Below, piece after piece: positions 1 through 64,000 of a stretch of 64,000 bases of DNA (the stretch's first letter is position 1; every line of letters begins with the position of its first letter). This DNA is from Alcanivorax sp. DP30 (GTDB taxonomy: Bacteria > Pseudomonadota > Gammaproteobacteria > Pseudomonadales > Alcanivoracaceae): contig NZ_WTUY01000002.1 in NCBI RefSeq assembly GCF_009882945.1, positions 250,927 through 314,926 on the forward strand, read 5' to 3'. A program made the translations under genes and the position numbers. Under the pieces are notes generated by a model. That model did not search any database and was not told the DNA's origin. It worked only from the letters and a program-made list of their open reading frames with translations.

Positions 1-1
1 C

Positions 2-727
2 CGGCTTTTGCCCAGCGAAATCTCAGCCTATGTGGACTTGCTTATGCGGCGTATCAACGACCGTATGCCGGTACCATACCTGACGGGCGAGGCCTGGTTC
101 TGTGGCTTGCCCTTTACGGTGGATGAGCGGGTGCTGATCCCCCGTTCTCCTCTGGCTGAACTGATCGAGCAATCCTTCACCCCCTGGGTAGACCCGAATC
201 AGGTGCATGCGGTGCTGGATCTGTGTACCGGGAGTGGCTGTATCGCCATTGCCTGCGCTTACGCCTTTGAGCATGCTCGCGTTGATGGCAGTGACATCAG
301 CGACGATGCGCTGGCGGTGTTTGCTGCGAATATTGCCCGTCACGGGGTTGAGGACCAGGTGCAGGCGTTGAAGTCTGATGGGCTGGCGACAGTGAATGGC
401 CCCTATGACCTGATTGTCTCCAATCCCCCCTATGTGGACGCCATGGATATGGCGTCCCTGCCGGATGAATATCGTCATGAGCCAGAGTTGGCTCTGGCCT
501 CCGGGGATGATGGCCTGGATTTTACCCGTCAGTTGCTTCGTGATGCCCCGGATCAGCTCACTGAGCAGGGTGTATTGATTGTGGAAGTGGGTAACAGCAT
601 GGAGGCCATGATGCAGGAATGGCCTGAAGTGCCGTTCTTCTGGTTTGAATTCGAGCGTGGTGGGCATGGTGTATTCATGCTTACCCGCCAACAGCTGCTA
701 GAATACCGCAGCGTGTTTGACGTCTGA
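2..727 (+). CDS. prmB: Ribosomal protein L3 glutamine methyltransferase, 5' end cut by window
   Basis: SAM-dependent N5-glutamine methyltransferase that modifies ribosomal protein L3 (uL3) in the cytoplasm. The visible part has the end of the helical N-terminal domain (YLTGEAWFCG, DERVLIPRSP), the SAM-binding motif LDLCTGSGCIA and the catalytic NPPY tetrad at 422-433, which binds the substrate glutamine. The frame is open to the left edge; family members have about 300 residues, so roughly 60-70 N-terminal residues lie outside the window. The TTG at 8 is therefore not a credible start. The gene is followed directly by aroC, the usual prmB-aroC order of gammaproteobacteria, and this separates it from the related release-factor enzyme PrmC. 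Confidence 0.93.
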   Translation, partial: RLLPSEISAYVDLLMRRINDRMPVPYLTGEAWFCGLPFTVDERVLIPRSPLAELIEQSFTPWVDPNQVHAVLDLCTGSGCIAIACAYAFEHARVDGSDISDDALAVFAANIARHGVEDQVQALKSDGLATVNGPYDLIVSNPPYVDAMDMASLPDEYRHEPELALASGDDGLDFTRQLLRDAPDQLTEQGVLIVEVGNSMEAMMQEWPEVPFFWFEFERGGHGVFMLTRQQLLEYRSVFDV

Positions 728-772
728 GAATAGTCGAGTAGATCCGGTTAGTCTGACCGGTTGAGGAGTCGC

Positions 773-1870
773 ATGTCCGGCAACAGTTTTGGTGAGCGTT
801 TTCGTATCACTACCTTTGGTGAAAGTCATGGTCTGGCCCTGGGAGCCATCGTCGACGGTTGCCCCCCCGGTCTGGAGATCAGCGAGGAAGATCTGCAGGT
901 GGAACTGGATCGCCGCAAGCCCGGCACCAGCAAGTACACCACCCAGCGCCGCGAACCGGATCAGGTAAAGATCCTGTCCGGGGTGTTTGAGGGCAAGACC
1001 ACAGGCACCTCCATTGGCTTGCTGATCGAGAACACCGACCAGAAGTCCAAGGATTATTCCAACATTGCCGGAACCTTCCGTCCGGGGCATGCGGACTACA
1101 CTTATACCCAGAAATACGGCTTTCGCGACTATCGCGGCGGTGGCCGTTCTTCTGCACGAGAAACGGCCATGCGTGTGGCCGCCGGTGCCATTGCCCGCAA
1201 GTTTCTGGAAAGCCGTCTGGGCATTCGCATCTACGGTGGCTGTACCCAGATCGGTAATGTGCGTGCTGAACAGTTCGACTGGTCGGTGGTGAACAATAAT
1301 CCGTTCTTTTTCCCGGATGAGGCGAAAGTGCCTGATCTGGAAACGCTGATTAATGCCCTGCGCAAGGACGGCTCGTCCATTGGTGCCCGGGTAGAAGTCT
1401 TCGCCGACGGCGTGCCGCCCGGCTGGGGTGAACCGGTGTTTGACCGTATTGATGCAGATCTGGCCAAGGCCATGATGTCCATTAATGCGGTCAAGGGCGT
1501 GGAAGTGGGTGATGGTTTTGATGTGGTTAACCAGCGTGGTGAGCAGCACCGCGATGAGATGACTCCGCAAGGCTTCCTCAGCAATCATTCCGGTGGTGTG
1601 CTGGGCGGCATCAGCTCAGGCCAGCCTATTCGCGTGGCCATGGCGCTCAAGCCCACATCCAGCATTTTGATTCCGGGCAAGAGCATCAATCTTCAGGGGG
1701 AGGCCTCCGAGGTAGTGACCAAGGGCCGTCATGATCCCTGTGTCGGTGTGCGTGCAACCCCCATCGCTGAAGCCATGCTGGCCCTGGTGCTGATGGATCA
1801 TTATCTGCGCCACCGCGGTCAGAATGCTGATGTGGACGTTCCCTTTCCGCCGATTCCGGGGCAGGCATGA
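773..1870 (+). CDS. aroC: Chorismate synthase
   Basis: Converts 5-enolpyruvylshikimate-3-phosphate to chorismate with reduced FMN, the last common step to the aromatic amino acids. The 365-residue length is normal for the family. Signatures seen are FGESHG near the N-terminus, RPGHADYTY and [14 protein letters not shown] in the middle (flavin and phosphate binding), and [11 protein letters not shown] near the C-terminus. The ATG at 773 is preferred over an in-frame TTG at 761 because a GAGGAG ribosome site (763-768) precedes it. Its stop overlaps the start of the next gene (ATGA), so the two are probably co-translated. Chorismate made here feeds the trpFBA genes further along. Confidence 0.97.
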
Positions 1871-3072
1871 CCGAGCGCCCTCTCACTGAGAGGGCGTCGC
1901 CATTGCCTTACTACTGGCGACTCTCCGGGTTTTACTTCTTCTACTTCGGGCTGCTGGGCACTCTGGTGCCGTATTGGTCCCTGTATCTGAAAGATCTGGG
2001 CTTCAGTGCGGCCGGTATCGGCGCGCTGATGGCCATCCCCCAGCTGACCAAGGTGGGTGCCCCCAATCTGTGGGGCTGGCTGGCAGACCGTAGCGGGCAG
2101 CGCCTGCGCATCATCCGTGCCGGTAATCTGTTGGCGGCACTGGCGTTTCTGCCGGTGTTCTGGATCGATACCTTCTGGAACATGGCATTCCTGCTGATCG
2201 CGTTCAGTTTTTTCTGGAACGCGGTGCTGGCCCAGTTTGAAGTGCTGACGCTGCAGTCACTTGGTGATCAGGCCCACCGTTACAGTCATGTCAGGCTGTG
2301 GGGGTCCGTTGGTTTTATCGTTTCTGTGCTGGCGTTGGGCGAAGTGCTGGATCGCATGGGAACCGGGTTATTGCCCTGGGTGCTCAGTGGTCTGCTGTGG
2401 TTGCTATGGTTGGGCACACTCACGTTACCGGCGGGTTCCCCGCACCAGCCGAAAGAGCCGGGTTCACATCAATCACTGTGGGTTGTGCTCGCCCGCCGCG
2501 AGGTGGCCCTGTTTCTGGTCGCCTCCTTCCTGATGCAGATGTCGCATGGGCCTTATTACACCTTCTTCAGCATTCATCTGGAGAGCCTGGGGTTCAGCAA
2601 ATTCATCACTGGCGTCCTGTGGGCATTGGGTGTGCTGGCTGAGGTGGGCTTGTTTGTGATCATGCACCGTCTGATGCGGCGCTTTTCCATACCGTGGATT
2701 CTCACGGGCAGCCTGCTGCTGGCTGCGTTACGCTGGCTTATCATTGGGCTGTGTGATGATTCCATGCTCTGGCTCGTGGTGGCCCAGTGCCTTCATGCGG
2801 CCACCTTTGGCAGCTTTCATGCTGCCAGTATCGCCTGGGTCCACCGCCAGTTCGGCGATGCCATGGCGGGGCAGGGGCAGGCGCTGTATTCCAGTCTTGG
2901 TTTTGGTGCGGGTTGGGCGGCCGGCGCAGGCCTTTCCGGGCTGCTCTGGCCGGTTTGGGGTGTGTCTCTGTTTCTGGCAGCGTCTCTGGTCTCTCTGGCC
3001 GCTGCAGGCTTGCTGTTATTGGGTGGCGTCACCAGAGAGCGGCGGGGTGAGCGCCGCCGGGATCATGCCTGA
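1867..3072 (+). CDS. MFS transporter, PPP/HcaT-like family
   Basis: Inner-membrane major facilitator of 401 residues with about twelve hydrophobic segments. The N-terminal part ([16 protein letters not shown], then [11 protein letters not shown] in the first cytoplasmic loop) resembles the MFS_1-like group that includes 3-phenylpropionate transporter HcaT and LacY-type permeases. The substrate cannot be read from the sequence. It overlaps aroC by 4 bp, so it is probably transcribed from the prmB-aroC promoter, and it ends tail-to-tail over 10 bp with the LysR gene on the other strand. The C-terminus ends in an Arg-rich cytoplasmic tail. Confidence 0.88.
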
Positions 3073-3932
3073 TGCAGTGCGCGCAAGAATGCCTGGGCCG
3101 CATTGGACTGACTACGTGCCGGGTGGGTGACCACGCCAAGTTGCCGTTCGGGAAGAGGGGCGTCCACCGCTAATTCAACAACACCGCTGTCGACCATGGT
3201 GGCGGGCAGTACACTCCAGCCCAGGCCGATGGAAACCATCATGTGGATGGTTTCCAGATAGTTGGTGGACATGGCGATATCCAGCTTCAGGTTGTGCTCG
3301 TCAAACAGCCGTTCAACGATGCCGCGGGTGAAGGTGACCGGGGAGGGCAGGATGGCGCTGTGTCCCGTCAGGGCTTCCAGGGTCAGGTTGTTCTGTTTGG
3401 CCAGTGGGTGCTCAGGCGCGCACATGAAAACCAGCGGGTCCTGCCAGATCACCTGGCTATGCAGCCGCTCATCCGGTTGGGGGGGCAGAGTTACCACGCC
3501 CATTTCCAGCTCGCCGTGCAGCACGCCCTCCCAGGCCTCTTCTGAATCAATGAAGTGAATATCCAGAGTGACCTTCGGGTAATCCCTTGAGAATTGACGC
3601 AGTACCGGGGGAAGGCGGTGAAGACCGATATGGTGGCTGGTGCCAATGCGCAGCTTGCCGGACACCTCGCCGGAAAGGTCATGGATCGCTCTGGCCATGT
3701 CTTCCACATCCATCAATACCTGGCGAGCGCGGGGCAGAAGTGCACGGCCGGCTTCGGTGAGCTTGATCTGGCGGCCAACCCGGTCAAACAGGCGCGCTTC
3801 CAGCTGCTGTTCAAGCATGGCGATGCGTTTGCTGATGGCGGGTTGAGTGATATACAGGCGCTCAGCTGCCGCGGAAAAGGAGCCGGTTTCGGCAACGGCC
3901 ATGAAAGCGGTGAGGGTCGGTGTATCTATCAT
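3063..3932 (-). CDS. LysR-family transcriptional regulator
   Basis: A 289-residue regulator with a typical N-terminal winged helix-turn-helix (residues 1-60; FMAVAETGSFSAAAERL and ITQPAISKRI) and a C-terminal periplasmic-binding-like effector domain from about residue 90. It is divergent from leuC with 171 bp between the starts, and a LysR-type dyad lies in that gap. Regulation of leuCD and of itself is the natural inference, but the effector is unknown. The residues around the ligand cleft look like the CysB/CbbR half of the family rather than LeuO, and nothing more specific can be claimed. Confidence 0.92.
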   Translation of the reverse strand: MIDTPTLTAFMAVAETGSFSAAAERLYITQPAISKRIAMLEQQLEARLFDRVGRQIKLTEAGRALLPRARQVLMDVEDMARAIHDLSGEVSGKLRIGTSHHIGLHRLPPVLRQFSRDYPKVTLDIHFIDSEEAWEGVLHGELEMGVVTLPPQPDERLHSQVIWQDPLVFMCAPEHPLAKQNNLTLEALTGHSAILPSPVTFTRGIVERLFDEHNLKLDIAMSTNYLETIHMMVSIGLGWSVLPATMVDSGVVELAVDAPLPERQLGVVTHPARSQSNAAQAFLRALHQA

Positions 3933-3962
3933 TCCCTGTGATCCTGATTGGTCTCTGGCGGG

Positions 3963-3979
3963 GATAATAATTGGTTATC
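3963..3979. promoter_or_regulatory. Candidate LysR box in the lysR-leuC divergent region
   Basis: A perfect inverted repeat GATAA-N7-TTATC that contains the T-N11-A pattern (T3965, A3977) typical of LysR-family sites. It lies 31 bp upstream of the LysR start and 125 bp upstream of leuC, in an AT-rich stretch (3964-4013). A weak promoter toward leuC overlaps it: TTGGTT at 3971-3976, 17 bp spacing, TATGAA at 3994-3999. The position fits autoregulation plus control of leuC, but binding is inferred. Confidence 0.45.
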
Positions 3980-4103
3980 TTAAAAATGAAAAATATGAAT
4001 TGGATTTATTAATGGCCGAACCCTACATTATTCACCAGTGATAGACCAGTGCATTTTATGGTCTCAGCCAGCAGTGGCCGTTTTCAGGCCCAGGGAGAAA
4101 GTG

Positions 4104-5522
4104 ATGGCCGGCAAAACGCTTTATGACAAGTTGTGGAATGCCCACCTCGTAACCGAGCGTGAGGATGGTTCCGCTCTGATTTATATCGATCGTCAGATCA
4201 TTCACGAAGTGACGTCGCCCCAGGCGTTTGAAGGCCTGCGACTGGCTGGTCGCCAGCCTTGGCGTACCAGCGCCAGTGTGGCCACGATCGACCATAACGT
4301 GCCGACCACGCCATTCAAGTCCGCGTCTGAAATTCAGGACGAGACTTCCCGTATTCAGGTGCAGACGCTGCAGGACAATACCCGTGAATTCGGTATCACT
4401 GAGTTTGGAATCGGTGATGTGCGTCAGGGGATTGTGCACGTGATGGCTCCGGAACAAGGTGCTGTTGTGCCGGGGATGACCGTCGTGTGTGGCGACTCCC
4501 ACACCTCCACCAATGGTGCGCTGGCTTGTCTGGCCCACGGCATTGGAACCAGTGAGGTGGAACATGTGCTGGCTACCCAGACCCTGGTTGCCAAGAAGAT
4601 GAATAACATGCGTGTCAGCGTCGAAGGTGAGCTGGGCCCGGGTGTGACGGCCAAGGATGTGGTGTTGCACATCATTGGTGTGATCGGCACTGCTGGTGGC
4701 ACGGGGTATGCCCTGGAATTTGCTGGCTCGGCCATTCGCAGCCTGTCCATGGAAGGCCGCATGACGGTCTGCAACATGTCCATCGAGGCAGGCGCCCGTG
4801 CCGGCATGGTGGCCGTGGACGATGTGACCATCGATTACGTCAAGGGTCGCCCGTTTGCGCCCAAGGGCGCTGATTGGGACAAGGCTGTCGAGTACTGGCG
4901 TGGTCTGGTGTCGGATGAGGATGCTGTTTTTGATGAGGATATCACCATTGATGCGGCGGATATTCGTCCGCAGGTGTCCTGGGGGACCAGCCCGGAAATG
5001 GTGATTTCAGTGGATGCCAATCTGCCGGATCCGGCTGCAGAGAGCGATGAAGTGAAGCGCTCTGGCATGCAGCGTGCCTATGAATACATGGGGCTCACGC
5101 CGGGTATGCCGGTTACTGACATCAAGGTTGATCGCGTTTTTATCGGCTCCTGCACCAATTCCCGTATTGAGGATTTGCGTGCCGCGGCTGAAGTAGCCAA
5201 AGGCCGACGCAAGGCAGATTCCGTGAAGCAGGTGCTGGTCGTGCCTGGCTCAGGGCTGGTCAAGCAGCAGGCTGAAAAGGAAGGGCTGGACAAGATCTTT
5301 GTCGAGGCGGGGTTTGAGTGGCGAGAACCGGGTTGCTCCATGTGTCTGGCCATGAATCCGGATCGTCTCGAGCCTGGCGAGCATTGCGCCTCTACGTCCA
5401 ACCGTAATTTTGAAGGGCGCCAGGGTAACGGGGGCCGAACCCATCTGGTCAGCCCGGCCATGGCGGCGGCCGCGGCGGTGGCAGGACACTTTGTCGATAT
5501 CCGCGAACTGCAACCGGCCTGA
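4104..5522 (+). CDS. leuC: 3-isopropylmalate dehydratase, large subunit
   Basis: Aconitase-family subunit carrying the 4Fe-4S cluster; with LeuD it isomerises 2-isopropylmalate to 3-isopropylmalate in leucine synthesis. Cluster cysteines are visible in [10 protein letters not shown] and [13 protein letters not shown]. The start is placed at ATG 4104, preceded by AGGGAGA and giving the family N-terminus [12 protein letters not shown]; an upstream in-frame ATG at 4038 would add 22 unrelated residues and has no ribosome site. Length is 472 residues, usual for LeuC. leuD follows after 21 bp, and a divergent LysR gene lies upstream. Confidence 0.97.
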
Positions 5523-5543
5523 GGCCGCAGCGAGGTAAGCATC

Positions 5544-6182
5544 ATGGAAAAGTTTGTACGTCTTGATGGTCTGGTTGCGCCGCTGGACCGCGCCAATGTG
5601 GACACCGACCAGATCATTCCCAAGCAGTTTCTGAAATCCATCAAACGCACCGGTTTCGGGCCGAACCTGTTTGATGAATGGCGTTATCTGGATGAAGGTT
5701 ATCCTGGCCAGGACAACAGCAAGCGCCCGCTGAACGAAGGCTTTGTGTTGAATCAGTCTCGCTTTCAGGGAGCCAGCATTCTGTTGACCCGGCGCAATTT
5801 TGGTTGCGGATCAAGCCGTGAACATGCGCCCTGGGCGCTGATGGATTTTGGCTTTCGTGCCATCCTCGCGCCGAGCTTTGCGGACATCTTCTACAATAAC
5901 TGCTTCAAAAATGGGCTGTTGCCCATTGTGTTGTCGGAAGATAACGTGGAAGCCCTGTTCAAGGCGGTTGAAGCCAAGGAAGGGTACCGAATCACTATTG
6001 ATCTTGAGAATCAGCAGGTCATCCCGGAAACGGGCGATCCGCTGACATTCGAGATTGATGAGTTTCGAAAGCACTGTCTGCTGAATGGTTTGGACGAAGT
6101 CGGTCTTACCTTGAATGAAGCAGATACGATTCGTGCCTATGAGCAACGCCGTGCTGAACAGGAGCCCTGGATCTTCCAGTAA
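5544..6182 (+). CDS. leuD: 3-isopropylmalate dehydratase, small subunit
   Basis: Swivel-domain partner of LeuC, 212 residues. The N-terminus ([15 protein letters not shown]) and the conserved [15 protein letters not shown] loop, which contacts substrate and cluster, are intact. It lies 21 bp after leuC with a GAGGT ribosome site, so the two subunits are made together. The next leucine gene, leuB, is separated from it by a small lipoprotein gene, which is a departure from a plain leuCDB operon. Confidence 0.97.
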
Positions 6183-6225
6183 GGAAGGCCGGGAATATTA
6201 AAAGAAGAACACTCAAGGAGGCGTT

Positions 6226-6666
6226 ATGTTGAGGATTTTGTCGTTGTGTTCGGTGCTGGCTCTGGCTGGCTGTGCATCCACCGGGATGTACGATGCCCCC
6301 GGTGGTGATGGTCTGGCCACACTCAGTATTGATAACCAGCTGTCTGCACCTGCAGATGATGCGACAGACTCAGGCTGGCAGATGCCAACGAGCAGTGACG
6401 CGAAAGCATCCCTGTTCAAGGTGGATGGCGAGCGTATTTCCGAACAGGCTGGTGCAGAATCTGTGCAGCTTGAGCCTGGCAAGCATTCCATCGAAGTGTT
6501 TGCAGACCAGGGTGGGATTCTCCGTTTCGGAAAATTTCGCTACAGCTTTGTGGAAAATGGCACCTATCAGGTCCGCATCACGGCTGCCGGGGGCAAAGAC
6601 GATTATACCCTGGAGCTGATTGAAGCGGGTGCGCCGGATACGGTTCTGAAAACCAAGAACTTTTAA
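6226..6666 (+). CDS. Small predicted lipoprotein between leuD and leuB
   Basis: A 146-residue protein with a short signal peptide and a lipobox (LALAGC, Cys16), so it is expected to be lipid-anchored. The residue after the Cys is Ala, which gives no inner-membrane retention signal. The mature part is beta-strand-like, with an ELEPGKHSIEVFAD-type segment (here QLEPGKHSIEVFAD) recalling small peptidoglycan-facing or carboxypeptidase-regulatory-like domains in which a compound is made into a decorated surface; no family was firmly recognised. It has a strong AGGAG site at 6216-6220 and 36 bp before leuB, so it is likely co-transcribed with the leucine genes. No role in leucine synthesis is evident. 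Confidence 0.8.
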   Translation: MLRILSLCSVLALAGCASTGMYDAPGGDGLATLSIDNQLSAPADDATDSGWQMPTSSDAKASLFKVDGERISEQAGAESVQLEPGKHSIEVFADQGGILRFGKFRYSFVENGTYQVRITAAGGKDDYTLELIEAGAPDTVLKTKNF

Positions 6667-6701
6667 GCCCTTGGGGCAAGTAGTAGAACAGGAAGCAGTC
6701 A

Positions 6702-7778
6702 ATGAGCAAGGTACTGGTGTTGCCCGGTGATGGTATCGGCCCTGAAATCGTGAACGAAGCGGTCAAGGTGCTGAACGTTGCCAAAGAGAAGTTTGGCCTC
6801 GAGGTAGAGCTGGATGAGGCCCTGGTGGGCGGCGCAGCGGTGGATGCGGAAGGTGATCCGCTGCCAGAGAGTACCCTTGAGAAGGCACGTGCGGCCGATG
6901 CCATTTTGTTTGGTTCCATCGGTGGGCCCAAGTGGGATGCCATTGAACGGGACAAGCGTCCCGAGCGCGGCCTTCTGCGACTGCGTTCTTCCCTGGGCCT
7001 GTTTGCCAACTTGCGTCCAGCCATCCTGTTCCCGCAGCTGGCTGATGCTTCCAGCCTCAAGCCTGAAGTGGTCTCCGGGCTGGATATCCTGATTGTTCGT
7101 GAGTTGACCGGCGGTATTTATTTCGGTCAGCCACGCGGCATCAAGGAAGAAAATGGTGAGCGGGTAGGCTTTAACACCTACGTGTATTCCGAATCGGAAA
7201 TGCGCCGCATCGCCAAGGTGGCGTTCGAGTTGGCCATGAAGCGTGACAAGCGCGTGCTGTCCGTGGACAAGGCCAATGTGCTGGAAGTGACCGAGCTGTG
7301 GAAAGAAGTGGTCACTGAAGAAGCGAAAAATTACCCGGAAATCGAGTTGTCCCATATGTATGTGGACAACGCGGCCATGCAACTTGTGCGTGCGCCGAAA
7401 CAGTTTGATGTGATTGTCACCGGCAACCTGTTTGGTGACATTCTCTCTGATGAAGCCGCCATGCTCACCGGCTCCATTGGAATGTTGCCCTCTGCGTCTC
7501 TGGATGAGAACCGCAAGGGTCTGTACGAGCCCTGTCATGGCTCTGCACCGGATATTGCCGGGCAGGGCATTGCCAATCCTTTGGCCACGATCATGTCGTT
7601 GGCCATGCTGATGCGTTACAGCCTGGAGCGTGGTGACGTGGCGGATGCCATTGAAGCTGCAGTGGAATCCGTGCTGGACAAGGGGTTGCGTACAGCGGAT
7701 ATCTACACGCAAGGCACTCGCAAAGTGGGCACCGAAGAAATGGGCAGCGCCGTCGCCGAGGCTCTGGCAGGCGCCTGA
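6702..7778 (+). CDS. leuB: 3-isopropylmalate dehydrogenase
   Basis: NAD-dependent oxidative decarboxylase of the leucine pathway, 358 residues. The beginning [11 protein letters not shown], the substrate loop [14 protein letters not shown], the catalytic-region [12 protein letters not shown] and the C-terminal [14 protein letters not shown] nucleotide site are all present. The ATG at 6702 follows an AGGAAG ribosome site. It lies 35 bp behind the lipoprotein gene and 71 bp before asd, so leuB-asd could share a transcript. Confidence 0.97.
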
Positions 7779-7849
7779 GACCGCTGGCCGGTTATACCCG
7801 TTTATTCACTGATATAGAAAGGGCAATCCTTTCAGGAGACAAGTTTCCA

Positions 7850-8962
7850 ATGAAGAAAGTCGGTTTTGTCGGCTGGCGTGGCATGGTGGGCTCCGTACTG
7901 ATGGAGCGCATGACTGCCGAAAATGATTTTGCAGATATCGAACCGGTCTTTTTCTCGACCTCTCAGGTCGGTCAGGCTGGCCCGGATGTGGGCAAGGATA
8001 TCCCTGCTCTGGGCGATGCCAAGAACATCGATGAGCTGAAAGCGCTCGACGTGATCGTGACCTGTCAGGGGGGCGATTACACCAATGAAGTCTATCCGAA
8101 GCTGCGCGAAAGTGGCTGGGATGGCTACTGGATTGATGCCGCTTCCGCGCTGCGTATGGCTGAAAACAGCGTCATTGTTCTGGATCCGGTTAACCGTCAG
8201 GTGATCGATCAGGCGCTGGATAGTGGCGTAAAGGACTACGTTGGCGGCAACTGTACCGTCAGCCTGATGCTGATGGCACTGGGCGGCTTGTTCAATGAAG
8301 GGCTGGTGGAATGGGCTAGTTCCCAGACGTACCAGGCAGCCTCCGGGGCCGGTGCCCAGAACATGCGTGAGTTGATTGCGCAGATGGGCAAGATTCATGG
8401 CGATGTGGCTGACAGGCTGGCTGATCCTGCCAGTGCTATTCTGGATATTGACCGTCAGGTGGCTGCCACCATGCGCAGCAGCGATTTGCCGACGGCCAAT
8501 TTCAGTCATTCACTGGCTGGCTCCCTGCTACCCTGGATCGACAAGGAAATGGAGAACGGCCAGAGCAAGGAAGAGTGGAAGGCGCAGGCTGAAACCAACA
8601 AAATTCTGGGTCGTTCTGCTGATCCCATTGCCCTGGATGGTACCTGCGTGCGTATCGGTGCAATGCGTTGTCACGCTCAAGCGCTGACGGTGAAGCTGAC
8701 CAAAGACGTGCCCATGGACGAGGTGAATGACATCATTGCCCGCTCCAATGATTGGGTAAAAGTGGTGCCCAACAACAAGGAAGACACCCTGCGTGATCTC
8801 ACCCCTACGGCGGTGACGGGGACCCTGGGCGTTCCAGTTGGCCGTCTTCGCAAGCTAAACATGGGCAATGAGTTTCTCAATGCCTTCACGGTGGGTGATC
8901 AGCTGCTGTGGGGTGCGGCCGAACCGCTGCGTCGCATGCTCCGTATTCTGCTGGAGCGTTAA
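7850..8962 (+). CDS. asd: Aspartate-semialdehyde dehydrogenase
   Basis: NADPH-dependent reduction of aspartyl-4-phosphate to aspartate semialdehyde, the branch point to lysine/diaminopimelate, methionine and threonine. The protein has 370 residues and is of the E. coli Asd type: dinucleotide motif [11 protein letters not shown] at the N-terminus and the catalytic Cys135 in [17 protein letters not shown] ribosome site precedes ATG 7850. A strong hairpin follows the gene, so transcription probably ends here before the paralogue downstream. Confidence 0.97.
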
Positions 8963-8994
8963 CGCCGCAGGCAGAGATTATTTTAAAGCCGCGT

Positions 8995-9046
8995 AACGCG
9001 GGCATGGCCTCAGGATCAGACTGGCCTTGCCCGCGTTTGTGTTTCT
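8995..9046 (+). terminator. Hairpin terminator after asd
   Basis: A 15-bp stem with one mismatch (8995-9009 with 9023-9037) and a 13-base loop, followed by a T-rich stretch broken by single Gs. It sits 32 bp after the asd stop and before the usg-like gene. Confidence 0.7.
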
Positions 9047-9114
9047 GTTAATGCAATAATGTGTTTATTCAGGACGGGCCCGACTTCGTCCTATCGCTCA
9101 TCAAGAGGTAAGCC

Positions 9115-10128
9115 ATGCGTACGATCAATCTGGCCGTTGTCGGTGCCACTGGGCTGGTTGGAGAGGCGATCATCAAGCTGCTCGCAGACCGAAAGGTCCC
9201 GGTAGGTGAGCTCCACGTTCTGGCTTCTGAAAACGGGGCTGGTAGTCGTATTGGCTTTGCCGGCCGTTCCCTGACCGTGGCTGACGCGGCACAGTTCGAT
9301 TTTTCCCAGGTGGAAGTGGCAATTTTTGCGGCAGGGGCGCCAACCAGTCAGGCGCTGGCCCCGGTGGCCGCGGAGGCGGGGGCGCTGGTGGTGGATCTGT
9401 CGCCTGCTTACCGGTATGACGAAGCGGTGCCGTTGATTGTGGCCGACGTGAATGACGAGCTGCTGGCGCAAGCCCGGGAGACCAATATGGTGGCTTGTGC
9501 AGATGCCGGCACGGTTCAGCTGCTGCGTGTGCTCAAGCCGATCAACGATCTGGCGCCGGTTCAGGAGGTTGTCGTTACCCAGCTTCAGGCGGCATCGGCA
9601 ACCGGACGTAGCGGGGTGGATCAGCTGGCCCAACAAAGTGTGCGCTTGCTGAACGGTATGACACCCAGCGAGGACGCCAAGGCACAGATTGCCTTCAATG
9701 CCCTGCCGGTGAGTGGCCAGGTGCAGGAAAACGGTTACTCCAGTGAAGAGCTGAAGCTGGTGCTGGAGTCACGCAGGGTGCTGGCTGGTCAGCCGCTATC
9801 GGTGCAGGTGACAACCGTGCGGGTGCCTGTTTTCTACGGTCACGGACAGAGCGTCTCCATTCGCGCAGTCCAGCCGCTGTCGGCGGGGCAGGTCATGACG
9901 GTCTGGGACGGTCTGGATGATCTGGTGGTTCAGGAAAATGACGACCCGCAGGCCATGTCTCCTGTAGCAATGGTGGAGGGAGATCCGCAGGTACGGGTGT
10001 CACGAATCCGTGAAGATATGGAAGGAACGGGCGCGATAAGCTATTTTAGCGTCGCTGACAATGTCCGCTGGGGAGCCGCCCTGAACGCGGTGAAGATAGT
10101 TGAGAAGTTGCTAAAAGACTATCTGTAA
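9115..10128 (+). CDS. usg: Usg-type aspartate-semialdehyde dehydrogenase paralogue
   Basis: A 337-residue protein of the semialdehyde dehydrogenase fold: nucleotide motif VVGATGLVGEAIIKLL at the N-terminus and a substrate-domain FYGHGQSVSIR segment. Where active enzymes have the catalytic PNCST motif this protein has ACADAGTVQ, so the catalytic Cys position is Ala. The same loss is typical of Usg proteins beside truA in gammaproteobacteria, whose role is unknown. An AGAGGTAAG site precedes the ATG. It is probably not a functional Asd, and the true asd lies immediately upstream. fimV follows after 164 bp. Confidence 0.88.
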   Translation: MRTINLAVVGATGLVGEAIIKLLADRKVPVGELHVLASENGAGSRIGFAGRSLTVADAAQFDFSQVEVAIFAAGAPTSQALAPVAAEAGALVVDLSPAYRYDEAVPLIVADVNDELLAQARETNMVACADAGTVQLLRVLKPINDLAPVQEVVVTQLQAASATGRSGVDQLAQQSVRLLNGMTPSEDAKAQIAFNALPVSGQVQENGYSSEELKLVLESRRVLAGQPLSVQVTTVRVPVFYGHGQSVSIRAVQPLSAGQVMTVWDGLDDLVVQENDDPQAMSPVAMVEGDPQVRVSRIREDMEGTGAISYFSVADNVRWGAALNAVKIVEKLLKDYL

Positions 10129-10292
10129 TGGATACTTACTGACATTATGTGACGCGGTTTCTAGGTTTTGCTTCCAACCAGGGGCAGAATGAGGGAATAG
10201 TGTCATGAAACTGCTTGCCGCCTGGGGCTAGTCCGGAAGCGCCCGGAGGAAGGGGCAGAGCGCGGGAAACATAATAAATAAAGGGTTCGACC

Positions 10293-13508
<3,216 letters not shown>

Positions 13509-13526
13509 AACAATCTGCTCTGACCC

Positions 13527-13563
13527 AAAAGGGGCGGCATCTTCGGATGCCGCCCCTTTTTTT
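13527..13563 (+). terminator. Strong intrinsic terminator after fimV
   Basis: Perfect 15-bp stem (13527-13541 with 13546-13560) with a TTCG tetraloop closed by C-G, ending in a run of seven T. It lies 18 bp after the fimV stop and separates it from truA. Confidence 0.96.
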
Positions 13564-13668
13564 GGTTCATCGCTATCGTGTCGTAAGGCGTTGTTCTGTC
13601 TTCCTGCAGCTCATTAATCCCCGTTACACTTTCGTTTTTGGTTTGGCAAGGCTACATTGCGCGGCTAA

Positions 13669-13681
13669 ATGACAGTGTCAT
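13669..13681. promoter_or_regulatory. Palindrome upstream of truA
   Basis: ATGACAGTGTCAT is a perfect palindrome around a central G, 41 bp before the truA start. A TTGGCA element at 13643-13648 could be a -35 box just upstream. It may be an operator, but no regulator can be named. Confidence 0.3.
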
Positions 13682-13722
13682 GGCCGCAGAACAGGGCGGC
13701 GGGCCGCGTTGACGAGGTGTAA

Positions 13723-14538
13723 ATGGCAAGAATTGCGCTGGGAGTCGAGTACGATGGCACGGATTTTCGTGGCTGGCAGACTCAGCAGGATGGGGTGCGC
13801 ACTGTGCAGGAGTGTCTGGAGAAGGCGCTTTCAAAAGTGGCCAATCACCCTGTTGCGGTAGTCTGTGCGGGACGAACTGATGCAGGTGTGCATGGCACCG
13901 GCCAGGTCGTTCATTTTGATTCTGATGCACCGAGAGCAATGAAAAGCTGGATCATGGGCGGCAATACCAATCTGCCCTACGACATTACCATTCGCTGGGC
14001 GACACCTGTCAGCGATGAGTTTCATGCCCGCTTTTCCGCCATCAGCCGTCGTTACCGGTATGTGATCTATAATCATTCCCGACCGCCCGCGCTTTACCGG
14101 AATCAAGTGACCTGGAATCACCGTCCGTTGAATATTGAGGCCATGCGCTCTGCTGCTTCCCTGCTGGAAGGCAGTCATGACTTCACCTCCTACCGCAGTG
14201 TTCATTGTCAGGCTAAGTCGCCAGAGAAGACGTTGCACAGCCTGAAGCTGTACGAACACGGCAAGGTCATCGTCATTGAGGCTCACGCTAACGCCTTCTT
14301 GATGCACATGGTGCGTAATATGGCAGGTGTACTGATGAGTGTGGGCGCCGGCAAGCATCCGCCGCAATGGGCTGCTGAGGTACTTGAGGCAAAGGATCGA
14401 CGGGTCGCTGCGGCCACGGCACATCCCTACGGCCTTTATCTTGTCGAAATCGAATATCCTGAGGCGTTTTCGCTGCCGAAAGAACCGCTGGGTCCGCTTT
14501 GGCTCCCTGACCGTATGGGCGGGGCTTTTGCACCATAA
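13723..14538 (+). CDS. truA: tRNA pseudouridine(38-40) synthase
   Basis: Forms pseudouridine at positions 38-40 of the tRNA anticodon arm. The N-terminus (GVEYDGTDFRGWQTQ) and the catalytic Asp in CAGRTDAGVHGTGQV are typical, as are the C-terminal FLMHMVRNMAGVLMSVG helix and ATAHPYGLYLVEIEYP. Length is 271 residues, normal for the family. A GAGGTG ribosome site precedes ATG 13723. trpF follows after 174 bp, with its own promoter in the gap. Confidence 0.97.
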   Translation: MARIALGVEYDGTDFRGWQTQQDGVRTVQECLEKALSKVANHPVAVVCAGRTDAGVHGTGQVVHFDSDAPRAMKSWIMGGNTNLPYDITIRWATPVSDEFHARFSAISRRYRYVIYNHSRPPALYRNQVTWNHRPLNIEAMRSAASLLEGSHDFTSYRSVHCQAKSPEKTLHSLKLYEHGKVIVIEAHANAFLMHMVRNMAGVLMSVGAGKHPPQWAAEVLEAKDRRVAAATAHPYGLYLVEIEYPEAFSLPKEPLGPLWLPDRMGGAFAP

Positions 14539-14561
14539 GCCACCCGTTAGGGGCCTGGATT

Positions 14562-14570
14562 TGCTATAAT
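14562..14570 (+). promoter_or_regulatory. Extended -10 promoter for the trpF operon
   Basis: TG-C-TATAAT is a perfect extended -10 element just after truA, with no convincing -35 box upstream, as is common for extended -10 promoters. Initiation near 14577 would leave a leader of about 136 bases before trpF. A small hairpin (CTGTT-gcgt-AACAG, 14635-14648) lies in that leader. No Trp-rich leader peptide or terminator is visible. Confidence 0.6.
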
Positions 14571-14712
14571 ATGGCGCGGCTTGCGGATGAGCATTGCTGC
14601 TGGATACCTCCCTGGATCGGACCTCATTGCCGTTCTGTTGCGTAACAGCAGTAGTCAGTGTCATTTGCAGTGTCGTTTGGAAAGCATTATTTCGTCAGTT
14701 GCAGAGGCAAGG

Positions 14713-15387
14713 ATGAATCGTCAGCAAACCCTGATGACCTCACCACGGGTCAAGATATGCGGTATTACCCGGGTTGAGGATGCTCTGGCAGCGGCTCGCG
14801 CGGGCGCTGACGCCATTGGTCTGGTGTTTTATTCACGCAGCCCTCGCTTTGTTAGCCGCAAAGTGGCAGCCGAAATCTGCGCGAGTCTGCCCCCATTCGT
14901 GACCACAGTGGGGTTGTTCGTCAACACTGACCGTGCAGCGCTTGCTGAGATTCTGAATTCGGTGCCGCTGGATTTGCTGCAGTTCCATGGCGATGAGAGC
15001 CCCGAGCAGTGTGAAGGCCATGGCCGGCCCTGGATCAAGGCTGTTCGCATGAAAAGTGATGTGGACCTGCATCACTGCGCCAGGCAGTATCATCGCGCTG
15101 CGGGGTTGCTGGTAGACAGCTATGTGCCAGGCGTGCCTGGTGGTACTGGAGAGACTTTTAACTGGGACCGGTTGCCCAATGACCTGTCCCTGCCGTTGGT
15201 GCTGGCCGGAGGCCTGCATCCTGGCAATGTGGCTGAAGCCGTGACACAGGTTCGGCCCTGGGCGGTGGATGTGAGTGGCGGTGTTGAGCTGGACACAGTT
15301 CAGGGTCGCCAGGGAGGGGTCAAGGACGCCTCCAAAATCCGCGCCTTTATCAATAGTGTCAAAAAACGAGGAGTAGCTGGTGTCTGA
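14713..15387 (+). CDS. trpF: Phosphoribosylanthranilate isomerase
   Basis: Amadori rearrangement step of tryptophan synthesis, a TIM-barrel enzyme of 224 residues. The catalytic Cys is in [12 protein letters not shown] near the N-terminus, and the general-acid Asp in [14 protein letters not shown]; the phosphate site VSGGVE is near the C-terminus. The ATG at 14713 is chosen because AGAGG lies 5 bp upstream; the longer frame from TTG 14581 would start in the leader and lacks a ribosome site, and ATG 14734 is a weaker alternative. It overlaps trpB by 8 bp. Confidence 0.95.
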
Positions 15388-16591
15388 ACGCCCTGATTTT
15401 TCTGCTTTTCCTGACGCACGTGGCCACTTTGGTCCTTACGGTGGCTGTTTTGTGTCCGAGACCCTGATGGGGGCCCTGGACGAACTGAAGGCCATGTATG
15501 AGCGTCTCAAGGATGATCCGCAGTTCCGTGCGGATTTCGACTATGATCTGGCCCATTATGTGGGTCGGCCGTCTCCGCTCTATCTGGCGGAGCGATGGTC
15601 CAGGCAGCTCGGCGGTGCCAACATCTGGCTCAAACGTGAAGATCTTAACCACACTGGTGCCCACAAGGTGAATAACACCATTGGCCAGGCGTTGCTGGCC
15701 AAGCACATGGGCAAGCCCCGTGTGATTGCGGAAACCGGGGCCGGTCAGCACGGGGTTGCCACCGCTACCGTGGCCGCTCGCCTTGGTCTCAAGTGCCAGG
15801 TGTACATGGGTGCAGAGGATGTGGAGCGCCAGAAGCTCAATGTGTACCGCATGAAATTGCTGGGTGCCGAGGTGATCCCGGTGACATCCGGTTCCAGGAC
15901 ACTCAAGGACGCCATGAACGAAGCCATGCGCGACTGGGTGACGAGTGTGGACGATACTTTCTACATTATTGGTACCGTGGCCGGCCCGCACCCTTATCCG
16001 CAGCTGGTTCGTGATTTCCAGTGCATTATCGGCCGCGAAGCCCGCGAGCAAAGTCTCAAGCAAGCCGGGCAGCTGCCAGACGCGCTGGTGGCCTGTGTGG
16101 GTGGGGGCTCAAACGCCATCGGTCTGTTCCATCCGTTCCTGAACGATGAGTCCGTGGCCATGTATGGCGTGGAAGCAGCGGGGGATGGCATTGAGACCGG
16201 CCGTCATGCGGCCCCCCTATCCGCCGGTCGTCCTGGCGTGCTGCACGGCAACCGTACCTATCTGATGGAAGATGATAACGGCCAGATCATTGAGACCCAT
16301 TCTGTATCCGCAGGCCTGGATTACCCGGGTGTAGGCCCGGAACACGCATGGCTGAAGGATGTTGGCCGGGTTCAGTATGTGGCGGCCAACGACAATGAAT
16401 CTCTGGCGGCTTTCCGTGAACTGACCCAGGTGGAAGGTATCATGCCGGCACTTGAGTCTTCTCATGCACTGGCTTATGCCCGCAAGCTGGCCCAGACCAT
16501 GAGCCCGGAGCAGAACATTGTGGTGAACCTGTCCGGTCGTGGGGACAAGGATATTCTGACCGTCGCCGCTATTGACGGTATCGAGTTTTAA
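15380..16591 (+). CDS. trpB: Tryptophan synthase, beta chain
   Basis: PLP enzyme that joins indole and serine, 403 residues. The PLP lysine is in [11 protein letters not shown], the phosphate loop is [10 protein letters not shown], and the COMM/substrate Glu region is [12 protein letters not shown]. The start is GTG 15380, with GAGGAG about 6 bp upstream, overlapping the end of trpF; this gives the normal TrpB N-terminus. trpA follows after 13 bp, so both subunits of the channelled complex are translated together. Confidence 0.97.
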
Positions 16592-16604
16592 GGAGTTATC
16601 GTTA

Positions 16605-17408
16605 ATGCGTCGTATCGAACGTTGTTTTGAGCGTCTGGCTGGTCAGAATCGCAAGGCCCTGATTCCTTTCGTCACCGCAGGAGATCCTCAGAAAGAGGTT
16701 ACCGTGCCCTTGATGCATGCCATGGTGGAAGCCGGGGCAGACATCATTGAACTGGGCGTGCCCTTTTCTGATCCCATGGCCGATGGCCCGGTGATTCAGT
16801 TAGCCTGTGAGCGCTCTTTGGCCCATGGCACGTCCACCCTTGATGTGCTGGCCATGGTGAAGTCCTTCCGGGAATCCAACAGCGATACCCCGGTAGTGCT
16901 GATGGGCTACCTCAACCCGGTTGAAGTCATGGGTTACGAGGCCTTTGCCAGGGCTGCTGCTGAGGCGGGGGTTGATGGTGTCCTGCTGGTGGATCTGCCG
17001 CCGGAAGAGGCCCTGGAAGTGAAGCCAATCATGGATGAGCATGCGCTTGACCTGATTTTCCTGGTGGCGCCAACCACCTCTGATGCCCGTATCAAGCTGA
17101 TTGGCGAGGCGGGTTCCGGCTATCTGTACTACGTGTCGCTCAAGGGTGTAACCGGCTCGGCATCCCTGAATGTTGAGGAAGTGGCGGGGCGCGTTGAAAC
17201 AATTCGCAATCTTGCCAAATTGCCCATTGGCGTTGGCTTTGGTATCAAAGACGCTGAATCTGCACAGGCGGTCAGTCGGGTGGCAGATGGCGTCGTGGTT
17301 GGGAGCGCCCTGGTGAATCAGGTCGACAAGCACCAGAACGAACCGGCAGCCATCAATCAGGCCATCAGCGACATTCTGTCCGCCATGCGCACCGCCATGG
17401 ACACGTAA
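16605..17408 (+). CDS. trpA: Tryptophan synthase, alpha chain
   Basis: Releases indole from indole-3-glycerol phosphate; TIM barrel of 267 residues. Catalytic Glu is in [16 protein letters not shown] and the general-base Asp in the same motif; the phosphate site is GVGFGIKD plus [13 protein letters not shown] 16605 follows an AAGGAG site; the open frame upstream to 16572 lies within trpB in another frame. accD follows 10 bp later, linking aromatic amino acid and fatty acid genes in one transcript as in pseudomonads. Confidence 0.97.
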
Positions 17409-17418
17409 GGACCTTTGC

Positions 17419-18303
17419 ATGAGCAGCAGCAACTGGCTGGAGAAAATCCTACCCGCCGTAAGGCGCCCTCAGGAAACCCGCAAGACCAATATTCCTGAGG
17501 GGCTGTGGCGAAAGTGCCCACGTTGCGACGGGGTCATGTACAAGCCCGAGCTGGACCGCAATCTGGATGTGTGCCCGAAGTGTGATCATCACATGCGCAT
17601 TGGTGCCCGCAAGCGCCTCAAGATGTTCCTGGATGAAGGCTCACTGGCTGAGATTGGCAGCAATCTGGCACCGGTAGATCGCCTCAAGTTCAAGGATTCC
17701 AAAAAGTACAAGGACCGTCTGGTAGCGGCCCAGAAGGCCACCGAAGAAAACGATGCCCTGATTGCCATGAAGGGAACCCTCAAGGGTGAGGCGGTGGTTG
17801 CCGTGGCCTTTGAATTCAACTTCATGGGCGGCTCCATGGGCTCCGTGGTAGGTGAGCGTTTTGTGCGGGCGGTGAATGTCTGTCTGGAGCGTAAGCTGCC
17901 GTTGGTCTGCTTTGCGGCCAGTGGTGGTGCGCGCATGCAGGAAGCCCTTTTCTCCCTGATGCAGATGGCCAAGACGTCTGCGGCTTTGGAGAAAATGCGC
18001 CAGGCAGGCCTGCCGTTTATCTCCGTGCTCACCGATCCGGTCTACGGTGGCGTATCTGCGTCACTGGCCATGCTGGGCGATATCAACGTGGCAGAGCCGA
18101 ATGCCCTGATCGGTTTTGCCGGTCCGCGGGTGATTGAGCAAACCGTTCGTCAGAAGCTGCCGGAGGGCTTTCAGCGCAGCGAATTCCTGTTGGATCATGG
18201 CGCCATTGATATGATTGTCAGCCGTCATGATATGCGTGATACGCTGCACCGCGTGCTTGCCAACATGCTGGCCTGGCCACTGGAAGTGAATGAGCCCGAC
18301 TGA
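17419..18303 (+). CDS. accD: Acetyl-CoA carboxylase carboxyltransferase, beta subunit
   Basis: Carboxyltransferase beta subunit for malonyl-CoA synthesis, 294 residues. An N-terminal zinc ribbon with two CxxC pairs (CPRC, CPKC) sits around residues 33-55, followed by the crotonase-fold carboxyltransferase domain ([34 protein letters not shown]). ATG 17419 lies 10 bp after trpA. folC starts inside its 3' end, a 14-bp overlap. Confidence 0.97.
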
Positions 18304-19540
18304 CCATGCGGCAGCACTTGCCGCCTGGCTTACCCGCATAGAAGCCATGCATCCGGCCGAGATCGAACTGGGTCTTGACCGGCTGCGCCGTGTCGCTGAC
18401 CGCCTTGGGGTGAGTACCTTGTCGGCACCTGTGATTACGGTTGCCGGCACTAACGGTAAAGGATCAACACTGCGTTTGATGGCAGACCTGGCCCGTCATG
18501 CAGGGCGCCGGGTGGCGCTTTACACCTCTCCCCATCTGCTCCGCTTCAATGAGCGCATCATGCTACCAGATGGGCTGGCCACGGATGCCCAGCTTTGTCA
18601 GGCGTTTGAGCAGGTGGAGCTTGCCCGTGGCCAGATCCCCCTTACATATTTCGAGTTCACCACCCTGGCCGGGTTGTGGCTATTTGCCGGCAGTGATGCG
18701 GATCTGGTGCTACTTGAAGTAGGTCTGGGAGGGCGGCTGGATGCGGTGAATGTGGTCGACCCGGATGTGGCAGTGGTGACTTCGGTGGGGCTGGATCATC
18801 AGGACTGGCTGGGAGATACCCGTGAAGCTATCTGTGCCGAGAAATGCGGCATTGGGCGCAGGGGCAGGGCGCTTGTCTTCGGAGAGCAGAACTGGCCGGA
18901 TAATCTTGAATCCCTGGTTGCAACGCTTGGTGCCTTGCCTGTTTTTGCCGGCAGGGATTTCTCCGTTGCGCCAGGGAAGAACATGCATTTGAGGGAGTCT
19001 GCCGAGCTACGCTGTCCTGAAAGGGTGATCCTCGGAGCGGACAATCTCGCCACGGCCTGCCAGGCGCTGATCCTGGCTGATGTGCCGTTGACGCAACCTG
19101 CCATCGATGGGGCTGCAACTCTGTCCCTGATGGGGCGTTGTCAGCATCAGCGGCTGCAAGAGCGTGATTGCTGGTTTGATGTGGGCCATAACCTGGCAGC
19201 AGTGTCGAGATTTCGGAGTTTGTTGCCGGCCTGCAGCGGCCAGCGTCATCTGGTTTTCGGGATGATGGCAGACAAGCCAATTGAGCAAGTGGCCGCGCAA
19301 TTTGCTGCCGACGATGCCTGCTGGTACCTGTGTGCCCCGGATATGCCAAGAGCCGCAACAGTCAGCCAGCTGGCTGATGCATTGCCAGCTGGTGCCAGGC
19401 ATTGCGTGTTCGACTCTGTCTCCGGGGCCCTTTCCTGTGCGCTGTCCGCTGCCAATCCCGGCGATCAGGTGGTAGTCTTCGGGTCGTTCTATACGGTTGC
19501 AGAAGCCTGGTTGGCTGCGGAGGAAGGGCAGAGTGAATAA
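18290..19540 (+). CDS. folC: Bifunctional folylpolyglutamate / dihydrofolate synthase
   Basis: Mur-ligase-family ATPase that adds glutamate to dihydropteroate and folates, 416 residues. The P-loop [14 protein letters not shown], the loop [13 protein letters not shown] and the [13 protein letters not shown] segment are typical, with the C-terminal Mur domain ending around [14 protein letters not shown] 18290 overlaps accD, an accD-folC coupling found throughout gammaproteobacteria. Confidence 0.96.
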
Positions 19541-20126
19541 ACAGACACGACAGCGCCTGATCGGTGCCGTGTTGCTGCTGGTACTGGCGGCAGTATTGTC
19601 GCCGCTGGTCTTTCGCACGCCGGCACAGATCCGGACAGCGCTGGACATGGAAATTCCTCCCGCTCCGGACTACCAGGCCGTGACGGTAGAGCCGGTTGTG
19701 TCCGGGGAGGTCGAGCAGGCGGCGGCGGAGCGTATCGAGAGTGACCGTGAAGCGGTGGCCAGCGCTGCAACTCAACCCGATAATCCCGCTCCCGACCCCT
19801 CTGCTAACCAGGAGAAGCCGGTGCTGGAAACACTGACAACTCCGCCACCGCCCGCAATTAGCGCTAACGACGATCCCGTGCTGGCTGGCTTTATCGTCCA
19901 GGTGGCAAGCTTCAGCAAGCCTGACAGTGCGCAGACGCTGGTGACTCGGCTCAAGGATGCTGGCTTTCGTGCGTATACCGAGACTGACGCACAGGGCTCC
20001 AAGGTGCTGCATCGGGTGATGGTGGGCCCTGAAATTCGCAAGGAAGATGCCGAGCGGACCCGTGAGCGGCTCGCGAACGATTCCCGTTTCAAACTGGATG
20101 GGCTGGTGCGTATCTACGCCCCCTGA
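19533..20126 (+). CDS. dedD: SPOR-domain cell-division protein, DedD-like
   Basis: Bitopic membrane protein of 197 residues: a short basic N-terminus, one membrane span (about 8-25), a Pro/Ala-rich periplasmic linker, and a C-terminal SPOR domain (about 120-197) that binds denuded peptidoglycan at the septum. The start is taken as GTG 19533, preceded by GGAGGAAGG and overlapping folC by 8 bp; the alternative TTG 19497 would put 12 extra residues before the span. The folC-dedD-cvpA-purF order supports the name. Confidence 0.88.
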   Translation: MNKQTRQRLIGAVLLLVLAAVLSPLVFRTPAQIRTALDMEIPPAPDYQAVTVEPVVSGEVEQAAAERIESDREAVASAATQPDNPAPDPSANQEKPVLETLTTPPPPAISANDDPVLAGFIVQVASFSKPDSAQTLVTRLKDAGFRAYTETDAQGSKVLHRVMVGPEIRKEDAERTRERLANDSRFKLDGLVRIYAP

Positions 20127-20263
20127 ACAGCGTGTTTCGGCATGCATAGCCGGGCAGCCTCTGGTAAACTTCGCCGTCTGAATTCAGACAGCCTCGTTGT
20201 GATCGTGCACAGAGGCTGTTGCAACCCACTCAAGCGCATATTGCCCGCAAGAGCACGTTTTTG

Positions 20264-20758
20264 ATGAATCTGGCTGACGGCATCATTCTGGTCGTAATCG
20301 CAATCTCTGCACTTCTGAGTGTGCGCCGGGGCTTCACCCGAGAAGCCTTTTCATTGCTCACCTGGGTAGCGGCCTTTATCATCGCGCGCCTGTTCACTCC
20401 GGCGTTTGAATTACTCCTTGAAGACCAGATCAGTACTCCCAGCCTGCGTTTTGCGGTTGCCTTTGGCTCCCTGTTTGCCTTGACCCTGGTGGTGGGCGCG
20501 TTAATCAACCATTTATTGGGTGAACTGATCCGCGTCACCGGGCTGAGTAGTACCGATCGTCTGCTGGGTATGGTGTTTGGCGCTCTGCGCGGTATTTTGC
20601 TTATGGTAGTGCTGGTGGCTCTAGGCCGTCAGTTATTTGCTGCTGACAAGTGGTGGCAGGAATCCATTCTGGTTCCTCATCTTGTGATGATGGAAACCTG
20701 GACCCGGGAAATGGGTGAGAGTTTGCTCGCCCTCGTAATGAATGTAAGCGGCAGCTAG
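20264..20758 (+). CDS. cvpA: CvpA family membrane protein
   Basis: Inner-membrane protein of 164 residues with four hydrophobic segments (starting [19 protein letters not shown]) and a conserved [13 protein letters not shown] loop. CvpA proteins are needed for colicin V production and for envelope stress or bile tolerance in enterics; the molecular function is open. ATG 20264 is chosen from homology; the ribosome site is weak, and the open frame back to 20219 has no better one. purF follows after 11 bp. Confidence 0.92.
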
Positions 20759-20769
20759 AGGAAAGAACC

Positions 20770-22293
20770 ATGTGCGGCATTGTGGGCATTGTCGGCCATA
20801 GCTATGTGAATCAGGGCATCTACGATGCGCTGACTGTTCTGCAGCATCGCGGGCAGGACGCCGCGGGTATCGTTACCTGCGATGGAGACCGACTGTATCT
20901 GCGCAAGGATAACGGTATGGTTCGCGATGTGTTCCGAACCCGCCATATGCGCCGCCTGGTAGGGAACATGGGCATCGGCCATGTGCGCTATCCCACCGCC
21001 GGTAGCTCAAGTTCTGCTGAAGCACAGCCTTTTTACGTGAATTCTCCATACGGGATTACCCTTGCCCACAACGGTAACCTGACCAACGCAGAAGAACTGG
21101 CGGAGCACATCTTCCGTGCTGACCTGCGCCATATCAATACCACCTCCGATTCGGAAGTGTTGTTGAATGTGTTCGCGCATGAATTGCAGAACCGCGGCAA
21201 ATTACAGCCAGAGCCTGACGATATTTTTGATGCCGTGGCAGCCGTGCACAAGCGTGTTGAAGGTGCCTATGCAGTGGTGGCCATGATTACTGGCTACGGC
21301 ATTCTGGCCTTCCGCGACCCGCATGGCATTCGCCCGGTATGTTTTGGTCGCAAGGATACGCCTCAGGGACCCGAGTATATGGTGTCTTCGGAATCGGTGG
21401 CGCTGTCCTCACTGGGCTTCCATCTGGTTCGAGACCTTGCCCCCGGCGAAGCGATCTACATCACTGCTGAGGGTGAGATGCACACGCGTCAGTGTGCAGA
21501 GAATCCGAGCCTTCATCCGTGCATTTTCGAACAGGTCTACCTGGCACGCCCTGATTCAATCATCGATGGGATTTCTGTTTACAAGGCGCGCCTGCGTATG
21601 GGCGAGAAGCTTGCCGAAAAGGTGGAGCGCGAATGGCCGGATCACGACATTGATGTCGTCATTCCGATCCCGGATACCAGCCGCACCTCTGCCTTGCAGA
21701 TGGCCAATCATCTGGGAGTGAAATTTCGTGAAGGCTTTATCAAGAACCGTTATATCGGTCGTACCTTCATCATGCCCGGGCAGCAGCAGCGCAAGAAGTC
21801 GGTTCGCCAGAAGTTGAATCCGATTGAGCTCGAGTTCCAGGGCAAGAATGTGTTGCTGGTGGATGATTCCATTGTGCGGGGCACCACCTGTAACGAAATC
21901 ATCCAGATGGCCCGCGAAGCGGGAGCCCGCAAGGTGTACTTTGCTTCAGCTGCCCCTGCTGTGAAGTTTCCCAATGTCTACGGCATCGATATGCCTGCCG
22001 CCCGGGAGCTGATCGCCCATGACCGCACCACAGAGGAAATCTGTGAGTTGATTGGTGCTGACAAGCTGATTTACCAGGATCTTACCGATCTGGTGGATAC
22101 CTGTCGGGAAGGCAATCCGGATGTGGAGTCTTTCGACTGTTCCGTGTTCAATGGGGAATATCTGGCAGGCAATATCACGCTGGATTACCTGGCTGAGCTG
22201 GAAGCACGCCGCAATGATGATGCAAAGGGGTCTTCAGAGAAGAAACAGGCCCTGGCGGATAACGAGATTATCGATCTGCACAACACCAATTAA
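20770..22293 (+). CDS. purF: Amidophosphoribosyltransferase
   Basis: First committed enzyme of purine synthesis: transfers glutamine amide nitrogen to PRPP. The N-terminal nucleophile Cys2 directly follows the initiator Met (MCGIVGIVG), so there is no propeptide and the enzyme is of the E. coli rather than the Bacillus iron-sulfur type. The PRPP loop is [13 protein letters not shown]. At 507 residues it is of normal length. A GAGGAAAG site precedes the ATG. cvpA precedes and metZ follows. Confidence 0.97.
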
Positions 22294-22347
22294 TAGATGC
22301 TCAAGGTATCTCTAAATAGCGGAATCCCTTTGAGGTGAGACGAGAGA

Positions 22348-23559
22348 ATGAAGGATCTGGATCCGAACGAGTTTGATGTGGAAACCCTTGCCATCCGTAC
22401 TTCGCAGCTGCGTACGGATGAGATGGCGCACTCGGATCCGATTTTTCTGACGTCCAGTTTCGTCTATGAAAGTGCTGCCCAGGCAGCGGCCCGGTTCAGT
22501 GGTGAAGAGCCGGGCAATATTTATTCCCGGTTTACCAATCCCACCGTTCGGGCTTTTGAAGAACGGCTTGCCGCTCTTGAAGGTGGCGAAGCCTGCGTGG
22601 CGTTTGCGTCCGGCATGGCGGCGATCAGCGGCACGTTTTTCTCGCTGCTGGAGCCGGGTGATCATGTGGTCAGCTCTCGCAGTGTCTTTGGAACCACCAA
22701 TGTGATTTTTGACCGGTACCTTAAGAAATTTGGTATCGAAACCACAATGGTCGATCTCAAGGACCTGTCTGACTGGGAAAAGGCAATTCGTCCGGAAACC
22801 AGAATCCTGTTCCTGGAAACACCGTCCAATCCCTTGTCCGAGATTGGTGACATTGCCGCGTTGGCGAAGCTGGCCCATGACAATGGGGCGCTGCTGGTTG
22901 TTGATAACTGTTTCTGTACTCCGGCCTTGCAAAAGCCGCTGGATATGGGGGCAGACATCATTATTCATAGTGCTACCAAATATCTTGACGGGCAGGGGCG
23001 CTGTCTGGGCGGGGCGGTCGTTGGCCCCAAACCCAAGATGGATGATGTGCTTGGCTTTGTGCGTTCGGCGGGTGCTTGCATGAGTCCGTTTAACGCCTGG
23101 GTTTTTCTCAAGGGTCTGGAGACGCTAAGCCTGCGTATGGAGGCACAAAGTGCTCGTACCCTTGAATTGGCGCAATGGCTTGAGTCCCAGCCGGGTGTGG
23201 TCAAGGTGCACTACGCGGGCTTACCCTCGCACCCGCAGCACCAGCTTGCTGGTCGGCAGCAGTCTGCCTATGGCGCGGTCATGTCCATAGAAGTGGAAGA
23301 TGCAGCCGGTAATCGTGATCGGCAAGCCGCATGGCGCTTCATTGATGCCACAAGAATGATTTCCATTACTGCCAATCTGGGTGATGTGAAGACCACGGTA
23401 ACGCATCCGGCGTCTACGACTCATGGTCGTGTGGCGGAAGAAGAGAAGCGACGCGCCGGGGTAACGGAAAACCTGATTCGTCTGGCTGTGGGACTGGAAT
23501 CCGTTAAAGACCTGAAAGCGGATCTTGAGCGTGGACTGAAGGCCCTGGCAAGCGCCTGA
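22348..23559 (+). CDS. metZ: O-succinylhomoserine sulfhydrylase
   Basis: PLP enzyme of the Cys/Met family that makes homocysteine from O-succinylhomoserine and sulfide, 403 residues. The PLP lysine is in HSATKYLDGQGR; SRFTNPTVRAFEERLAALEG and FASGMAAI are family blocks. Assignment to MetZ rather than MetB or MetC rests on the purF-metZ order of Pseudomonas and on the N-terminal block TLAIRTSQLRT. A GAGGTGAGACGAGAG stretch serves as ribosome site. Transcription could continue into the MoxR operon 61 bp on. Confidence 0.93.
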   Translation: MKDLDPNEFDVETLAIRTSQLRTDEMAHSDPIFLTSSFVYESAAQAAARFSGEEPGNIYSRFTNPTVRAFEERLAALEGGEACVAFASGMAAISGTFFSLLEPGDHVVSSRSVFGTTNVIFDRYLKKFGIETTMVDLKDLSDWEKAIRPETRILFLETPSNPLSEIGDIAALAKLAHDNGALLVVDNCFCTPALQKPLDMGADIIIHSATKYLDGQGRCLGGAVVGPKPKMDDVLGFVRSAGACMSPFNAWVFLKGLETLSLRMEAQSARTLELAQWLESQPGVVKVHYAGLPSHPQHQLAGRQQSAYGAVMSIEVEDAAGNRDRQAAWRFIDATRMISITANLGDVKTTVTHPASTTHGRVAEEEKRRAGVTENLIRLAVGLESVKDLKADLERGLKALASA

Positions 23560-23620
23560 CAAACTCTTCAACAGCCAGCTTATCGCTCTGCAAATAACAA
23601 GAACCGGATAAAGGGAACGC

Positions 23621-24532
23621 ATGCAGGCATTGACGAAAGCCCTTGGCGAAGTCGCGAAGGTAGTACTCGGTAAAGAAGATCAACTGAAACTGGCGTTGAC
23701 CTGCCTGATGGCAAACGGCCATCTGCTGATAGAGGACTTGCCGGGCATGGGGAAAACCACCCTTGCCCATGCGCTTGCGAGGGTGTTCCAACTGGAATAC
23801 CGCCGGGTTCAGTTCACCAGTGACATGCTGCCGGCGGATATTCTTGGTGTATCCGTATTCAACCCCAATACCCAGGATTTTACCCTGCGCGAAGGGCCGG
23901 TATTTACCCAGCTGTTGCTTGCCGATGAAATCAACCGTGCGACGCCAAAAACCCAGGGTGCCTTACTGGAAGCCATGGAAGAGCGACAAGTCACACTGGA
24001 TGGCGTAACGCGACCACTACCCAGACCCTTTTTTGTGGTGGCTACCCAGAACCCGTCTGATCAAGCAGGGACTTTCGTGTTGCCCGAGTCCCAGCTCGAT
24101 CGTTTCCTGATGCGTATTTCATTGGGTTACCCTGCGCCGGAAGTAGAATTGGCGCTGCTCGCCGGCGGGGATCTGCGCGAACAGGCCAGAAGCCTGAAGC
24201 CGGTGATCAGTAGTGATGGGCTGGTAAAACTTAGTGGTATGGTTGATAAGGTTCGTGCCAGCCATGAGTTACTTGATTACGTGCAGCGCCTGATGGATGC
24301 CACTCGCACGGACGACCGGTTTGTGGCAGGCCTGTCGCCCCGTGCCGGATTGGGGCTGCTGAAAGCCGCAAGGGCCTGGGCGCTTATCAGTGGTCGCGAT
24401 TACGCCGTTCCGGAAGATATTCAGGCTGTCTGGGCTGCGGTGGCAGAGCATCGACTGAGCGCCCGTCAGGGAGGCAGCGTCTCGGCCATGACTCAGTCGT
24501 TGCTTCAATCCGTTCCGGTGGTACGGCGTTAG
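23621..24532 (+). CDS. MoxR-family AAA+ ATPase
   Basis: A 303-residue AAA+ chaperone-like ATPase with Walker A DLPGMGKTTLAHAL, Walker B LLADEINRA and the sensor segment FVVATQNPSDQAGTF. MoxR proteins act with von Willebrand or DUF58 partners in assembling or activating other proteins. It is followed, with 3 bp and then 1 bp overlap, by a DUF58 gene and a TgpA-like transglutaminase, a common three-gene unit in proteobacteria. AAGGGA precedes the ATG. Confidence 0.94.
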   Translation: MQALTKALGEVAKVVLGKEDQLKLALTCLMANGHLLIEDLPGMGKTTLAHALARVFQLEYRRVQFTSDMLPADILGVSVFNPNTQDFTLREGPVFTQLLLADEINRATPKTQGALLEAMEERQVTLDGVTRPLPRPFFVVATQNPSDQAGTFVLPESQLDRFLMRISLGYPAPEVELALLAGGDLREQARSLKPVISSDGLVKLSGMVDKVRASHELLDYVQRLMDATRTDDRFVAGLSPRAGLGLLKAARAWALISGRDYAVPEDIQAVWAAVAEHRLSARQGGSVSAMTQSLLQSVPVVRR

Positions 24533-24535
24533 CCG

Positions 24536-25495
24536 ATGCGCCTGCCGGCCCCCATCCAGAACTATTATCAGCGCTGGCTAAGTCGTCGTCTGCCTCGTTC
24601 GCCGTTGGTCATACTTAACCAGCGTCGTATTTTTATCTTCCCTACAGGATATGGTTTTTTCTATTTGGGTGTTGCCAGTTTGCTATTCGTTGGTGGCATC
24701 AATTATGAAAATAATCTGGTTCTGTCACTGAGCTTCCTGCTTGCCAGCCTGTTTCTGGTGGCAATTCTGCATACCTACCAAAATCTCTCCGGGCTGGGCC
24801 TGCGTAATGGTGGTAGTGAATCAGGTTATGCGGCTGAAAGTGGTTCCCTGGGCGTCACCCTGTTCAGTGAACGCAGGGATCATTACTGCATCTGGCTCAA
24901 GTGGGAAGGCCAGGCCGCGCAACAGATCAGTGTGCCCGCTGGAACAGAAAGCGCTCTCTGGTTGAATCTGGCGTTGCCGCGACGAGGGCGTGTCGTGGCG
25001 CCGCGCATGAAGGTGGAAAGTGTATTCCCGCTTGGCCTCCTGCGGACCTGGTCCTATGTCAGTCTGGAGCATTACTGTCTCGCCTGGCCAACCCCCCAGG
25101 CCTCTCAGGAATGTCCTGCGGATGGTGGGGATGAGACTGTTCAGGTGGTGTCAAGTGGCAAGGCCGGAAATGAGGAATTTCGAGGGCTGCGCAGTTATGT
25201 GGCGGGCGATTCGCTGCGTCGTATCGACTGGAAGGGCTATGCCCGGGGTACCGGTCTGAATACCAAGTTGTTTGAGGACCCCGCAGGTGGCCGATTGTGG
25301 CTCAACTGGGATGCGCTTGAAGGGGTTGGTACCGAGCAACGTCTTTCGATTCTGTGCTACTGGGTGCTGGTGTTGGACCAACAGCAGCAACCTTATGGTT
25401 TGAAATTGCCGGGTCTGACGCTGGCGCCCGATACGGGGGATAATCACCGGCTTCGAGCCCTTGACGCCTTGGCGGCATATCCGGAGTTTGGCTGA
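24536..25495 (+). CDS. DUF58 domain membrane protein
   Basis: A 319-residue protein with two adjacent N-terminal membrane spans (about 36-80) and a DUF58 domain toward the C-terminus marked by FRGLRSYVAGDSLRRIDWK. Partner of MoxR ATPases; the exact activity of DUF58 is unknown. The gene begins 3 bp after the moxR stop without a clear ribosome site, so translation is probably coupled. Its stop overlaps the start of the transglutaminase gene. Confidence 0.9.
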   Translation: MRLPAPIQNYYQRWLSRRLPRSPLVILNQRRIFIFPTGYGFFYLGVASLLFVGGINYENNLVLSLSFLLASLFLVAILHTYQNLSGLGLRNGGSESGYAAESGSLGVTLFSERRDHYCIWLKWEGQAAQQISVPAGTESALWLNLALPRRGRVVAPRMKVESVFPLGLLRTWSYVSLEHYCLAWPTPQASQECPADGGDETVQVVSSGKAGNEEFRGLRSYVAGDSLRRIDWKGYARGTGLNTKLFEDPAGGRLWLNWDALEGVGTEQRLSILCYWVLVLDQQQQPYGLKLPGLTLAPDTGDNHRLRALDALAAYPEFG

Positions 25496-27531
25496 TGCGT
25501 GTCTATCAGGTCCCGACGCACACCCGGCTATGGCTGGTAATCACCATTATCGCCTGCTCGCTCCCTCAATTGCTACGTGGTCACCTGTGGCAGGCTGGCC
25601 TGGTGGTGCTGGTAATGGTGATTCGTTCACTCGCGGATCGGCAACGGATTCAGCTACCGGGCAAGGCTATCCGTGGCCTGCTGATGGTCGGGGTTGTTGG
25701 TATCACCTGGATTACATTTGGCAGGATCTACGGACCTGAGGCGGGTGTGGCGTTGCTGGTCAGCCTGTTTTCGCTCAAGTATCTCGAAGTGGTACGCCAG
25801 CGCGATGCCTATGTGGTGATCGTATTGGGATACTTCGTCTGTGCCACCGCGTTGCTGTTTGAACGGGGCCCGGGCATGTTTGCCTATGTCTTGCTGTGCA
25901 TGTTGCTGTTGACTACCTGCCTGATCGGTATCAATCACAGTGATACGGGGGCAAGGCCAATGGGGCACGTTCGCAGGGCAGTGGCGATGTCCTTGCAGGC
26001 GGTGCCTGTGATGCTGGTCCTGTTTGTGCTTGTGCCCCGGGTCGCGCCCTTATGGAATATGAAGATCGATTCAGGGCAAGCGCGGACCGGGATGTCAGAT
26101 AGCATGTCTCCCGGGGAAATCAGTGAGCTGTCCCAGTCTTCCGAGTTGGCGTTCCGAGTCGCCTTTGATGGCGCTATCCCGGAAAAGGGAGAGCGCTATT
26201 GGCGAGGGCTCACGCTCAGCCATTTTGATGGTCGTACCTGGCAGCAGGCCATCCCTCGGGGCGTGGACAAACAAGCTTACCTGTTCCAAAAAGGCGGGCC
26301 TGAACCTGAATGGCACAAGAGCCTGATGGCCCAGGATCGCGGGTCTGGGTATCGTTATCAGGTCATTATGGAGCCAACCCAGAGAACCTGGCTTTTTGCA
26401 ATGAAAGTGCCGGTCCTCGAGCAGGGCGAAGCCGGCCTGGCCAGAGACATGCGTCTGGTGGCAAGCCGCCCGATTTCAGAAAGTGTCGGTTATACCGTTA
26501 CCAGCTATCCGAATCTTTCGTCTGCCATTGGCTTAGAGCGTTCAGATAGGGCGCTGATGTTGTCTTTGCCAGAAGACCAGAATGTGGGCAGGCGAGCACG
26601 GGGCTTGGCGCAGCAGTGGCAACTGGATAGCAGCACCGACGCTGATGTGGTCAAACAGGCGCTACGCCACTTCCGTGAGAAGCCCTTTTATTACACCCTG
26701 AAACCGCCACCTTTGCCGGTGGATCCCATTGATGAATTTCTCTTCGTGACCCGGCGAGGGTTTTGTGAACACTACGCATCCAGCTTCACTTTCATGATGC
26801 GTGCCGCCGGTATTCCGGCACGGGTGGTGGTGGGCTATCAGGGAGGGGAACCCAACGAACTCGGCTCCCATTTGCTGGTGCGCCAGTACGATGCACATGC
26901 CTGGAGTGAGGTCTGGCTGGAGGGGAAAGGCTGGGTGAGGGTGGATCCCACGGGTGCTGTTGCGCCAGAACGCATTGAAGATGGTTTGCGTGCTGCACTA
27001 TCAGGAAATGGAGAAGACTCGAATGTCCTTGAGGGGTTGAGGAGTTTTGCCAGCTCTGGATTGCTGGGCAAGCTCCAGCAGTGGACGGACTACGTGGATT
27101 TTCAATGGCAGACCTGGGTGCTGGGCTATAACAGCCAGTCGCAAATGCAGCTTCTTCGTCAGTTGCTTGGCTCCACCAGTCCGTTAAGTATTGCGCTGGC
27201 ACTTTTTGGAGCCATTACTCTGTTGCTTGGGCTCTATATGCTGGTTTTGCTGAGGCAGGATCGGGGGTACCGCCAAACCCCCATGGAGCGTGAATTTTGG
27301 CGCCTTCATCAGCGGGTGGCTGAGCGACAGGGGGCCCCATTGGATCCGGGGCTGACACCTCAACAGCTTGCCAATACGATCGCGGCTCGCTGGCCCGGTG
27401 CGGCAAAACCGGCCCGTGAATGGGCCCTCCAGTACCAGCAGGCACTCTACAATCCGGCGGTTTTAGCAGATAAACGGCGGATTCGTCATTTACGGCGCCT
27501 GCGAAATCGCTTATACAAATTATTGGGCTAG
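25495..27531 (+). CDS. tgpA: TgpA-like transglutaminase, membrane protein
   Basis: A 678-residue protein with about five or six N-terminal spans (DUF3488 region, to about residue 190), a large periplasmic transglutaminase-like domain and one C-terminal span (about 560-585) before a cytoplasmic DUF4129-like tail. The catalytic triad is visible: Cys in RRGFCEHYASSFTF, His in YDAHAWSEVWL, Asp in WVRVDPTGAV. In Pseudomonas aeruginosa TgpA is essential with periplasmic transglutaminase activity; the substrate is not known. It is the last gene of the moxR-DUF58-tgpA unit. Confidence 0.92.
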   Translation: MRVYQVPTHTRLWLVITIIACSLPQLLRGHLWQAGLVVLVMVIRSLADRQRIQLPGKAIRGLLMVGVVGITWITFGRIYGPEAGVALLVSLFSLKYLEVVRQRDAYVVIVLGYFVCATALLFERGPGMFAYVLLCMLLLTTCLIGINHSDTGARPMGHVRRAVAMSLQAVPVMLVLFVLVPRVAPLWNMKIDSGQARTGMSDSMSPGEISELSQSSELAFRVAFDGAIPEKGERYWRGLTLSHFDGRTWQQAIPRGVDKQAYLFQKGGPEPEWHKSLMAQDRGSGYRYQVIMEPTQRTWLFAMKVPVLEQGEAGLARDMRLVASRPISESVGYTVTSYPNLSSAIGLERSDRALMLSLPEDQNVGRRARGLAQQWQLDSSTDADVVKQALRHFREKPFYYTLKPPPLPVDPIDEFLFVTRRGFCEHYASSFTFMMRAAGIPARVVVGYQGGEPNELGSHLLVRQYDAHAWSEVWLEGKGWVRVDPTGAVAPERIEDGLRAALSGNGEDSNVLEGLRSFASSGLLGKLQQWTDYVDFQWQTWVLGYNSQSQMQLLRQLLGSTSPLSIALALFGAITLLLGLYMLVLLRQDRGYRQTPMEREFWRLHQRVAERQGAPLDPGLTPQQLANTIAARWPGAAKPAREWALQYQQALYNPAVLADKRRIRHLRRLRNRLYKLLG

Positions 27532-27585
27532 TGCGCCGATGCGGCGTGCTGGTGGGTTAACTCATCGTTGTTATGGAGAACAACT

Positions 27586-28320
27586 ATGCGCGCCGCTAAT
27601 TACAAGAAAGCGCTGGAAATTACTGAGCATTCGCCTTGGGCACAGCAGTTCTGGGATGAGTTGGTACCAATAAAGGACAAGGTTGTTCATCATCCGTTGT
27701 TTGAGGAAATGGGCAGTGGGTCGCTGAGCCTGCCACGTTTTCGTTCCGCACTGCTAAATTTCTATCCGTTGGTGGAAAACTTCCCTAAATACATGGGGTT
27801 AAACCTTGCCAAGACGCGTCCTGGTCGTTTGCCCGGGCATGAAGAAGCCAAGAACTGGCTAATTGGTAATATCAAGATTGAGCAGCGACACGCCTATTGG
27901 TATCAGGACTGGGCCATGGGATTTGGGCTCACCCTGCGCGAGCTGGAATTTGTAGACCCTCCCGCAGCCATGGATGCGGTAAATCATTACCTTTGGAGTA
28001 TGGGTAGGGAGTCCAGCCTGGAAGAGGGCATAGCGGCCACGAACCTGGCCATTGAATGGGCCACCGGCGAGTGGAGCCAGAGTGTGGTCAAAGGGATGAA
28101 GGCCTACGAGGAGCAGGGCGTCGCCACCATCAATCGTCACTCAATGGCCTGGCTGAGGGCTCATGCATCCTATGATGACGACCATCCCCATGAGGCCATG
28201 GAGCTGGTTAAGCTGATTTGTGTGGATGAAGGGGGTCGAGAACGTGCATTTAAGGCTGCCACCAAGGGGTTGGAGTACTATCTCCACGCCTTGGATTATT
28301 GTTATCAGAGTGCGCAATAA
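27586..28320 (+). CDS. HDO-fold (TenA/PqqC/UndA-like) iron-dependent enzyme
   Basis: An all-helical protein of 244 residues of the haem-oxygenase-like diiron/iron superfamily. Candidate metal ligands are Glu99 and His102 (IEQRH), Glu157 (AIEW), His193, Asp197 and His200 (HASYDDDH). The spacing E-x2-H ... E ... H closely follows that reported, as I recall it, for UndA, which makes 1-undecene from lauric acid, but CADD-type and other oxidases share the fold, so the substrate is open. ATG 27586 (GGAGA upstream) is preferred to TTG 27568. The gene stands alone between the tgpA unit and an opposing unknown gene. Confidence 0.78.
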   Translation: MRAANYKKALEITEHSPWAQQFWDELVPIKDKVVHHPLFEEMGSGSLSLPRFRSALLNFYPLVENFPKYMGLNLAKTRPGRLPGHEEAKNWLIGNIKIEQRHAYWYQDWAMGFGLTLRELEFVDPPAAMDAVNHYLWSMGRESSLEEGIAATNLAIEWATGEWSQSVVKGMKAYEEQGVATINRHSMAWLRAHASYDDDHPHEAMELVKLICVDEGGRERAFKAATKGLEYYLHALDYCYQSAQ

Positions 28321-28364
28321 CACGACCAGTTGATTTTTTTCGTTCAGACATGTGAGGTTGACTT

Positions 28365-28401
28365 CATGGCAGTCGGACAGGGTTTTTGGCCGGCTGCCAT
28401 G
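28365..28401. terminator. Hairpin between convergent genes
   Basis: A 12-bp stem with one G-T wobble (28365-28376 with 28390-28401), loop of 13 bases, between the HDO-fold gene and the opposing unknown gene. No T run follows on either strand, so the role as terminator is inferred from position. Confidence 0.4.
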
Positions 28402-28403
28402 TC

Positions 28404-28970
28404 TTACATGTAGACCTTTAATTTGTCGCGTATCACTTTTTGGATCGCCTTGATCTCCATGGCAGAGCGATCCTCAAGTTTCGAAGGCTGGATTCGATGC
28501 AGGTGCAAGCAGGGAAAATCCTTGCGGAAGGCACGTAAATCCCCTTTGGTGATAACCGGCAGGAAGGGTACGGTCTCCGTTTCCTTTTTCATCAACGCCC
28601 AGAGGCCGACCTTGAGCGGCACGGGTTTCACTACGCGCTTGCCAGATTTCAACAGTCTCAGGGTCAGGAACAACCCTTCCTTGCCAAACAAGTCACCTGG
28701 CACGATATACATACCACTGGCATGGACGCTGTCTTCAGTAATACCGTTGAAAGTGTCGTGGTAGGCATAAGGGTTGGGCAAGATGATCAGTGAGCGATCT
28801 TCACTTTCCGGCAGTGAAATTTCGTAATTGGTATAGAGTTGTTCCACCGGGGCGCTGTACACACACAACGTATCCTGAAACTGTTTGATAAAATTGACCG
28901 CTCGCTGGTGGTTGTCAAACTCATTCAGTTTCCAGATGAGATGTTCAGGTATCCCCAAGTCGTTCATCAT
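28404..28970 (-). CDS. Hypothetical protein, possible PilZ-like or unknown family
   Basis: A 188-residue soluble protein with no signal peptide and no membrane span. I do not recognise a family. The middle part is beta-rich (SLIILPNPYAYHDTF, MYIVPGDLFGKEG) and the C-terminus is basic and helical (AIQKVIRDKLKV). The DNA looks less GC-rich than its neighbours, and the start region is AT-rich, which may mean recent acquisition. It is divergent from hrpB and convergent with the HDO-fold gene. Its length and clean codon pattern support a real gene. Confidence 0.65.
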   Translation of the reverse strand: MMNDLGIPEHLIWKLNEFDNHQRAVNFIKQFQDTLCVYSAPVEQLYTNYEISLPESEDRSLIILPNPYAYHDTFNGITEDSVHASGMYIVPGDLFGKEGLFLTLRLLKSGKRVVKPVPLKVGLWALMKKETETVPFLPVITKGDLRAFRKDFPCLHLHRIQPSKLEDRSAMEIKAIQKVIRDKLKVYM

Positions 28971-29104
28971 ATCGGATGGATGGCCTAGTTATATATTATT
29001 AGTAATAGCAACAATATAGCATAGCCTGCCATCTTCAACAGTCCATTTGGGACGTCTTCGTTTTTGCTGATCACCATCACATCGGATATGAGAACAAACC
29101 TGTC
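28971..29104. promoter_or_regulatory. AT-rich divergent promoter region
   Basis: The 134 bp between the divergent unknown gene and hrpB contain a strongly AT-rich core (28988-29021) with an inverted repeat TATTA-TTAG-TAATA at 28994-29007. Several -10-like hexamers occur in both directions, and none stands out. Confidence 0.35.
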
Positions 29105-31546
29105 ATGACACAAAAATTTCCGGTCGATACGGTGATAAGTACACTGTTTACCGCACTTGAAGAGCACGGTGGTGCCATTCTTGAAGCGCCAACAGGTGCC
29201 GGCAAATCGACGCGGGTTCCACTTCGATTACTGGAAACGGAATGGGTGCAAAAGGGCCGTATTCTGATGCTGGAACCACGCCGTGTTGCTGCTCGATCTG
29301 TTGCCAGCTTCATGGCCTCACAGTTGCAGGAAAAGCCCGGAAAGACAATTGGCTATCGGACCAGAACGGATACGCGGGTGAGTGACGGCACGCGTATCGA
29401 AGTGGTTACTGAAGGGGTGCTCACCAGGATGTTGCTGGCTGATCCGGAACTGAATGGAGTCAGCTTGGTCATCTTCGACGAATTTCATGAGCGTTCACTA
29501 CATGGTGATCTCGGTCTGGCCTTGCTTTCTGAAACCCGTAATGTATTCCGTAACGATCTTGGCTTGTTGGTGATGTCTGCAACCCTGGATTGTGGGCCAT
29601 TAGAGGAACGGCTGGGTTTGCCATTGGTAAAAAGCGAAGGTCGAAGCTTTCCGGTGACGATTAGTCATTTGGCGGTCCCTGCCAACCAGTTGTGGGAGCA
29701 GCATGTTGTCCGCCAGATTCTTGGTGTGACGTCAGAGGCGGTGGTGACGTTGGTTTTTTTGCCCGGTCAGGCTGCGATACGGAAGATAGCCGAGGCATTG
29801 GCTGGCCAGCGGCTTACTGCAGAGGTTGTGGAGTTGCACGGCGGCCTGTCGCTGGACAGGCAACAACAGGTTCTATCCCGTGCCAGTCAGGGAGATGCGC
29901 TGGTTATCCTCGCAACCAATGTGGCTGAAACCAGCCTGACCATCGAAAATGTCACGCATGTTATCGACAGCGGCCTGGCCAGGGAGCCCGTCTATGATGC
30001 AAGCAGGCATCGTAGTCGACTGGTAACCCGAAGAATCAGTGAAGCCAGTGCCAGGCAGCGCGCGGGTCGGGCAGGGCGAATTGGCCCCGGTGTGTGTATT
30101 CGCTGCTGGTCTGAAGAAGAGGTCATGTCTCGACACGCCACGCCGGAAATCCAGCGAGTCGGGCTTGACCAGTTAGTGCTGGATCTGGCGCGCTGGGGCT
30201 GTCTGAATCCGTCTCAAATGCAGTGGCTTGATGCTCCTCCTGCAACGGCATGGCAATCCGCCGTCACAAGACTGAAGCTAATGGGGGCGCTTGATCAACA
30301 TGGTGCCATCACGAGTAGGGGGCATTCGATTGCCAGGTTTGGGCTTGAGCCATCGTTGGCGATGTTGGTGTTGTCAGGACAAAAAGCAGGTCTCGCTAAA
30401 ACGGCTGCGCGTATTGCCGCACTTCTGAATGAGCGCGATATCCTGCTAGGGCAGGGAGCCGATTTACGCAGCCGGTTGCAGGCTCTTGAGCAGCAACCAG
30501 GCCGGTTTGGCCGTGTGCTTGAGGAAGCCTCAAGGATACTTCCTGGTGCAGGGGAGCATTCCGAAGACTGGCGTAACGAGCTGGATCACCTTCTGGCAAG
30601 TGCCATGCCGATGCAATTGGCCCGACGGAGAGGGAGTGAGGGGCGTCGTTATCAAATGGCCGATGGGCCTGGGGTGGAATTGCCTGCCGGGGACTCACTG
30701 GTTGGGGAGCAATGGTTGCTGGTTCTCGATACTGATGGCCAACCTCGTGATGCGCGCATTCGCCTTGCTATGCCGGTCAGGCCTGAAACCATTTCGCGCC
30801 TTGAGCCAACACTGTCACGCTCCCATGATTGTGTGGGCTGGGATACGGAACGAAAGCGCGTGATGGGGCGTAGGAAGGTCTGTCTGGGGGAAATCGAACT
30901 TCATAGTCACCCACTCCAAGTATTGAATCCTGATCAGGTTGCGGTCGCCCTGTTGGATGGAGTGAGGCAGAGCGGGCCAGAACTATTGCCCTGGACGCCA
31001 AGGCTGCGTCAGTGGCAGGCCAGAGTTTGCAAGATGGCGTCACTGGACACAGCCTGGCCCTGCGTAAGTAATGAAGACCTGCTGTTGACTCTAGAGCAAT
31101 GGCTGCTGCCTTATCTGGCAGGTATGCGAACCATGACGGATTTGATGTCGCTACCACTTGGATCAGCTTTGGCTGGTTTGCTGAATGATGAGCAGCAACA
31201 ATCTCTGGACCAGCTATTGCCAGAAGCCATCACGATTCCTACCGGGCGCCAGGTGACCCTCGATTACACCGGTGAGCATGTAGTCCTTGCGGTGAAGTTG
31301 CAGGAGTTGTTCGGTATGAAATCCCTTCCTGAACTTGCTGGCGGGCGTTTGCAGATTACCGCGCACCTGCTTACTCCGGCAGGACGGCCGGCGGCGATTA
31401 CCGCCAACCTGGAGCGATTCTGGACCGAGAATTATCAGGCCGTTCGTAAAGACTTGCGGGGACGCTATCCAAAGCATCCCTGGCCGGAGGACCCTTTGAG
31501 TGCGCAGGCTACAGCGTGGACAAAAAAGCGGACAGGGCAGGGCTGA
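29105..31546 (+). CDS. hrpB: ATP-dependent helicase HrpB
   Basis: DExH-box RNA helicase-like ATPase of 813 residues, the normal HrpB length. Walker A APTGAGKST, motif II DEFH (IFDEFHERSLHGD), motif III MSATLDC and motif VI QRAGRAGRIGPG are all present, followed by the helicase-associated and HrpB C-terminal domains (ending PKHPWPEDPL). Cellular role in bacteria is not settled. The ribosome site is weak (GAGAAC). It ends tail-to-tail with the Agl-Glt-like cluster. Confidence 0.95.
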   Translation: MTQKFPVDTVISTLFTALEEHGGAILEAPTGAGKSTRVPLRLLETEWVQKGRILMLEPRRVAARSVASFMASQLQEKPGKTIGYRTRTDTRVSDGTRIEVVTEGVLTRMLLADPELNGVSLVIFDEFHERSLHGDLGLALLSETRNVFRNDLGLLVMSATLDCGPLEERLGLPLVKSEGRSFPVTISHLAVPANQLWEQHVVRQILGVTSEAVVTLVFLPGQAAIRKIAEALAGQRLTAEVVELHGGLSLDRQQQVLSRASQGDALVILATNVAETSLTIENVTHVIDSGLAREPVYDASRHRSRLVTRRISEASARQRAGRAGRIGPGVCIRCWSEEEVMSRHATPEIQRVGLDQLVLDLARWGCLNPSQMQWLDAPPATAWQSAVTRLKLMGALDQHGAITSRGHSIARFGLEPSLAMLVLSGQKAGLAKTAARIAALLNERDILLGQGADLRSRLQALEQQPGRFGRVLEEASRILPGAGEHSEDWRNELDHLLASAMPMQLARRRGSEGRRYQMADGPGVELPAGDSLVGEQWLLVLDTDGQPRDARIRLAMPVRPETISRLEPTLSRSHDCVGWDTERKRVMGRRKVCLGEIELHSHPLQVLNPDQVAVALLDGVRQSGPELLPWTPRLRQWQARVCKMASLDTAWPCVSNEDLLLTLEQWLLPYLAGMRTMTDLMSLPLGSALAGLLNDEQQQSLDQLLPEAITIPTGRQVTLDYTGEHVVLAVKLQELFGMKSLPELAGGRLQITAHLLTPAGRPAAITANLERFWTENYQAVRKDLRGRYPKHPWPEDPLSAQATAWTKKRTGQG

Positions 31547-31815
31547 GCATTGAATTTCAAGACTGAGAAAATTCAATAGAACTTACAGGTTTTCGGAGTT
31601 TCTACAAAGCATCTGCAGGAGCCTGCTTGCAGATGATCCGAGGCAAAGCAGGGAAATGGCTCGATTAAGGCATTTCCAGTTGTAGTGGTCCGAACCGTGG
31701 CCAGTACAGGATCAAGCAAAGGGTGATCAGGCCTATCCGGTTAGACCGATGTTACAGGAACAAGCCCTCGCCTTCAGACTTCCGACCTTTGCACGACACT
31801 CATTTAAAGACAATG
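31547..31815. other. Intergenic stretch without recognised gene
   Basis: With the adjoining terminator this is the longest non-coding gap of the window (about 320 bp). Short frames on the plus strand lack ribosome sites and resemble nothing known. No promoter is needed here, since both flanking genes point into it. Confidence 0.6.
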
Positions 31816-31857
31816 AAGAAACAAAAAAACGCCCCGAAGGGCGTTTTTTGTTTCTTT
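31816..31857. terminator. Bidirectional intrinsic terminator between hrpB and the Agl-Glt-like cluster
   Basis: Long A/T-flanked hairpin: stem 31816-31834 with 31839-31856, one bulged A, loop CGAA, GC core ACGCCC/GGGCGT. A runs on the left and T runs on the right let it work on both strands. It lies 13 bp past the last gene of the minus-strand cluster. Confidence 0.94.
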
Positions 31858-31869
31858 TCGAAGGATGGG

Positions 31870-32844
31870 TTAGTTCGGGAAGAAGTTCAGTTTGTAGTCG
31901 CCTTTCCAGGTTTCCACATTCATGGCACCGAAGTTCATCCCCTTGGCGATTAAAAGAATCCGCCGTTCCAGCTTGGGGTCACCCAGCTGGCTGGACTTGA
32001 TCTTGGCGTCAGTTACTTCACCGCCAGGGGCAATTACCAGCGAAAGGACCACGGTGCCTTGCAGGGCAGGGTTGCTGCGTAGTGCCCGCTGGTACTGACT
32101 ATTGAACTTGCCAGCATAACGGTCAAACACCCGACGCAGTTGTTCCTGGGTGCGTCGGCTCTTGCCATCGCTGCCCTTGCGGGTGGTACTGGCCACCTGA
32201 CCGGATTCGACGATTTTGCTGTCCACCTTGCCGGTTCCGACGGTACCCGAAGACAGGGTTCCGCCACCACCGCCACCACTGGATGCCTTGGTGACGGCAA
32301 CGCCGCCGGATCCTGAACTGGCGCGTTTGCCAATCAGATCACGTTCAGCTTTGGCCTCGCTGCTGCCACCGGTGCGCAGTTCATTGCCTGAACTGACCAG
32401 AGGGCCGATGTCGTCAAGGCCGGCGAGCGAGTCGCCCAGATCTTCCTCAAGCTTGGCCCGGGCTGTTTCCCGCGCTTCTTCCCGCTGCTCCGGAGTCGGG
32501 TCGGGGCGTGGCTCCGGCTTGGGTTCCGGTTTCGGTTCCTCTGGTTTGGGCTCTTCCTTTTCAGGCTCCTCTTTCTCCTCTTCCGGTTCAGGTTCCGGCT
32601 CAGGAGGTGGGGGCTCTTTCTTTTTCTCAAGCACCATCTGCGCCAGACGGTCAGGAATTTTCTGCTGCTCGCGACGATCCGGCTTTTCGATGGTAACGGA
32701 TTCGACCAGTATCATTAGCGCAAGGGAGAGAATCAGAAGAATGATGACAACGCCGTACAGACGGCGGTCTTCCCCCTCTTGCTTGTCCCACGGCAGAGAG
32801 CCGTCGATGAGGATGCGCAGTTTGTTATTGTTGTTCTGCGTCAT
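31870..32844 (-). CDS. TonB/AgmX-like energy transducer, last gene of Agl-Glt-like cluster
   Basis: A 324-residue protein with a short cytoplasmic N-terminus, one membrane span (about 30-50), a Pro/Glu/Lys-rich rod (about 76-120) able to cross the periplasm, a Gly/Ser-rich linker (about 165-215) and a C-terminal TonB/AgmX-PglI type domain (about 233-324; VVLSLVIAPGGEVTDAKI, YKLNFFPN). In Myxococcus the comparable GltG and GltJ proteins carry force from the AglRQS channel to the outer membrane. It overlaps the upstream ExbD-like gene by 4 bp. A role in coupling the proton channel to the TPR proteins of the same cluster is inferred. Confidence 0.87.
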   Translation of the reverse strand: MTQNNNNKLRILIDGSLPWDKQEGEDRRLYGVVIILLILSLALMILVESVTIEKPDRREQQKIPDRLAQMVLEKKKEPPPPEPEPEPEEEKEEPEKEEPKPEEPKPEPKPEPRPDPTPEQREEARETARAKLEEDLGDSLAGLDDIGPLVSSGNELRTGGSSEAKAERDLIGKRASSGSGGVAVTKASSGGGGGGTLSSGTVGTGKVDSKIVESGQVASTTRKGSDGKSRRTQEQLRRVFDRYAGKFNSQYQRALRSNPALQGTVVLSLVIAPGGEVTDAKIKSSQLGDPKLERRILLIAKGMNFGAMNVETWKGDYKLNFFPN

Positions 32845-33341
32845 TCACTGTCCTCCTCTGCCACTTTAAGCACAGCGAAGGCCACCTTGGTGTATGGGGT
32901 TTCCATACAGCTACGCATCAGTTTCTTGATAACCACATAGGGCACGTCCCGGTCAGCGAGAATCATAATTTCCCGCTCGCCTTCGGGGCTCACTGCCAGT
33001 GCCTGGGCGGCGCGGAATTGCAGTTCGTCGATGAGGGCCTGGACGGTTCGCTCTTCTTGTTGGCGAACGGCCTCAGTACCGGCGATTCGTTGCCCTTCCA
33101 CAATGATGTCACTGGGACTAACTTGTATAGTGAGAACTTCGCTGGGCAACTCCTGGGCAATGGATTCAGGCAATTGAATGTCCTTGTTATCCGGGAGTTT
33201 GGCCGCGTTGTTGTTATTCACCAACAGAAAGATCAGCAGGATAGTGAAGATATCCATCAACGATGTCAGGTTCAGGGCTGCCACCGTCTTGTGCTTGCTG
33301 TGATGGCGCGCCATTCGGCGGGCGCGAGACGACTTCTTCAC
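32841..33341 (-). CDS. ExbD/TolR-like stator protein with proton-site Asp
   Basis: A 166-residue protein with a basic cytoplasmic N-terminus, one membrane span (about 24-45) and a periplasmic ExbD/TolR domain. The essential membrane Asp of the family is present as Asp30 in LTSLMDIFTILLIFLLV. The periplasmic part ends with the typical VPYVVIKKLMRSCMETPYTK segment. It overlaps its neighbours by 4 bp on both sides. In M. xanthus terms it fills the place of AglQ or AglS. Confidence 0.9.
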   Translation of the reverse strand: MKKSSRARRMARHHSKHKTVAALNLTSLMDIFTILLIFLLVNNNNAAKLPDNKDIQLPESIAQELPSEVLTIQVSPSDIIVEGQRIAGTEAVRQQEERTVQALIDELQFRAAQALAVSPEGEREIMILADRDVPYVVIKKLMRSCMETPYTKVAFAVLKVAEEDSE

Positions 33342-33868
33342 GCGTCACCTCCTGTGTCGGCGGCCTTGTCAGCGGGTGCTGAGCCAATGTTGATGTTGGG
33401 GAACAGCTCTTTCTTGATGGTCTGGCCGTTTACTTTTGTATCGTAAAGACGCACCACATCCATGGTCTTGATCATGACCCGGTAGGGGGTTTCATCTTCA
33501 CAAAGCAGGGTAACCGCTGTCTCAGCGGGGAACTTCTGTTTCAGTTCAACCAAAAAATCATGAAGCGCGGCACTGTCATGCTCTTCGCCCTTGTTCTCCA
33601 CAATTTTCAGTACGGCACTGGTATTGCGATCCACCACTTCATAGCGGTTTTCATAGATCAACACTTCCAGTACCAGCTTTTCTTTTTTATCGTCTTCCGA
33701 GGGCACACTGCTGTCGCTAATTGCAGGCAGGTTCAGCTGCAGGATGGATACCTGAGCAAACACTGCATTGATCAGCAGAAAAGGAATCAGCACTACCATC
33801 AAGTTAAGAAAGGCAGTGATGTTCAGTTCCACCTCGGTGTCGCGCGAACTTCGTCTGCGAAATCGCAT
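33338..33868 (-). CDS. ExbD/TolR-like protein with Asn in place of the proton-site Asp
   Basis: A 176-residue paralogue of the next gene: basic N-terminus, one span (about 17-40), periplasmic ExbD-type domain (TLLCEDETPYRVMIKTMDVV). At the position of the conserved membrane Asp it has Asn22 (codon AAC, read from 33803-33805), within ITAFLNLMVVLIPFLLI. Without a carboxylate it should not carry protons by itself; it may be a structural subunit of a mixed TolR-like pair. It starts 41 bp after the TolQ-like gene and overlaps the Asp30 paralogue by 4 bp. Confidence 0.9.
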   Translation of the reverse strand: MRFRRRSSRDTEVELNITAFLNLMVVLIPFLLINAVFAQVSILQLNLPAISDSSVPSEDDKKEKLVLEVLIYENRYEVVDRNTSAVLKIVENKGEEHDSAALHDFLVELKQKFPAETAVTLLCEDETPYRVMIKTMDVVRLYDTKVNGQTIKKELFPNINIGSAPADKAADTGGDA

Positions 33869-33909
33869 ACCAGATCCTTACACCAGGTTGGCGAAAACAA
33901 GAAATCGGC

Positions 33910-34605
33910 TTATTGGCCGTCGTTCTTGCGCTCTTGCTGGGCAGAAACCTGGCGGAATACATTGACGAATTTCACCGAGGCCATTTCCATGCTGTCGACC
34001 ATCTTGCCGGTCATGGAGTTGATGAATGCAAAAGCCAGCAGCATTGGGATTGCGGCAATCAGACCAAAGGCCGTGGTGTTCATGGCAACGGAAATGGAGG
34101 CAGAGAGCAGGTCTGCTTTCTGTGCGGGGTCGGCACTGGCTACGGCGGTAAAGGCGCTGATCAGGCCCAGAATGGTGCCAAGAAGGCCGAGCAGGGTGGC
34201 GATATTGGCAAAGGTGGCGATGTAGGGAGTGCGAGTCTCCAGGCGAGGGATGATCTCCATCAGACCTTCTTCCATGGCCAGCTCGATATCGTCATGGCGC
34301 TTTGCAGTTTTGGCGCGTTCCAGGCCGTAACCAATAACTTTAGCCATGCCAGTGTTGCTGGTGCTGACCACATCCAGTGCCTGACGGAACTGGCCTTTGG
34401 CAATCAGGGGATAGACATCTTTCCAGGTCTTCTGGTTACGAGCCTTGGTTGTCTGCAGGTAAATGATACGTTCCAGTGACAGAGCCAGACCCAGGGCCAG
34501 AACAATCAGAATGGGATACATGAAAAAGCCGCCATCCTGAATAAACGAGATAGCGGTATCGACGATGCCTGCATTCTGTGCGGCAGCGGTGGCAGTGGTG
34601 GGCAT
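33910..34605 (-). CDS. TolQ/ExbB/AglR-like proton channel protein
   Basis: A 231-residue inner-membrane protein with three spans (about 27-50, 128-155 and 168-195). The conserved TM2 ATLLGLLGTILGLISAF and TM3 VAMNTTAFGLIAAIP contain the Thr residues lining the proton path in ExbB/TolQ/MotA channels (Thr144, Thr177-178). A strong AGGAGAAG ribosome site precedes it. It is separated from the upstream TPR part of the cluster by 165 bp with a hairpin, and is followed by two ExbD-like genes, giving a full stator set. Confidence 0.93.
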   Translation of the reverse strand: MPTTATAAAQNAGIVDTAISFIQDGGFFMYPILIVLALGLALSLERIIYLQTTKARNQKTWKDVYPLIAKGQFRQALDVVSTSNTGMAKVIGYGLERAKTAKRHDDIELAMEEGLMEIIPRLETRTPYIATFANIATLLGLLGTILGLISAFTAVASADPAQKADLLSASISVAMNTTAFGLIAAIPMLLAFAFINSMTGKMVDSMEMASVKFVNVFRQVSAQQERKNDGQ

Positions 34606-34740
34606 GGACTTCTCCTGCGGTGTTCCTGGTTTGTGTTGTTTTGTGTGGCTGACGGCAATAGGTTTGAGTTGCTATTGCTGTGGCCTTCCCCAAAAGGTCA
34701 TTTTTTATCAGAAAATAAGGCGATACGCATCTAATGAAGT

Positions 34741-34764
34741 GCCGGGCTGGCGAACCAGTCCGGC
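34741..34764 (-). terminator. Intra-cluster hairpin upstream of the TolQ-like gene
   Basis: 10-bp stem with one G-T pair (34741-34750 with 34755-34764), loop CGAA, 8 bp past the end of the 98-residue protein gene on the minus strand. No T run follows directly. It may attenuate or protect the upstream transcript and so set different levels of TPR and stator genes. Confidence 0.4.
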
Positions 34765-34771
34765 AGCTTCC

Positions 34772-35068
34772 TCAGTCGAGGAACAATCCTTCATCCTCGG
34801 GTTTACTGGTGAGTAACTGATGGTACTCGATTTCCCGCATCAGGACTTCCTGATCCAGAGGCTCAAGCACACGGTTGAGGAGTGATGAAGTGGGATCCTT
34901 CTTCTCCAGTTTCACCTCACGGTCTTTCCAGGGGACCACGTTAAGGACGGTGGGAGCTTCCTGGGTACCAATGACATTGGTGGCAGCAGTATCTTCATTG
35001 CCATCAGCGCCATGAGCGGCAGAGGCAAGGGAAACGATTAGACTTACGGTAATGAGATTGGCGCGCAT
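34772..35068 (-). CDS. Small secreted protein of the Agl-Glt-like cluster
   Basis: A 98-residue protein with a signal peptide (cleavage likely after ...AAHGA, about residue 20) and a charged mature part with two short predicted helices (TSSLLNRVLEPLDQEVLMREI). No family was recognised. Its start overlaps the stop of the TPR lipoprotein gene by 1 bp, so it is translated as part of the unit. A role as a small periplasmic adaptor is inferred only from its place. Confidence 0.75.
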   Translation of the reverse strand: MRANLITVSLIVSLASAAHGADGNEDTAATNVIGTQEAPTVLNVVPWKDREVKLEKKDPTSSLLNRVLEPLDQEVLMREIEYHQLLTSKPEDEGLFLD

Positions 35069-35832
35069 TAGTTAACACCTCCTGTGTCTTCCCCTGCACC
35101 ATTTCCGGCGACAGGTTGCCGGGGGGCATCGGGGACGCGGTTTTCGAGGTCAGCTATCCAGTTGGCAACATTGGTATCCGCCTGCTTCTGCAGGTTCTGG
35201 TAGGCCCGGAAGTGTGCAAGGGCCAGTGGCAGATCCTGAAGGTAAAGTTCGCCAAGTACCGCCAGGTTGAAGTGGGCCCGGGCATACTTCGGATCAAGAG
35301 TCAGGGCCTCTTCATAATGGCTACGAGACTCATCAAACTTGCCTTGCTCCCGTAACGCCAGGCCAAGACCATTGTGAGCATAAGGATTGGCGTCATTGAT
35401 GGCCAGGCATGCTCGAAATGCCTGCTCGGCCTCAGGATACTTTTTCTGCTCCATACGGATCAGGCCCACGTTCAGTTGGGGGCCTGAAAGTTGTGGATAT
35501 CGCTCGGCGAGTGACTGAAACATGACAAGTGCCTGCTGGCTGTTACCTGCCATACGAGTCTGCAAGGCACGGGCGTATTCGGCCATGGCCTGTTGGGCTA
35601 TTTTTTCGACTTCAGGCGCATGGGGAACGGGGGGGATGTGGATGGCATCGCTGTCTGCAGCGGCGCCACCTTCCTTTTGCCCCTCGTACCTGCTGGTATG
35701 ACCTTCAGCTTCCCCTTCTAGCCCACCCCCGGTTTGCGTTGCACAGCCTGACATGACCAGCGTAAGGGTCACAGACACCGCTATCAGCGGTGGGCGCAGG
35801 GTTCGTGATAAATCAGTAAATAATGTCCACAT
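35068..35832 (-). CDS. TPR lipoprotein, GltE/AglT-like
   Basis: A 254-residue protein with a signal peptide and lipobox (LVMSGC), then a linker rich in Gly and Glu and about four TPR units (for example NPYAHNGLGLALREQGKFDE). The size and order match M. xanthus GltE (AglT), an outer-membrane TPR lipoprotein, though this is inferred. ATG 35832 is chosen over TTG 35850; both overlap the preceding gene (20 or 38 bp). The next gene overlaps by 1 bp. Confidence 0.83.
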   Translation of the reverse strand: MWTLFTDLSRTLRPPLIAVSVTLTLVMSGCATQTGGGLEGEAEGHTSRYEGQKEGGAAADSDAIHIPPVPHAPEVEKIAQQAMAEYARALQTRMAGNSQQALVMFQSLAERYPQLSGPQLNVGLIRMEQKKYPEAEQAFRACLAINDANPYAHNGLGLALREQGKFDESRSHYEEALTLDPKYARAHFNLAVLGELYLQDLPLALAHFRAYQNLQKQADTNVANWIADLENRVPDAPRQPVAGNGAGEDTGGVN

Positions 35833-38761
35833 GGCTCTCAACCTGTTCAAACTTCGCGTAGCGGCCAGGAATCAGTTCTGCCAGAGCCCCAAAACTCTTT
35901 TTTACCCACTGATCATAGATGTCATCTGTGACCAGGTTGGCATTGGCAATAAGAATGTCGATAGCCTGATCTTCATAGGGGAGGGCCTTGTCCTCCAGCA
36001 GCATGGTGTATTCTTCAAGCTCCAGCTCATCCAGCCCTGGGGGGCGTTCCGACGCAATCAGGTCCTTGGCCAAGACCCGATACATTTCGCCAATCTTGTA
36101 GTTGGCGGCAGTGGCAAATTCCGCCACGCCGATATCTGCCACTGCCTGATAATCCGCAAGCGCGGCTTTCATCACAGTGGTTTTTTCCGCCAGTGATGTT
36201 TTCAGCGGTTGGCCAAGCTTGATGCTGTTGAAGGTCTTAAAGTTGGGCTCTGCAAGCGTAAAGCTGGCGTAGGCTGCCAGCCAGGCAACGCGGTCGTTGG
36301 CAGCGCTTCCGGCTTGACGATAACTGTTGACCAGTTGCTTGAGCCAATAGGTTTCACGGGCGTTGTCACCGGTCTTGCGGTTCAACTCTACAAGACGGAA
36401 CTGGGCTTCAGAGCGAAAATCATAGGGTTGCGGCCATTCCTGCAAATACTGCTCATAGAGTGCAATGGAGGCAGCAGGCTGTTCTGCACGATCCTGCATC
36501 TTAGCTGCTTTCCATAACGCCTGACGAGACAGTTCGTCATCCTCACCCTTGTAGTTGGCTGCGATGATGGCCAGCTCTCCTGCGGCAGCGGTGTAGTTGC
36601 CCTGGTTTTCATAGGCGACTGCCAGTTTGTCGGGAATGGTTTCGGTGAGCGGATCATCCGGGTAGCGATTGCGGAACGCTTCCAGTACCGGGATGGCGTC
36701 CGCACCGCGGCCATGATTAATGTACAACGTGGCGGCATCAAATTCGGCATTCTTGCGCACGGCTGCTTCCGGTACAGTCTGGCCAACACGAAGGAACGTG
36801 GCGGCGGCGAGCTCGATATTGCCGGAGGCCTGGGCCGCTTCCGCCTGGCGATAGATGCTGATGGCCAGTTTCTCTCGATACTCGGCGCGCTCGGTGGCGG
36901 GCATTTGCAGAGCCAGTAGTTTGCCATAGGCAAATTCAGCGACGGGGTAATTGGCCAGATCAAATTCCCCATTGGCAATGGTGGCCCAGCCATAACGCAA
37001 GAGATCGTTGGGTGGTGGCGGTTGTCGATTCACCAGAATGCCAGCGGTCTTGACTGCTCCCGGGATGTCACCCAGCGCCAGCTGATCTTCGGCTGTGTTT
37101 CTGAGCACATTGGGGACTTCAGGATGTGACGGGAAGGTCTGGCCAAATTTCTGAGAGCTGGCAATCTTTTTCGTCCGCCATTGCTCGCTTTGATCTTCTG
37201 CCAGAGCACTATTGCCAAGTACCTTCTGATAGGCGACGAGAGCAGAGTAGGCGGCAGTAGAGGCTTCCGGGTACTCAGGGTAGCTATAGGCGGTACGTTC
37301 AAATTCGGTTACAGCTGCTGGGTATTGTTGTGCAGCAAACAGTACATCTGCGTAGCGGTGGTTGACGTCGCCCTGGTTTTCGCTGGCGGGCGGCGTATCA
37401 AGGTATTGTTTGTACCAGTTGGCAGGTGCCTGGAAGTCACTGGGCTTGCCGGATTTCTGTGCCAGAACATGGTGGTATTCTGCCAGATCCAGGATGTGGC
37501 CCTTTAACAAATCGACGTATTGTTCGCGAATGTCAGGGTGCTGCTGCCAGTAGTTGCTGGCTATACCGTAATGCTGAACGAACTTTTCCTTGGCCGGTAA
37601 GACCAGAGTAGGAAACCCGCCTTTCTGGTAGGAGTCGATCTGCAGGCTGGAAAATTCTGGCGCCAGCTCAGAATCGGGATACACAGTGACGAACATGTCG
37701 AAGGTTTCCGCGGCATCACGGAACCTCTCCTGGCCCAGGTAGACTTGCCCAAGGGTGCGGTAGATATCCGGTTCGTAGTCTCGCTGGCCATTGCGGGCAA
37801 ACCACTTGCGTACTGATTCGGCACCATCCTGATTGGTGAAAGCCAGACCCGCTACCCTTTGAGTATCGTTGAACAGCTTGTTTTCCATGCTGGTGTCGTT
37901 ATCCAGCTCGGGGTGCCCGTTCAGGGTGTCCAGCAAGGTGAAAAAACTGCCCAGAGCGGGGGTGTAATCGCCCAGCTTATAGTGGCTCCAGCCCTGCTTA
38001 TACAGTGCCTGGTTGTAGAATTCGTTGCCTTTGCCACGGCGGATGACATCCGCATAGGCCTGTTCGGCATATTCGTAATCGCCATCAGAGAAAAGCATTT
38101 CGCCACGACGGAACTGGGCTTCAAGTGCCCATTCACTGTTGGGGTATTGCTCTACCAGTGAATCCAGGCTTTGCCGGGCAAGGTCCAGTTCGCCATCCAT
38201 GGCGTAAGCCTTGGAGAGGAGGTAGTAGGCTTCAGCCCGCTCGTTGGGATCACTGGTGTTATTGAGCAGTTCCTGGTACAGGGAGATGGCTGTGGAGTAG
38301 TCCACGTTTGCATCTGCGATGGTCGGCGCCATGTTCCCTGCCTGATCCAGCAAGGCGAGTTTGCGCTGTGTATCAGTGGTGGTATTCACCTGTTCCATGG
38401 TGTTTTCGTACACCATTTGATCGACCTCACGTTCGAGACGTTCATTGTCTTCCTGCATCTCGGCCATGTCCTGCTCAGTGGCAGACGACAAGGCGAGATC
38501 AGCCATGCGACGGAGGGTTTTGGCTCGACGTTCAGGATCATCAAACAGTTCCGCCGCTTGACGATAGCTGGCCAGAGCATCCTTGGTGGTGGCGTTATCG
38601 AGTTGCTGCTCTTCGATAACAATATCTGTGCCTTCAAGATCTGCCAGGGTAGTGCCGCCGAATTGGGCCTGTTGATCCAGGGTGCCGCCGCTTGGGGCAC
38701 TGGCACAGCCGCTGATCGCAATAACGGCAGCGGCAAGGCTGTGCAGGCGAAAACGGTTCAC
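35813..38761 (-). CDS. Very large TPR lipoprotein, GltD/AgmU-like
   Basis: A 982-residue protein with signal peptide and lipobox (AISGCAS, Cys19), so it is expected at the outer membrane facing the periplasm. Nearly the entire mature part is made of tetratricopeptide-like units (for example SEWALEAQFRRGEMLFSDGD, PDSELAPEFSSL), about twenty or more. A similar large TPR protein, GltD (AgmU), forms the periplasmic core of the M. xanthus gliding motor. It overlaps the genes on either side (4 bp and 20 bp), so translation is coupled. Confidence 0.85.
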   Translation of the reverse strand: MNRFRLHSLAAAVIAISGCASAPSGGTLDQQAQFGGTTLADLEGTDIVIEEQQLDNATTKDALASYRQAAELFDDPERRAKTLRRMADLALSSATEQDMAEMQEDNERLEREVDQMVYENTMEQVNTTTDTQRKLALLDQAGNMAPTIADANVDYSTAISLYQELLNNTSDPNERAEAYYLLSKAYAMDGELDLARQSLDSLVEQYPNSEWALEAQFRRGEMLFSDGDYEYAEQAYADVIRRGKGNEFYNQALYKQGWSHYKLGDYTPALGSFFTLLDTLNGHPELDNDTSMENKLFNDTQRVAGLAFTNQDGAESVRKWFARNGQRDYEPDIYRTLGQVYLGQERFRDAAETFDMFVTVYPDSELAPEFSSLQIDSYQKGGFPTLVLPAKEKFVQHYGIASNYWQQHPDIREQYVDLLKGHILDLAEYHHVLAQKSGKPSDFQAPANWYKQYLDTPPASENQGDVNHRYADVLFAAQQYPAAVTEFERTAYSYPEYPEASTAAYSALVAYQKVLGNSALAEDQSEQWRTKKIASSQKFGQTFPSHPEVPNVLRNTAEDQLALGDIPGAVKTAGILVNRQPPPPNDLLRYGWATIANGEFDLANYPVAEFAYGKLLALQMPATERAEYREKLAISIYRQAEAAQASGNIELAAATFLRVGQTVPEAAVRKNAEFDAATLYINHGRGADAIPVLEAFRNRYPDDPLTETIPDKLAVAYENQGNYTAAAGELAIIAANYKGEDDELSRQALWKAAKMQDRAEQPAASIALYEQYLQEWPQPYDFRSEAQFRLVELNRKTGDNARETYWLKQLVNSYRQAGSAANDRVAWLAAYASFTLAEPNFKTFNSIKLGQPLKTSLAEKTTVMKAALADYQAVADIGVAEFATAANYKIGEMYRVLAKDLIASERPPGLDELELEEYTMLLEDKALPYEDQAIDILIANANLVTDDIYDQWVKKSFGALAELIPGRYAKFEQVESHVDIIY

Positions 38762-40674
38762 GATCCAGTCCTCTGTTTAGTGTCGCTGGAGACAGAAGTG
38801 TCCTGAAGCCGGGCTACGGCCAGGTGTGCTTCTGCCAGCTGGTCAGCCAGTTTTTTCTGGTTGGCACGCAAAAGGGCGAGTGCGTCTGCCTGCATGCTTT
38901 GTTCGAGCGCTGCCAGAGTCTCTTCAGACATGCGCTTGATATCGGCAATGCGGGATCGCTGCTGAGCCAGTCGCTGGCCAAGGTCGTCTCGCGTGCGCAA
39001 TGTGGCATCACGGATTTGCATGCTGACAGCGGCCACGCGCTCAGCCAGTATACGGCTTTCCTCTTCAAGTTCTGTTGCAGCCTGAATCTGTTTCTCGCGT
39101 TGTTCAATCGACTGGTGGGCAATATCCCAAAGTAACAGTCCGCGGACTCGACGCAGACGCAGGGCATTATCATGGGTTGAGTCTGGCAGGCGGCCAAACT
39201 GGTGGGCCATGGCATCGACTTTTTTCCACATGATGGCTTGTTCGGCGTTAGCCACATCGCCAGGGCTGCTCATGTCCACATAATTGGGGATGGCGGTGCT
39301 CAGCTTGTCACTGGCCAGCATCACCTGTTCCTGTTTTTTCTGGTGCTGACTGATCTGCTTGCGGACACTGGGCAGGTTGCGGCTCAGGGTCTGTTGCTGA
39401 ATCTGGTATGTCTCTTCCAGAGCCGGCAAGGCGCGTTCCCAGTGCTCAATCATGGTTTTAATCTGGTGAATCTGACGATAGTGCTGAAAGCGTTGCGCAA
39501 AGGCATTGCTGGAAAACAGCTTGTACAGGTACGAAAGCTCGCCACCCTGAGCCAAATCTTCGCTGTTGGCAGGCAGGAAGCCGACTTCGTTTACGTCGTC
39601 AGGGAGAAGGTTTTCGGCCCAGCCGGGTTCCCCGATATTCTCAATGGCCCGTTGCAGATCCTTGAGAGCCTCACGGTATTGGCTGGCGGCATATTTGTAG
39701 CCGGCAAGCGCCTGAGGCATGCCGCCAAGCTCTTCATAGGCACGAGGAGCCAGCATCAAGGCTTCCTGAACAGAAGGATGACTGCTGTTGCGGCTGACGG
39801 CTTCCAGCCAGAGGGGCAGGGCGCGCTTTACGGCGCCGGCACGGTAGTTGGTCAGGCCCAGTGCCAGCAGGGCATCTTCGGAGAAGGGGCCGTCGCTGCG
39901 AACCTGGCGCAAGGATAATTGTGCGCCTTCAAGCTGATCGCTGCGTAATTGGGTAAGCCCCGCTGCCAGCGCAGCCCGGTCACGCAATGCCAGCGCCTGG
40001 TCATTGGTTGCAGAGAGGTTAAGCAGCGAATTGAGTAATTCCAGTCCTTCTTTCTCGTGGCCACCTCGAATCAGCGCAACACCCATATTATAGGTGGCAT
40101 AACGACCTTCATTCGTCTCAATGGCTACGCCGTTGAGGTAATCCAGTGCGCCGGTGAAATCCCCTTCAGCCATTAAAATGTTGGCAAGCATCAATTTGCG
40201 ACGCGCTTCATCTTCTGGTTCCAGTCCTTCGACTTTTTTGTCGTCAAGGATCATTGCTGCTTCAGCCAGATTCCCTTCCCGGTAGTGAAGAGCGGCCTTG
40301 TGAAGCCAGGTTTGAGCACGGGTATGGCTGAGAATATCTTTCTTGAGAAGACGATTGAAGATGGTTTCAGCGCTTTCAGGGAGGCCGTAGGTGACGTAAA
40401 GGTCCCCCAGCAACAATTCTGCGTAGTCCGTCTCTTCATCGAACAGGGCAAGTTGCTGGTTGACCAGAAGCTGATTGATGGCGTCAAAAGTGGCATGGCG
40501 GTAAAAGTCGAACATGACTTCACCGAAAGCCAGATAGCGGTGTTGCTCCATGGTCAGTGGAGTCGGCCCGGTATCGATTTCGTCAAAAAATTCGACTTTG
40601 GCTGCCTGGGCCGTTGCAAAAGATGCGGAAATACACGCCGCAAGCAGCCACTTTTTCAGTGGGGGCTGCTTCAT
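38758..40674 (-). CDS. Secreted TPR protein, GltC-like
   Basis: A 638-residue periplasmic protein with signal peptide (cleavage about after ATAQA), TPR-like repeats in the first 330 residues and a long charged coiled coil near the C-terminus (about 500-630). ATG 40674 is preferred since it overlaps the upstream stop as ATGA; ATG 40686 would add four residues. The size and place next to the large TPR lipoprotein resemble M. xanthus GltC, a periplasmic TPR protein; this comparison rests on architecture only. Confidence 0.83.
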   Translation of the reverse strand: MKQPPLKKWLLAACISASFATAQAAKVEFFDEIDTGPTPLTMEQHRYLAFGEVMFDFYRHATFDAINQLLVNQQLALFDEETDYAELLLGDLYVTYGLPESAETIFNRLLKKDILSHTRAQTWLHKAALHYREGNLAEAAMILDDKKVEGLEPEDEARRKLMLANILMAEGDFTGALDYLNGVAIETNEGRYATYNMGVALIRGGHEKEGLELLNSLLNLSATNDQALALRDRAALAAGLTQLRSDQLEGAQLSLRQVRSDGPFSEDALLALGLTNYRAGAVKRALPLWLEAVSRNSSHPSVQEALMLAPRAYEELGGMPQALAGYKYAASQYREALKDLQRAIENIGEPGWAENLLPDDVNEVGFLPANSEDLAQGGELSYLYKLFSSNAFAQRFQHYRQIHQIKTMIEHWERALPALEETYQIQQQTLSRNLPSVRKQISQHQKKQEQVMLASDKLSTAIPNYVDMSSPGDVANAEQAIMWKKVDAMAHQFGRLPDSTHDNALRLRRVRGLLLWDIAHQSIEQREKQIQAATELEEESRILAERVAAVSMQIRDATLRTRDDLGQRLAQQRSRIADIKRMSEETLAALEQSMQADALALLRANQKKLADQLAEAHLAVARLQDTSVSSDTKQRTGS

Positions 40675-41189
40675 TGCTGATTCCATTCACGGAATTCAAA
40701 CTTGTGCTGCTGATTGTTAAGGTCGTCCACCACCTGCAGTTCAACCATTTTCTTGCCGGCACCCTTGGTAAAGGTATAGCTGGTGGTTTTCTGGTAATCC
40801 TTGCCCTGGGGATCATAGCCGGTGATGGTGGCTTCCATCTGGTGACGGCCGCTGGTCAAGTTGCCGGTATAGAGTCGCTGGATGCCGCCTTTGGTCAGCG
40901 CCTCAAATTCCTGATCGGTATAGAAATGGTAGCCCACGTGCTCACCATCGATGGTGAGGTTGATATCGACCAGGCGAATTGGGGTGCCCACGTCTACAGA
41001 GACAAAAATACTGGTTTGAGGCGTGGCGTAAAGCAGCTCACGCTCAAGCAGGGTCAGGTCGCGGTTCAGATTCAGGGCCTGGTTCTTGAGCTGGCGAATC
41101 TGTTCAGAAAGACCATCATCGCTGGCGGCACTAACCGGCGAGTACAGGGCCAGAAACAGAGCGCTGCACAGGGAGAAGAATACTTTCAT
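40671..41189 (-). CDS. Secreted protein heading the Agl-Glt-like cluster
   Basis: A 172-residue protein with signal peptide (cleavage about after SPVSAA), a short coiled coil (about 28-55) and a beta-rich domain (TSIFVSVDVGTPIRLVDINL, GRHQMEATITGYD). The shape recalls a carbohydrate- or peptidoglycan-facing beta domain, but no family was recognised. It is the first gene of the cluster, 171 bp from the divergent fructosamine-kinase gene, so the promoter of the system must lie in that gap. Confidence 0.78.
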   Translation of the reverse strand: MKVFFSLCSALFLALYSPVSAASDDGLSEQIRQLKNQALNLNRDLTLLERELLYATPQTSIFVSVDVGTPIRLVDINLTIDGEHVGYHFYTDQEFEALTKGGIQRLYTGNLTSGRHQMEATITGYDPQGKDYQKTTSYTFTKGAGKKMVELQVVDDLNNQQHKFEFREWNQQ

Positions 41190-41360
41190 GGGCTTGCGAT
41201 CGCTTATTTTGTTGTTATTGGCCGGGCATCCGGCAGTAGCACTAGTTGTAATTCAGAAGAACGGCTTAAATCAAGGCCGAAACGCCGTCAAAATTGACCC
41301 GGAGGGCAATTTTACAAGCCTCGGGTGTCAATTATTCGCATAGGCTGAGAGTCGCAGAGC
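41190..41360. promoter_or_regulatory. Divergent control region of the Agl-Glt-like cluster
   Basis: 171 bp between divergent starts. On the minus strand a TTGACG box (41291-41286) has a 17-bp spacing to TAAGCC (41268-41263), a weak match to a sigma-70 promoter for the cluster. Nothing resembling a specific operator is evident. Confidence 0.35.
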
Positions 41361-42215
41361 ATGAAGATACCCCAGTTGCTTACAAAAGTGCTAACCGATA
41401 TTGGCGAGCCAGGTCCCTATCGTTTCGTGATGGGGCGAGGCGGTGATACGGCAGTTTCTGTAAAGGTTGTAGCTAAAAGACGCGATTTGTTTGCTAAAAT
41501 CCATGAAAATGCAAGTTTGCTGATGTGCGAGCAGGCTGCGTTGACTGCGCTTTCATCATTTGTGAAGACCCCGCGGGTTGTAAGTTGCAGTGAAATTGAC
41601 GGCTGCGGGGTACTGATCATGGAATATCTGCAAATACATCCCCCGCTAACCGACCCGGATTGGCATGCCCTGGGGCGGGCGCTGGCTGGTTTGCATGGCC
41701 AGAGCGAATGCGAAGGGCCCTTTGGGTTCGACATGGATAATTACATCGGCGGTTCGCTACAGCGTAATGAACACCTGTCCTCATGGCGGGATTTCTTTGT
41801 CCAGCGGCGGCTGGGGCCGCAGCTTGAGCTTGCCTGGGGGTTGCCAGAGTCAGCGAGGCGTCATGTGGAGCGTGTGATAGCGAGGATCAACGTCTGGTTA
41901 CCCGCAGATCCTCCCGCGGCCTTGTTGCATGGTGATCTGTGGAGCGGGAATCTTGGCCTGCAGGGCGGCGAGCCCGTCTTTTATGATCCCGCCTGTTATT
42001 ATGGCGACCCTCAGGCAGATCTGGCGATGATGTCGCTATTTGGAAGCGTCCCGGATAGCTTCTATCTCGCTTACCAGGGGCATTTGCCTGATGCAGAGCA
42101 GCAGAACACCTGGCGCGTGTACCATCTGTATCATCTGCTAAATCACTTCAATTTGTTCGGTTCAGCCTATGCCTCTTCGGTGGAAAGGGTGGCCAGACAG
42201 CTTTTGCTTCTCTGA
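41361..42215 (+). CDS. Fructosamine kinase family protein
   Basis: A 284-residue kinase-fold protein of the fructosamine-3-kinase group, which phosphorylates sugars attached to protein amines so that they fall off, a protein-repair function. The catalytic loop LLHGDLWSGNLG with Asp and the metal-binding FYDPACYYGDPQADLAM segment are intact, as is the mid-protein block PFGFDMDNYIGGS. It is divergent from the Agl-Glt-like cluster and followed closely by pdxB. Confidence 0.92.
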   Translation: MKIPQLLTKVLTDIGEPGPYRFVMGRGGDTAVSVKVVAKRRDLFAKIHENASLLMCEQAALTALSSFVKTPRVVSCSEIDGCGVLIMEYLQIHPPLTDPDWHALGRALAGLHGQSECEGPFGFDMDNYIGGSLQRNEHLSSWRDFFVQRRLGPQLELAWGLPESARRHVERVIARINVWLPADPPAALLHGDLWSGNLGLQGGEPVFYDPACYYGDPQADLAMMSLFGSVPDSFYLAYQGHLPDAEQQNTWRVYHLYHLLNHFNLFGSAYASSVERVARQLLLL

Positions 42216-42233
42216 AGCAGGATGTTTGCTGAC

Positions 42234-43349
42234 ATGAAAATCATCGCTGATGCCAATATGCCCGGTCTTGAGGTTTTTGCCCGACACGGGGAAGTGGTCA
42301 CTGTAGAGGGGAGGCATATCAACCAGGACACGGTAGCCGAGGCTGATGCGCTGCTGGTGCGTTCGGTGACCAGGGTCAATGCTTCGCTGTTGGCAAAAAG
42401 TCCGGTGCGCTTTATCGGGTCTGCCACCATCGGCACGGATCATGTGGATCGCCAGTGGTTGGTGGACACTGGTCGTGTTTTTGCCCATGCACCGGGATGT
42501 AACGCCCGTGCGGTAGCTGAATATGTGCTTCAGGCCCTGTTGTGGGTTTGTCAGCAACAGGGCAAAAGTGCTGCCTCGCTCTCGGCAGGCGTGGTGGGTA
42601 TGGGCAATGTGGGGCGCAGAGTGGCACGGTGGCTGTCAGCGCTGGGATTAACAGTACGCGCCTGTGACCCGCCACTGGCGGAGCTGGGCGAAGATGTGGG
42701 GTACACGCTTGAGTCAATCTCGGATGTATTGAGCTGTGATGTTGTGACTCTGCATGTACCGCTATCCGATACTGGCCGTTATCCCACCCGCCACTTGCTG
42801 GACCAGGAAAGGCTTGTTGCCATGGGAGCTGAGAAAATTCTTATCAACACCTGCCGTGGGCCGGTGGTGGATAATGTGGCTCTGGAGCAGTTGCTGGCTG
42901 AAGGGAGTGGTCCTGCCACGGTGTTGGATGTCTGGGAAAATGAACCTCACGTTCCTGCTTCTTTGTTGGACAGGGTGGTATTGGGCAGCCCTCATATTGC
43001 TGGCTACAGCCTTCAGGGCAAAGAGAATGGAACCGCCATGGTGTACGAAGCCTTTTGTCGGTGGTTGGGCGCCACTCCGCAGGTCTCCGACAATCCGGGA
43101 ACCTTGCCAGTTTTAGAGCAGAATGTGGCATCGGAAGCGGACTTGCTGGCGTTGCTTCAGCAGGCTTACCCGTTGCCGGAGGATCATCGTCGCCTGAGGG
43201 CAAGCCTGGCGGCTACCGATCCTGCAGCGGCTTTTGATTTACTAAGGAAAGAGTACCCTTTGCGTCAGGAGCTGCATCGCTGGAACTGGCAGGGCAGTGC
43301 CAGCGAGCCGTATCAGAAGATACTTAGCGCGCTGTTTGAGCGGGCTTAG
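42234..43349 (+). CDS. pdxB: Erythronate-4-phosphate dehydrogenase
   Basis: NAD-dependent enzyme of the DXP-independent-style pyridoxal phosphate route (deoxyxylulose branch), 371 residues. It starts MKIIADANMPG, shows the Rossmann motif GVVGMGNVGRRVA, the active-site segments NTCRGPVVDN and GSPHIAGYSLQGK, and the C-terminal PdxB dimerisation domain. ATG 42234 is chosen by the family N-terminus; ATG 42222 is an alternative with four more residues. Its end overlaps a small opposing gene by 26 bp. Confidence 0.96.
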   Translation: MKIIADANMPGLEVFARHGEVVTVEGRHINQDTVAEADALLVRSVTRVNASLLAKSPVRFIGSATIGTDHVDRQWLVDTGRVFAHAPGCNARAVAEYVLQALLWVCQQQGKSAASLSAGVVGMGNVGRRVARWLSALGLTVRACDPPLAELGEDVGYTLESISDVLSCDVVTLHVPLSDTGRYPTRHLLDQERLVAMGAEKILINTCRGPVVDNVALEQLLAEGSGPATVLDVWENEPHVPASLLDRVVLGSPHIAGYSLQGKENGTAMVYEAFCRWLGATPQVSDNPGTLPVLEQNVASEADLLALLQQAYPLPEDHRRLRASLAATDPAAAFDLLRKEYPLRQELHRWNWQGSASEPYQKILSALFERA

Positions 43350-43506
43350 GCTGACAATGGGCGGGCAGCGGGTAGTGCCAGTTTTTCGCCAGACTCTCAC
43401 AGGCCTGCTGGATCATGGCCTCGGTGATAGGCACTTCCCGGCCTTGTTCATCAATCACAGCGGCACCGTTGAAGTTGCTCTGGGGCTTTTGGCTATTCAT
43501 GTTCAT
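43324..43506 (-). CDS. Small conserved-looking hypothetical protein
   Basis: A 60-residue soluble protein with the block AAVIDEQGREVPITEAMIQQACESL followed by a Trp/Pro tail (core: VIDEQGREVPITEAMIQQ). I recall similar short proteins in other gammaproteobacteria, some called PA1571-like, but no function is known. A GGAGG lies 10 bp upstream of the ATG. It overlaps the 3' end of pdxB on the opposite strand. Confidence 0.6.
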   Translation of the reverse strand: MNMNSQKPQSNFNGAAVIDEQGREVPITEAMIQQACESLAKNWHYPLPAHCQPKPAQTAR

Positions 43507-43599
43507 GGCTGGTGGGCCTCCAGTGGTTCACACTATCGATAATTGCCTGACGGCGAGGTCGTCAGCAACGCTATTTTTGTTTCTGGATATGACCCTTTT

Positions 43600-44745
43600 A
43601 TGAAAGATCGGCAAACCCTTGTTATTGGCGTACTGGTGAACCCTTATGCAGGTATAGGTGGCAGGGTGGCGCTCAAGGGAAGTGATGGTGATGCTACCCG
43701 TGACGAGGCGTTACGCCGGGGGGCAACGCCTCAGGCACCGGCACGGATGACTCGTGCGCTGGCCTCTCTGGCTCAGCGGGACAATGTATCGTTGCTGACC
43801 TGGGCTGGGGAAATGGGAGAGCAGAGCTGCCGGGATGCCGGTTTACCGTGTCAGGTGATTGGCACATCCCCCGTGCCCAGTGGCCCGGACGATACTCGTG
43901 CTGCAGCGAGACGCCTGAAGGAAGCCGGTGCTGAGCTGCTATTGTTTGCCGGTGGTGATGGTACTGCACGGGATCTGGTGGATGCTGTGGGGCTTACCCT
44001 GCCGGTACTTGGGGTGCCTGCTGGCTGCAAAATGCATTCTGCGGTGTACGCGGTGAACCCGGAAGCCGCGGCGAGTCTGCTGAGTGAACTGGCCAGCGGA
44101 AACCTGGTGGCGTTACAGCAGGCAGAGGTGCGCGATATTGACGAAGACGCATTCCGCCAGGGGGTGGTCCGTGCTCGCCATTATGGCGAATTGCAAGTGC
44201 CGGCAGAGGCCCGCTACCTGCAGCAAGTAAAGTGCGGTGGCCGTGAAGTCGAGGACCTGGTGGTGACTGAGGCTGCGGCCTGGGTGGCGGATAATATGGA
44301 AGATGACACCTGGTACCTGATGGGCTCCGGCTCAACGGTTGCCGTGGTTATGGAACAGCTGGGCCTGCCGAACACACTGCTGGGGGTGGACGCGGTATTC
44401 AACCAACAGGTGGTGGCCTCGGACCTTGGCGCGGAGGCACTGCTCGATTTGATTGGCGACCAGGCGGCCAAAGCAGTGATTACGGTCATTGGCGGTCAGG
44501 GACATTTGTTTGGTCGCGGCAATCAGCAGTTTAGTCCTGATCTGATTCGCCGTCTTGGCAAGGACAATATTCAGATACTCGCCACCCGCAGCAAGCTTAA
44601 TACTCTTGAAGGGCGCCCTCTGTTGGTGGATACCGGCGATGCTTCCCTTGATGCATCCCTGTGCGGCCTGTGGCCGGTGACAAGCGGGTATGAAGACCAG
44701 GTTTTGTATCGGGTGGGTATCGATGCGGACCTGAATGAAAAGTGA
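43600..44745 (+). CDS. ATP-NAD kinase-like protein
   Basis: A 381-residue protein of the NAD kinase superfamily, with VLVNPYAGIGGR at the N-terminus and the GGDGT nucleotide motif (LLFAGGDGTARDL). It belongs to the longer AcoX-like branch, not the standard NadK, so the true substrate is uncertain. ATG 43600 starts the homologous part; the open frame back to 43543 has no ribosome site. The gene ends before a hairpin and faces htpX. Confidence 0.85.
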   Translation: MKDRQTLVIGVLVNPYAGIGGRVALKGSDGDATRDEALRRGATPQAPARMTRALASLAQRDNVSLLTWAGEMGEQSCRDAGLPCQVIGTSPVPSGPDDTRAAARRLKEAGAELLLFAGGDGTARDLVDAVGLTLPVLGVPAGCKMHSAVYAVNPEAAASLLSELASGNLVALQQAEVRDIDEDAFRQGVVRARHYGELQVPAEARYLQQVKCGGREVEDLVVTEAAAWVADNMEDDTWYLMGSGSTVAVVMEQLGLPNTLLGVDAVFNQQVVASDLGAEALLDLIGDQAAKAVITVIGGQGHLFGRGNQQFSPDLIRRLGKDNIQILATRSKLNTLEGRPLLVDTGDASLDASLCGLWPVTSGYEDQVLYRVGIDADLNEK

Positions 44746-44804
44746 GTTAAGGCGTTGTTCAGAGGACCCCCAACACGATGCATATGAAGTCGGGGGCTGA
44801 AATG

Positions 44805-44840
44805 AATCAGGCTGTGCCCATGCCTGGGCACGGCCTGATT
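44805..44840. terminator. Long hairpin between convergent genes
   Basis: A 16-bp stem with a single G-T pair (44805-44820 with 44825-44840) and a four-base loop TGCC, between the ATP-NAD kinase-like gene and htpX. There is no T run, so it may act as a Rho-independent stop of weak strength, an mRNA-stabilising structure or a palindromic repeat unit. Confidence 0.5.
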
Positions 44841-44924
44841 AGGCGCCTGTTGGTGAGGCAAGGCCGGAGTCACTGAGACAGGGTGTTCTTCAGTAGCCTC
44901 TGGCCCATTGTGGAATAAAGCCGT

Positions 44925-45818
44925 TTAACGACCCTGTTGCAGCGCCCGGATGCGGTCATCCAGCGGTGGGTGAGAGGCAAACATGGCTTTCAGACCCTGC
45001 TTGAAACCGGAGTTGATGCCAAAAGCGACCAGGGTGTCAGGCATCTGGTTGGGCACCTCATATTCTGATTTCAGCCGTTGCAGAGCGGCAATCATGCTGT
45101 TGCGGTCCGCAAGCGTGGCGCCGGCTTCATCGGCACGATATTCACGAAACCGTGAGAACCACATGACGATGGCACTGGCCGCGATTCCGAACACTATTTC
45201 AGCAATGAACACCACGATGTAGTAACCGAACCCTAGACCACCGGAGCCATCACCGCGCCGCATGAGACTGTCCACCACTGAACCCACTACACGGGCAGCA
45301 AAAATCACGAAGGTATTTACCACCCCCTGGATCAGGCTGAGGGTAACCATGTCGCCATTGGCCACGTGGCCTATTTCATGGGCCAGTACGGCACGAGCTT
45401 CTTCAGGGCGAAAACGGCTCAGCAGCCCCTGAGAGACGGCCACCAGAGCATCGTTTCGATTCCAGCCTGTAGCGAAGGCGTTGGACTGTTGTGCCGGGAA
45501 AATACCTACCTCGGGCATCTTGATACCAGCTTTCTCAGACAGTTCGCGCACAGTCTCCAGCAACCAGCGTTCTGCCTGGCTGGTCGGCTGCTCAATGATC
45601 TTCACCCGTGCTGACCACTTGGCCATGGGTTTGGAGATGAACAGGGAAATCAATGAGCCGGCGAAACCGAATACCGCGCTGAAAATCAGCAGATTGGTCA
45701 GGTTCAAGCCGCTTCCGCTGGCGGCGAAATAGCTGTTTACCCCGAGCAGACTGAGGGTGATGCTGGCCACCACAATCACGGCCAGGTTGGTGAGCAGATA
45801 AAGCGCGATGCGCATCAT
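44925..45818 (-). CDS. htpX: Membrane zinc metalloprotease HtpX
   Basis: Inner-membrane M48 protease that degrades misfolded membrane proteins, with FtsH. 297 residues: two N-terminal spans (about 4-24 and 36-58), catalytic HEIGH in [16 protein letters not shown], two further spans, and the third zinc ligand Glu in [12 protein letters not shown]. The C-terminal SHPPLDDRI is typical. Likely induced by envelope or heat stress, though no sigma-32 promoter was identified. Confidence 0.96.
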
Positions 45819-45929
45819 CGTGGGGTTTCTCCGTTATCCAGATTGGAAATCAAGTCATTGGGGCGGGGCGCGAATTCTCAAGGTATGCGATACTCTGCAT
45901 CCCCCGTTAATCCTGACTTCTTGATCCCT

Positions 45930-46862
45930 ATGCCCGCTTCCCGACTTTCAGACCTGCTGTCTCCATATCTGGTTCCCGTGGCGACATCCAAAATTCGTTA
46001 TTTTCATGGCCGGGGGAAAACTGTGCCGGAACTGGAGTGGCTGACAGTCGATTGTTTTCAGCCGATTCTGGTTGCGACGATTTTTCGCGCCCAATCAGAC
46101 GACACCCTGAGCGCGCTGAAGGATTGCCTCAAGGACGCTTTGTCGCCTCTGCAATGTACCGCTCTGATGATCCAGCACCGTTACGATGGTATGGCGGACA
46201 ATGAGTTGGCATGGGGTGAATTGCCGGAACAGCCCGTGGCCACAGAACATGGCATGCACTACAAGCTGGATTTCCAGCGTGGGCAAAATCTCGGTTTCTT
46301 TGCTGATATGGCGCAAGGGCGAGAATGGATTCGTGAACGCAGTGAAGGCAAGAAAGTGCTCAATCTGTTCAGTTTCACCTGCAGTTTCTCGGTGGCTGCA
46401 CTGGCAGGCGGGGCAGAGTCTGTCGTCAATATCGATCTCTCTGATGCTGCATTGACCCTGGGCAAACAGAACCATGCGCTCAATGGCTTCCAGCAAGCAA
46501 AGGTGCATTACCTTCCGCATAATATTTTTCGTAGCTGGAAGAAACTCCATAGTCTGGGGCGCTACGACATTATTGTTATCGATCCGCCCAGTGCCCAGAA
46601 GGGCAGTTTCATGGTCGAGAAGGATTATCCCAAGATACTGCGCAAGCTACACAAATTGCTGGCGCCGGAAGCCGAGATCCTGGCGTGCGTCAACGCGCCC
46701 TGGCTGGATTATGGCTGGCTGGAGCAATGTGTAGCGGACAATCTTCCCGGCGCTGAACCGATCTCACGCCTGCCGGGTGCGGAAGGTTTTGACGAAGCAG
46801 GGGAGCCGGCCCTGAAGACAATCCACTACCGTTATATCCGCCCGCCGGAACTGGATAGCTGA
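45930..46862 (+). CDS. RlmI/RlmK-like SAM-dependent methyltransferase
   Basis: A 310-residue class I methyltransferase. The SAM site is NLFSFTCSFSVAALAGG, followed by VNIDLSDAAL and the motif IVIDPPSAQKGSF, an arrangement found in the Methyltrans_SAM family of 23S rRNA cytosine/guanine methyltransferases such as RlmI and the C-terminal half of RlmKL. No PUA domain is present, so the target is unknown. The start is uncertain: ATG 45930, ATG 45885 and TTG 45843 are all in frame, without a clear ribosome site. Confidence 0.82.
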   Translation: MPASRLSDLLSPYLVPVATSKIRYFHGRGKTVPELEWLTVDCFQPILVATIFRAQSDDTLSALKDCLKDALSPLQCTALMIQHRYDGMADNELAWGELPEQPVATEHGMHYKLDFQRGQNLGFFADMAQGREWIRERSEGKKVLNLFSFTCSFSVAALAGGAESVVNIDLSDAALTLGKQNHALNGFQQAKVHYLPHNIFRSWKKLHSLGRYDIIVIDPPSAQKGSFMVEKDYPKILRKLHKLLAPEAEILACVNAPWLDYGWLEQCVADNLPGAEPISRLPGAEGFDEAGEPALKTIHYRYIRPPELDS

Positions 46863-47007
46863 GGGGGGACTTCAGGCGCGTTGCCGATAGAGGGTTAAGT
46901 GCCGGCAACAAGCGTATTTGCAGTAAAGGGACTTTGGCGTTCGTTGGCAAACCGGCAGGGTTTCATTGGATCCCGGGTCTGCGATGCTGCGACTGACGAA
47001 GTGGGGT

Positions 47008-47517
47008 TTACAGCCATTCCTTATCAGATGCCGGGCTGGCTGGCGTGATGAGGTCGTCGAATTCATCGGCGGGTACCGGCTGCGGTTGGCGGGACAGCAG
47101 GTAGCGTACCACCGCGGTGGTACGCACAGAATCCTGGGCGCGGATCGCCTGTATGAACTGTTCGGCCAGGGTGGCCTTTTCGTGCTGAACGGTGGCTGGA
47201 AGTTGCGGATCAGGACTGTCAACACGCAGCTCACTCAGTGCAGTGAGTAGCACGAACGCCTTGTTGGTGAGCACCGCCTGCTCCAGTCCTTCGTGAAAGA
47301 TGGTGGCCTCATAACGGATGAATCCCTCATCGGCCAGCCAGATCATCGCCCCGAGACAGGCCATATGCCGACTGCTATGCAGTCCCACATCGTCCACTTC
47401 CGTGGGCCCGATAACATCTTCCACATACAGGGCTCCGGGACTGGGAAAGCGCATGTAGGCCTGCATCAGGATGCGGGCTACGTCATGGCTGAAATCATCA
47501 ATGTGGAGATGGGACAT
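47008..47517 (-). CDS. Hypothetical protein
   Basis: A 169-residue soluble, acidic, mostly helical protein; no signal peptide or span. I do not recognise the family. Segments such as ARILMQAYMRFPSPGALYVED and AMIWLADEGFIRYEATIF look like a winged-helix fold, so a small regulator is possible. It follows alaA in the same direction? No: alaA lies downstream on the same strand, 128 bp from it across a repeat-containing gap... transcription runs from alaA toward this gene, so read-through is possible. Confidence 0.7.
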   Translation of the reverse strand: MSHLHIDDFSHDVARILMQAYMRFPSPGALYVEDVIGPTEVDDVGLHSSRHMACLGAMIWLADEGFIRYEATIFHEGLEQAVLTNKAFVLLTALSELRVDSPDPQLPATVQHEKATLAEQFIQAIRAQDSVRTTAVVRYLLSRQPQPVPADEFDDLITPASPASDKEWL

Positions 47518-47566
47518 AAGGGGCTCTTGGCGACTATCTGAGAAATATCCAATCGCTGCCGAGTGA

Positions 47567-47640
47567 CGAGTTTCGCGTTGCGAAATTCAAAGGTTTATCA
47601 AATCCTGGTTCTTCGAAACTCGCTTCTCGAAACTCGAAAC
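47567..47640. repeat. CGAAACTCG short repeats between alaA and a hypothetical gene
   Basis: The 9-mer CGAAACTCG occurs at 47614-47622 and 47628-47636, its exact reverse complement at 47567-47575, with a partial copy at 47635-47640. The inverted copies can pair. It lies just past the end of alaA on the minus strand, so the structure would sit in the 3' part of that transcript. Confidence 0.8.
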
Positions 47641-47645
47641 TGGCA

Positions 47646-48875
47646 TTATTTTTTTCGTACCCGATCCAGATAGCGGGCGATGCGTCCGATGGAATCTTCC
47701 AGATCATCGACACGCGGGAGGAACACCACACGGAAGTGATCCGGATCCGGCCAGTTGAAAGCCGTACCCTGGACGATCAGCACTTTCTCTTCGCGTAGAA
47801 GATCCAGTGCGAAGGCCTCATCGTCTTCAAACGGGAATACCTTCGGGTCCAGTTTAGGGAACAGGTAAAGCGCTGACTTGGGTTTAACACAACTGACTCC
47901 GGGGATGGAGTCGAGCATTTCCCAGGCCAGATCCCGCTGTCGCCCCAATCGACCGGTAGGCAGTACCAGATCATTGATGCTCTGGTAGCCGCCCAGAGCC
48001 GTCTGGATGGCATGCTGGCTGGGAACATTGGCGCACAGGCGCATGCTGGCAAGCATATCCAGGCCTTCAATATAGCTTTCGGCACGATGCTTGGCGCCGG
48101 AGATAACCATCCAGCCCGCCCGGAATCCGGCTGCCCGGTAATTCTTTGACAGGCCGTTGAAGGTGATGAAGAGGAGGTCGTCGGCCATGGACGCGATGGA
48201 AGTGTGCTCTTCACCGTCGTAGAGGATCTTGTCGTAAATCTCATCGGCGAAAACGATGAGATTGTTTTCCCGGGCAATCTGCAGCAACTCCCGGAGCATG
48301 GCCGGTTCATAGTTGGCCCCGGTGGGATTGTTGGGGTTGATGATCACCAGCGCCTTGGTGTTCTTGTTGACCTTGGCGCGGATGTCCTCCAGAGAGGGCT
48401 GCCAATCCTGCTTTTCGTCACACAGATAATGCACGGGTGTTCCGCCAGACAGGCGCACGGAGGCCGTCCACAGGGGATAGTCAGGGGCGGGCAGCAGCAC
48501 TTCATCGCCGGGGTTCAAAAGGGCCTGCATGGCCATCACAATCAGTTCAGAGACACCGTTGCCAATAATCACATCATCCACGGTGACGCCTTCAATTCCC
48601 TTTGTCTGGGTATACTGCATCACGGCCTTGCGTGCCGGGAACAGACCCTTGGAGTGACAGTAACCGGTGGACTCTGGCAGATTGGCTATCACGTCCTGAA
48701 GCAGCTCTTCGGGTGCATCAAAACCAAACGGCGCCGGGTTGCCGATGTTCAGCTTGATGACCCGGTGGCCTTCGTCTTCCAGACGATGTGCTTCACGCAG
48801 CACCGGGCCACGAATGTCGTAGCAGACACCCTTGAGTTTGTCAGACTTGTTGACGTGGTATTGATCGCTGCTCAT
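47646..48875 (-). CDS. alaA: Glutamate-pyruvate aminotransferase AlaA
   Basis: PLP aminotransferase making alanine from pyruvate, 409 residues. It matches E. coli AlaA closely over blocks such as VCYDIRGPVLREA, KLNIGNPAPFGFDAPEE, IINPNNPTGA and ADEIYDKILYD; the PLP lysine is in NGLSKNYRAAGFRAGW. The stop is followed by the CGAAACTCG repeats. Confidence 0.95.
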   Translation of the reverse strand: MSSDQYHVNKSDKLKGVCYDIRGPVLREAHRLEDEGHRVIKLNIGNPAPFGFDAPEELLQDVIANLPESTGYCHSKGLFPARKAVMQYTQTKGIEGVTVDDVIIGNGVSELIVMAMQALLNPGDEVLLPAPDYPLWTASVRLSGGTPVHYLCDEKQDWQPSLEDIRAKVNKNTKALVIINPNNPTGANYEPAMLRELLQIARENNLIVFADEIYDKILYDGEEHTSIASMADDLLFITFNGLSKNYRAAGFRAGWMVISGAKHRAESYIEGLDMLASMRLCANVPSQHAIQTALGGYQSINDLVLPTGRLGRQRDLAWEMLDSIPGVSCVKPKSALYLFPKLDPKVFPFEDDEAFALDLLREEKVLIVQGTAFNWPDPDHFRVVFLPRVDDLEDSIGRIARYLDRVRKK

Positions 48876-49030
48876 GCGCTTCCCGTAGTTGATGCCAATG
48901 TTGATGCAAGTAGGCCAAACAGCGATTCTACAACGCTGCTAAAATAGTGTATATCCGGCCAGCGGTTTTCATTGGTACAGGAAATGGCTGTGTCAGGTTC
49001 CCCTTTGGGCCGGTGACGATGGAGTAGAGC

Positions 49031-49699
49031 ATGAGCCCCTTTTCGGATCTGTTGGCCCTTGCGGTAAACCGCAAGGGCAGTCTTGATGTGGTGAAAAGCC
49101 AGCTGCCCGATATCGCCACCGCCAGGGCCCTGCGCTCCCGTGATGATGCGTGGTATCTCTCGGTGATGACCCGGCGGATATTCCGGGCGGGCCTGAAGCA
49201 TTCCCTGGTGGACAAGAAATGGCCGGCTTTTGAGGACGCTTTTTTCGGGTTTGATCCAGAAAAGCTGGTACTGATGCCGGACAGTATGCTGGATGAACGG
49301 ATGCAGGATACTCGCTTGATCAGACATTGGGGCAAGATGAAGGCCATTCGTCATAATGCCCAGTTCGTAATGGATCTGGCGGCAGAGTACGGCAGTGTGG
49401 GGGAGTGGCTGTCGGGCTGGCCCGCTGACGATACGGTGGGGATGTGGACGCTACTGAAGAAGCGTGGCAAGCAGTTGGGGGGCAATTCCGGTGCCGCTTT
49501 CCTGCGGATGACCGGCCGGGATACCTGGTATCCCACCAATGATGTGGTGGCGGCGCTGAAAGCCCAGAACATCATCGATAAGCCCCCCTCCAGCCAGCGT
49601 GATCAGCTTGCTGCCCAGCAGGCATTCAATGCCTGGCAGCAGGAGAGCGGTTGGCCGCAGGCACATATCAGCAAGGTCCTGGCGTTCACAGTAGGTTGA
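49031..49699 (+). CDS. DNA-3-methyladenine glycosylase I-like protein
   Basis: A 222-residue protein aligned with E. coli Tag through FRAGLKHSLVDKKWPAFEDAF-type residues (here AGLKHSLVDKKWPAF), GFDPEKL, IRHWGKMKAIRHNAQF and a C-terminal LKKRGKQLGG. It is not a standard Tag: it has no cysteine at all, so the zinc snap is missing, and at the position of catalytic Glu38 it has Arg, with His at Trp46. A base-repair role is therefore doubtful; it may be a divergent binding protein. A GGAGTAGAGC stretch precedes the ATG. Confidence 0.8.
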   Translation: MSPFSDLLALAVNRKGSLDVVKSQLPDIATARALRSRDDAWYLSVMTRRIFRAGLKHSLVDKKWPAFEDAFFGFDPEKLVLMPDSMLDERMQDTRLIRHWGKMKAIRHNAQFVMDLAAEYGSVGEWLSGWPADDTVGMWTLLKKRGKQLGGNSGAAFLRMTGRDTWYPTNDVVAALKAQNIIDKPPSSQRDQLAAQQAFNAWQQESGWPQAHISKVLAFTVG

Positions 49700-49755
49700 C
49701 TCCTGTCAGACAAGATGTCCCTGACCAAGTGATTAGGCTTGCCGGTTACCATTGC

Positions 49756-49774
49756 ATAAATGATAATGAGTCGC
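49756..49774. promoter_or_regulatory. Candidate Fur box before the iron permease gene
   Basis: This 19-bp stretch matches the Fur consensus at 12 of 19 positions, including an unbroken TGATAAT core. It lies 15 bp upstream of the permease start, a common operator position. The iron-transport gene next to it makes the call plausible; binding is inferred. Confidence 0.5.
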
Positions 49775-49788
49775 CTTTCCATAAATGA

Positions 49789-51717
49789 ATGAGATTCAAG
49801 ATGCCATTTTCCCGGCTTACAGGGCGCCTTTTTTCCGTCCTTTTTGTGTTTGTCAGCCTTTCCCAGCCAGCAGTGGCCAACGATCAGACCGCACTGGTAC
49901 AGCTTGTCGAGTACGTGGGCGCGGATTACATCAATGCGGTGGTCGACGGCAGTGTTGTCAGCCCGGCGGAATATGCAGAGATGGCCGAGTTCTCCGCGTT
50001 GCTTGCTGATGGGGTAAGCAACCTGCCGGAGGCAGAAGGCAAGTCGACACTACAGTCTCAGGCTAACGATCTTCAGCAGGCTGTCTCGCAAAAAGCCAGT
50101 GAAACACAAATCAAAGCACTGACACAGTCTATCCGTGCGACCCTGGTCGAAGTCTACGGGATTCCTGTTGCGCCCAGGCAAGCCCCGGATCTTCATCAGG
50201 CGCAGAGCCTGTATCAGGCCAAATGTGCGGCTTGTCATGGCCTAAACGGCGAGGGTGATGGCCCGGCGGCTGCCACCATGGAGCCCGCACCAACAGATTT
50301 TACCGAGGTCTCGCGCTACAACGGGCGTTCGTTGTTGGGTCTCTACACCACTGTCACCCAGGGCGTAGATGGCACGGGTATGGCCGCGTATAAGGGTAGC
50401 CTCAGTGATGAGCAGCGCTGGGCGTTGGCCTTTTATGTGGGCGCCAGAGCCGTAGAGGCCAGGGTGGCAGAGCAAGGCAAGCTGGCCTTTGAGACGGTGC
50501 CAGGCATGAAGGCCGGGCTGACACTCGATACGCTAGTGGCACAGGCGCCAGAAGATGTGCTGGATGCCAAAGGGCCACAGGCCTATGCCGCGCTGGGCTA
50601 TCTGCGCGCTAACCCCGGGGCCCTGTTCAGCAAGAACCGTTTCATTGCATTGAGCCATGAAAAACTGTCTGAAGCGGATCAGGCCTATGCACGAGGAGAC
50701 AGGTCTGCGGCCAAGGCAGCGGCGCTGTCAGCTTACCTGGACGGCTTTGAAATGATCGAACAGCAGCTCGCCGCTGTGGATGGCGAGTTAATGCGTCATG
50801 CAGAATCCCGCTTTATGGCGGTGCGTGAAGCGATTGATCGACAACGGGACGCGGAGCAAGTGTCTGCACGGATCAGCGAAGCCAATGACGCCCTGGAGCG
50901 CGCTGCCACAGCGCTGTCAGGTGATGGTCTCAGTCCCGCAGCGACCTTGTCGGCAAGTTTCTTTATCCTGTTTCGTGAAGGCCTTGAGGCATTGTTGGTC
51001 GTTGCTGCCTTGCTGACGTTTACCCGCAAGGCCAAGGCCGTTCGGGCAACCCGTCATATTCATCTTGGCTGGATTGCTGCTCTGGTTGCAGGTGGCTTGA
51101 CCTGGTATCTGGCCAACACCCTGATTCATTTCAGCGGGGCCTCCCGTGAAATGACAGAAGGGGTTGCTGGCGTAGTAGCCGCGCTGATTTTGTTTTACGT
51201 GGGATTCTGGATGCACAGTAACAGCAACAGCCAAAAGTGGCTGGGTTACATTCGTGACCAGGTCGATAACGCATTAGGCAATGGCACAGTTTGGGTTCTG
51301 ACCTTTGTTTCCTTTATTTCCGTCTATCGCGAAATATTTGAAACCATCCTGTTTTACCAGGCGCTGTGGAGTCAGGTTTCGGTACAGACTCAACCGTTCC
51401 TTTTCTATGGCATTGCTGCAGCCATCGCGGCGCTTGCGGTGGTATGCGTGCTGTTTTTCCGTATTGGCATGAAGCTGCCGCTGAGCCTGTTCTTCCGGGT
51501 TACCAGTATTGTGTTACTGATCCTGTCGGTGATCCTGCTCGGCAAGGGGATTGCCGCGCTGCAGGAAGCGGGTGTCATTAGTGCATTCTATCTGGCCGTC
51601 CCTACCGTGGACTGGTTGGGTGTCTATCCCACCATTCAGGGAGTGGTTTCCCAGGTGGTCGCTGTGGCGCTGGGTGCATTCCTGTGGATTCGCGGTAACT
51701 CGCAGAAGGCGGCCTGA
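49789..51717 (+). CDS. Cytochrome c / FTR1 iron permease fusion
   Basis: A 642-residue protein with signal peptide (about 1-30), a periplasmic cytochrome c domain with haem motif CAACH (AKCAACHGLNGEGDGPA), a helical linker, and a C-terminal FTR1-type permease with about seven spans. The two iron-binding REXXE-like motifs are FREGLEALLV and YREIFETIL. It presumably oxidises ferrous iron, then imports ferric iron, within one polypeptide. ATG 49789 is used; ATG 49801 is possible, and both keep the signal peptide. A possible Fur site lies just upstream and a hairpin follows. Confidence 0.92.
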   Translation: MRFKMPFSRLTGRLFSVLFVFVSLSQPAVANDQTALVQLVEYVGADYINAVVDGSVVSPAEYAEMAEFSALLADGVSNLPEAEGKSTLQSQANDLQQAVSQKASETQIKALTQSIRATLVEVYGIPVAPRQAPDLHQAQSLYQAKCAACHGLNGEGDGPAAATMEPAPTDFTEVSRYNGRSLLGLYTTVTQGVDGTGMAAYKGSLSDEQRWALAFYVGARAVEARVAEQGKLAFETVPGMKAGLTLDTLVAQAPEDVLDAKGPQAYAALGYLRANPGALFSKNRFIALSHEKLSEADQAYARGDRSAAKAAALSAYLDGFEMIEQQLAAVDGELMRHAESRFMAVREAIDRQRDAEQVSARISEANDALERAATALSGDGLSPAATLSASFFILFREGLEALLVVAALLTFTRKAKAVRATRHIHLGWIAALVAGGLTWYLANTLIHFSGASREMTEGVAGVVAALILFYVGFWMHSNSNSQKWLGYIRDQVDNALGNGTVWVLTFVSFISVYREIFETILFYQALWSQVSVQTQPFLFYGIAAAIAALAVVCVLFFRIGMKLPLSLFFRVTSIVLLILSVILLGKGIAALQEAGVISAFYLAVPTVDWLGVYPTIQGVVSQVVAVALGAFLWIRGNSQKAA

Positions 51718-51776
51718 TAAGGGCGCCGTGATGCTGTTAATAACCGGCAATCAGTAATACCCTTTAAAGGGTTACG

Positions 51777-51805
51777 GAGAGGCACGTTATCGTGCCTCTC
51801 TGTGT
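51777..51805 (+). terminator. Hairpin terminator after the iron permease gene
   Basis: A perfect 10-bp stem (51777-51786 with 51791-51800), loop TTAT, followed by TGTGT. The weak T tract makes it a moderate terminator, 60 bp past the stop. Confidence 0.65.
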
Positions 51806-51868
51806 ATTGGCTGGGCATTCACATCGATTACCCCGGCATTTTTCCCCGTTCAGCAAGGCGATTCCTGA

Positions 51869-52798
51869 ATGTCAGATCCCTCCTCATTGCCCCCGTCACT
51901 GTCAGTAAGTTTTCTGGGTATTGGCCTGATGGGGGCGCCTATGGTTACCCGTCTGTTGGCTGCGGGACTGGCTGTGACAGTGTGGAACCGCAGCGTCAGT
52001 AAAACCGTCCCGTTTGCTGATCAGGCCCGGGTGGCAGCAAGTCCTGCCGATGCAGTAAAGGGCGCGGATGTGGTTATCTCCATGCTTGAAAACGGAGGCG
52101 CGGTGGATGCGGTGCTTTACCAGAGTGGTGCGATTGAGCAATTGCAGGAAGCCGCTCTGGTCATCGACATGAGTTCCATTGAACCGGCAACCGCCCGCCG
52201 TCACGCAGGGCGTGTGGCCGCACTTGGTGGCCTTTATCTGGATGCACCGGTATCCGGTGGTACCCGTGGCGCAGAAGAGGGCAGCCTTTCCATCATGGCC
52301 GGAGGCGAAGACCATGCCTTTATGCGGGCAGCGCCCATTTTCGCTGTCATGGGCAAGGCTACCCACATTGGCCCTGTGGGTACCGGTCAATTGGCCAAAT
52401 TGGCAAACCAGGCCATTGTCGGGATCACCATCGGGGCAGTATCGGAAGCCCTTCTACTGGCAGCCAAAGGTGGCGCACGACCGGAAAAGGTCCGCGAAGC
52501 GCTACTGGGCGGGTTCGCGGGTAGCAAGATTCTGGAACAGCATGGTGAGCGTATGCTGGAGCGGAACTTCGAGCCCGGCGCGCCAGCGCGCATTCAGCTC
52601 AAGGATCTGCGCATGATCCTGGACGAAGCTCGTGCTGAAGGGCTCAGTTTGCCCCTGAGCCAGCGTGTGTTTGAGGAGTATCGTGCACTATTGGCCAGTG
52701 GAAATGGGGAAGTGGACCACAGTGGCCTTTTGCTGGAACTGGAGCGTCTGAATGGCGTCCGACTGGATACTGCTTCTCTTCCCAACAAGGATCCCTGA
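51869..52798 (+). CDS. 3-hydroxyisobutyrate dehydrogenase family oxidoreductase, GlxR-like
   Basis: A 309-residue NAD(P)-dependent beta-hydroxyacid dehydrogenase. Rossmann motif FLGIGLMGAPMV, substrate loop DAPVSGGTRGAEEGSLSIM and the catalytic-Lys helix GQLAKLANQAIVG are present. Because it overlaps a hydroxypyruvate-isomerase gene by 1 bp, tartronate-semialdehyde reductase (GlxR) is the best guess, with threonate dehydrogenase as an alternative. Confidence 0.88.
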   Translation: MSDPSSLPPSLSVSFLGIGLMGAPMVTRLLAAGLAVTVWNRSVSKTVPFADQARVAASPADAVKGADVVISMLENGGAVDAVLYQSGAIEQLQEAALVIDMSSIEPATARRHAGRVAALGGLYLDAPVSGGTRGAEEGSLSIMAGGEDHAFMRAAPIFAVMGKATHIGPVGTGQLAKLANQAIVGITIGAVSEALLLAAKGGARPEKVREALLGGFAGSKILEQHGERMLERNFEPGAPARIQLKDLRMILDEARAEGLSLPLSQRVFEEYRALLASGNGEVDHSGLLLELERLNGVRLDTASLPNKDP

Positions 52799-53577
52799 TG
52801 CCTCGATTTGCTGCCAATCTGACCCTGTTGTTTCATGAGCAGCCGTTTCTCGATCGTTTCGCGGCGGCAGCCAAGGCCGGGTTCAAGGGGGTGGAGTACC
52901 TGTTTCCCTACCCCTGGACCGCAGACGAACTGGCTGCAAGGCTGAAGCAATTTGAGCTTGAGCAGGTACTCTTCAATCTGCCACCGGGTGACTGGGAAGC
53001 CGGGGAGAGGGGCATTGCGTGCCTGCCGGATCGGGTGGAGGAGTTTCGAGAAGGTGTTTTCGAGGCACTTGAATATGCTCGGGCGCTTGCCTGCCCACGC
53101 ATCAATTGTCTGGCAGGATTGAAGCCTGAAAGTCTGCCGGCAGATATCGCCTTCGACACTCTGGTGGACAACCTGCGTTTTGCGGCAGACATTCTTGCCG
53201 CAGAAGGCATCATACTCACCGTGGAGGCGATCAATTCCAGGGTGGATATGCCCGGTTTTTTCCTGGACAGCTCGGCCCTGGCCATGAGCGTGATCAAGGC
53301 AGCCGGCCGTGAAAACCTGTTTCTGCAGTACGATCTCTACCATATGCAGATCATGGAAGGAGATCTGTGCCGTTCCCTTTCAAGATTATGTCCCCATATA
53401 GGACACATCCAGTTTGCCGATAATCCCGGTCGCCATGAACCGGGGACGGGCGAGATTCATTTTGATCACGTGTTTCGTCATATCGACAGCCTGGAGTATG
53501 ACGGCTGGGTCAGTGCGGAATATCGACCGCGAACCGATACAGCCTCGAGTCTTGGCTGGTTTCAGCCGGCTATTTAA
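52798..53577 (+). CDS. hyi: Hydroxypyruvate isomerase family protein
   Basis: A 259-residue TIM-barrel isomerase. Metal-binding acidic residues lie in LTVEAINSRVDMPGFF, LQYDLYHMQIMEGD and the Hyi signature QFADNPGRHEPGTGEIHF, ending at SAEYRP. It would interconvert hydroxypyruvate and tartronate semialdehyde, or a four-carbon analogue in OtnI-type members. Its start overlaps the stop of the GlxR-like gene. No glyoxylate carboligase is nearby. Confidence 0.9.
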   Translation: MPRFAANLTLLFHEQPFLDRFAAAAKAGFKGVEYLFPYPWTADELAARLKQFELEQVLFNLPPGDWEAGERGIACLPDRVEEFREGVFEALEYARALACPRINCLAGLKPESLPADIAFDTLVDNLRFAADILAAEGIILTVEAINSRVDMPGFFLDSSALAMSVIKAAGRENLFLQYDLYHMQIMEGDLCRSLSRLCPHIGHIQFADNPGRHEPGTGEIHFDHVFRHIDSLEYDGWVSAEYRPRTDTASSLGWFQPAI

Positions 53578-53598
53578 ATCAGTTTACGTAACGGGTTC

Positions 53599-54441
53599 AT
53601 GATGCAATTCAATTGGGGTGGCAAGATCATTCTCGGCCTGCTTGGCATGCTGGTAGGCGGGCCGATCGGTTTGTGTATTGGGGTTTTTATCGGACATCTG
53701 CTCGATAAGGGCACTGAGCGGGTTCAAAGCTTCAATCCGTTCAGACCCTATGGGCCCGGCGAGCAGGAAACGGTGCAGAAGGCACTGTTTGATACGGTTT
53801 TTTCAGTGATGGGGCATCTGGCGAAAGCGGATGGCCGAGTCAGTGAAGACGAAATTGCCCAGGCCAAGGCGGTCATGGACCGCATGCAGCTCAATGATGA
53901 GCAGCGCCAACAGGCGATCGCCCTGTTCAACAAGGGCAAGTCAGCTGATTTTCCGCTTGAAGCCACCATCAGCGGGTTCGCCGCAGCGGTCCGTCACCGT
54001 AAGCAGCTGATTCTGGTATTGCTGGAAATTCTGCTGCAGATTGCCCTTGCTGATGGAACCCTGCACCCGGAAGAGGAAGCGGTTTTGCTGAAGGTTGCCG
54101 AAGGACTTGGTGTCCCGCCCCAGCAATTTCGACAGATCCTCAATATGCTGCTGGCCCAGGCCCAGTTTGGCGGCGGTCAGGGGGCAGGACAGGGCGGCCA
54201 CCAGCGGGCAGCGGGTAGCTCAAGACCGTCTTTGAGCCAGGCTTACCAGGTTCTGGGTGTTAACGATTCAGCCTCCAACGCGGAGATCAAGAAAGCTTAT
54301 CGCAAGTTGATGAGCGAGCATCACCCGGACAAGTTGGCCTCTCGAGGTGTGCCGGAAGAAATGATCCGCCTTGCTACTGAAAAGACGGCAGAGATAAGCA
54401 AGGCTTACGAAATGATAAAGGAGCACCGCGGCTTCCGTTGA
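53599..54441 (+). CDS. djlA: DjlA-like membrane co-chaperone
   Basis: A 280-residue type III membrane J-protein. One N-terminal span with glycine-rich pattern (about 8-33), a TerB-like helical domain (about 55-175), a Gly/Gln linker and a C-terminal J domain (about 212-280) with the HPD motif (MSEHHPDKLASRG). It stimulates DnaK at the inner membrane. The start is within 22 bp of the previous stop; ATG 53599 or 53602 are both possible. Confidence 0.94.
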   Translation: MMQFNWGGKIILGLLGMLVGGPIGLCIGVFIGHLLDKGTERVQSFNPFRPYGPGEQETVQKALFDTVFSVMGHLAKADGRVSEDEIAQAKAVMDRMQLNDEQRQQAIALFNKGKSADFPLEATISGFAAAVRHRKQLILVLLEILLQIALADGTLHPEEEAVLLKVAEGLGVPPQQFRQILNMLLAQAQFGGGQGAGQGGHQRAAGSSRPSLSQAYQVLGVNDSASNAEIKKAYRKLMSEHHPDKLASRGVPEEMIRLATEKTAEISKAYEMIKEHRGFR

Positions 54442-54454
54442 GCTGCCGACGAGA

Positions 54455-54515
54455 AGTTGCGAGAAACCAACACCCGGAATAAGGCCTTGTTCCCGGGAGA
54501 TTGAAACCCGCAACT
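54455..54515. terminator. Nested inverted repeat between djlA and an opposing gene
   Basis: Inner stem 54473-54484 with 54485-54497 (CCCGGAATAAGG against its near complement, one bulge, one wobble), enclosed by AGTTGCG at 54455-54461 and CGCAACT at 54509-54515. It lies between convergent genes and may stop transcription from both sides. The outer arms resemble the CGAAACTCG-type repeats after alaA. Confidence 0.45.
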
Positions 54516-54534
54516 CATGTCTGCAACTGCCTCG

Positions 54535-55479
54535 CTAGATTGACATTTCCGGGTGTCTGTCAGCCTTGGGCATGGACCAACCGCTGCTGACCAGCTCACT
54601 CTCACCACTCCACCAGCGATTCAACAACCGTGTTGCCAGTCCCGCACGTGCGCGCCCCATCAGCCTTTGTCGAGCTTCGTGGTAGACGGGTTGGTAACGC
54701 AGAGTCTCCGGCAAGCGACGGGTTATATCCATCAGGCGACGTATCTGGCGCTGGTAGCGGCGGTGGTTTGCCAGATCTGCAGGCTGCAGATCGAATGCGT
54801 CCACCATGGCATCCGGAACGGTAAAGCTGGCTATGGATTCATAGCTGCCAAACGGCAGGCGGTCCGGGAACCCCTGCTGGCGTATCAGCCCATGGCCTAA
54901 TCTGCGACGTGCCTCAGTGATCGAGGCGGGCTTCTGCAATTGTTGCTGCCACCAGCTGCGGTAAGCGTGCCAATGCCGGGGGAGTTTTTTTTCTGGAATT
55001 CCCAACGCCCTTGCAAGCAGCATGGTCTCCTCGAAAAGGCGCTCCTCCAGTGCGGATGACAGTGGCCCGATGATGGTCTGGTAAATTTCCAGGCATGAAT
55101 CCATCCAGGCACTGATCACATACAGTAGGGCGTCACTTTCTCGAACATCCAGCAGCGTTTTGCGTCGCTGCGAGAAATCAGCCAGCGCCATCAACGCCTG
55201 CTCGTGATTGCCGAACAGCACTTTCATCAGGAATCGCTGGGTGTGCTGGAGACGCTGCACTGCACTATGTTGATCAGGAATAAGCTGGGATAACCGGCTG
55301 TTGGCCAAGGTGAGCATCACAATGCGTCCCTGGGCCAGCACCGTGATGTTTTCGCGCAGTACTTGCCAGCTGACGGATCCCGGACCGAATAACCCGGCAT
55401 CGGGGTGGTCGCAGTGCTCACTGACTTGATGAATGCCGGCTTCAATTTCTTGCCGGCTGATCAGGTGCGGTATTGCCAT
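54535..55479 (-). CDS. MpaB-family (DUF2236) oxygenase-like protein
   Basis: A 314-residue all-helical protein. The N-terminal part (LFGPGSVSWQVLRENITVLAQG, read as FGPGSVSWQVLRE and QGRIVMLTLANSRL) and PDQHSAVQRLQHTQRFLMKV resemble the DUF2236/MpaB group, which includes the latex-clearing protein Lcp and fungal MpaB haem enzymes. The conserved His of DQHS is a candidate haem or metal ligand. ATG 55479 is chosen for its GGGAGG site; the frame extends upstream to 55518. The substrate is unknown. Confidence 0.75.
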   Translation of the reverse strand: MAIPHLISRQEIEAGIHQVSEHCDHPDAGLFGPGSVSWQVLRENITVLAQGRIVMLTLANSRLSQLIPDQHSAVQRLQHTQRFLMKVLFGNHEQALMALADFSQRRKTLLDVRESDALLYVISAWMDSCLEIYQTIIGPLSSALEERLFEETMLLARALGIPEKKLPRHWHAYRSWWQQQLQKPASITEARRRLGHGLIRQQGFPDRLPFGSYESIASFTVPDAMVDAFDLQPADLANHRRYQRQIRRLMDITRRLPETLRYQPVYHEARQRLMGRARAGLATRLLNRWWSGESELVSSGWSMPKADRHPEMSI

Positions 55480-55743
55480 CGTACACGCCTCCCTGAGAAG
55501 GGTTGATTGCACTGGCATGGGAGCTGCCAGGTTGGTAGTGCACTACCACCAGACGGTCGGTGACTACGTAGCCATGGACTTCTTATCTTACGGCGAAGAA
55601 GGTTTGAATCTAATCGGAATTTGTGGTGATTTAGTTAGGCTAGGAAGTCTCTGAGTAACCTCGAGGGATTGCCAGCATTTCTTGTCAGTGGTCGCGTGTC
55701 GATGGCCGCTGGTAACCGGAGCATGGAGAAAGGAGCCAGCAAC

Positions 55744-55986
55744 ATGTTGGGCGAAAATCACAGCATTCACCATGAATTTCCCGACCTGCACGAGAAGATC
55801 GACAACCTTACCCGGGAAGATCCGGTGTTCCGCGAACAGGTCATGCAGCATGACAAGCTCGACAAGCAGATCCGGGGCCTGGAAATGCGCGAAAGCCCGA
55901 TAGGTGATGAACAGATGGAGGCCATGAAGCATCAGCGGCTACAGTTGAAAGACCATATCTATCAGCGTCTTAGTCGGGCAGATTGA
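55744..55986 (+). CDS. YdcH/DUF465 family small protein
   Basis: An 80-residue charged helical protein that fits the YdcH family: EFPDLHEKIDNLTREDPVF and the helix LQLKDHIYQRL. Function unknown in general; such proteins are probably helical hairpins. ATG 55744 has a good AAGGAG site, and the open frame to the left (to 55669) is not needed. A hairpin follows. Confidence 0.85.
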   Translation: MLGENHSIHHEFPDLHEKIDNLTREDPVFREQVMQHDKLDKQIRGLEMRESPIGDEQMEAMKHQRLQLKDHIYQRLSRAD

Positions 55987-56029
55987 GGCTATTTATGAGT
56001 TGAGACGAGCAGGGATAAAGTTAACAAGC

Positions 56030-56053
56030 AGGGGCCTCGCAGGAGGCCCTTTG
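56030..56053 (+). terminator. Hairpin terminator after the YdcH-family gene
   Basis: A GC-rich stem (GGGCCTC at 56032-56038 with GAGGCCC at 56043-56049), four-base loop, extended by A-T pairs and followed by TTTG. It lies between convergent genes and could serve either side. Confidence 0.6.
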
Positions 56054-56068
56054 CGTGCCTGGTAAAAG

Positions 56069-57331
56069 TTATCTGACCGTCAGTGTGGCGTGGCTGGGGG
56101 ATAGGATGGCCTCGGCATATTGGCTAGGCCCGAGACCATGACTGTCCTTGCTATAATACATTCGGGCAATGAAATAAAATTCCTGGCCGAACGGCAGGTC
56201 GGTGAGCGAGAACCCCACGTTGGGTAGCTGGCCGGCGAACCGTTCCGGCTCATTGACCTGACTGGCATCATCCTGATAGAGCAGTCGTACGGGCGTAGTG
56301 AATCCTTTTACGAAAGCCAGTTGGGCGAGCATGTCAAAACCACGTCCAGTACCAAACCAGATCCAGTTGTCGCCCTTGAGTGGCATCTCGAGCATCTCTT
56401 TTTCCGCCTTGGATAACTTGCCGTCGGTGACCCCCACCTTGTTACCTGTCCAGCTGGTAACCAGTTTGCTGTTGTAAAGTCCGTTGCCATCCAGGGAGAT
56501 ATCCAGGGCAGGGCGTTTCAAAATCGTATCGGCGATACCCGGCAGGGTAAATCGGCTGTGGATTTCGACCTGCTGAGGCATGAGCAGAAAGTAATTATCA
56601 ATCCGTAACACCGGTACGCGAGCCACTTTCACCGAGGTTGACGCATAGATCATTGCGGTAAGCGGTCCGCTGATGACCTCTTTCACTTTGGGGTCAAGAT
56701 TGTCGTTGTTCAGGGTGATGCGGTTGTTTTCGCCGAAGACCCCGGCACTGAGACGAAGCTTCAGGGTGTCGAGAATCGTCTGTCGTTGACCGTTTTCCCC
56801 TTCGAAACCACGGAAATAGAAATCGTTCCATTTGAATAAATTGTCATCCGCCATGGTGAGGGCGAAATCTGTGCTCTTGATGGTCAGAGTGTCCGGATCA
56901 AACTGCACATAGCGTTCTGTGCTCTGCAGGTAGGCGTTCTTGACTAAATAAAACAGGCGGGTTTCACCGCCCTGTTGAACAGCCAGTTCAGCGGCAATCT
57001 TTTCAGATGTTGTGCCACTCATTGCAGGACCGCCGTCCTCAAAACGAAGTAACAGGCGATCAGAAGCATCGATGCGATCGGGGTCACCGGCGAGAGTGGT
57101 ACTGCCGTCCTCCTTGAAGAAGGGGAAGCCCTCCTCTGACCACTGCACCCATTGGTGAGGTACGGGCTGGAGCTTGCCTTCTTTCACGGCAAAAAAGGAG
57201 TAAAGGCCGCTCTGCTTACCCTGCAGGCTTTTAAAGTCGTCACCGGTGAGGGTGATGATCTGGGCCTGCAGGGTGAAAGGAAGAGCCAGCAAAAAGAAAA
57301 GCACCGAAAGTCGGTAATAATTATTCTTCAT
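56069..57331 (-). CDS. Unknown secreted protein
   Basis: A 420-residue protein with signal peptide (cleavage about after TLQA) and a beta-strand-rich mature part. I recognise no domain. Repeated Asp/Asn and aromatic residues (for example FKWNDFYFRGFEG, GDNWIWFGTGRGFD) and the absence of a membrane span suggest a periplasmic or outer-surface protein. ATG 57331 has a weak GGAA site; ATG 57340 and TTG 57364 are alternatives. It ends toward the YdcH-family gene. Confidence 0.75.
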   Translation of the reverse strand: MKNNYYRLSVLFFLLALPFTLQAQIITLTGDDFKSLQGKQSGLYSFFAVKEGKLQPVPHQWVQWSEEGFPFFKEDGSTTLAGDPDRIDASDRLLLRFEDGGPAMSGTTSEKIAAELAVQQGGETRLFYLVKNAYLQSTERYVQFDPDTLTIKSTDFALTMADDNLFKWNDFYFRGFEGENGQRQTILDTLKLRLSAGVFGENNRITLNNDNLDPKVKEVISGPLTAMIYASTSVKVARVPVLRIDNYFLLMPQQVEIHSRFTLPGIADTILKRPALDISLDGNGLYNSKLVTSWTGNKVGVTDGKLSKAEKEMLEMPLKGDNWIWFGTGRGFDMLAQLAFVKGFTTPVRLLYQDDASQVNEPERFAGQLPNVGFSLTDLPFGQEFYFIARMYYSKDSHGLGPSQYAEAILSPSHATLTVR

Positions 57332-57411
57332 GTGTTCCATGTCACAAAACTGCTGTTTGAACACATGATGCGCCTTTCTCCGTGATCGTCAATGACTGTG
57401 TGACCACGGGT

Positions 57412-59352
57412 TTACGCCTGAAGCTCACTCCTGTCTGCGAAATACTGGAGGGCATCCGGGTTAGCGAGGGCGTTGCGGTTACTCACGGTGCGCCCGTGAA
57501 TTACTTCCCTTACCGCCAGCTCGACAATCTTGCCACTCACGGTACGGGGGATTTCCGGCACACTGGCGATGACCGCCGGCACATGCCTTGGGCTGGCTCC
57601 CTGGCGGATGGCACTACGGATTCTCGCTTGTAGCTGATCGGTCAGGGCTTCACCCTCTGCCAGCACCACGAACAGCACAACCCGAACGTCACCTTGCCAT
57701 TCTTGACCGACCACGATCGCTTCGCGAATTTCAGACAGGGTTTCCACCTGACGATAAATTTCGGCGGTGCCAATGCGGACGCCGCCAGGGTTCAGCACCG
57801 CATCGGAACGGCCATGGATAATGAGCCCGTCATGATGCTGGTGAGGCACTTGCTCTGCATAGTCGCCGTGTGCCCAGATGCCGTCGAAACGGGCAAAGTA
57901 GGCCTTGTGGAAGCGGCTGCCGTCGGGATCATTCCAGAAATGCACCGGGCATGAAGGGAACGGCTGGCGACAGACCAGTTCGCCCTTGCTGTCAGCAAGC
58001 GAGTTACCCTGATCATCAAAGACGGCCACATCCATCCCCAGGCCGGGACACTGCAGCTCTCCACGGTAGACAGGGAGCAGCGGGTTGCCCAGTGCAAAAC
58101 AGGAGATGATATCGGTGCCACCGGAAATGGAACTGACCAGCAGATCTGGCTTTACCTGCTGGTAGAGAAAGTCATAGCTCTCGTGGAGCAGGGGGGAGCC
58201 GGTGGAGAAAAGCGTCCGAAGGCTGGTCAGGTCATGACTTTCCATGGGCACAAGGCCTGATTTTTCCACGGCCTGAATAAACTTGGCGCTGGTGCCGAAG
58301 TGGGTGATCTTCTCGGCGTCGATCAGGTCGAACAGTCTTGCTGTGCTCGGATAGCCCGGATTGCCGTCATAAAGTACCAGGGTGGCGCCGGTGTGCAGGC
58401 CGCAGATCAGCCAGTTCCACATCATCCAGCCACAGGTGGTGAAATAGAACAGGGTGTCATTCCTGCCCACATCGCCATGAAGCTGTAATTCCTTTGTCTG
58501 CTGCAACAAGGTGCCGCCAGCGCCATGAACAATGCACTTGGGTTGCCCCGTGGTCCCGGAGGAATAGAGAATGAACAGGGGATGGTTAAATGGCAGGTGC
58601 GCAAAATCCGGTGCTGGTGCTGCGGCATCCAGCCAGGCTTGCCAGACAAGCGCTTTCTGTACCCGGCTGCTGCTACCCTTGCCGGGCACAATGATCAGCA
58701 GATCGGGGTTCAGGGCGCCGTGCAATTCAGAGATACGCGACTCCAGGTCAATCCACTTGCCATTGTAGTGGTAGCCGTCGCAGGCGATCAGGACCCGAGG
58801 TTCAATCTGACCGAAACGATCCAGAACACCGGAGACTCCGAAATCCGGTGAACAGGACGACCACACGGCACCAATCCAGGCTGCGCCCAGTGCGGCGACA
58901 ACGGTCTCGATGCGGTTAGGCATAAAGCCTGCCACCCGGTCGCCAGGCTGAATGCCTGCTGCTTTGAGCTGCGCAGCGACCTGACCGGCTGCGATTCGCA
59001 ACTCCCGGTAGCTGAGCACTTGACGGTGGCCATCTTCCAGCACGCTGATCAGGGCGGGATGGTTGTCGTTGCGTTGCAGAAGGTTTTCCGCGTAATTGAG
59101 TTTGCCATCGGGAAACCAGCGCGTGTCCTGAAATTGACTGGCGGTTACCCGTACACGATTCCCGGGTTTGCCGACTACTCCACACTCGTCCCAGACCTGG
59201 CGCCAGAACGCCTCGGATTCATCCACCGACCAGCGATGTAGTTCGCGGTAATCCTCCAGTGGCAAGCTGCTGCTCTGTCTGGCCTTCTGCCAGAATCGGG
59301 CAAGCTGGCAGTGCTGCTGCGATTTACCCGGTTGCCAAAGTGGTTCGGACAT
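57412..59352 (-). CDS. Acetoacetyl-CoA synthetase
   Basis: Activates acetoacetate to its CoA ester with ATP; ANL-superfamily enzyme of 646 residues. The N-terminal ACAS block, the ATP loop ILYSSGTTGQPKCIVH, the GGTDI motif and the C-terminal Lys in VSGKIVELAVREVI are present; the block CGWMMWNWL is typical of acetoacetate-CoA ligases. ATG 59352 with GGAG upstream is chosen over a longer frame from 59493 that would run into the next gene. It ends the leucine-degradation operon, using the acetoacetate it yields. Confidence 0.95.
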   Translation of the reverse strand: MSEPLWQPGKSQQHCQLARFWQKARQSSSLPLEDYRELHRWSVDESEAFWRQVWDECGVVGKPGNRVRVTASQFQDTRWFPDGKLNYAENLLQRNDNHPALISVLEDGHRQVLSYRELRIAAGQVAAQLKAAGIQPGDRVAGFMPNRIETVVAALGAAWIGAVWSSCSPDFGVSGVLDRFGQIEPRVLIACDGYHYNGKWIDLESRISELHGALNPDLLIIVPGKGSSSRVQKALVWQAWLDAAAPAPDFAHLPFNHPLFILYSSGTTGQPKCIVHGAGGTLLQQTKELQLHGDVGRNDTLFYFTTCGWMMWNWLICGLHTGATLVLYDGNPGYPSTARLFDLIDAEKITHFGTSAKFIQAVEKSGLVPMESHDLTSLRTLFSTGSPLLHESYDFLYQQVKPDLLVSSISGGTDIISCFALGNPLLPVYRGELQCPGLGMDVAVFDDQGNSLADSKGELVCRQPFPSCPVHFWNDPDGSRFHKAYFARFDGIWAHGDYAEQVPHQHHDGLIIHGRSDAVLNPGGVRIGTAEIYRQVETLSEIREAIVVGQEWQGDVRVVLFVVLAEGEALTDQLQARIRSAIRQGASPRHVPAVIASVPEIPRTVSGKIVELAVREVIHGRTVSNRNALANPDALQYFADRSELQA

Positions 59353-59422
59353 GGTGTTCTCCAAGCGTTCTGTTCCGGCGCTACGCGTCCGGCAATGAAA
59401 AAGGATGTCAGGCCGGGCGCTA

Positions 59423-61378
59423 TCAAGCGTCTGCCGTTGCCTCGAATTCCACCAGCAGCGTACCTTCACTGACGCTGTCGCCAGCGGCCACATGGAAGTC
59501 GTGAACCGTACCGATTTCAGTGGCTCTCAGCGTGTGCTCCATCTTCATGGCTTCCAGTGTAATCACCGCATCACCGGCGGCAACGGTTGAGCCAGGCTCT
59601 ACATGCAGGGCCACAATAGTGCCGCTCATGGGGGCAACAAAGCCGCCTTGTGCCCCTTGCTGGGCGCTGTCTCGGCTGGGGTTGCGGGCAATACAGTGAG
59701 CCTGGCCGTCGACGAACAGCAGCAGGCTGTCTGCATCGATGATATGGAAGCGACCCTGCAAGCCGTGGTGACCCCAATGTAGGCTAAAGCTTGCTTCATC
59801 AAGGGTGCAGATCAATGAATGGCTCTGTTCCCCGACACTGACTCGACCGTCCTCTTCACGCACTGAAAGACACTGGTCATCCACTTGGAGCAAGCTCATT
59901 TGAAAGTGCTGGCCTGCTGCGCGCCAGCCTGCAAGCCTCTGCCACGGGCTGCTATCAGCGGGATTCCTCGTGGCCAGAATCCGGCTGGCGGCGATGGCCA
60001 GCAAAGCGGGATCCGTTTTCGAGGGCTCCATGAGCTGAGGGCGGTGCTCAAGCAGACGGGTATCCAGCTCGGCCTGTTCAAAAGCGTCATCCGCCAGCAC
60101 CCTAAGCAGGAAGGGGGCGTTATGATGAATACCGTTGAGCTCCAGGCTCTGCAGCGCACGTATCAGCTTCTGGCGTGCCGCATCACGGTCATCGCCGAAG
60201 CAGATCAGCTTGGCGATCATGGGATCGTAATACTCTTCAACCCTGTCACCGGATTCGTATCCGGCGTCGACACGGGCCAGTTCGTGGGGCCAACGCAGAT
60301 GCTCCAATAGCCCGGAGGAGGGCAGGAAGCCCTGTTCCGGGTTTTCAGCATAAAGACGAACTTCCATGGCGTGGCCGCAGCGTTGGATCTGGTCCTGGGA
60401 CTTGGGGAGTTGCTTGTCCGCAGCAACGGCCAATTGCCAGGCCACCAGATCTTCACCGGTGATCATCTCAGTGACCGGGTGCTCCACTTGCAGGCGAGTG
60501 TTCATCTCCATGAAAAAGAATTCGCCTGTGGCTGGCGCATAAAGAAACTCGACGGTGCCCGCACCGCGATAATCAATGGCTTTGGCTGCCTGTACTGCTG
60601 CTTCACCAAAAGCGTTACGGGTGGCTTCGTCCAGCCCCGGTGCCGGTGCCTCTTCGATGATCTTCTGGTGACGGCGTTGTACGGAGCAGTCCCGTTCGAA
60701 CAGGTGTACGGCATTGCCGTGATTGTCGGCAAACACCTGCACCTCCACATGCCGAGCGGTGGGCAGGTAGCGCTCCAGCAAGACCCTGTCATCGCCAAAT
60801 GCATTGCGTGCTTCACGCCGGGCGGCGGCCAGTGATTCAGCGAATTCGTTGGCGGTGTTAACCACCCGCATGCCTTTACCGCCACCGCCGGCCACGGCCT
60901 TGATTAACAGGGGGAAGCCAACGTTGGCGCTTGCCTGGGTAAGGGCGTCATCAGTGGCGCCATCTTCGTCGAAGCCAGGCAATACGGGGACCTGGCTTGC
61001 AGCCATCAGCTGGCGGGCAGCGGCCTTGTCTCCCATGACCTCAATGGCACGTGCATTGGGGCCGACGAAGATGATGCCGGCTTTGTCACAGGCGGCGGCC
61101 AGCTCGGTGTTTTCAGACAGGAAGCCATAACCGGGGTGAATGGCGTCCGCGCCGGTTTCACGGGCTGCGTTGATGATCTTGTCGATAACCAGATAGCTTT
61201 CACGCGCGGGCGCGGGACCCAGGCATACCGCCTGATCTGCTTCACGGACGTGGGGCAGGCTGGCATCAACTTCTGAATAGACGGCTACGGTGGCGATGCC
61301 TTGCTCGCGGCAGGTGCGCATGATGCGACGGGCAATTTCCCCGCGGTTGGCGATCAGCAGTTTTTTTATCGTTGCCAT
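59423..61378 (-). CDS. liuD: Methylcrotonyl-CoA carboxylase, alpha (biotin) subunit
   Basis: A 651-residue biotin-dependent carboxylase subunit with biotin carboxylase (about 1-450; ANRGEIARRIMRT, GGGGKGMRVV ATP-grasp loop, EMNTRLQVEHPVTE) and a C-terminal biotin carrier domain with the biotinylated Lys in LEAMKMEH. The neighbours LiuB and LiuC identify it as the leucine-pathway enzyme rather than a propionyl- or geranyl-CoA carboxylase, but the geranyl form AtuF cannot be fully excluded. Confidence 0.93.
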   Translation of the reverse strand: MATIKKLLIANRGEIARRIMRTCREQGIATVAVYSEVDASLPHVREADQAVCLGPAPARESYLVIDKIINAARETGADAIHPGYGFLSENTELAAACDKAGIIFVGPNARAIEVMGDKAAARQLMAASQVPVLPGFDEDGATDDALTQASANVGFPLLIKAVAGGGGKGMRVVNTANEFAESLAAARREARNAFGDDRVLLERYLPTARHVEVQVFADNHGNAVHLFERDCSVQRRHQKIIEEAPAPGLDEATRNAFGEAAVQAAKAIDYRGAGTVEFLYAPATGEFFFMEMNTRLQVEHPVTEMITGEDLVAWQLAVAADKQLPKSQDQIQRCGHAMEVRLYAENPEQGFLPSSGLLEHLRWPHELARVDAGYESGDRVEEYYDPMIAKLICFGDDRDAARQKLIRALQSLELNGIHHNAPFLLRVLADDAFEQAELDTRLLEHRPQLMEPSKTDPALLAIAASRILATRNPADSSPWQRLAGWRAAGQHFQMSLLQVDDQCLSVREEDGRVSVGEQSHSLICTLDEASFSLHWGHHGLQGRFHIIDADSLLLFVDGQAHCIARNPSRDSAQQGAQGGFVAPMSGTIVALHVEPGSTVAAGDAVITLEAMKMEHTLRATEIGTVHDFHVAAGDSVSEGTLLVEFEATADA

Positions 61379-61474
61379 TTGTAGAGCCTTTATTGTTGGC
61401 AGTGTCCTGCAGGAACGTTGCTCGGTGTACAGCTCAAGCGCCGCTACTACAGGCCCAGTAGATTAAGAGCAGGA

Positions 61475-62248
61475 TCAGATCCAGCCGGGTTTGCGTTTTT
61501 CCAGGAAGGCGCCAAGCCCCTCCTGGCCTTCATCACCGGTGCGCAGGCGGGCAATCAGATTGGCGGTGTGATCGAGCATGGCCTGATCGATGGGGCCATG
61601 GCTGACTCGCGCAATCAGGTCACGTGCCTCAATTTGCGCACGGGGGGCAGCGCTCAGTAGTGCATCCACCAATGCGTCTACGGTGGTGTCCAGCTCACTC
61701 TCCGGGACCACTTCCTGAGCAATGCCCAGTGACAGGGCACGGTCGGCGGGGATAACCTCTGCGGTCATGAAATAGCGGTTAGCCTGGCGGGCTCCCATGG
61801 CCCGGACCACATAAGGGCTGATCACTGCCGGCACGATACCCAGCTTCACCTCGCTAAGGCAGAATCGGGCATTCTCGGCGGCTACCGCCATGTCAGCGGC
61901 ACAGATCAGGCCGAGCGCGCCACCGAAGGCGGCACCCTGAACACGGGCAATGACAGGTTTCGGACATTGATCGATGGCCTGCATCAGGCCGGCCAGCCGC
62001 AGGGCATCGTCACGGTTCTGTTGGGGATCCAGTTTGCCCATGGCGCGCATCCAGTTGAGATCTGCTCCGGCCGAAAAGTGTTTACCTGCCGCCTGGAGCA
62101 CCACCACACGAACAGCGTCATCATTACCGGCGCTTTTAAACGCCTTGGTCAAAGAGGCAATAATGCTGTCATCAAACGCATTTCTTTTGTCCGGATTATC
62201 CAGCGTAATGCGGGCAACCCGGCCTTCGATTTTTGTGCTAACGCTCAT
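61475..62248 (-). CDS. liuC: Methylglutaconyl-CoA hydratase
   Basis: Crotonase-family hydratase of 257 residues converting 3-methylglutaconyl-CoA to HMG-CoA. The oxyanion-hole segments KHFSAGADLNWM and VQGAAFGGALGLICAAD and the block FCLSEVKLGIVPAVISPYV are typical. ATG 62248 has a GGAGCC site; the open frame to 62305 touches the stop of liuB and is not needed. It lies between the two carboxylase subunits, as in pseudomonad liu operons. Confidence 0.93.
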   Translation of the reverse strand: MSVSTKIEGRVARITLDNPDKRNAFDDSIIASLTKAFKSAGNDDAVRVVVLQAAGKHFSAGADLNWMRAMGKLDPQQNRDDALRLAGLMQAIDQCPKPVIARVQGAAFGGALGLICAADMAVAAENARFCLSEVKLGIVPAVISPYVVRAMGARQANRYFMTAEVIPADRALSLGIAQEVVPESELDTTVDALVDALLSAAPRAQIEARDLIARVSHGPIDQAMLDHTANLIARLRTGDEGQEGLGAFLEKRKPGWI

Positions 62249-62304
62249 GGTTGGCTCCGGGGGTTTAGCGTGTTGCGTAAAGCGTGCTGCATGGTGCGCC
62301 CCCA

Positions 62305-63912
62305 TTACATCCTGAAGACGCCATAGCGTGTGTCTTCGATGGGAGCATTCAGGCTCGCAGAAATAGCCAGACCCAGTACATCGCGGGTGTCTGCGGGGTC
62401 GATTACGCCGTCATCCCAAAGCCGTGCGCTGGCATAGTAAGGTTGAGCCATTTGCTCATAGCGTTCGGTCATGTCGGCCTGGAAGGCTGCGGCTTCTTCA
62501 TCGCTCCATTGTTCGCCCTTTTTCTTCAGGGATGCCTGTTTCACCTGGGTCAGCACGCTGGCCGCCTGCTCGCCACCCATGACAGAGATGCGCGCATTGG
62601 GCCACATGAACATGAAGCGCGGATCGTAGGCACGGCCACACATGCCATAGTTGCCGGCACCAAAGCTGCCACCGGTGATGACGGTGAATTTGGGCACGGT
62701 GGCACAGGCCACCGCGTTGACCATTTTGGCGCCATGCTTGGCGATGCCTTCGGATTCGTACTTCTTGCCCACCATGAAGCCGGTGATGTTCTGCAGGAAC
62801 AGTAGAGGGATCTTGCGCTGGTTGCACAGCTCGATGAAGTGCGCCCCTTTCTGGGCAGATTCAGAATACAGCACGCCATCGTTGGCCAGAATTCCCACGG
62901 GGTAGCCATGGATATGGGCAAAACCACACACCAGGGTGGTGCCATAACGGGCCTTGAATTCATCCAGTTCGGAGCCATCCACGATGCGGGCAATCAGCTC
63001 TCTGGCTGGCATGGGCTGTCGGGTGGTGGTGGGGATTACTCCATAAAGTTCATCCGTGGAGTAGGCCGGCGGGCGCACCACCTTGCGCTTCACCTGATCG
63101 GGTTTGTGCCAGTTCAGGTGGGCAATGGTACGCCGGGCCAGTTCCAGAGCATGGGGCTCATCTTCAGCCAGGTGATCCGCCACGCCGGATTGTTCGCAAT
63201 GCAAATTCGCGCCGCCCAGTTCTTCGGCGGAGACCACTTCACCGGTGGCGGCTTTTACCAACGGCGGGCCTGCCAGGAAGATGGTGGCCTGTTCCTTCAC
63301 CATGATCACTTCATCCGCCATGGCCGGCACATAGGCGCCACCGGCTGTGCATGAACCCAGCACCACGCTGATCTGTGGGATGCCTCGGGCAGACATGTTG
63401 GCCATGTTGAAGAAGATACGACCAAAGTGTTCCCGGTCGGGGAATACCTCATCCTGACGGGGCAGGTTGGCGCCGCCGGAATCCACCAGGTAGACGCAGG
63501 GCAAGCGGTTCTCTGCGGCAATAGCCTGTGCGCGTAGATGTTTTTTCACCGTAAGCGGGTAGTAGCTGCCGCCCTTTACGGTGGGATCGTTGGCGACGAT
63601 CATGCATTCCACTCCCTGGATGTGTCCGATTCCACCGACACAACCCGCGGCGGGCACGTCTTCACCGTATACCCCGTCTGCGGCCAGCGCGGAGATCTCA
63701 AGGAAGGGCGACCCAGGGTCCAGCAGCAGGTTGATGCGCTCTCGCACCGGCAACTTGCCACGTTCACGCAAGCGCTGCTCGGCGGCTTCGCCACCGCCGT
63801 GGGCGATGTGGTCGAGTTTTTCCTGTAGTTGCTGCCTGAGAGACAAATTGTGTTCCCGGTTGGCCAGGTATTCCGGGCTGGCGGCATTGATCTGACTGTT
63901 AATCTTGGGCAT
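62305..63912 (-). CDS. liuB: Methylcrotonyl-CoA carboxylase, beta subunit
   Basis: Carboxyltransferase subunit of 535 residues with two crotonase-like halves. The blocks [37 protein letters not shown], and C-terminal [21 protein letters not shown] match MCCase beta. It is transcribed toward liuC. In pseudomonads isovaleryl-CoA dehydrogenase liuA lies just upstream; here the window ends 88 bp away. Confidence 0.96.
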
Positions 63913-64000
63913 GGCATTTTCTCGCTGGGCGCCAGACGCTTAGCGCCTGATGCCCGTGGTTTTCGTCGGGCGTGTTGCTTCAGGCATCAAGCGGTTTCGT

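Follow-up and report, generated by a model that had tools for sequence, protein, structure and literature searches.

Organization of the locus

The window analyzed here (the whole stretch of 64,000 nucleotides) carries nine ORFs on the minus strand at 31870-41189. An ORF check found all of them where the original prediction had placed its nine-gene minus-strand cluster. The genes and the residues discussed below are as follows.

41189-40671, minus strand: gene 1 (a172), 172 aa, secreted protein of an unnamed family, predicted helix at 25-53 and then a beta-sandwich
40686-38758, minus strand: gene 2, 642 aa, secreted, in the GltC position, with TPR-like helices at 46-351 and long helices at 394-465 and 505-641 predicted as coiled coil (Pfam; AlphaFold2 model, pLDDT 83.0)
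38761-35813, minus strand: gene 3, 982-aa TPR lipoprotein in the GltD position, lipobox ISGC (by eye)
35850-35068, minus strand: gene 4, 260 aa (254 with a later start), GltE-like TPR lipoprotein, lipobox MSGC (by eye)
35068-34772, minus strand: gene 5 (x98), 98 aa, secreted, with conserved G-x-x-[ED]-x-P ... [VI]-P-W
34605-33910, minus strand: gene 6, 231 aa, AglR/TolQ-like motor subunit (Pfam and tree)
34087-34089, minus strand: Val173 of gene 6; the corresponding residue in Asp/Asp motors is Glu (15/17) or Lys (2/17)
33868-33338, minus strand: gene 7 (TolR-1), 176 aa, Asn-type partner
33803-33805, minus strand: Asn22 of TolR-1, replacing the proton-binding Asp
33341-32841, minus strand: gene 8 (TolR-2), 166 aa, Asp-type partner
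33252-33254, minus strand: Asp30 of TolR-2, invariant among the sets read
32844-31870, minus strand: gene 9, 324 aa, TonB/GltG-like rod with an AgmX/PglI-type C-terminal domain

Six of the eight junctions overlap, by 16, 4, 38 or 20, 1, 4 and 4 nt (5' to 3' along the minus strand), and the other two are gaps of 166 nt upstream and 41 nt downstream of the TolQ-like gene. The genes had been described as mostly overlapping, which is correct. Pfam matches included MotA_ExbB (91 bits) in the TolQ-like protein, ExbD (48 and 56 bits) in the TolR-like pair and many TPR families. Among NCBIfam models, the rod exceeded the AgmX/PglI C-terminal domain cut-off (myxo_SS_tail, 58.5 vs 40) and gene 3 scored 95.5 bits with YbgF and 51.6 bits with PorW/SprE. 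In sequence searches of the PDB the TolQ-like protein matched TolQ with 45.6 bits, the 982-aa protein matched only a designed TPR, and gene 1 had nothing above chance level (best E 0.24). A phage and a plasmid origin were set aside, as PHROGs gave no match for the two unnamed proteins and no plasmid record was found to contain the 982-aa protein.

Of 50 gammaproteobacterial loci read with family profiles, 42 showed identical gene content and order, and because of this shared order the cluster is more than a chance neighborhood. One further locus had all nine genes with an additional match in front (L040), three were cut by stretch or contig ends (L045, L047, L200) and four were missing one or more recognizable members (L044, L189, L192, L201). 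The complex is patchily distributed, being present in 78 of 234 genomes of the order and in 15 of 398 of a phylum sample. In a set of relatives, 33 genomes were counted as complex-bearing after four weak TolR matches (G023, G037, G040, G047) out of 37 were excluded.

Relationship to the Agl-Glt core complex

In the sections of Luciano et al. 2011 (PMC3169522) consulted here, a core complex of aglRQS and gltCDEG, of unknown function, is described in Gammaproteobacteria and in three Geobacter, is duplicated in some genomes, is regarded as the older form and is argued to be insufficient on its own for motility. Since the window holds AglR-, AglQ-, AglS-, GltC-, GltD-, GltE- and GltG-like genes in a single cluster, the parts of this cluster match the known core complex and are not new. 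The original prediction had allowed for related clusters already in print, although its description of a reduced relative runs in the wrong direction if the core is the older form. A search with TolR-1 in four Geobacter-type genomes gave no match. The same sections of the paper name seven core genes and one additional gene without a Myxococcales homologue. The two extra genes here, gene 1 and x98, both match profiles from the phylum Myxococcota, and the published extra gene may be either. Profile similarity suggests a counterpart of each in the core clusters of Myxococcota (x98, probability 79%, E 1.6e-5), the 19 x98-like and 12 gene-1-like Myxococcota ORFs used having been chosen by position or weak match.

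An ordinary ExbBD/TolQR system, including the iron-uptake ExbBD that the original prediction had raised against itself, was rejected by the NCBIfam equivalog cut-offs (TolQ 64.9 vs 221; TolR 32.2 vs 127.3; ExbB 34.7 vs 206.2; ExbD 24.6 vs 123.45) and by the tree. With a model of the TolQ-like family, AglR-like proteins of Myxococcota scored 119-214 bits and the genome's own TolQ/ExbB proteins 111, 58 and 48. In a rooted tree, from which 14 near-copies of the window's genus were left out, the TolQ-like subunit grouped with Myxococcota AglR and not with TolQ/ExbB (branch 95, the outgroup being three long-branched proteins). The proposed Agl/Glt kinship is supported. Direct NCBIfam Glt scores were all below the equivalog cut-offs (GltE, gene 4, 44.9 bits vs 225; GltG, gene 9, 48.6 vs 650). 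This gap is bridged by a Myxococcota cluster with its genes in the same order (GltC 58, GltE 95, GltG 157 bits), also with every score below cut-off.

An unequal TolR pair with a matched change in the ring

TolR, ExbD and AglQ carry a proton-binding Asp where TolR-1 has Asn, so the likeness to AglRQS stands as homology but not at this residue of the motor pair. In 50 gammaproteobacterial sets we observed Asn (49/50) or Ser (1/50) at this site of TolR-1, while TolR-2 had Asp in all 50. The Myxococcota AglRQS sets that had no core genes alongside were Asp/Asp in every case read (17/17). Across 86 sets the acid of TolR-1 and the charge of the TolQ-like protein covaried, Asp occurring with Glu or Lys in 17/17 and Asn or Ser with a neutral residue in 69/69. 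Of the 100 motor sets read, 83 had one neutral partner; the sets are not a random sample, having been chosen for containing a TolQ-like and both TolR-like genes. The 33 Asn and 17 Asp sets of the phylum Myxococcota likewise do not measure prevalence, as they come from 40 stretches that were mainly the best-scoring among the matches listed for an Asn-type profile. A simple pattern search placed a Pro seven residues after the Asn or Ser in 66 of 69 Asn/Ser-type TolR-1 proteins. TolR-1-like genes also occurred without a recognized TolQ-like partner (L183, L185, L251; also L241, where a contig end truncates the locus).

Because the TolQ-like pore has changed in step with TolR-1, TolR-1 would be expected to sit in that pore. 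To our knowledge, the 5:2 motors described so far have an acid on each rotor helix. No Asn/Asp TolR pair was found in the literature searched, largely non-subscription papers, and the unequal pair looks new. The Asn/Asp rule is a natural experiment on ion motors.

Linkage and co-occurrence with a predicted heme-protein module

In 13 genomes the complex was observed in one run of genes with a module comprising a diheme HzsA-like lipoprotein, a diheme LamG lipoprotein, barrel-like proteins (SH3-barrel and barrel), a thioredoxin (TlpA), DUF4266 and DUF3570, with ApbE in some loci; heme binding is predicted. Co-occurrence was followed with HZS_alpha, which was present in 58/78 genomes with the complex and 3/156 without it in the order, in 28/33 and 0/24 in the relatives set, and in 11/15 and 3/383 in the phylum set, counts for which Fisher tests overstate the evidence since the genomes are related. 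HZS_alpha was present in each of the 16 family members found to carry only a window-type copy; G003 and G035, which belong to the family and also have a window-type copy, were without it, as were 20 of the 78 complex-bearing genomes of the order. The window genome's own module lies at G000:C23:168000-177250, with no linkage to the nine-gene cluster, and it could instead be served by the second complex that this genome encodes. In L272, L290 and L291, too, the module and the complex are separated. HzsA-like or DUF3570 modules tied to the complex were not encountered in the same, largely non-subscription literature, and the link looks new. The original prediction had drawn its comparison from Myxococcus gliding; the strongest functional clue, and the first concrete one to what the complex does, points to this module and not to gliding.

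Flavinylation was an attractive candidate for the chemistry of the module through DUF3570 and ApbE, DUF3570/ApbE/DUF4266/thioredoxin systems being described in the consulted part of Meheust et al. 2021 (PMC8238504). It was weakened by the published [S/T]GA[S/T] motif: of 14 distinct module DUF3570 proteins collected by script, 3 carry it and 11 do not; the window genome's module protein has SAAS and is without the site. The consulted text of PMC8238504 makes no mention of ExbB, gliding or tetratricopeptide.

Proposed function and alternatives

We propose, with a probability of about 0.55, that the cluster encodes a stand-alone Agl-Glt-type core complex whose one-acid motor assembles, displays or actuates a surface heme-protein module and does not move the cell. 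Proton uptake would fall to the TolQ-like ring and to TolR-1 paired with TolR-2, through the single acid of the pair, the Asp of TolR-2, and the TonB/GltG-like rod would hand force to the periplasmic and outer-membrane TPR proteins. At the outer membrane the work would be done on the module, which is predicted at the surface and may be the client of the window's own copy. More tentatively, such complexes may be a distinct class of ion-driven envelope motor, with an Asn/Asp heteropair rotor, a single proton site and a pore without matching charge, dedicated to a surface heme-protein apparatus, of which Myxococcus AglRQS would be Asp/Asp offshoots or sisters. If true, the motor would use half as many protons for each turn as an Asp/Asp motor does, or it would push instead of turning.

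It is rather unlikely that TolR-1 has a purely structural role outside the motor and that two TolR-2 copies form the working rotor. In favor of that arrangement are Asn22, which is unable to bear a proton as Asp does, and the Pro seven residues on, but the pore has changed in step with TolR-1, and the two TolR genes lie side by side in each of the 100 sets read, though these were chosen for all three genes. We also think it unlikely that the complex serves to secrete or move a giant protein resembling an adhesin and that the heme module simply often occurs with it. One clade, including the genome's second copy, has a large same-strand ORF after the rod gene (at least 852 aa in L278, at least 955 aa in L279 and at least 1898 aa in L031, the last with DUF11; all run off the stretch), and the Myxococcus relatives drive gliding and spore-coat assembly according to the part of PMC3858216 consulted. 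No giant gene adjoins the window copy, however, and HZS_alpha accompanies the complex in most genomes of the order that have the complex. Module, complex and giant ORF occur together in G005 and G009, so the adhesin and heme ideas are compatible. A rule of one clade, one client was discarded, since module-linked copies in G005, G009 and G012 fall in the second-copy, giant-ORF clade.

A general envelope-maintenance motor, Tol-Pal-like and without a dedicated client, is quite improbable: the TPR proteins have YbgF-like profile scores, no module gene adjoins the window cluster and HZS_alpha is missing from 20/78 genomes with the complex, but the patchy distribution, the genome's own TolQ/TolR-like genes and a linkage to one module that is strong for a general factor all argue against it. 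A Myxococcus-like gliding machine is not supported and is the least probable reading. Its motor and TPR parts are homologous, yet Asn in TolR-1 is the state of the paralyzed aglQ D28N mutant (PMC3858216, in the part consulted), and the core is argued not to drive motility alone. A search of the window genome for MglA gave no match with a tool that lacked a positive control, while a different tool recovered 574 relatives from this query.

Comparison with known systems

Type IX secretion has a proton-driven motor. The large TPR lipoprotein of the cluster shares with PorW/SprE a weak score that is far from the cut-off of 250. Tol-Pal and Ton systems have the same MotA_ExbB ring, ExbD-type partners and TonB-type domain, but the cluster differs from them in having two distinct TolR proteins and TPR lipoproteins and in having no TolB/Pal or TonB-dependent receptor among its nine genes. 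With the systems of Meheust et al. the module has in common DUF3570, DUF4266, thioredoxin and, in some loci, ApbE, and it differs in its HzsA-like and LamG diheme lipoproteins. The AglRQS-Glt and AglRQS-Nfs machines of Myxococcus xanthus, as described in the consulted part of PMC3858216, share the TolQ-like ring, two TolR-like proteins, the TonB-like rod and TPR proteins. They have Asp in both TolR-like proteins, and the D28N change that abolishes their motor in AglQ is the rule here; the Myxococcus stretches read had no GltC/D/E/G-like gene beside the motor genes. The core complex of Luciano et al. is likewise a single gammaproteobacterial cluster with the seven core genes. Nine genes are conserved here as against seven and one named there, and the Asn/Asp TolR pair and the heme-module link are absent from the consulted part of that description. 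The conserved core complex has stood in the literature from 2011 onwards without an assigned function, and the linked, co-inherited module of putative heme proteins makes that function directly testable.

Gene content and identity of the cluster

All nine open reading frames (ORFs) of the minus-strand cluster at 31870..41189 were found where the original prediction had placed them, and its description of mostly overlapping genes holds, with six junctions overlapping and two gaps (166 and 41 nt). The TolQ-like channel, two TolR-like proteins, TPR proteins and TonB/AgmX-like rod that it named were backed by Pfam and NCBIfam, which gave one MotA_ExbB, two ExbD and three TPR proteins among the nine and placed the C-terminal domain of the TonB-like protein above the AgmX/PglI cut-off (NCBIfam). 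Two of the TPR proteins look like lipoproteins from a lipobox read by eye. The 172-aa protein of gene 1 and the 98-aa protein of gene 5 (x98) had no convincing Pfam family (best E 0.12 and 0.18) and no family match in NCBIfam or PHROGs. Five MotA_ExbB genes are present in the window's genome, one of them inside a second nine-gene cluster on a different contig.

The proposed Agl-Glt kinship was obtained by profiles only indirectly; the window proteins scored below cut-off (GltE 44.9 and GltG 48.6 bits), and the gap to the Glt models was bridged by a Myxococcota cluster of the same gene order (GltG 157, GltE 95 and GltC 58 bits, all below cut-off). The TolQ-like protein is not an ordinary TolQ/ExbB, as its family model gave Myxococcota AglR-like proteins 119-214 bits; the TolQ of the window's genome scored 111 bits, two ExbB-like proteins from it 58 and 48 bits, and a further TolQ/ExbB-like protein at locus L261 62 bits. 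In the available parts of Luciano et al. 2011 (PMC3169522), the aglRQS genes together with gltC, D, E and G make up a core complex of unknown function. These genes are said to cluster at a single place in Geobacter and in all non-deltaproteobacteria, along with one further gene, and the authors interpret the complex as the ancestral core from which gliding later developed. The window cluster matches this core complex and belongs to a kind already described.

Conservation of the unit

With the window's TolR-1 (gene 7) as query, matches were found in 37 of 57 relatives (E 0.001). TolR-1 was present in 78 of 234 genomes of the order (E 1e-10) and clearly so (E below 1e-43; next match 4.8e-11) in 15 of 398 phylum-wide genomes, the window's own included, all in one class. 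Exactly nine genes in a single order were seen in 42/50 gammaproteobacterial loci read. Clusters of the same order occur in Enhygromyxa and other members of the Minicystis phylum; a small secreted ORF, chosen by position, lies between the GltE- and AglR-like genes in 19 Myxococcota clusters, and 15 of 22 Myxococcota core clusters begin with a larger secreted gene. Profile comparison connected the small ORFs with x98 (probability 79%, E 1.6e-5) and the larger gene with gene 1 (96.5%, E 8.3e-10), the x98 link being the weaker; crossed controls gave 6% and 1.3%. The conserved unit therefore probably comprises nine genes and spans two phyla.

The Myxococcota rod gene is followed by two unnamed genes in 13 and 12 of the 22 core clusters (L230, L234, L237 and others), with no Pfam match in five examples scanned. 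Three core complexes from genomes assigned to the Minicystis phylum (L227, L228, L229) fall inside the gammaproteobacterial clade, reflecting either transfer or mixed bins. Record L052, listed as Comamonas sp. KCTC 72670, has an MglA 99% identical to Myxococcus MglA and is probably mislabelled or contaminated.

An unequal TolR pair and a matching ring residue

At the proton-binding Asp position the window has Asn22 in TolR-1 and Asp30 in TolR-2 (gene 8). Among 100 motor sets, of which the Myxococcota half was picked mainly by Asn-type profile score and does not give prevalence, TolR-2 has Asp in 100/100, and TolR-1 carries Asn in 82 sets, Asp in 17 and Ser in one. Gammaproteobacterial TolR-1 has Asn in 49/50 and Ser in 1/50; all 17 Asp sets belong to the Myxococcota-phylum half (Myxococcus, Hyalangium, Minicystis, Sorangium and others). 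Twelve further stretches, mostly longer versions of the same loci, were likewise Asn/Asp. Pro follows seven residues past the TolR-1 Asn in 66/69 by simple pattern, and the genome's remaining ExbD/TolR proteins have Asp in 3/3 read. TolR-2 proteins form a single clade (99 in the tree). In the TolQ-like tree the Asp sets split into two groups, of which one sits within the Asn sets; two changes are enough.

The TolQ-like ring residue changes in step with TolR-1. The position in question is window Val173, which corresponds to ExbB Glu176. Asp sets carry Glu (15) or Lys (2) there, and in 69/69 Asn/Ser sets the residue is Val, Ile, Leu, Met, Thr or Gln (86 sets, 14 near-copies excluded).

Within the fetched stretches of the Myxococcota-phylum half, a GltD-like gene accompanied 0/17 Asp sets vs 24/33 Asn sets. 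Two of the nine Asn sets lacking it (L228, L253) end at contig edges, L243 has a weak piece and six (L235, L236, L240, L242, L244, L249) have none. No GltC/D/E-like gene was found near these six, and four of them encode a very long TonB-like protein (850-998 aa). A TonB-like gene lies near Asp sets L263 and L264, and a weak GltE-like match near L181 and L263. For the Asn-type TolR-1-like genes at L183 and L185 (Nannocystis) and L251, the fetched stretches contained no recognisable partner of TolQ-like or TolR-2 type.

A putative heme-protein module linked to the complex

A recurring set near the complex in gammaproteobacteria consists of HzsA-like (HZS_alpha), SH3-plus-barrel, barrel-like, TlpA-type thioredoxin, DUF4266 and DUF3570 genes; genes for a LamG lipoprotein and another c-type protein are divergently oriented. 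Two CxxCH sites were found in each of four HzsA-like proteins read, and two in two LamG proteins. In 13 genomes (L274, L275, L278-L286, L288, L289) the module continues on one strand into the complex, beginning with gene 1, although only the front of the complex is visible in L274 and L275; DUF4266 was not recognised in L278 and L279, and in L288 ApbE and a second SH3/barrel pair intervene. L287 has a weaker HzsA-like gene right past the rod gene, and in L043, L193, L199 and L202 a DUF3570 ORF overlaps gene 1. Four stretches (L270, L272, L290, L291) have the module without an adjoining complex, the first being that of the window's genome, unlinked to the window cluster:

G000:C23:168000-177250 (L270), LamG, HzsA-like, SH3-barrel, barrel, TlpA, DUF4266, DUF3570

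Another, distinct DUF3570 gene, accompanied by a TlpA-type protein, lies at G000:C23:262600-265600 (L271); it carries a TGAS site, and the adjoining ORF is ApbE-like by eye.

HZS_alpha was found in 28/33 relatives with the complex vs 0/24 without, in 11/15 vs 3/383 of the phylum set (one of the three below cut-off) and in 58/78 vs 3/156 of the order set (G606 and G641 among the 58 below cut-off); DUF3570 gave 12/15 vs 17/383 in the phylum set. Because the sets partly overlap and consist of related genomes, Fisher values (down to 1e-33) are descriptive only. Among the 58 order members, at least 27 have HZS_alpha within 20 kb of the complex, six of them (G227, G606, G637, G641, G681, G723) with a weak match (23-34 bits) 3.5-5.6 kb away. 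The main reason for tying the module to the window copy is that, in the window's family, HZS_alpha was present in 16/16 genomes where the window-type copy alone was found. Against this tie, HZS_alpha is missing from G003 and G035, both of which carry a window-type copy, as it is from 20/78 complex-bearing order members, and the window's genome holds a second copy.

Just downstream of that second copy's rod gene, an ORF with DUF11 domains encodes a secreted protein of 1898 aa or more (L031 1-5696, G000:C22). Large same-strand ORFs occupy the matching place in L034, L038, L050, L203, L216-L218 and L227, with similarity to this ORF shown for L038 and L050. Since module, complex and large downstream ORF form one array in G005 and G009, the complex may serve several surface proteins.

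Proposed function and comparison with the Myxococcus motor

We propose that the TolQ-like ring and a TolR-1/TolR-2 pair holding one acid would let protons pass between them, that the rod would transmit the resulting motion to the TPR proteins, and that the outer-membrane end may help to place, assemble or actuate putative heme lipoproteins and their barrel partners. Gene content and order, the Asn/Asp rule and the linkage to the module were observed directly; motion, topology, heme binding and the client are inferred. The portions of the literature searched held no Asn/Asp rule with matching ring change, no Myxococcota counterparts of both small genes and no link of a heme module to the complex.

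According to the accessible part of a review (PMC9389320), Asp is present in both AglQ and AglS, and whether these form hetero- or homodimers is not known. In M. xanthus, aglQ D28N is described in the part available of PMC3858216 as losing proton conductance and paralysing gliding and sporulation. The aligned residue in both Myxococcus sets read is Asp28, and thus the Asn state that is lethal to the motor of its Myxococcus relative is the normal state of the core complex.
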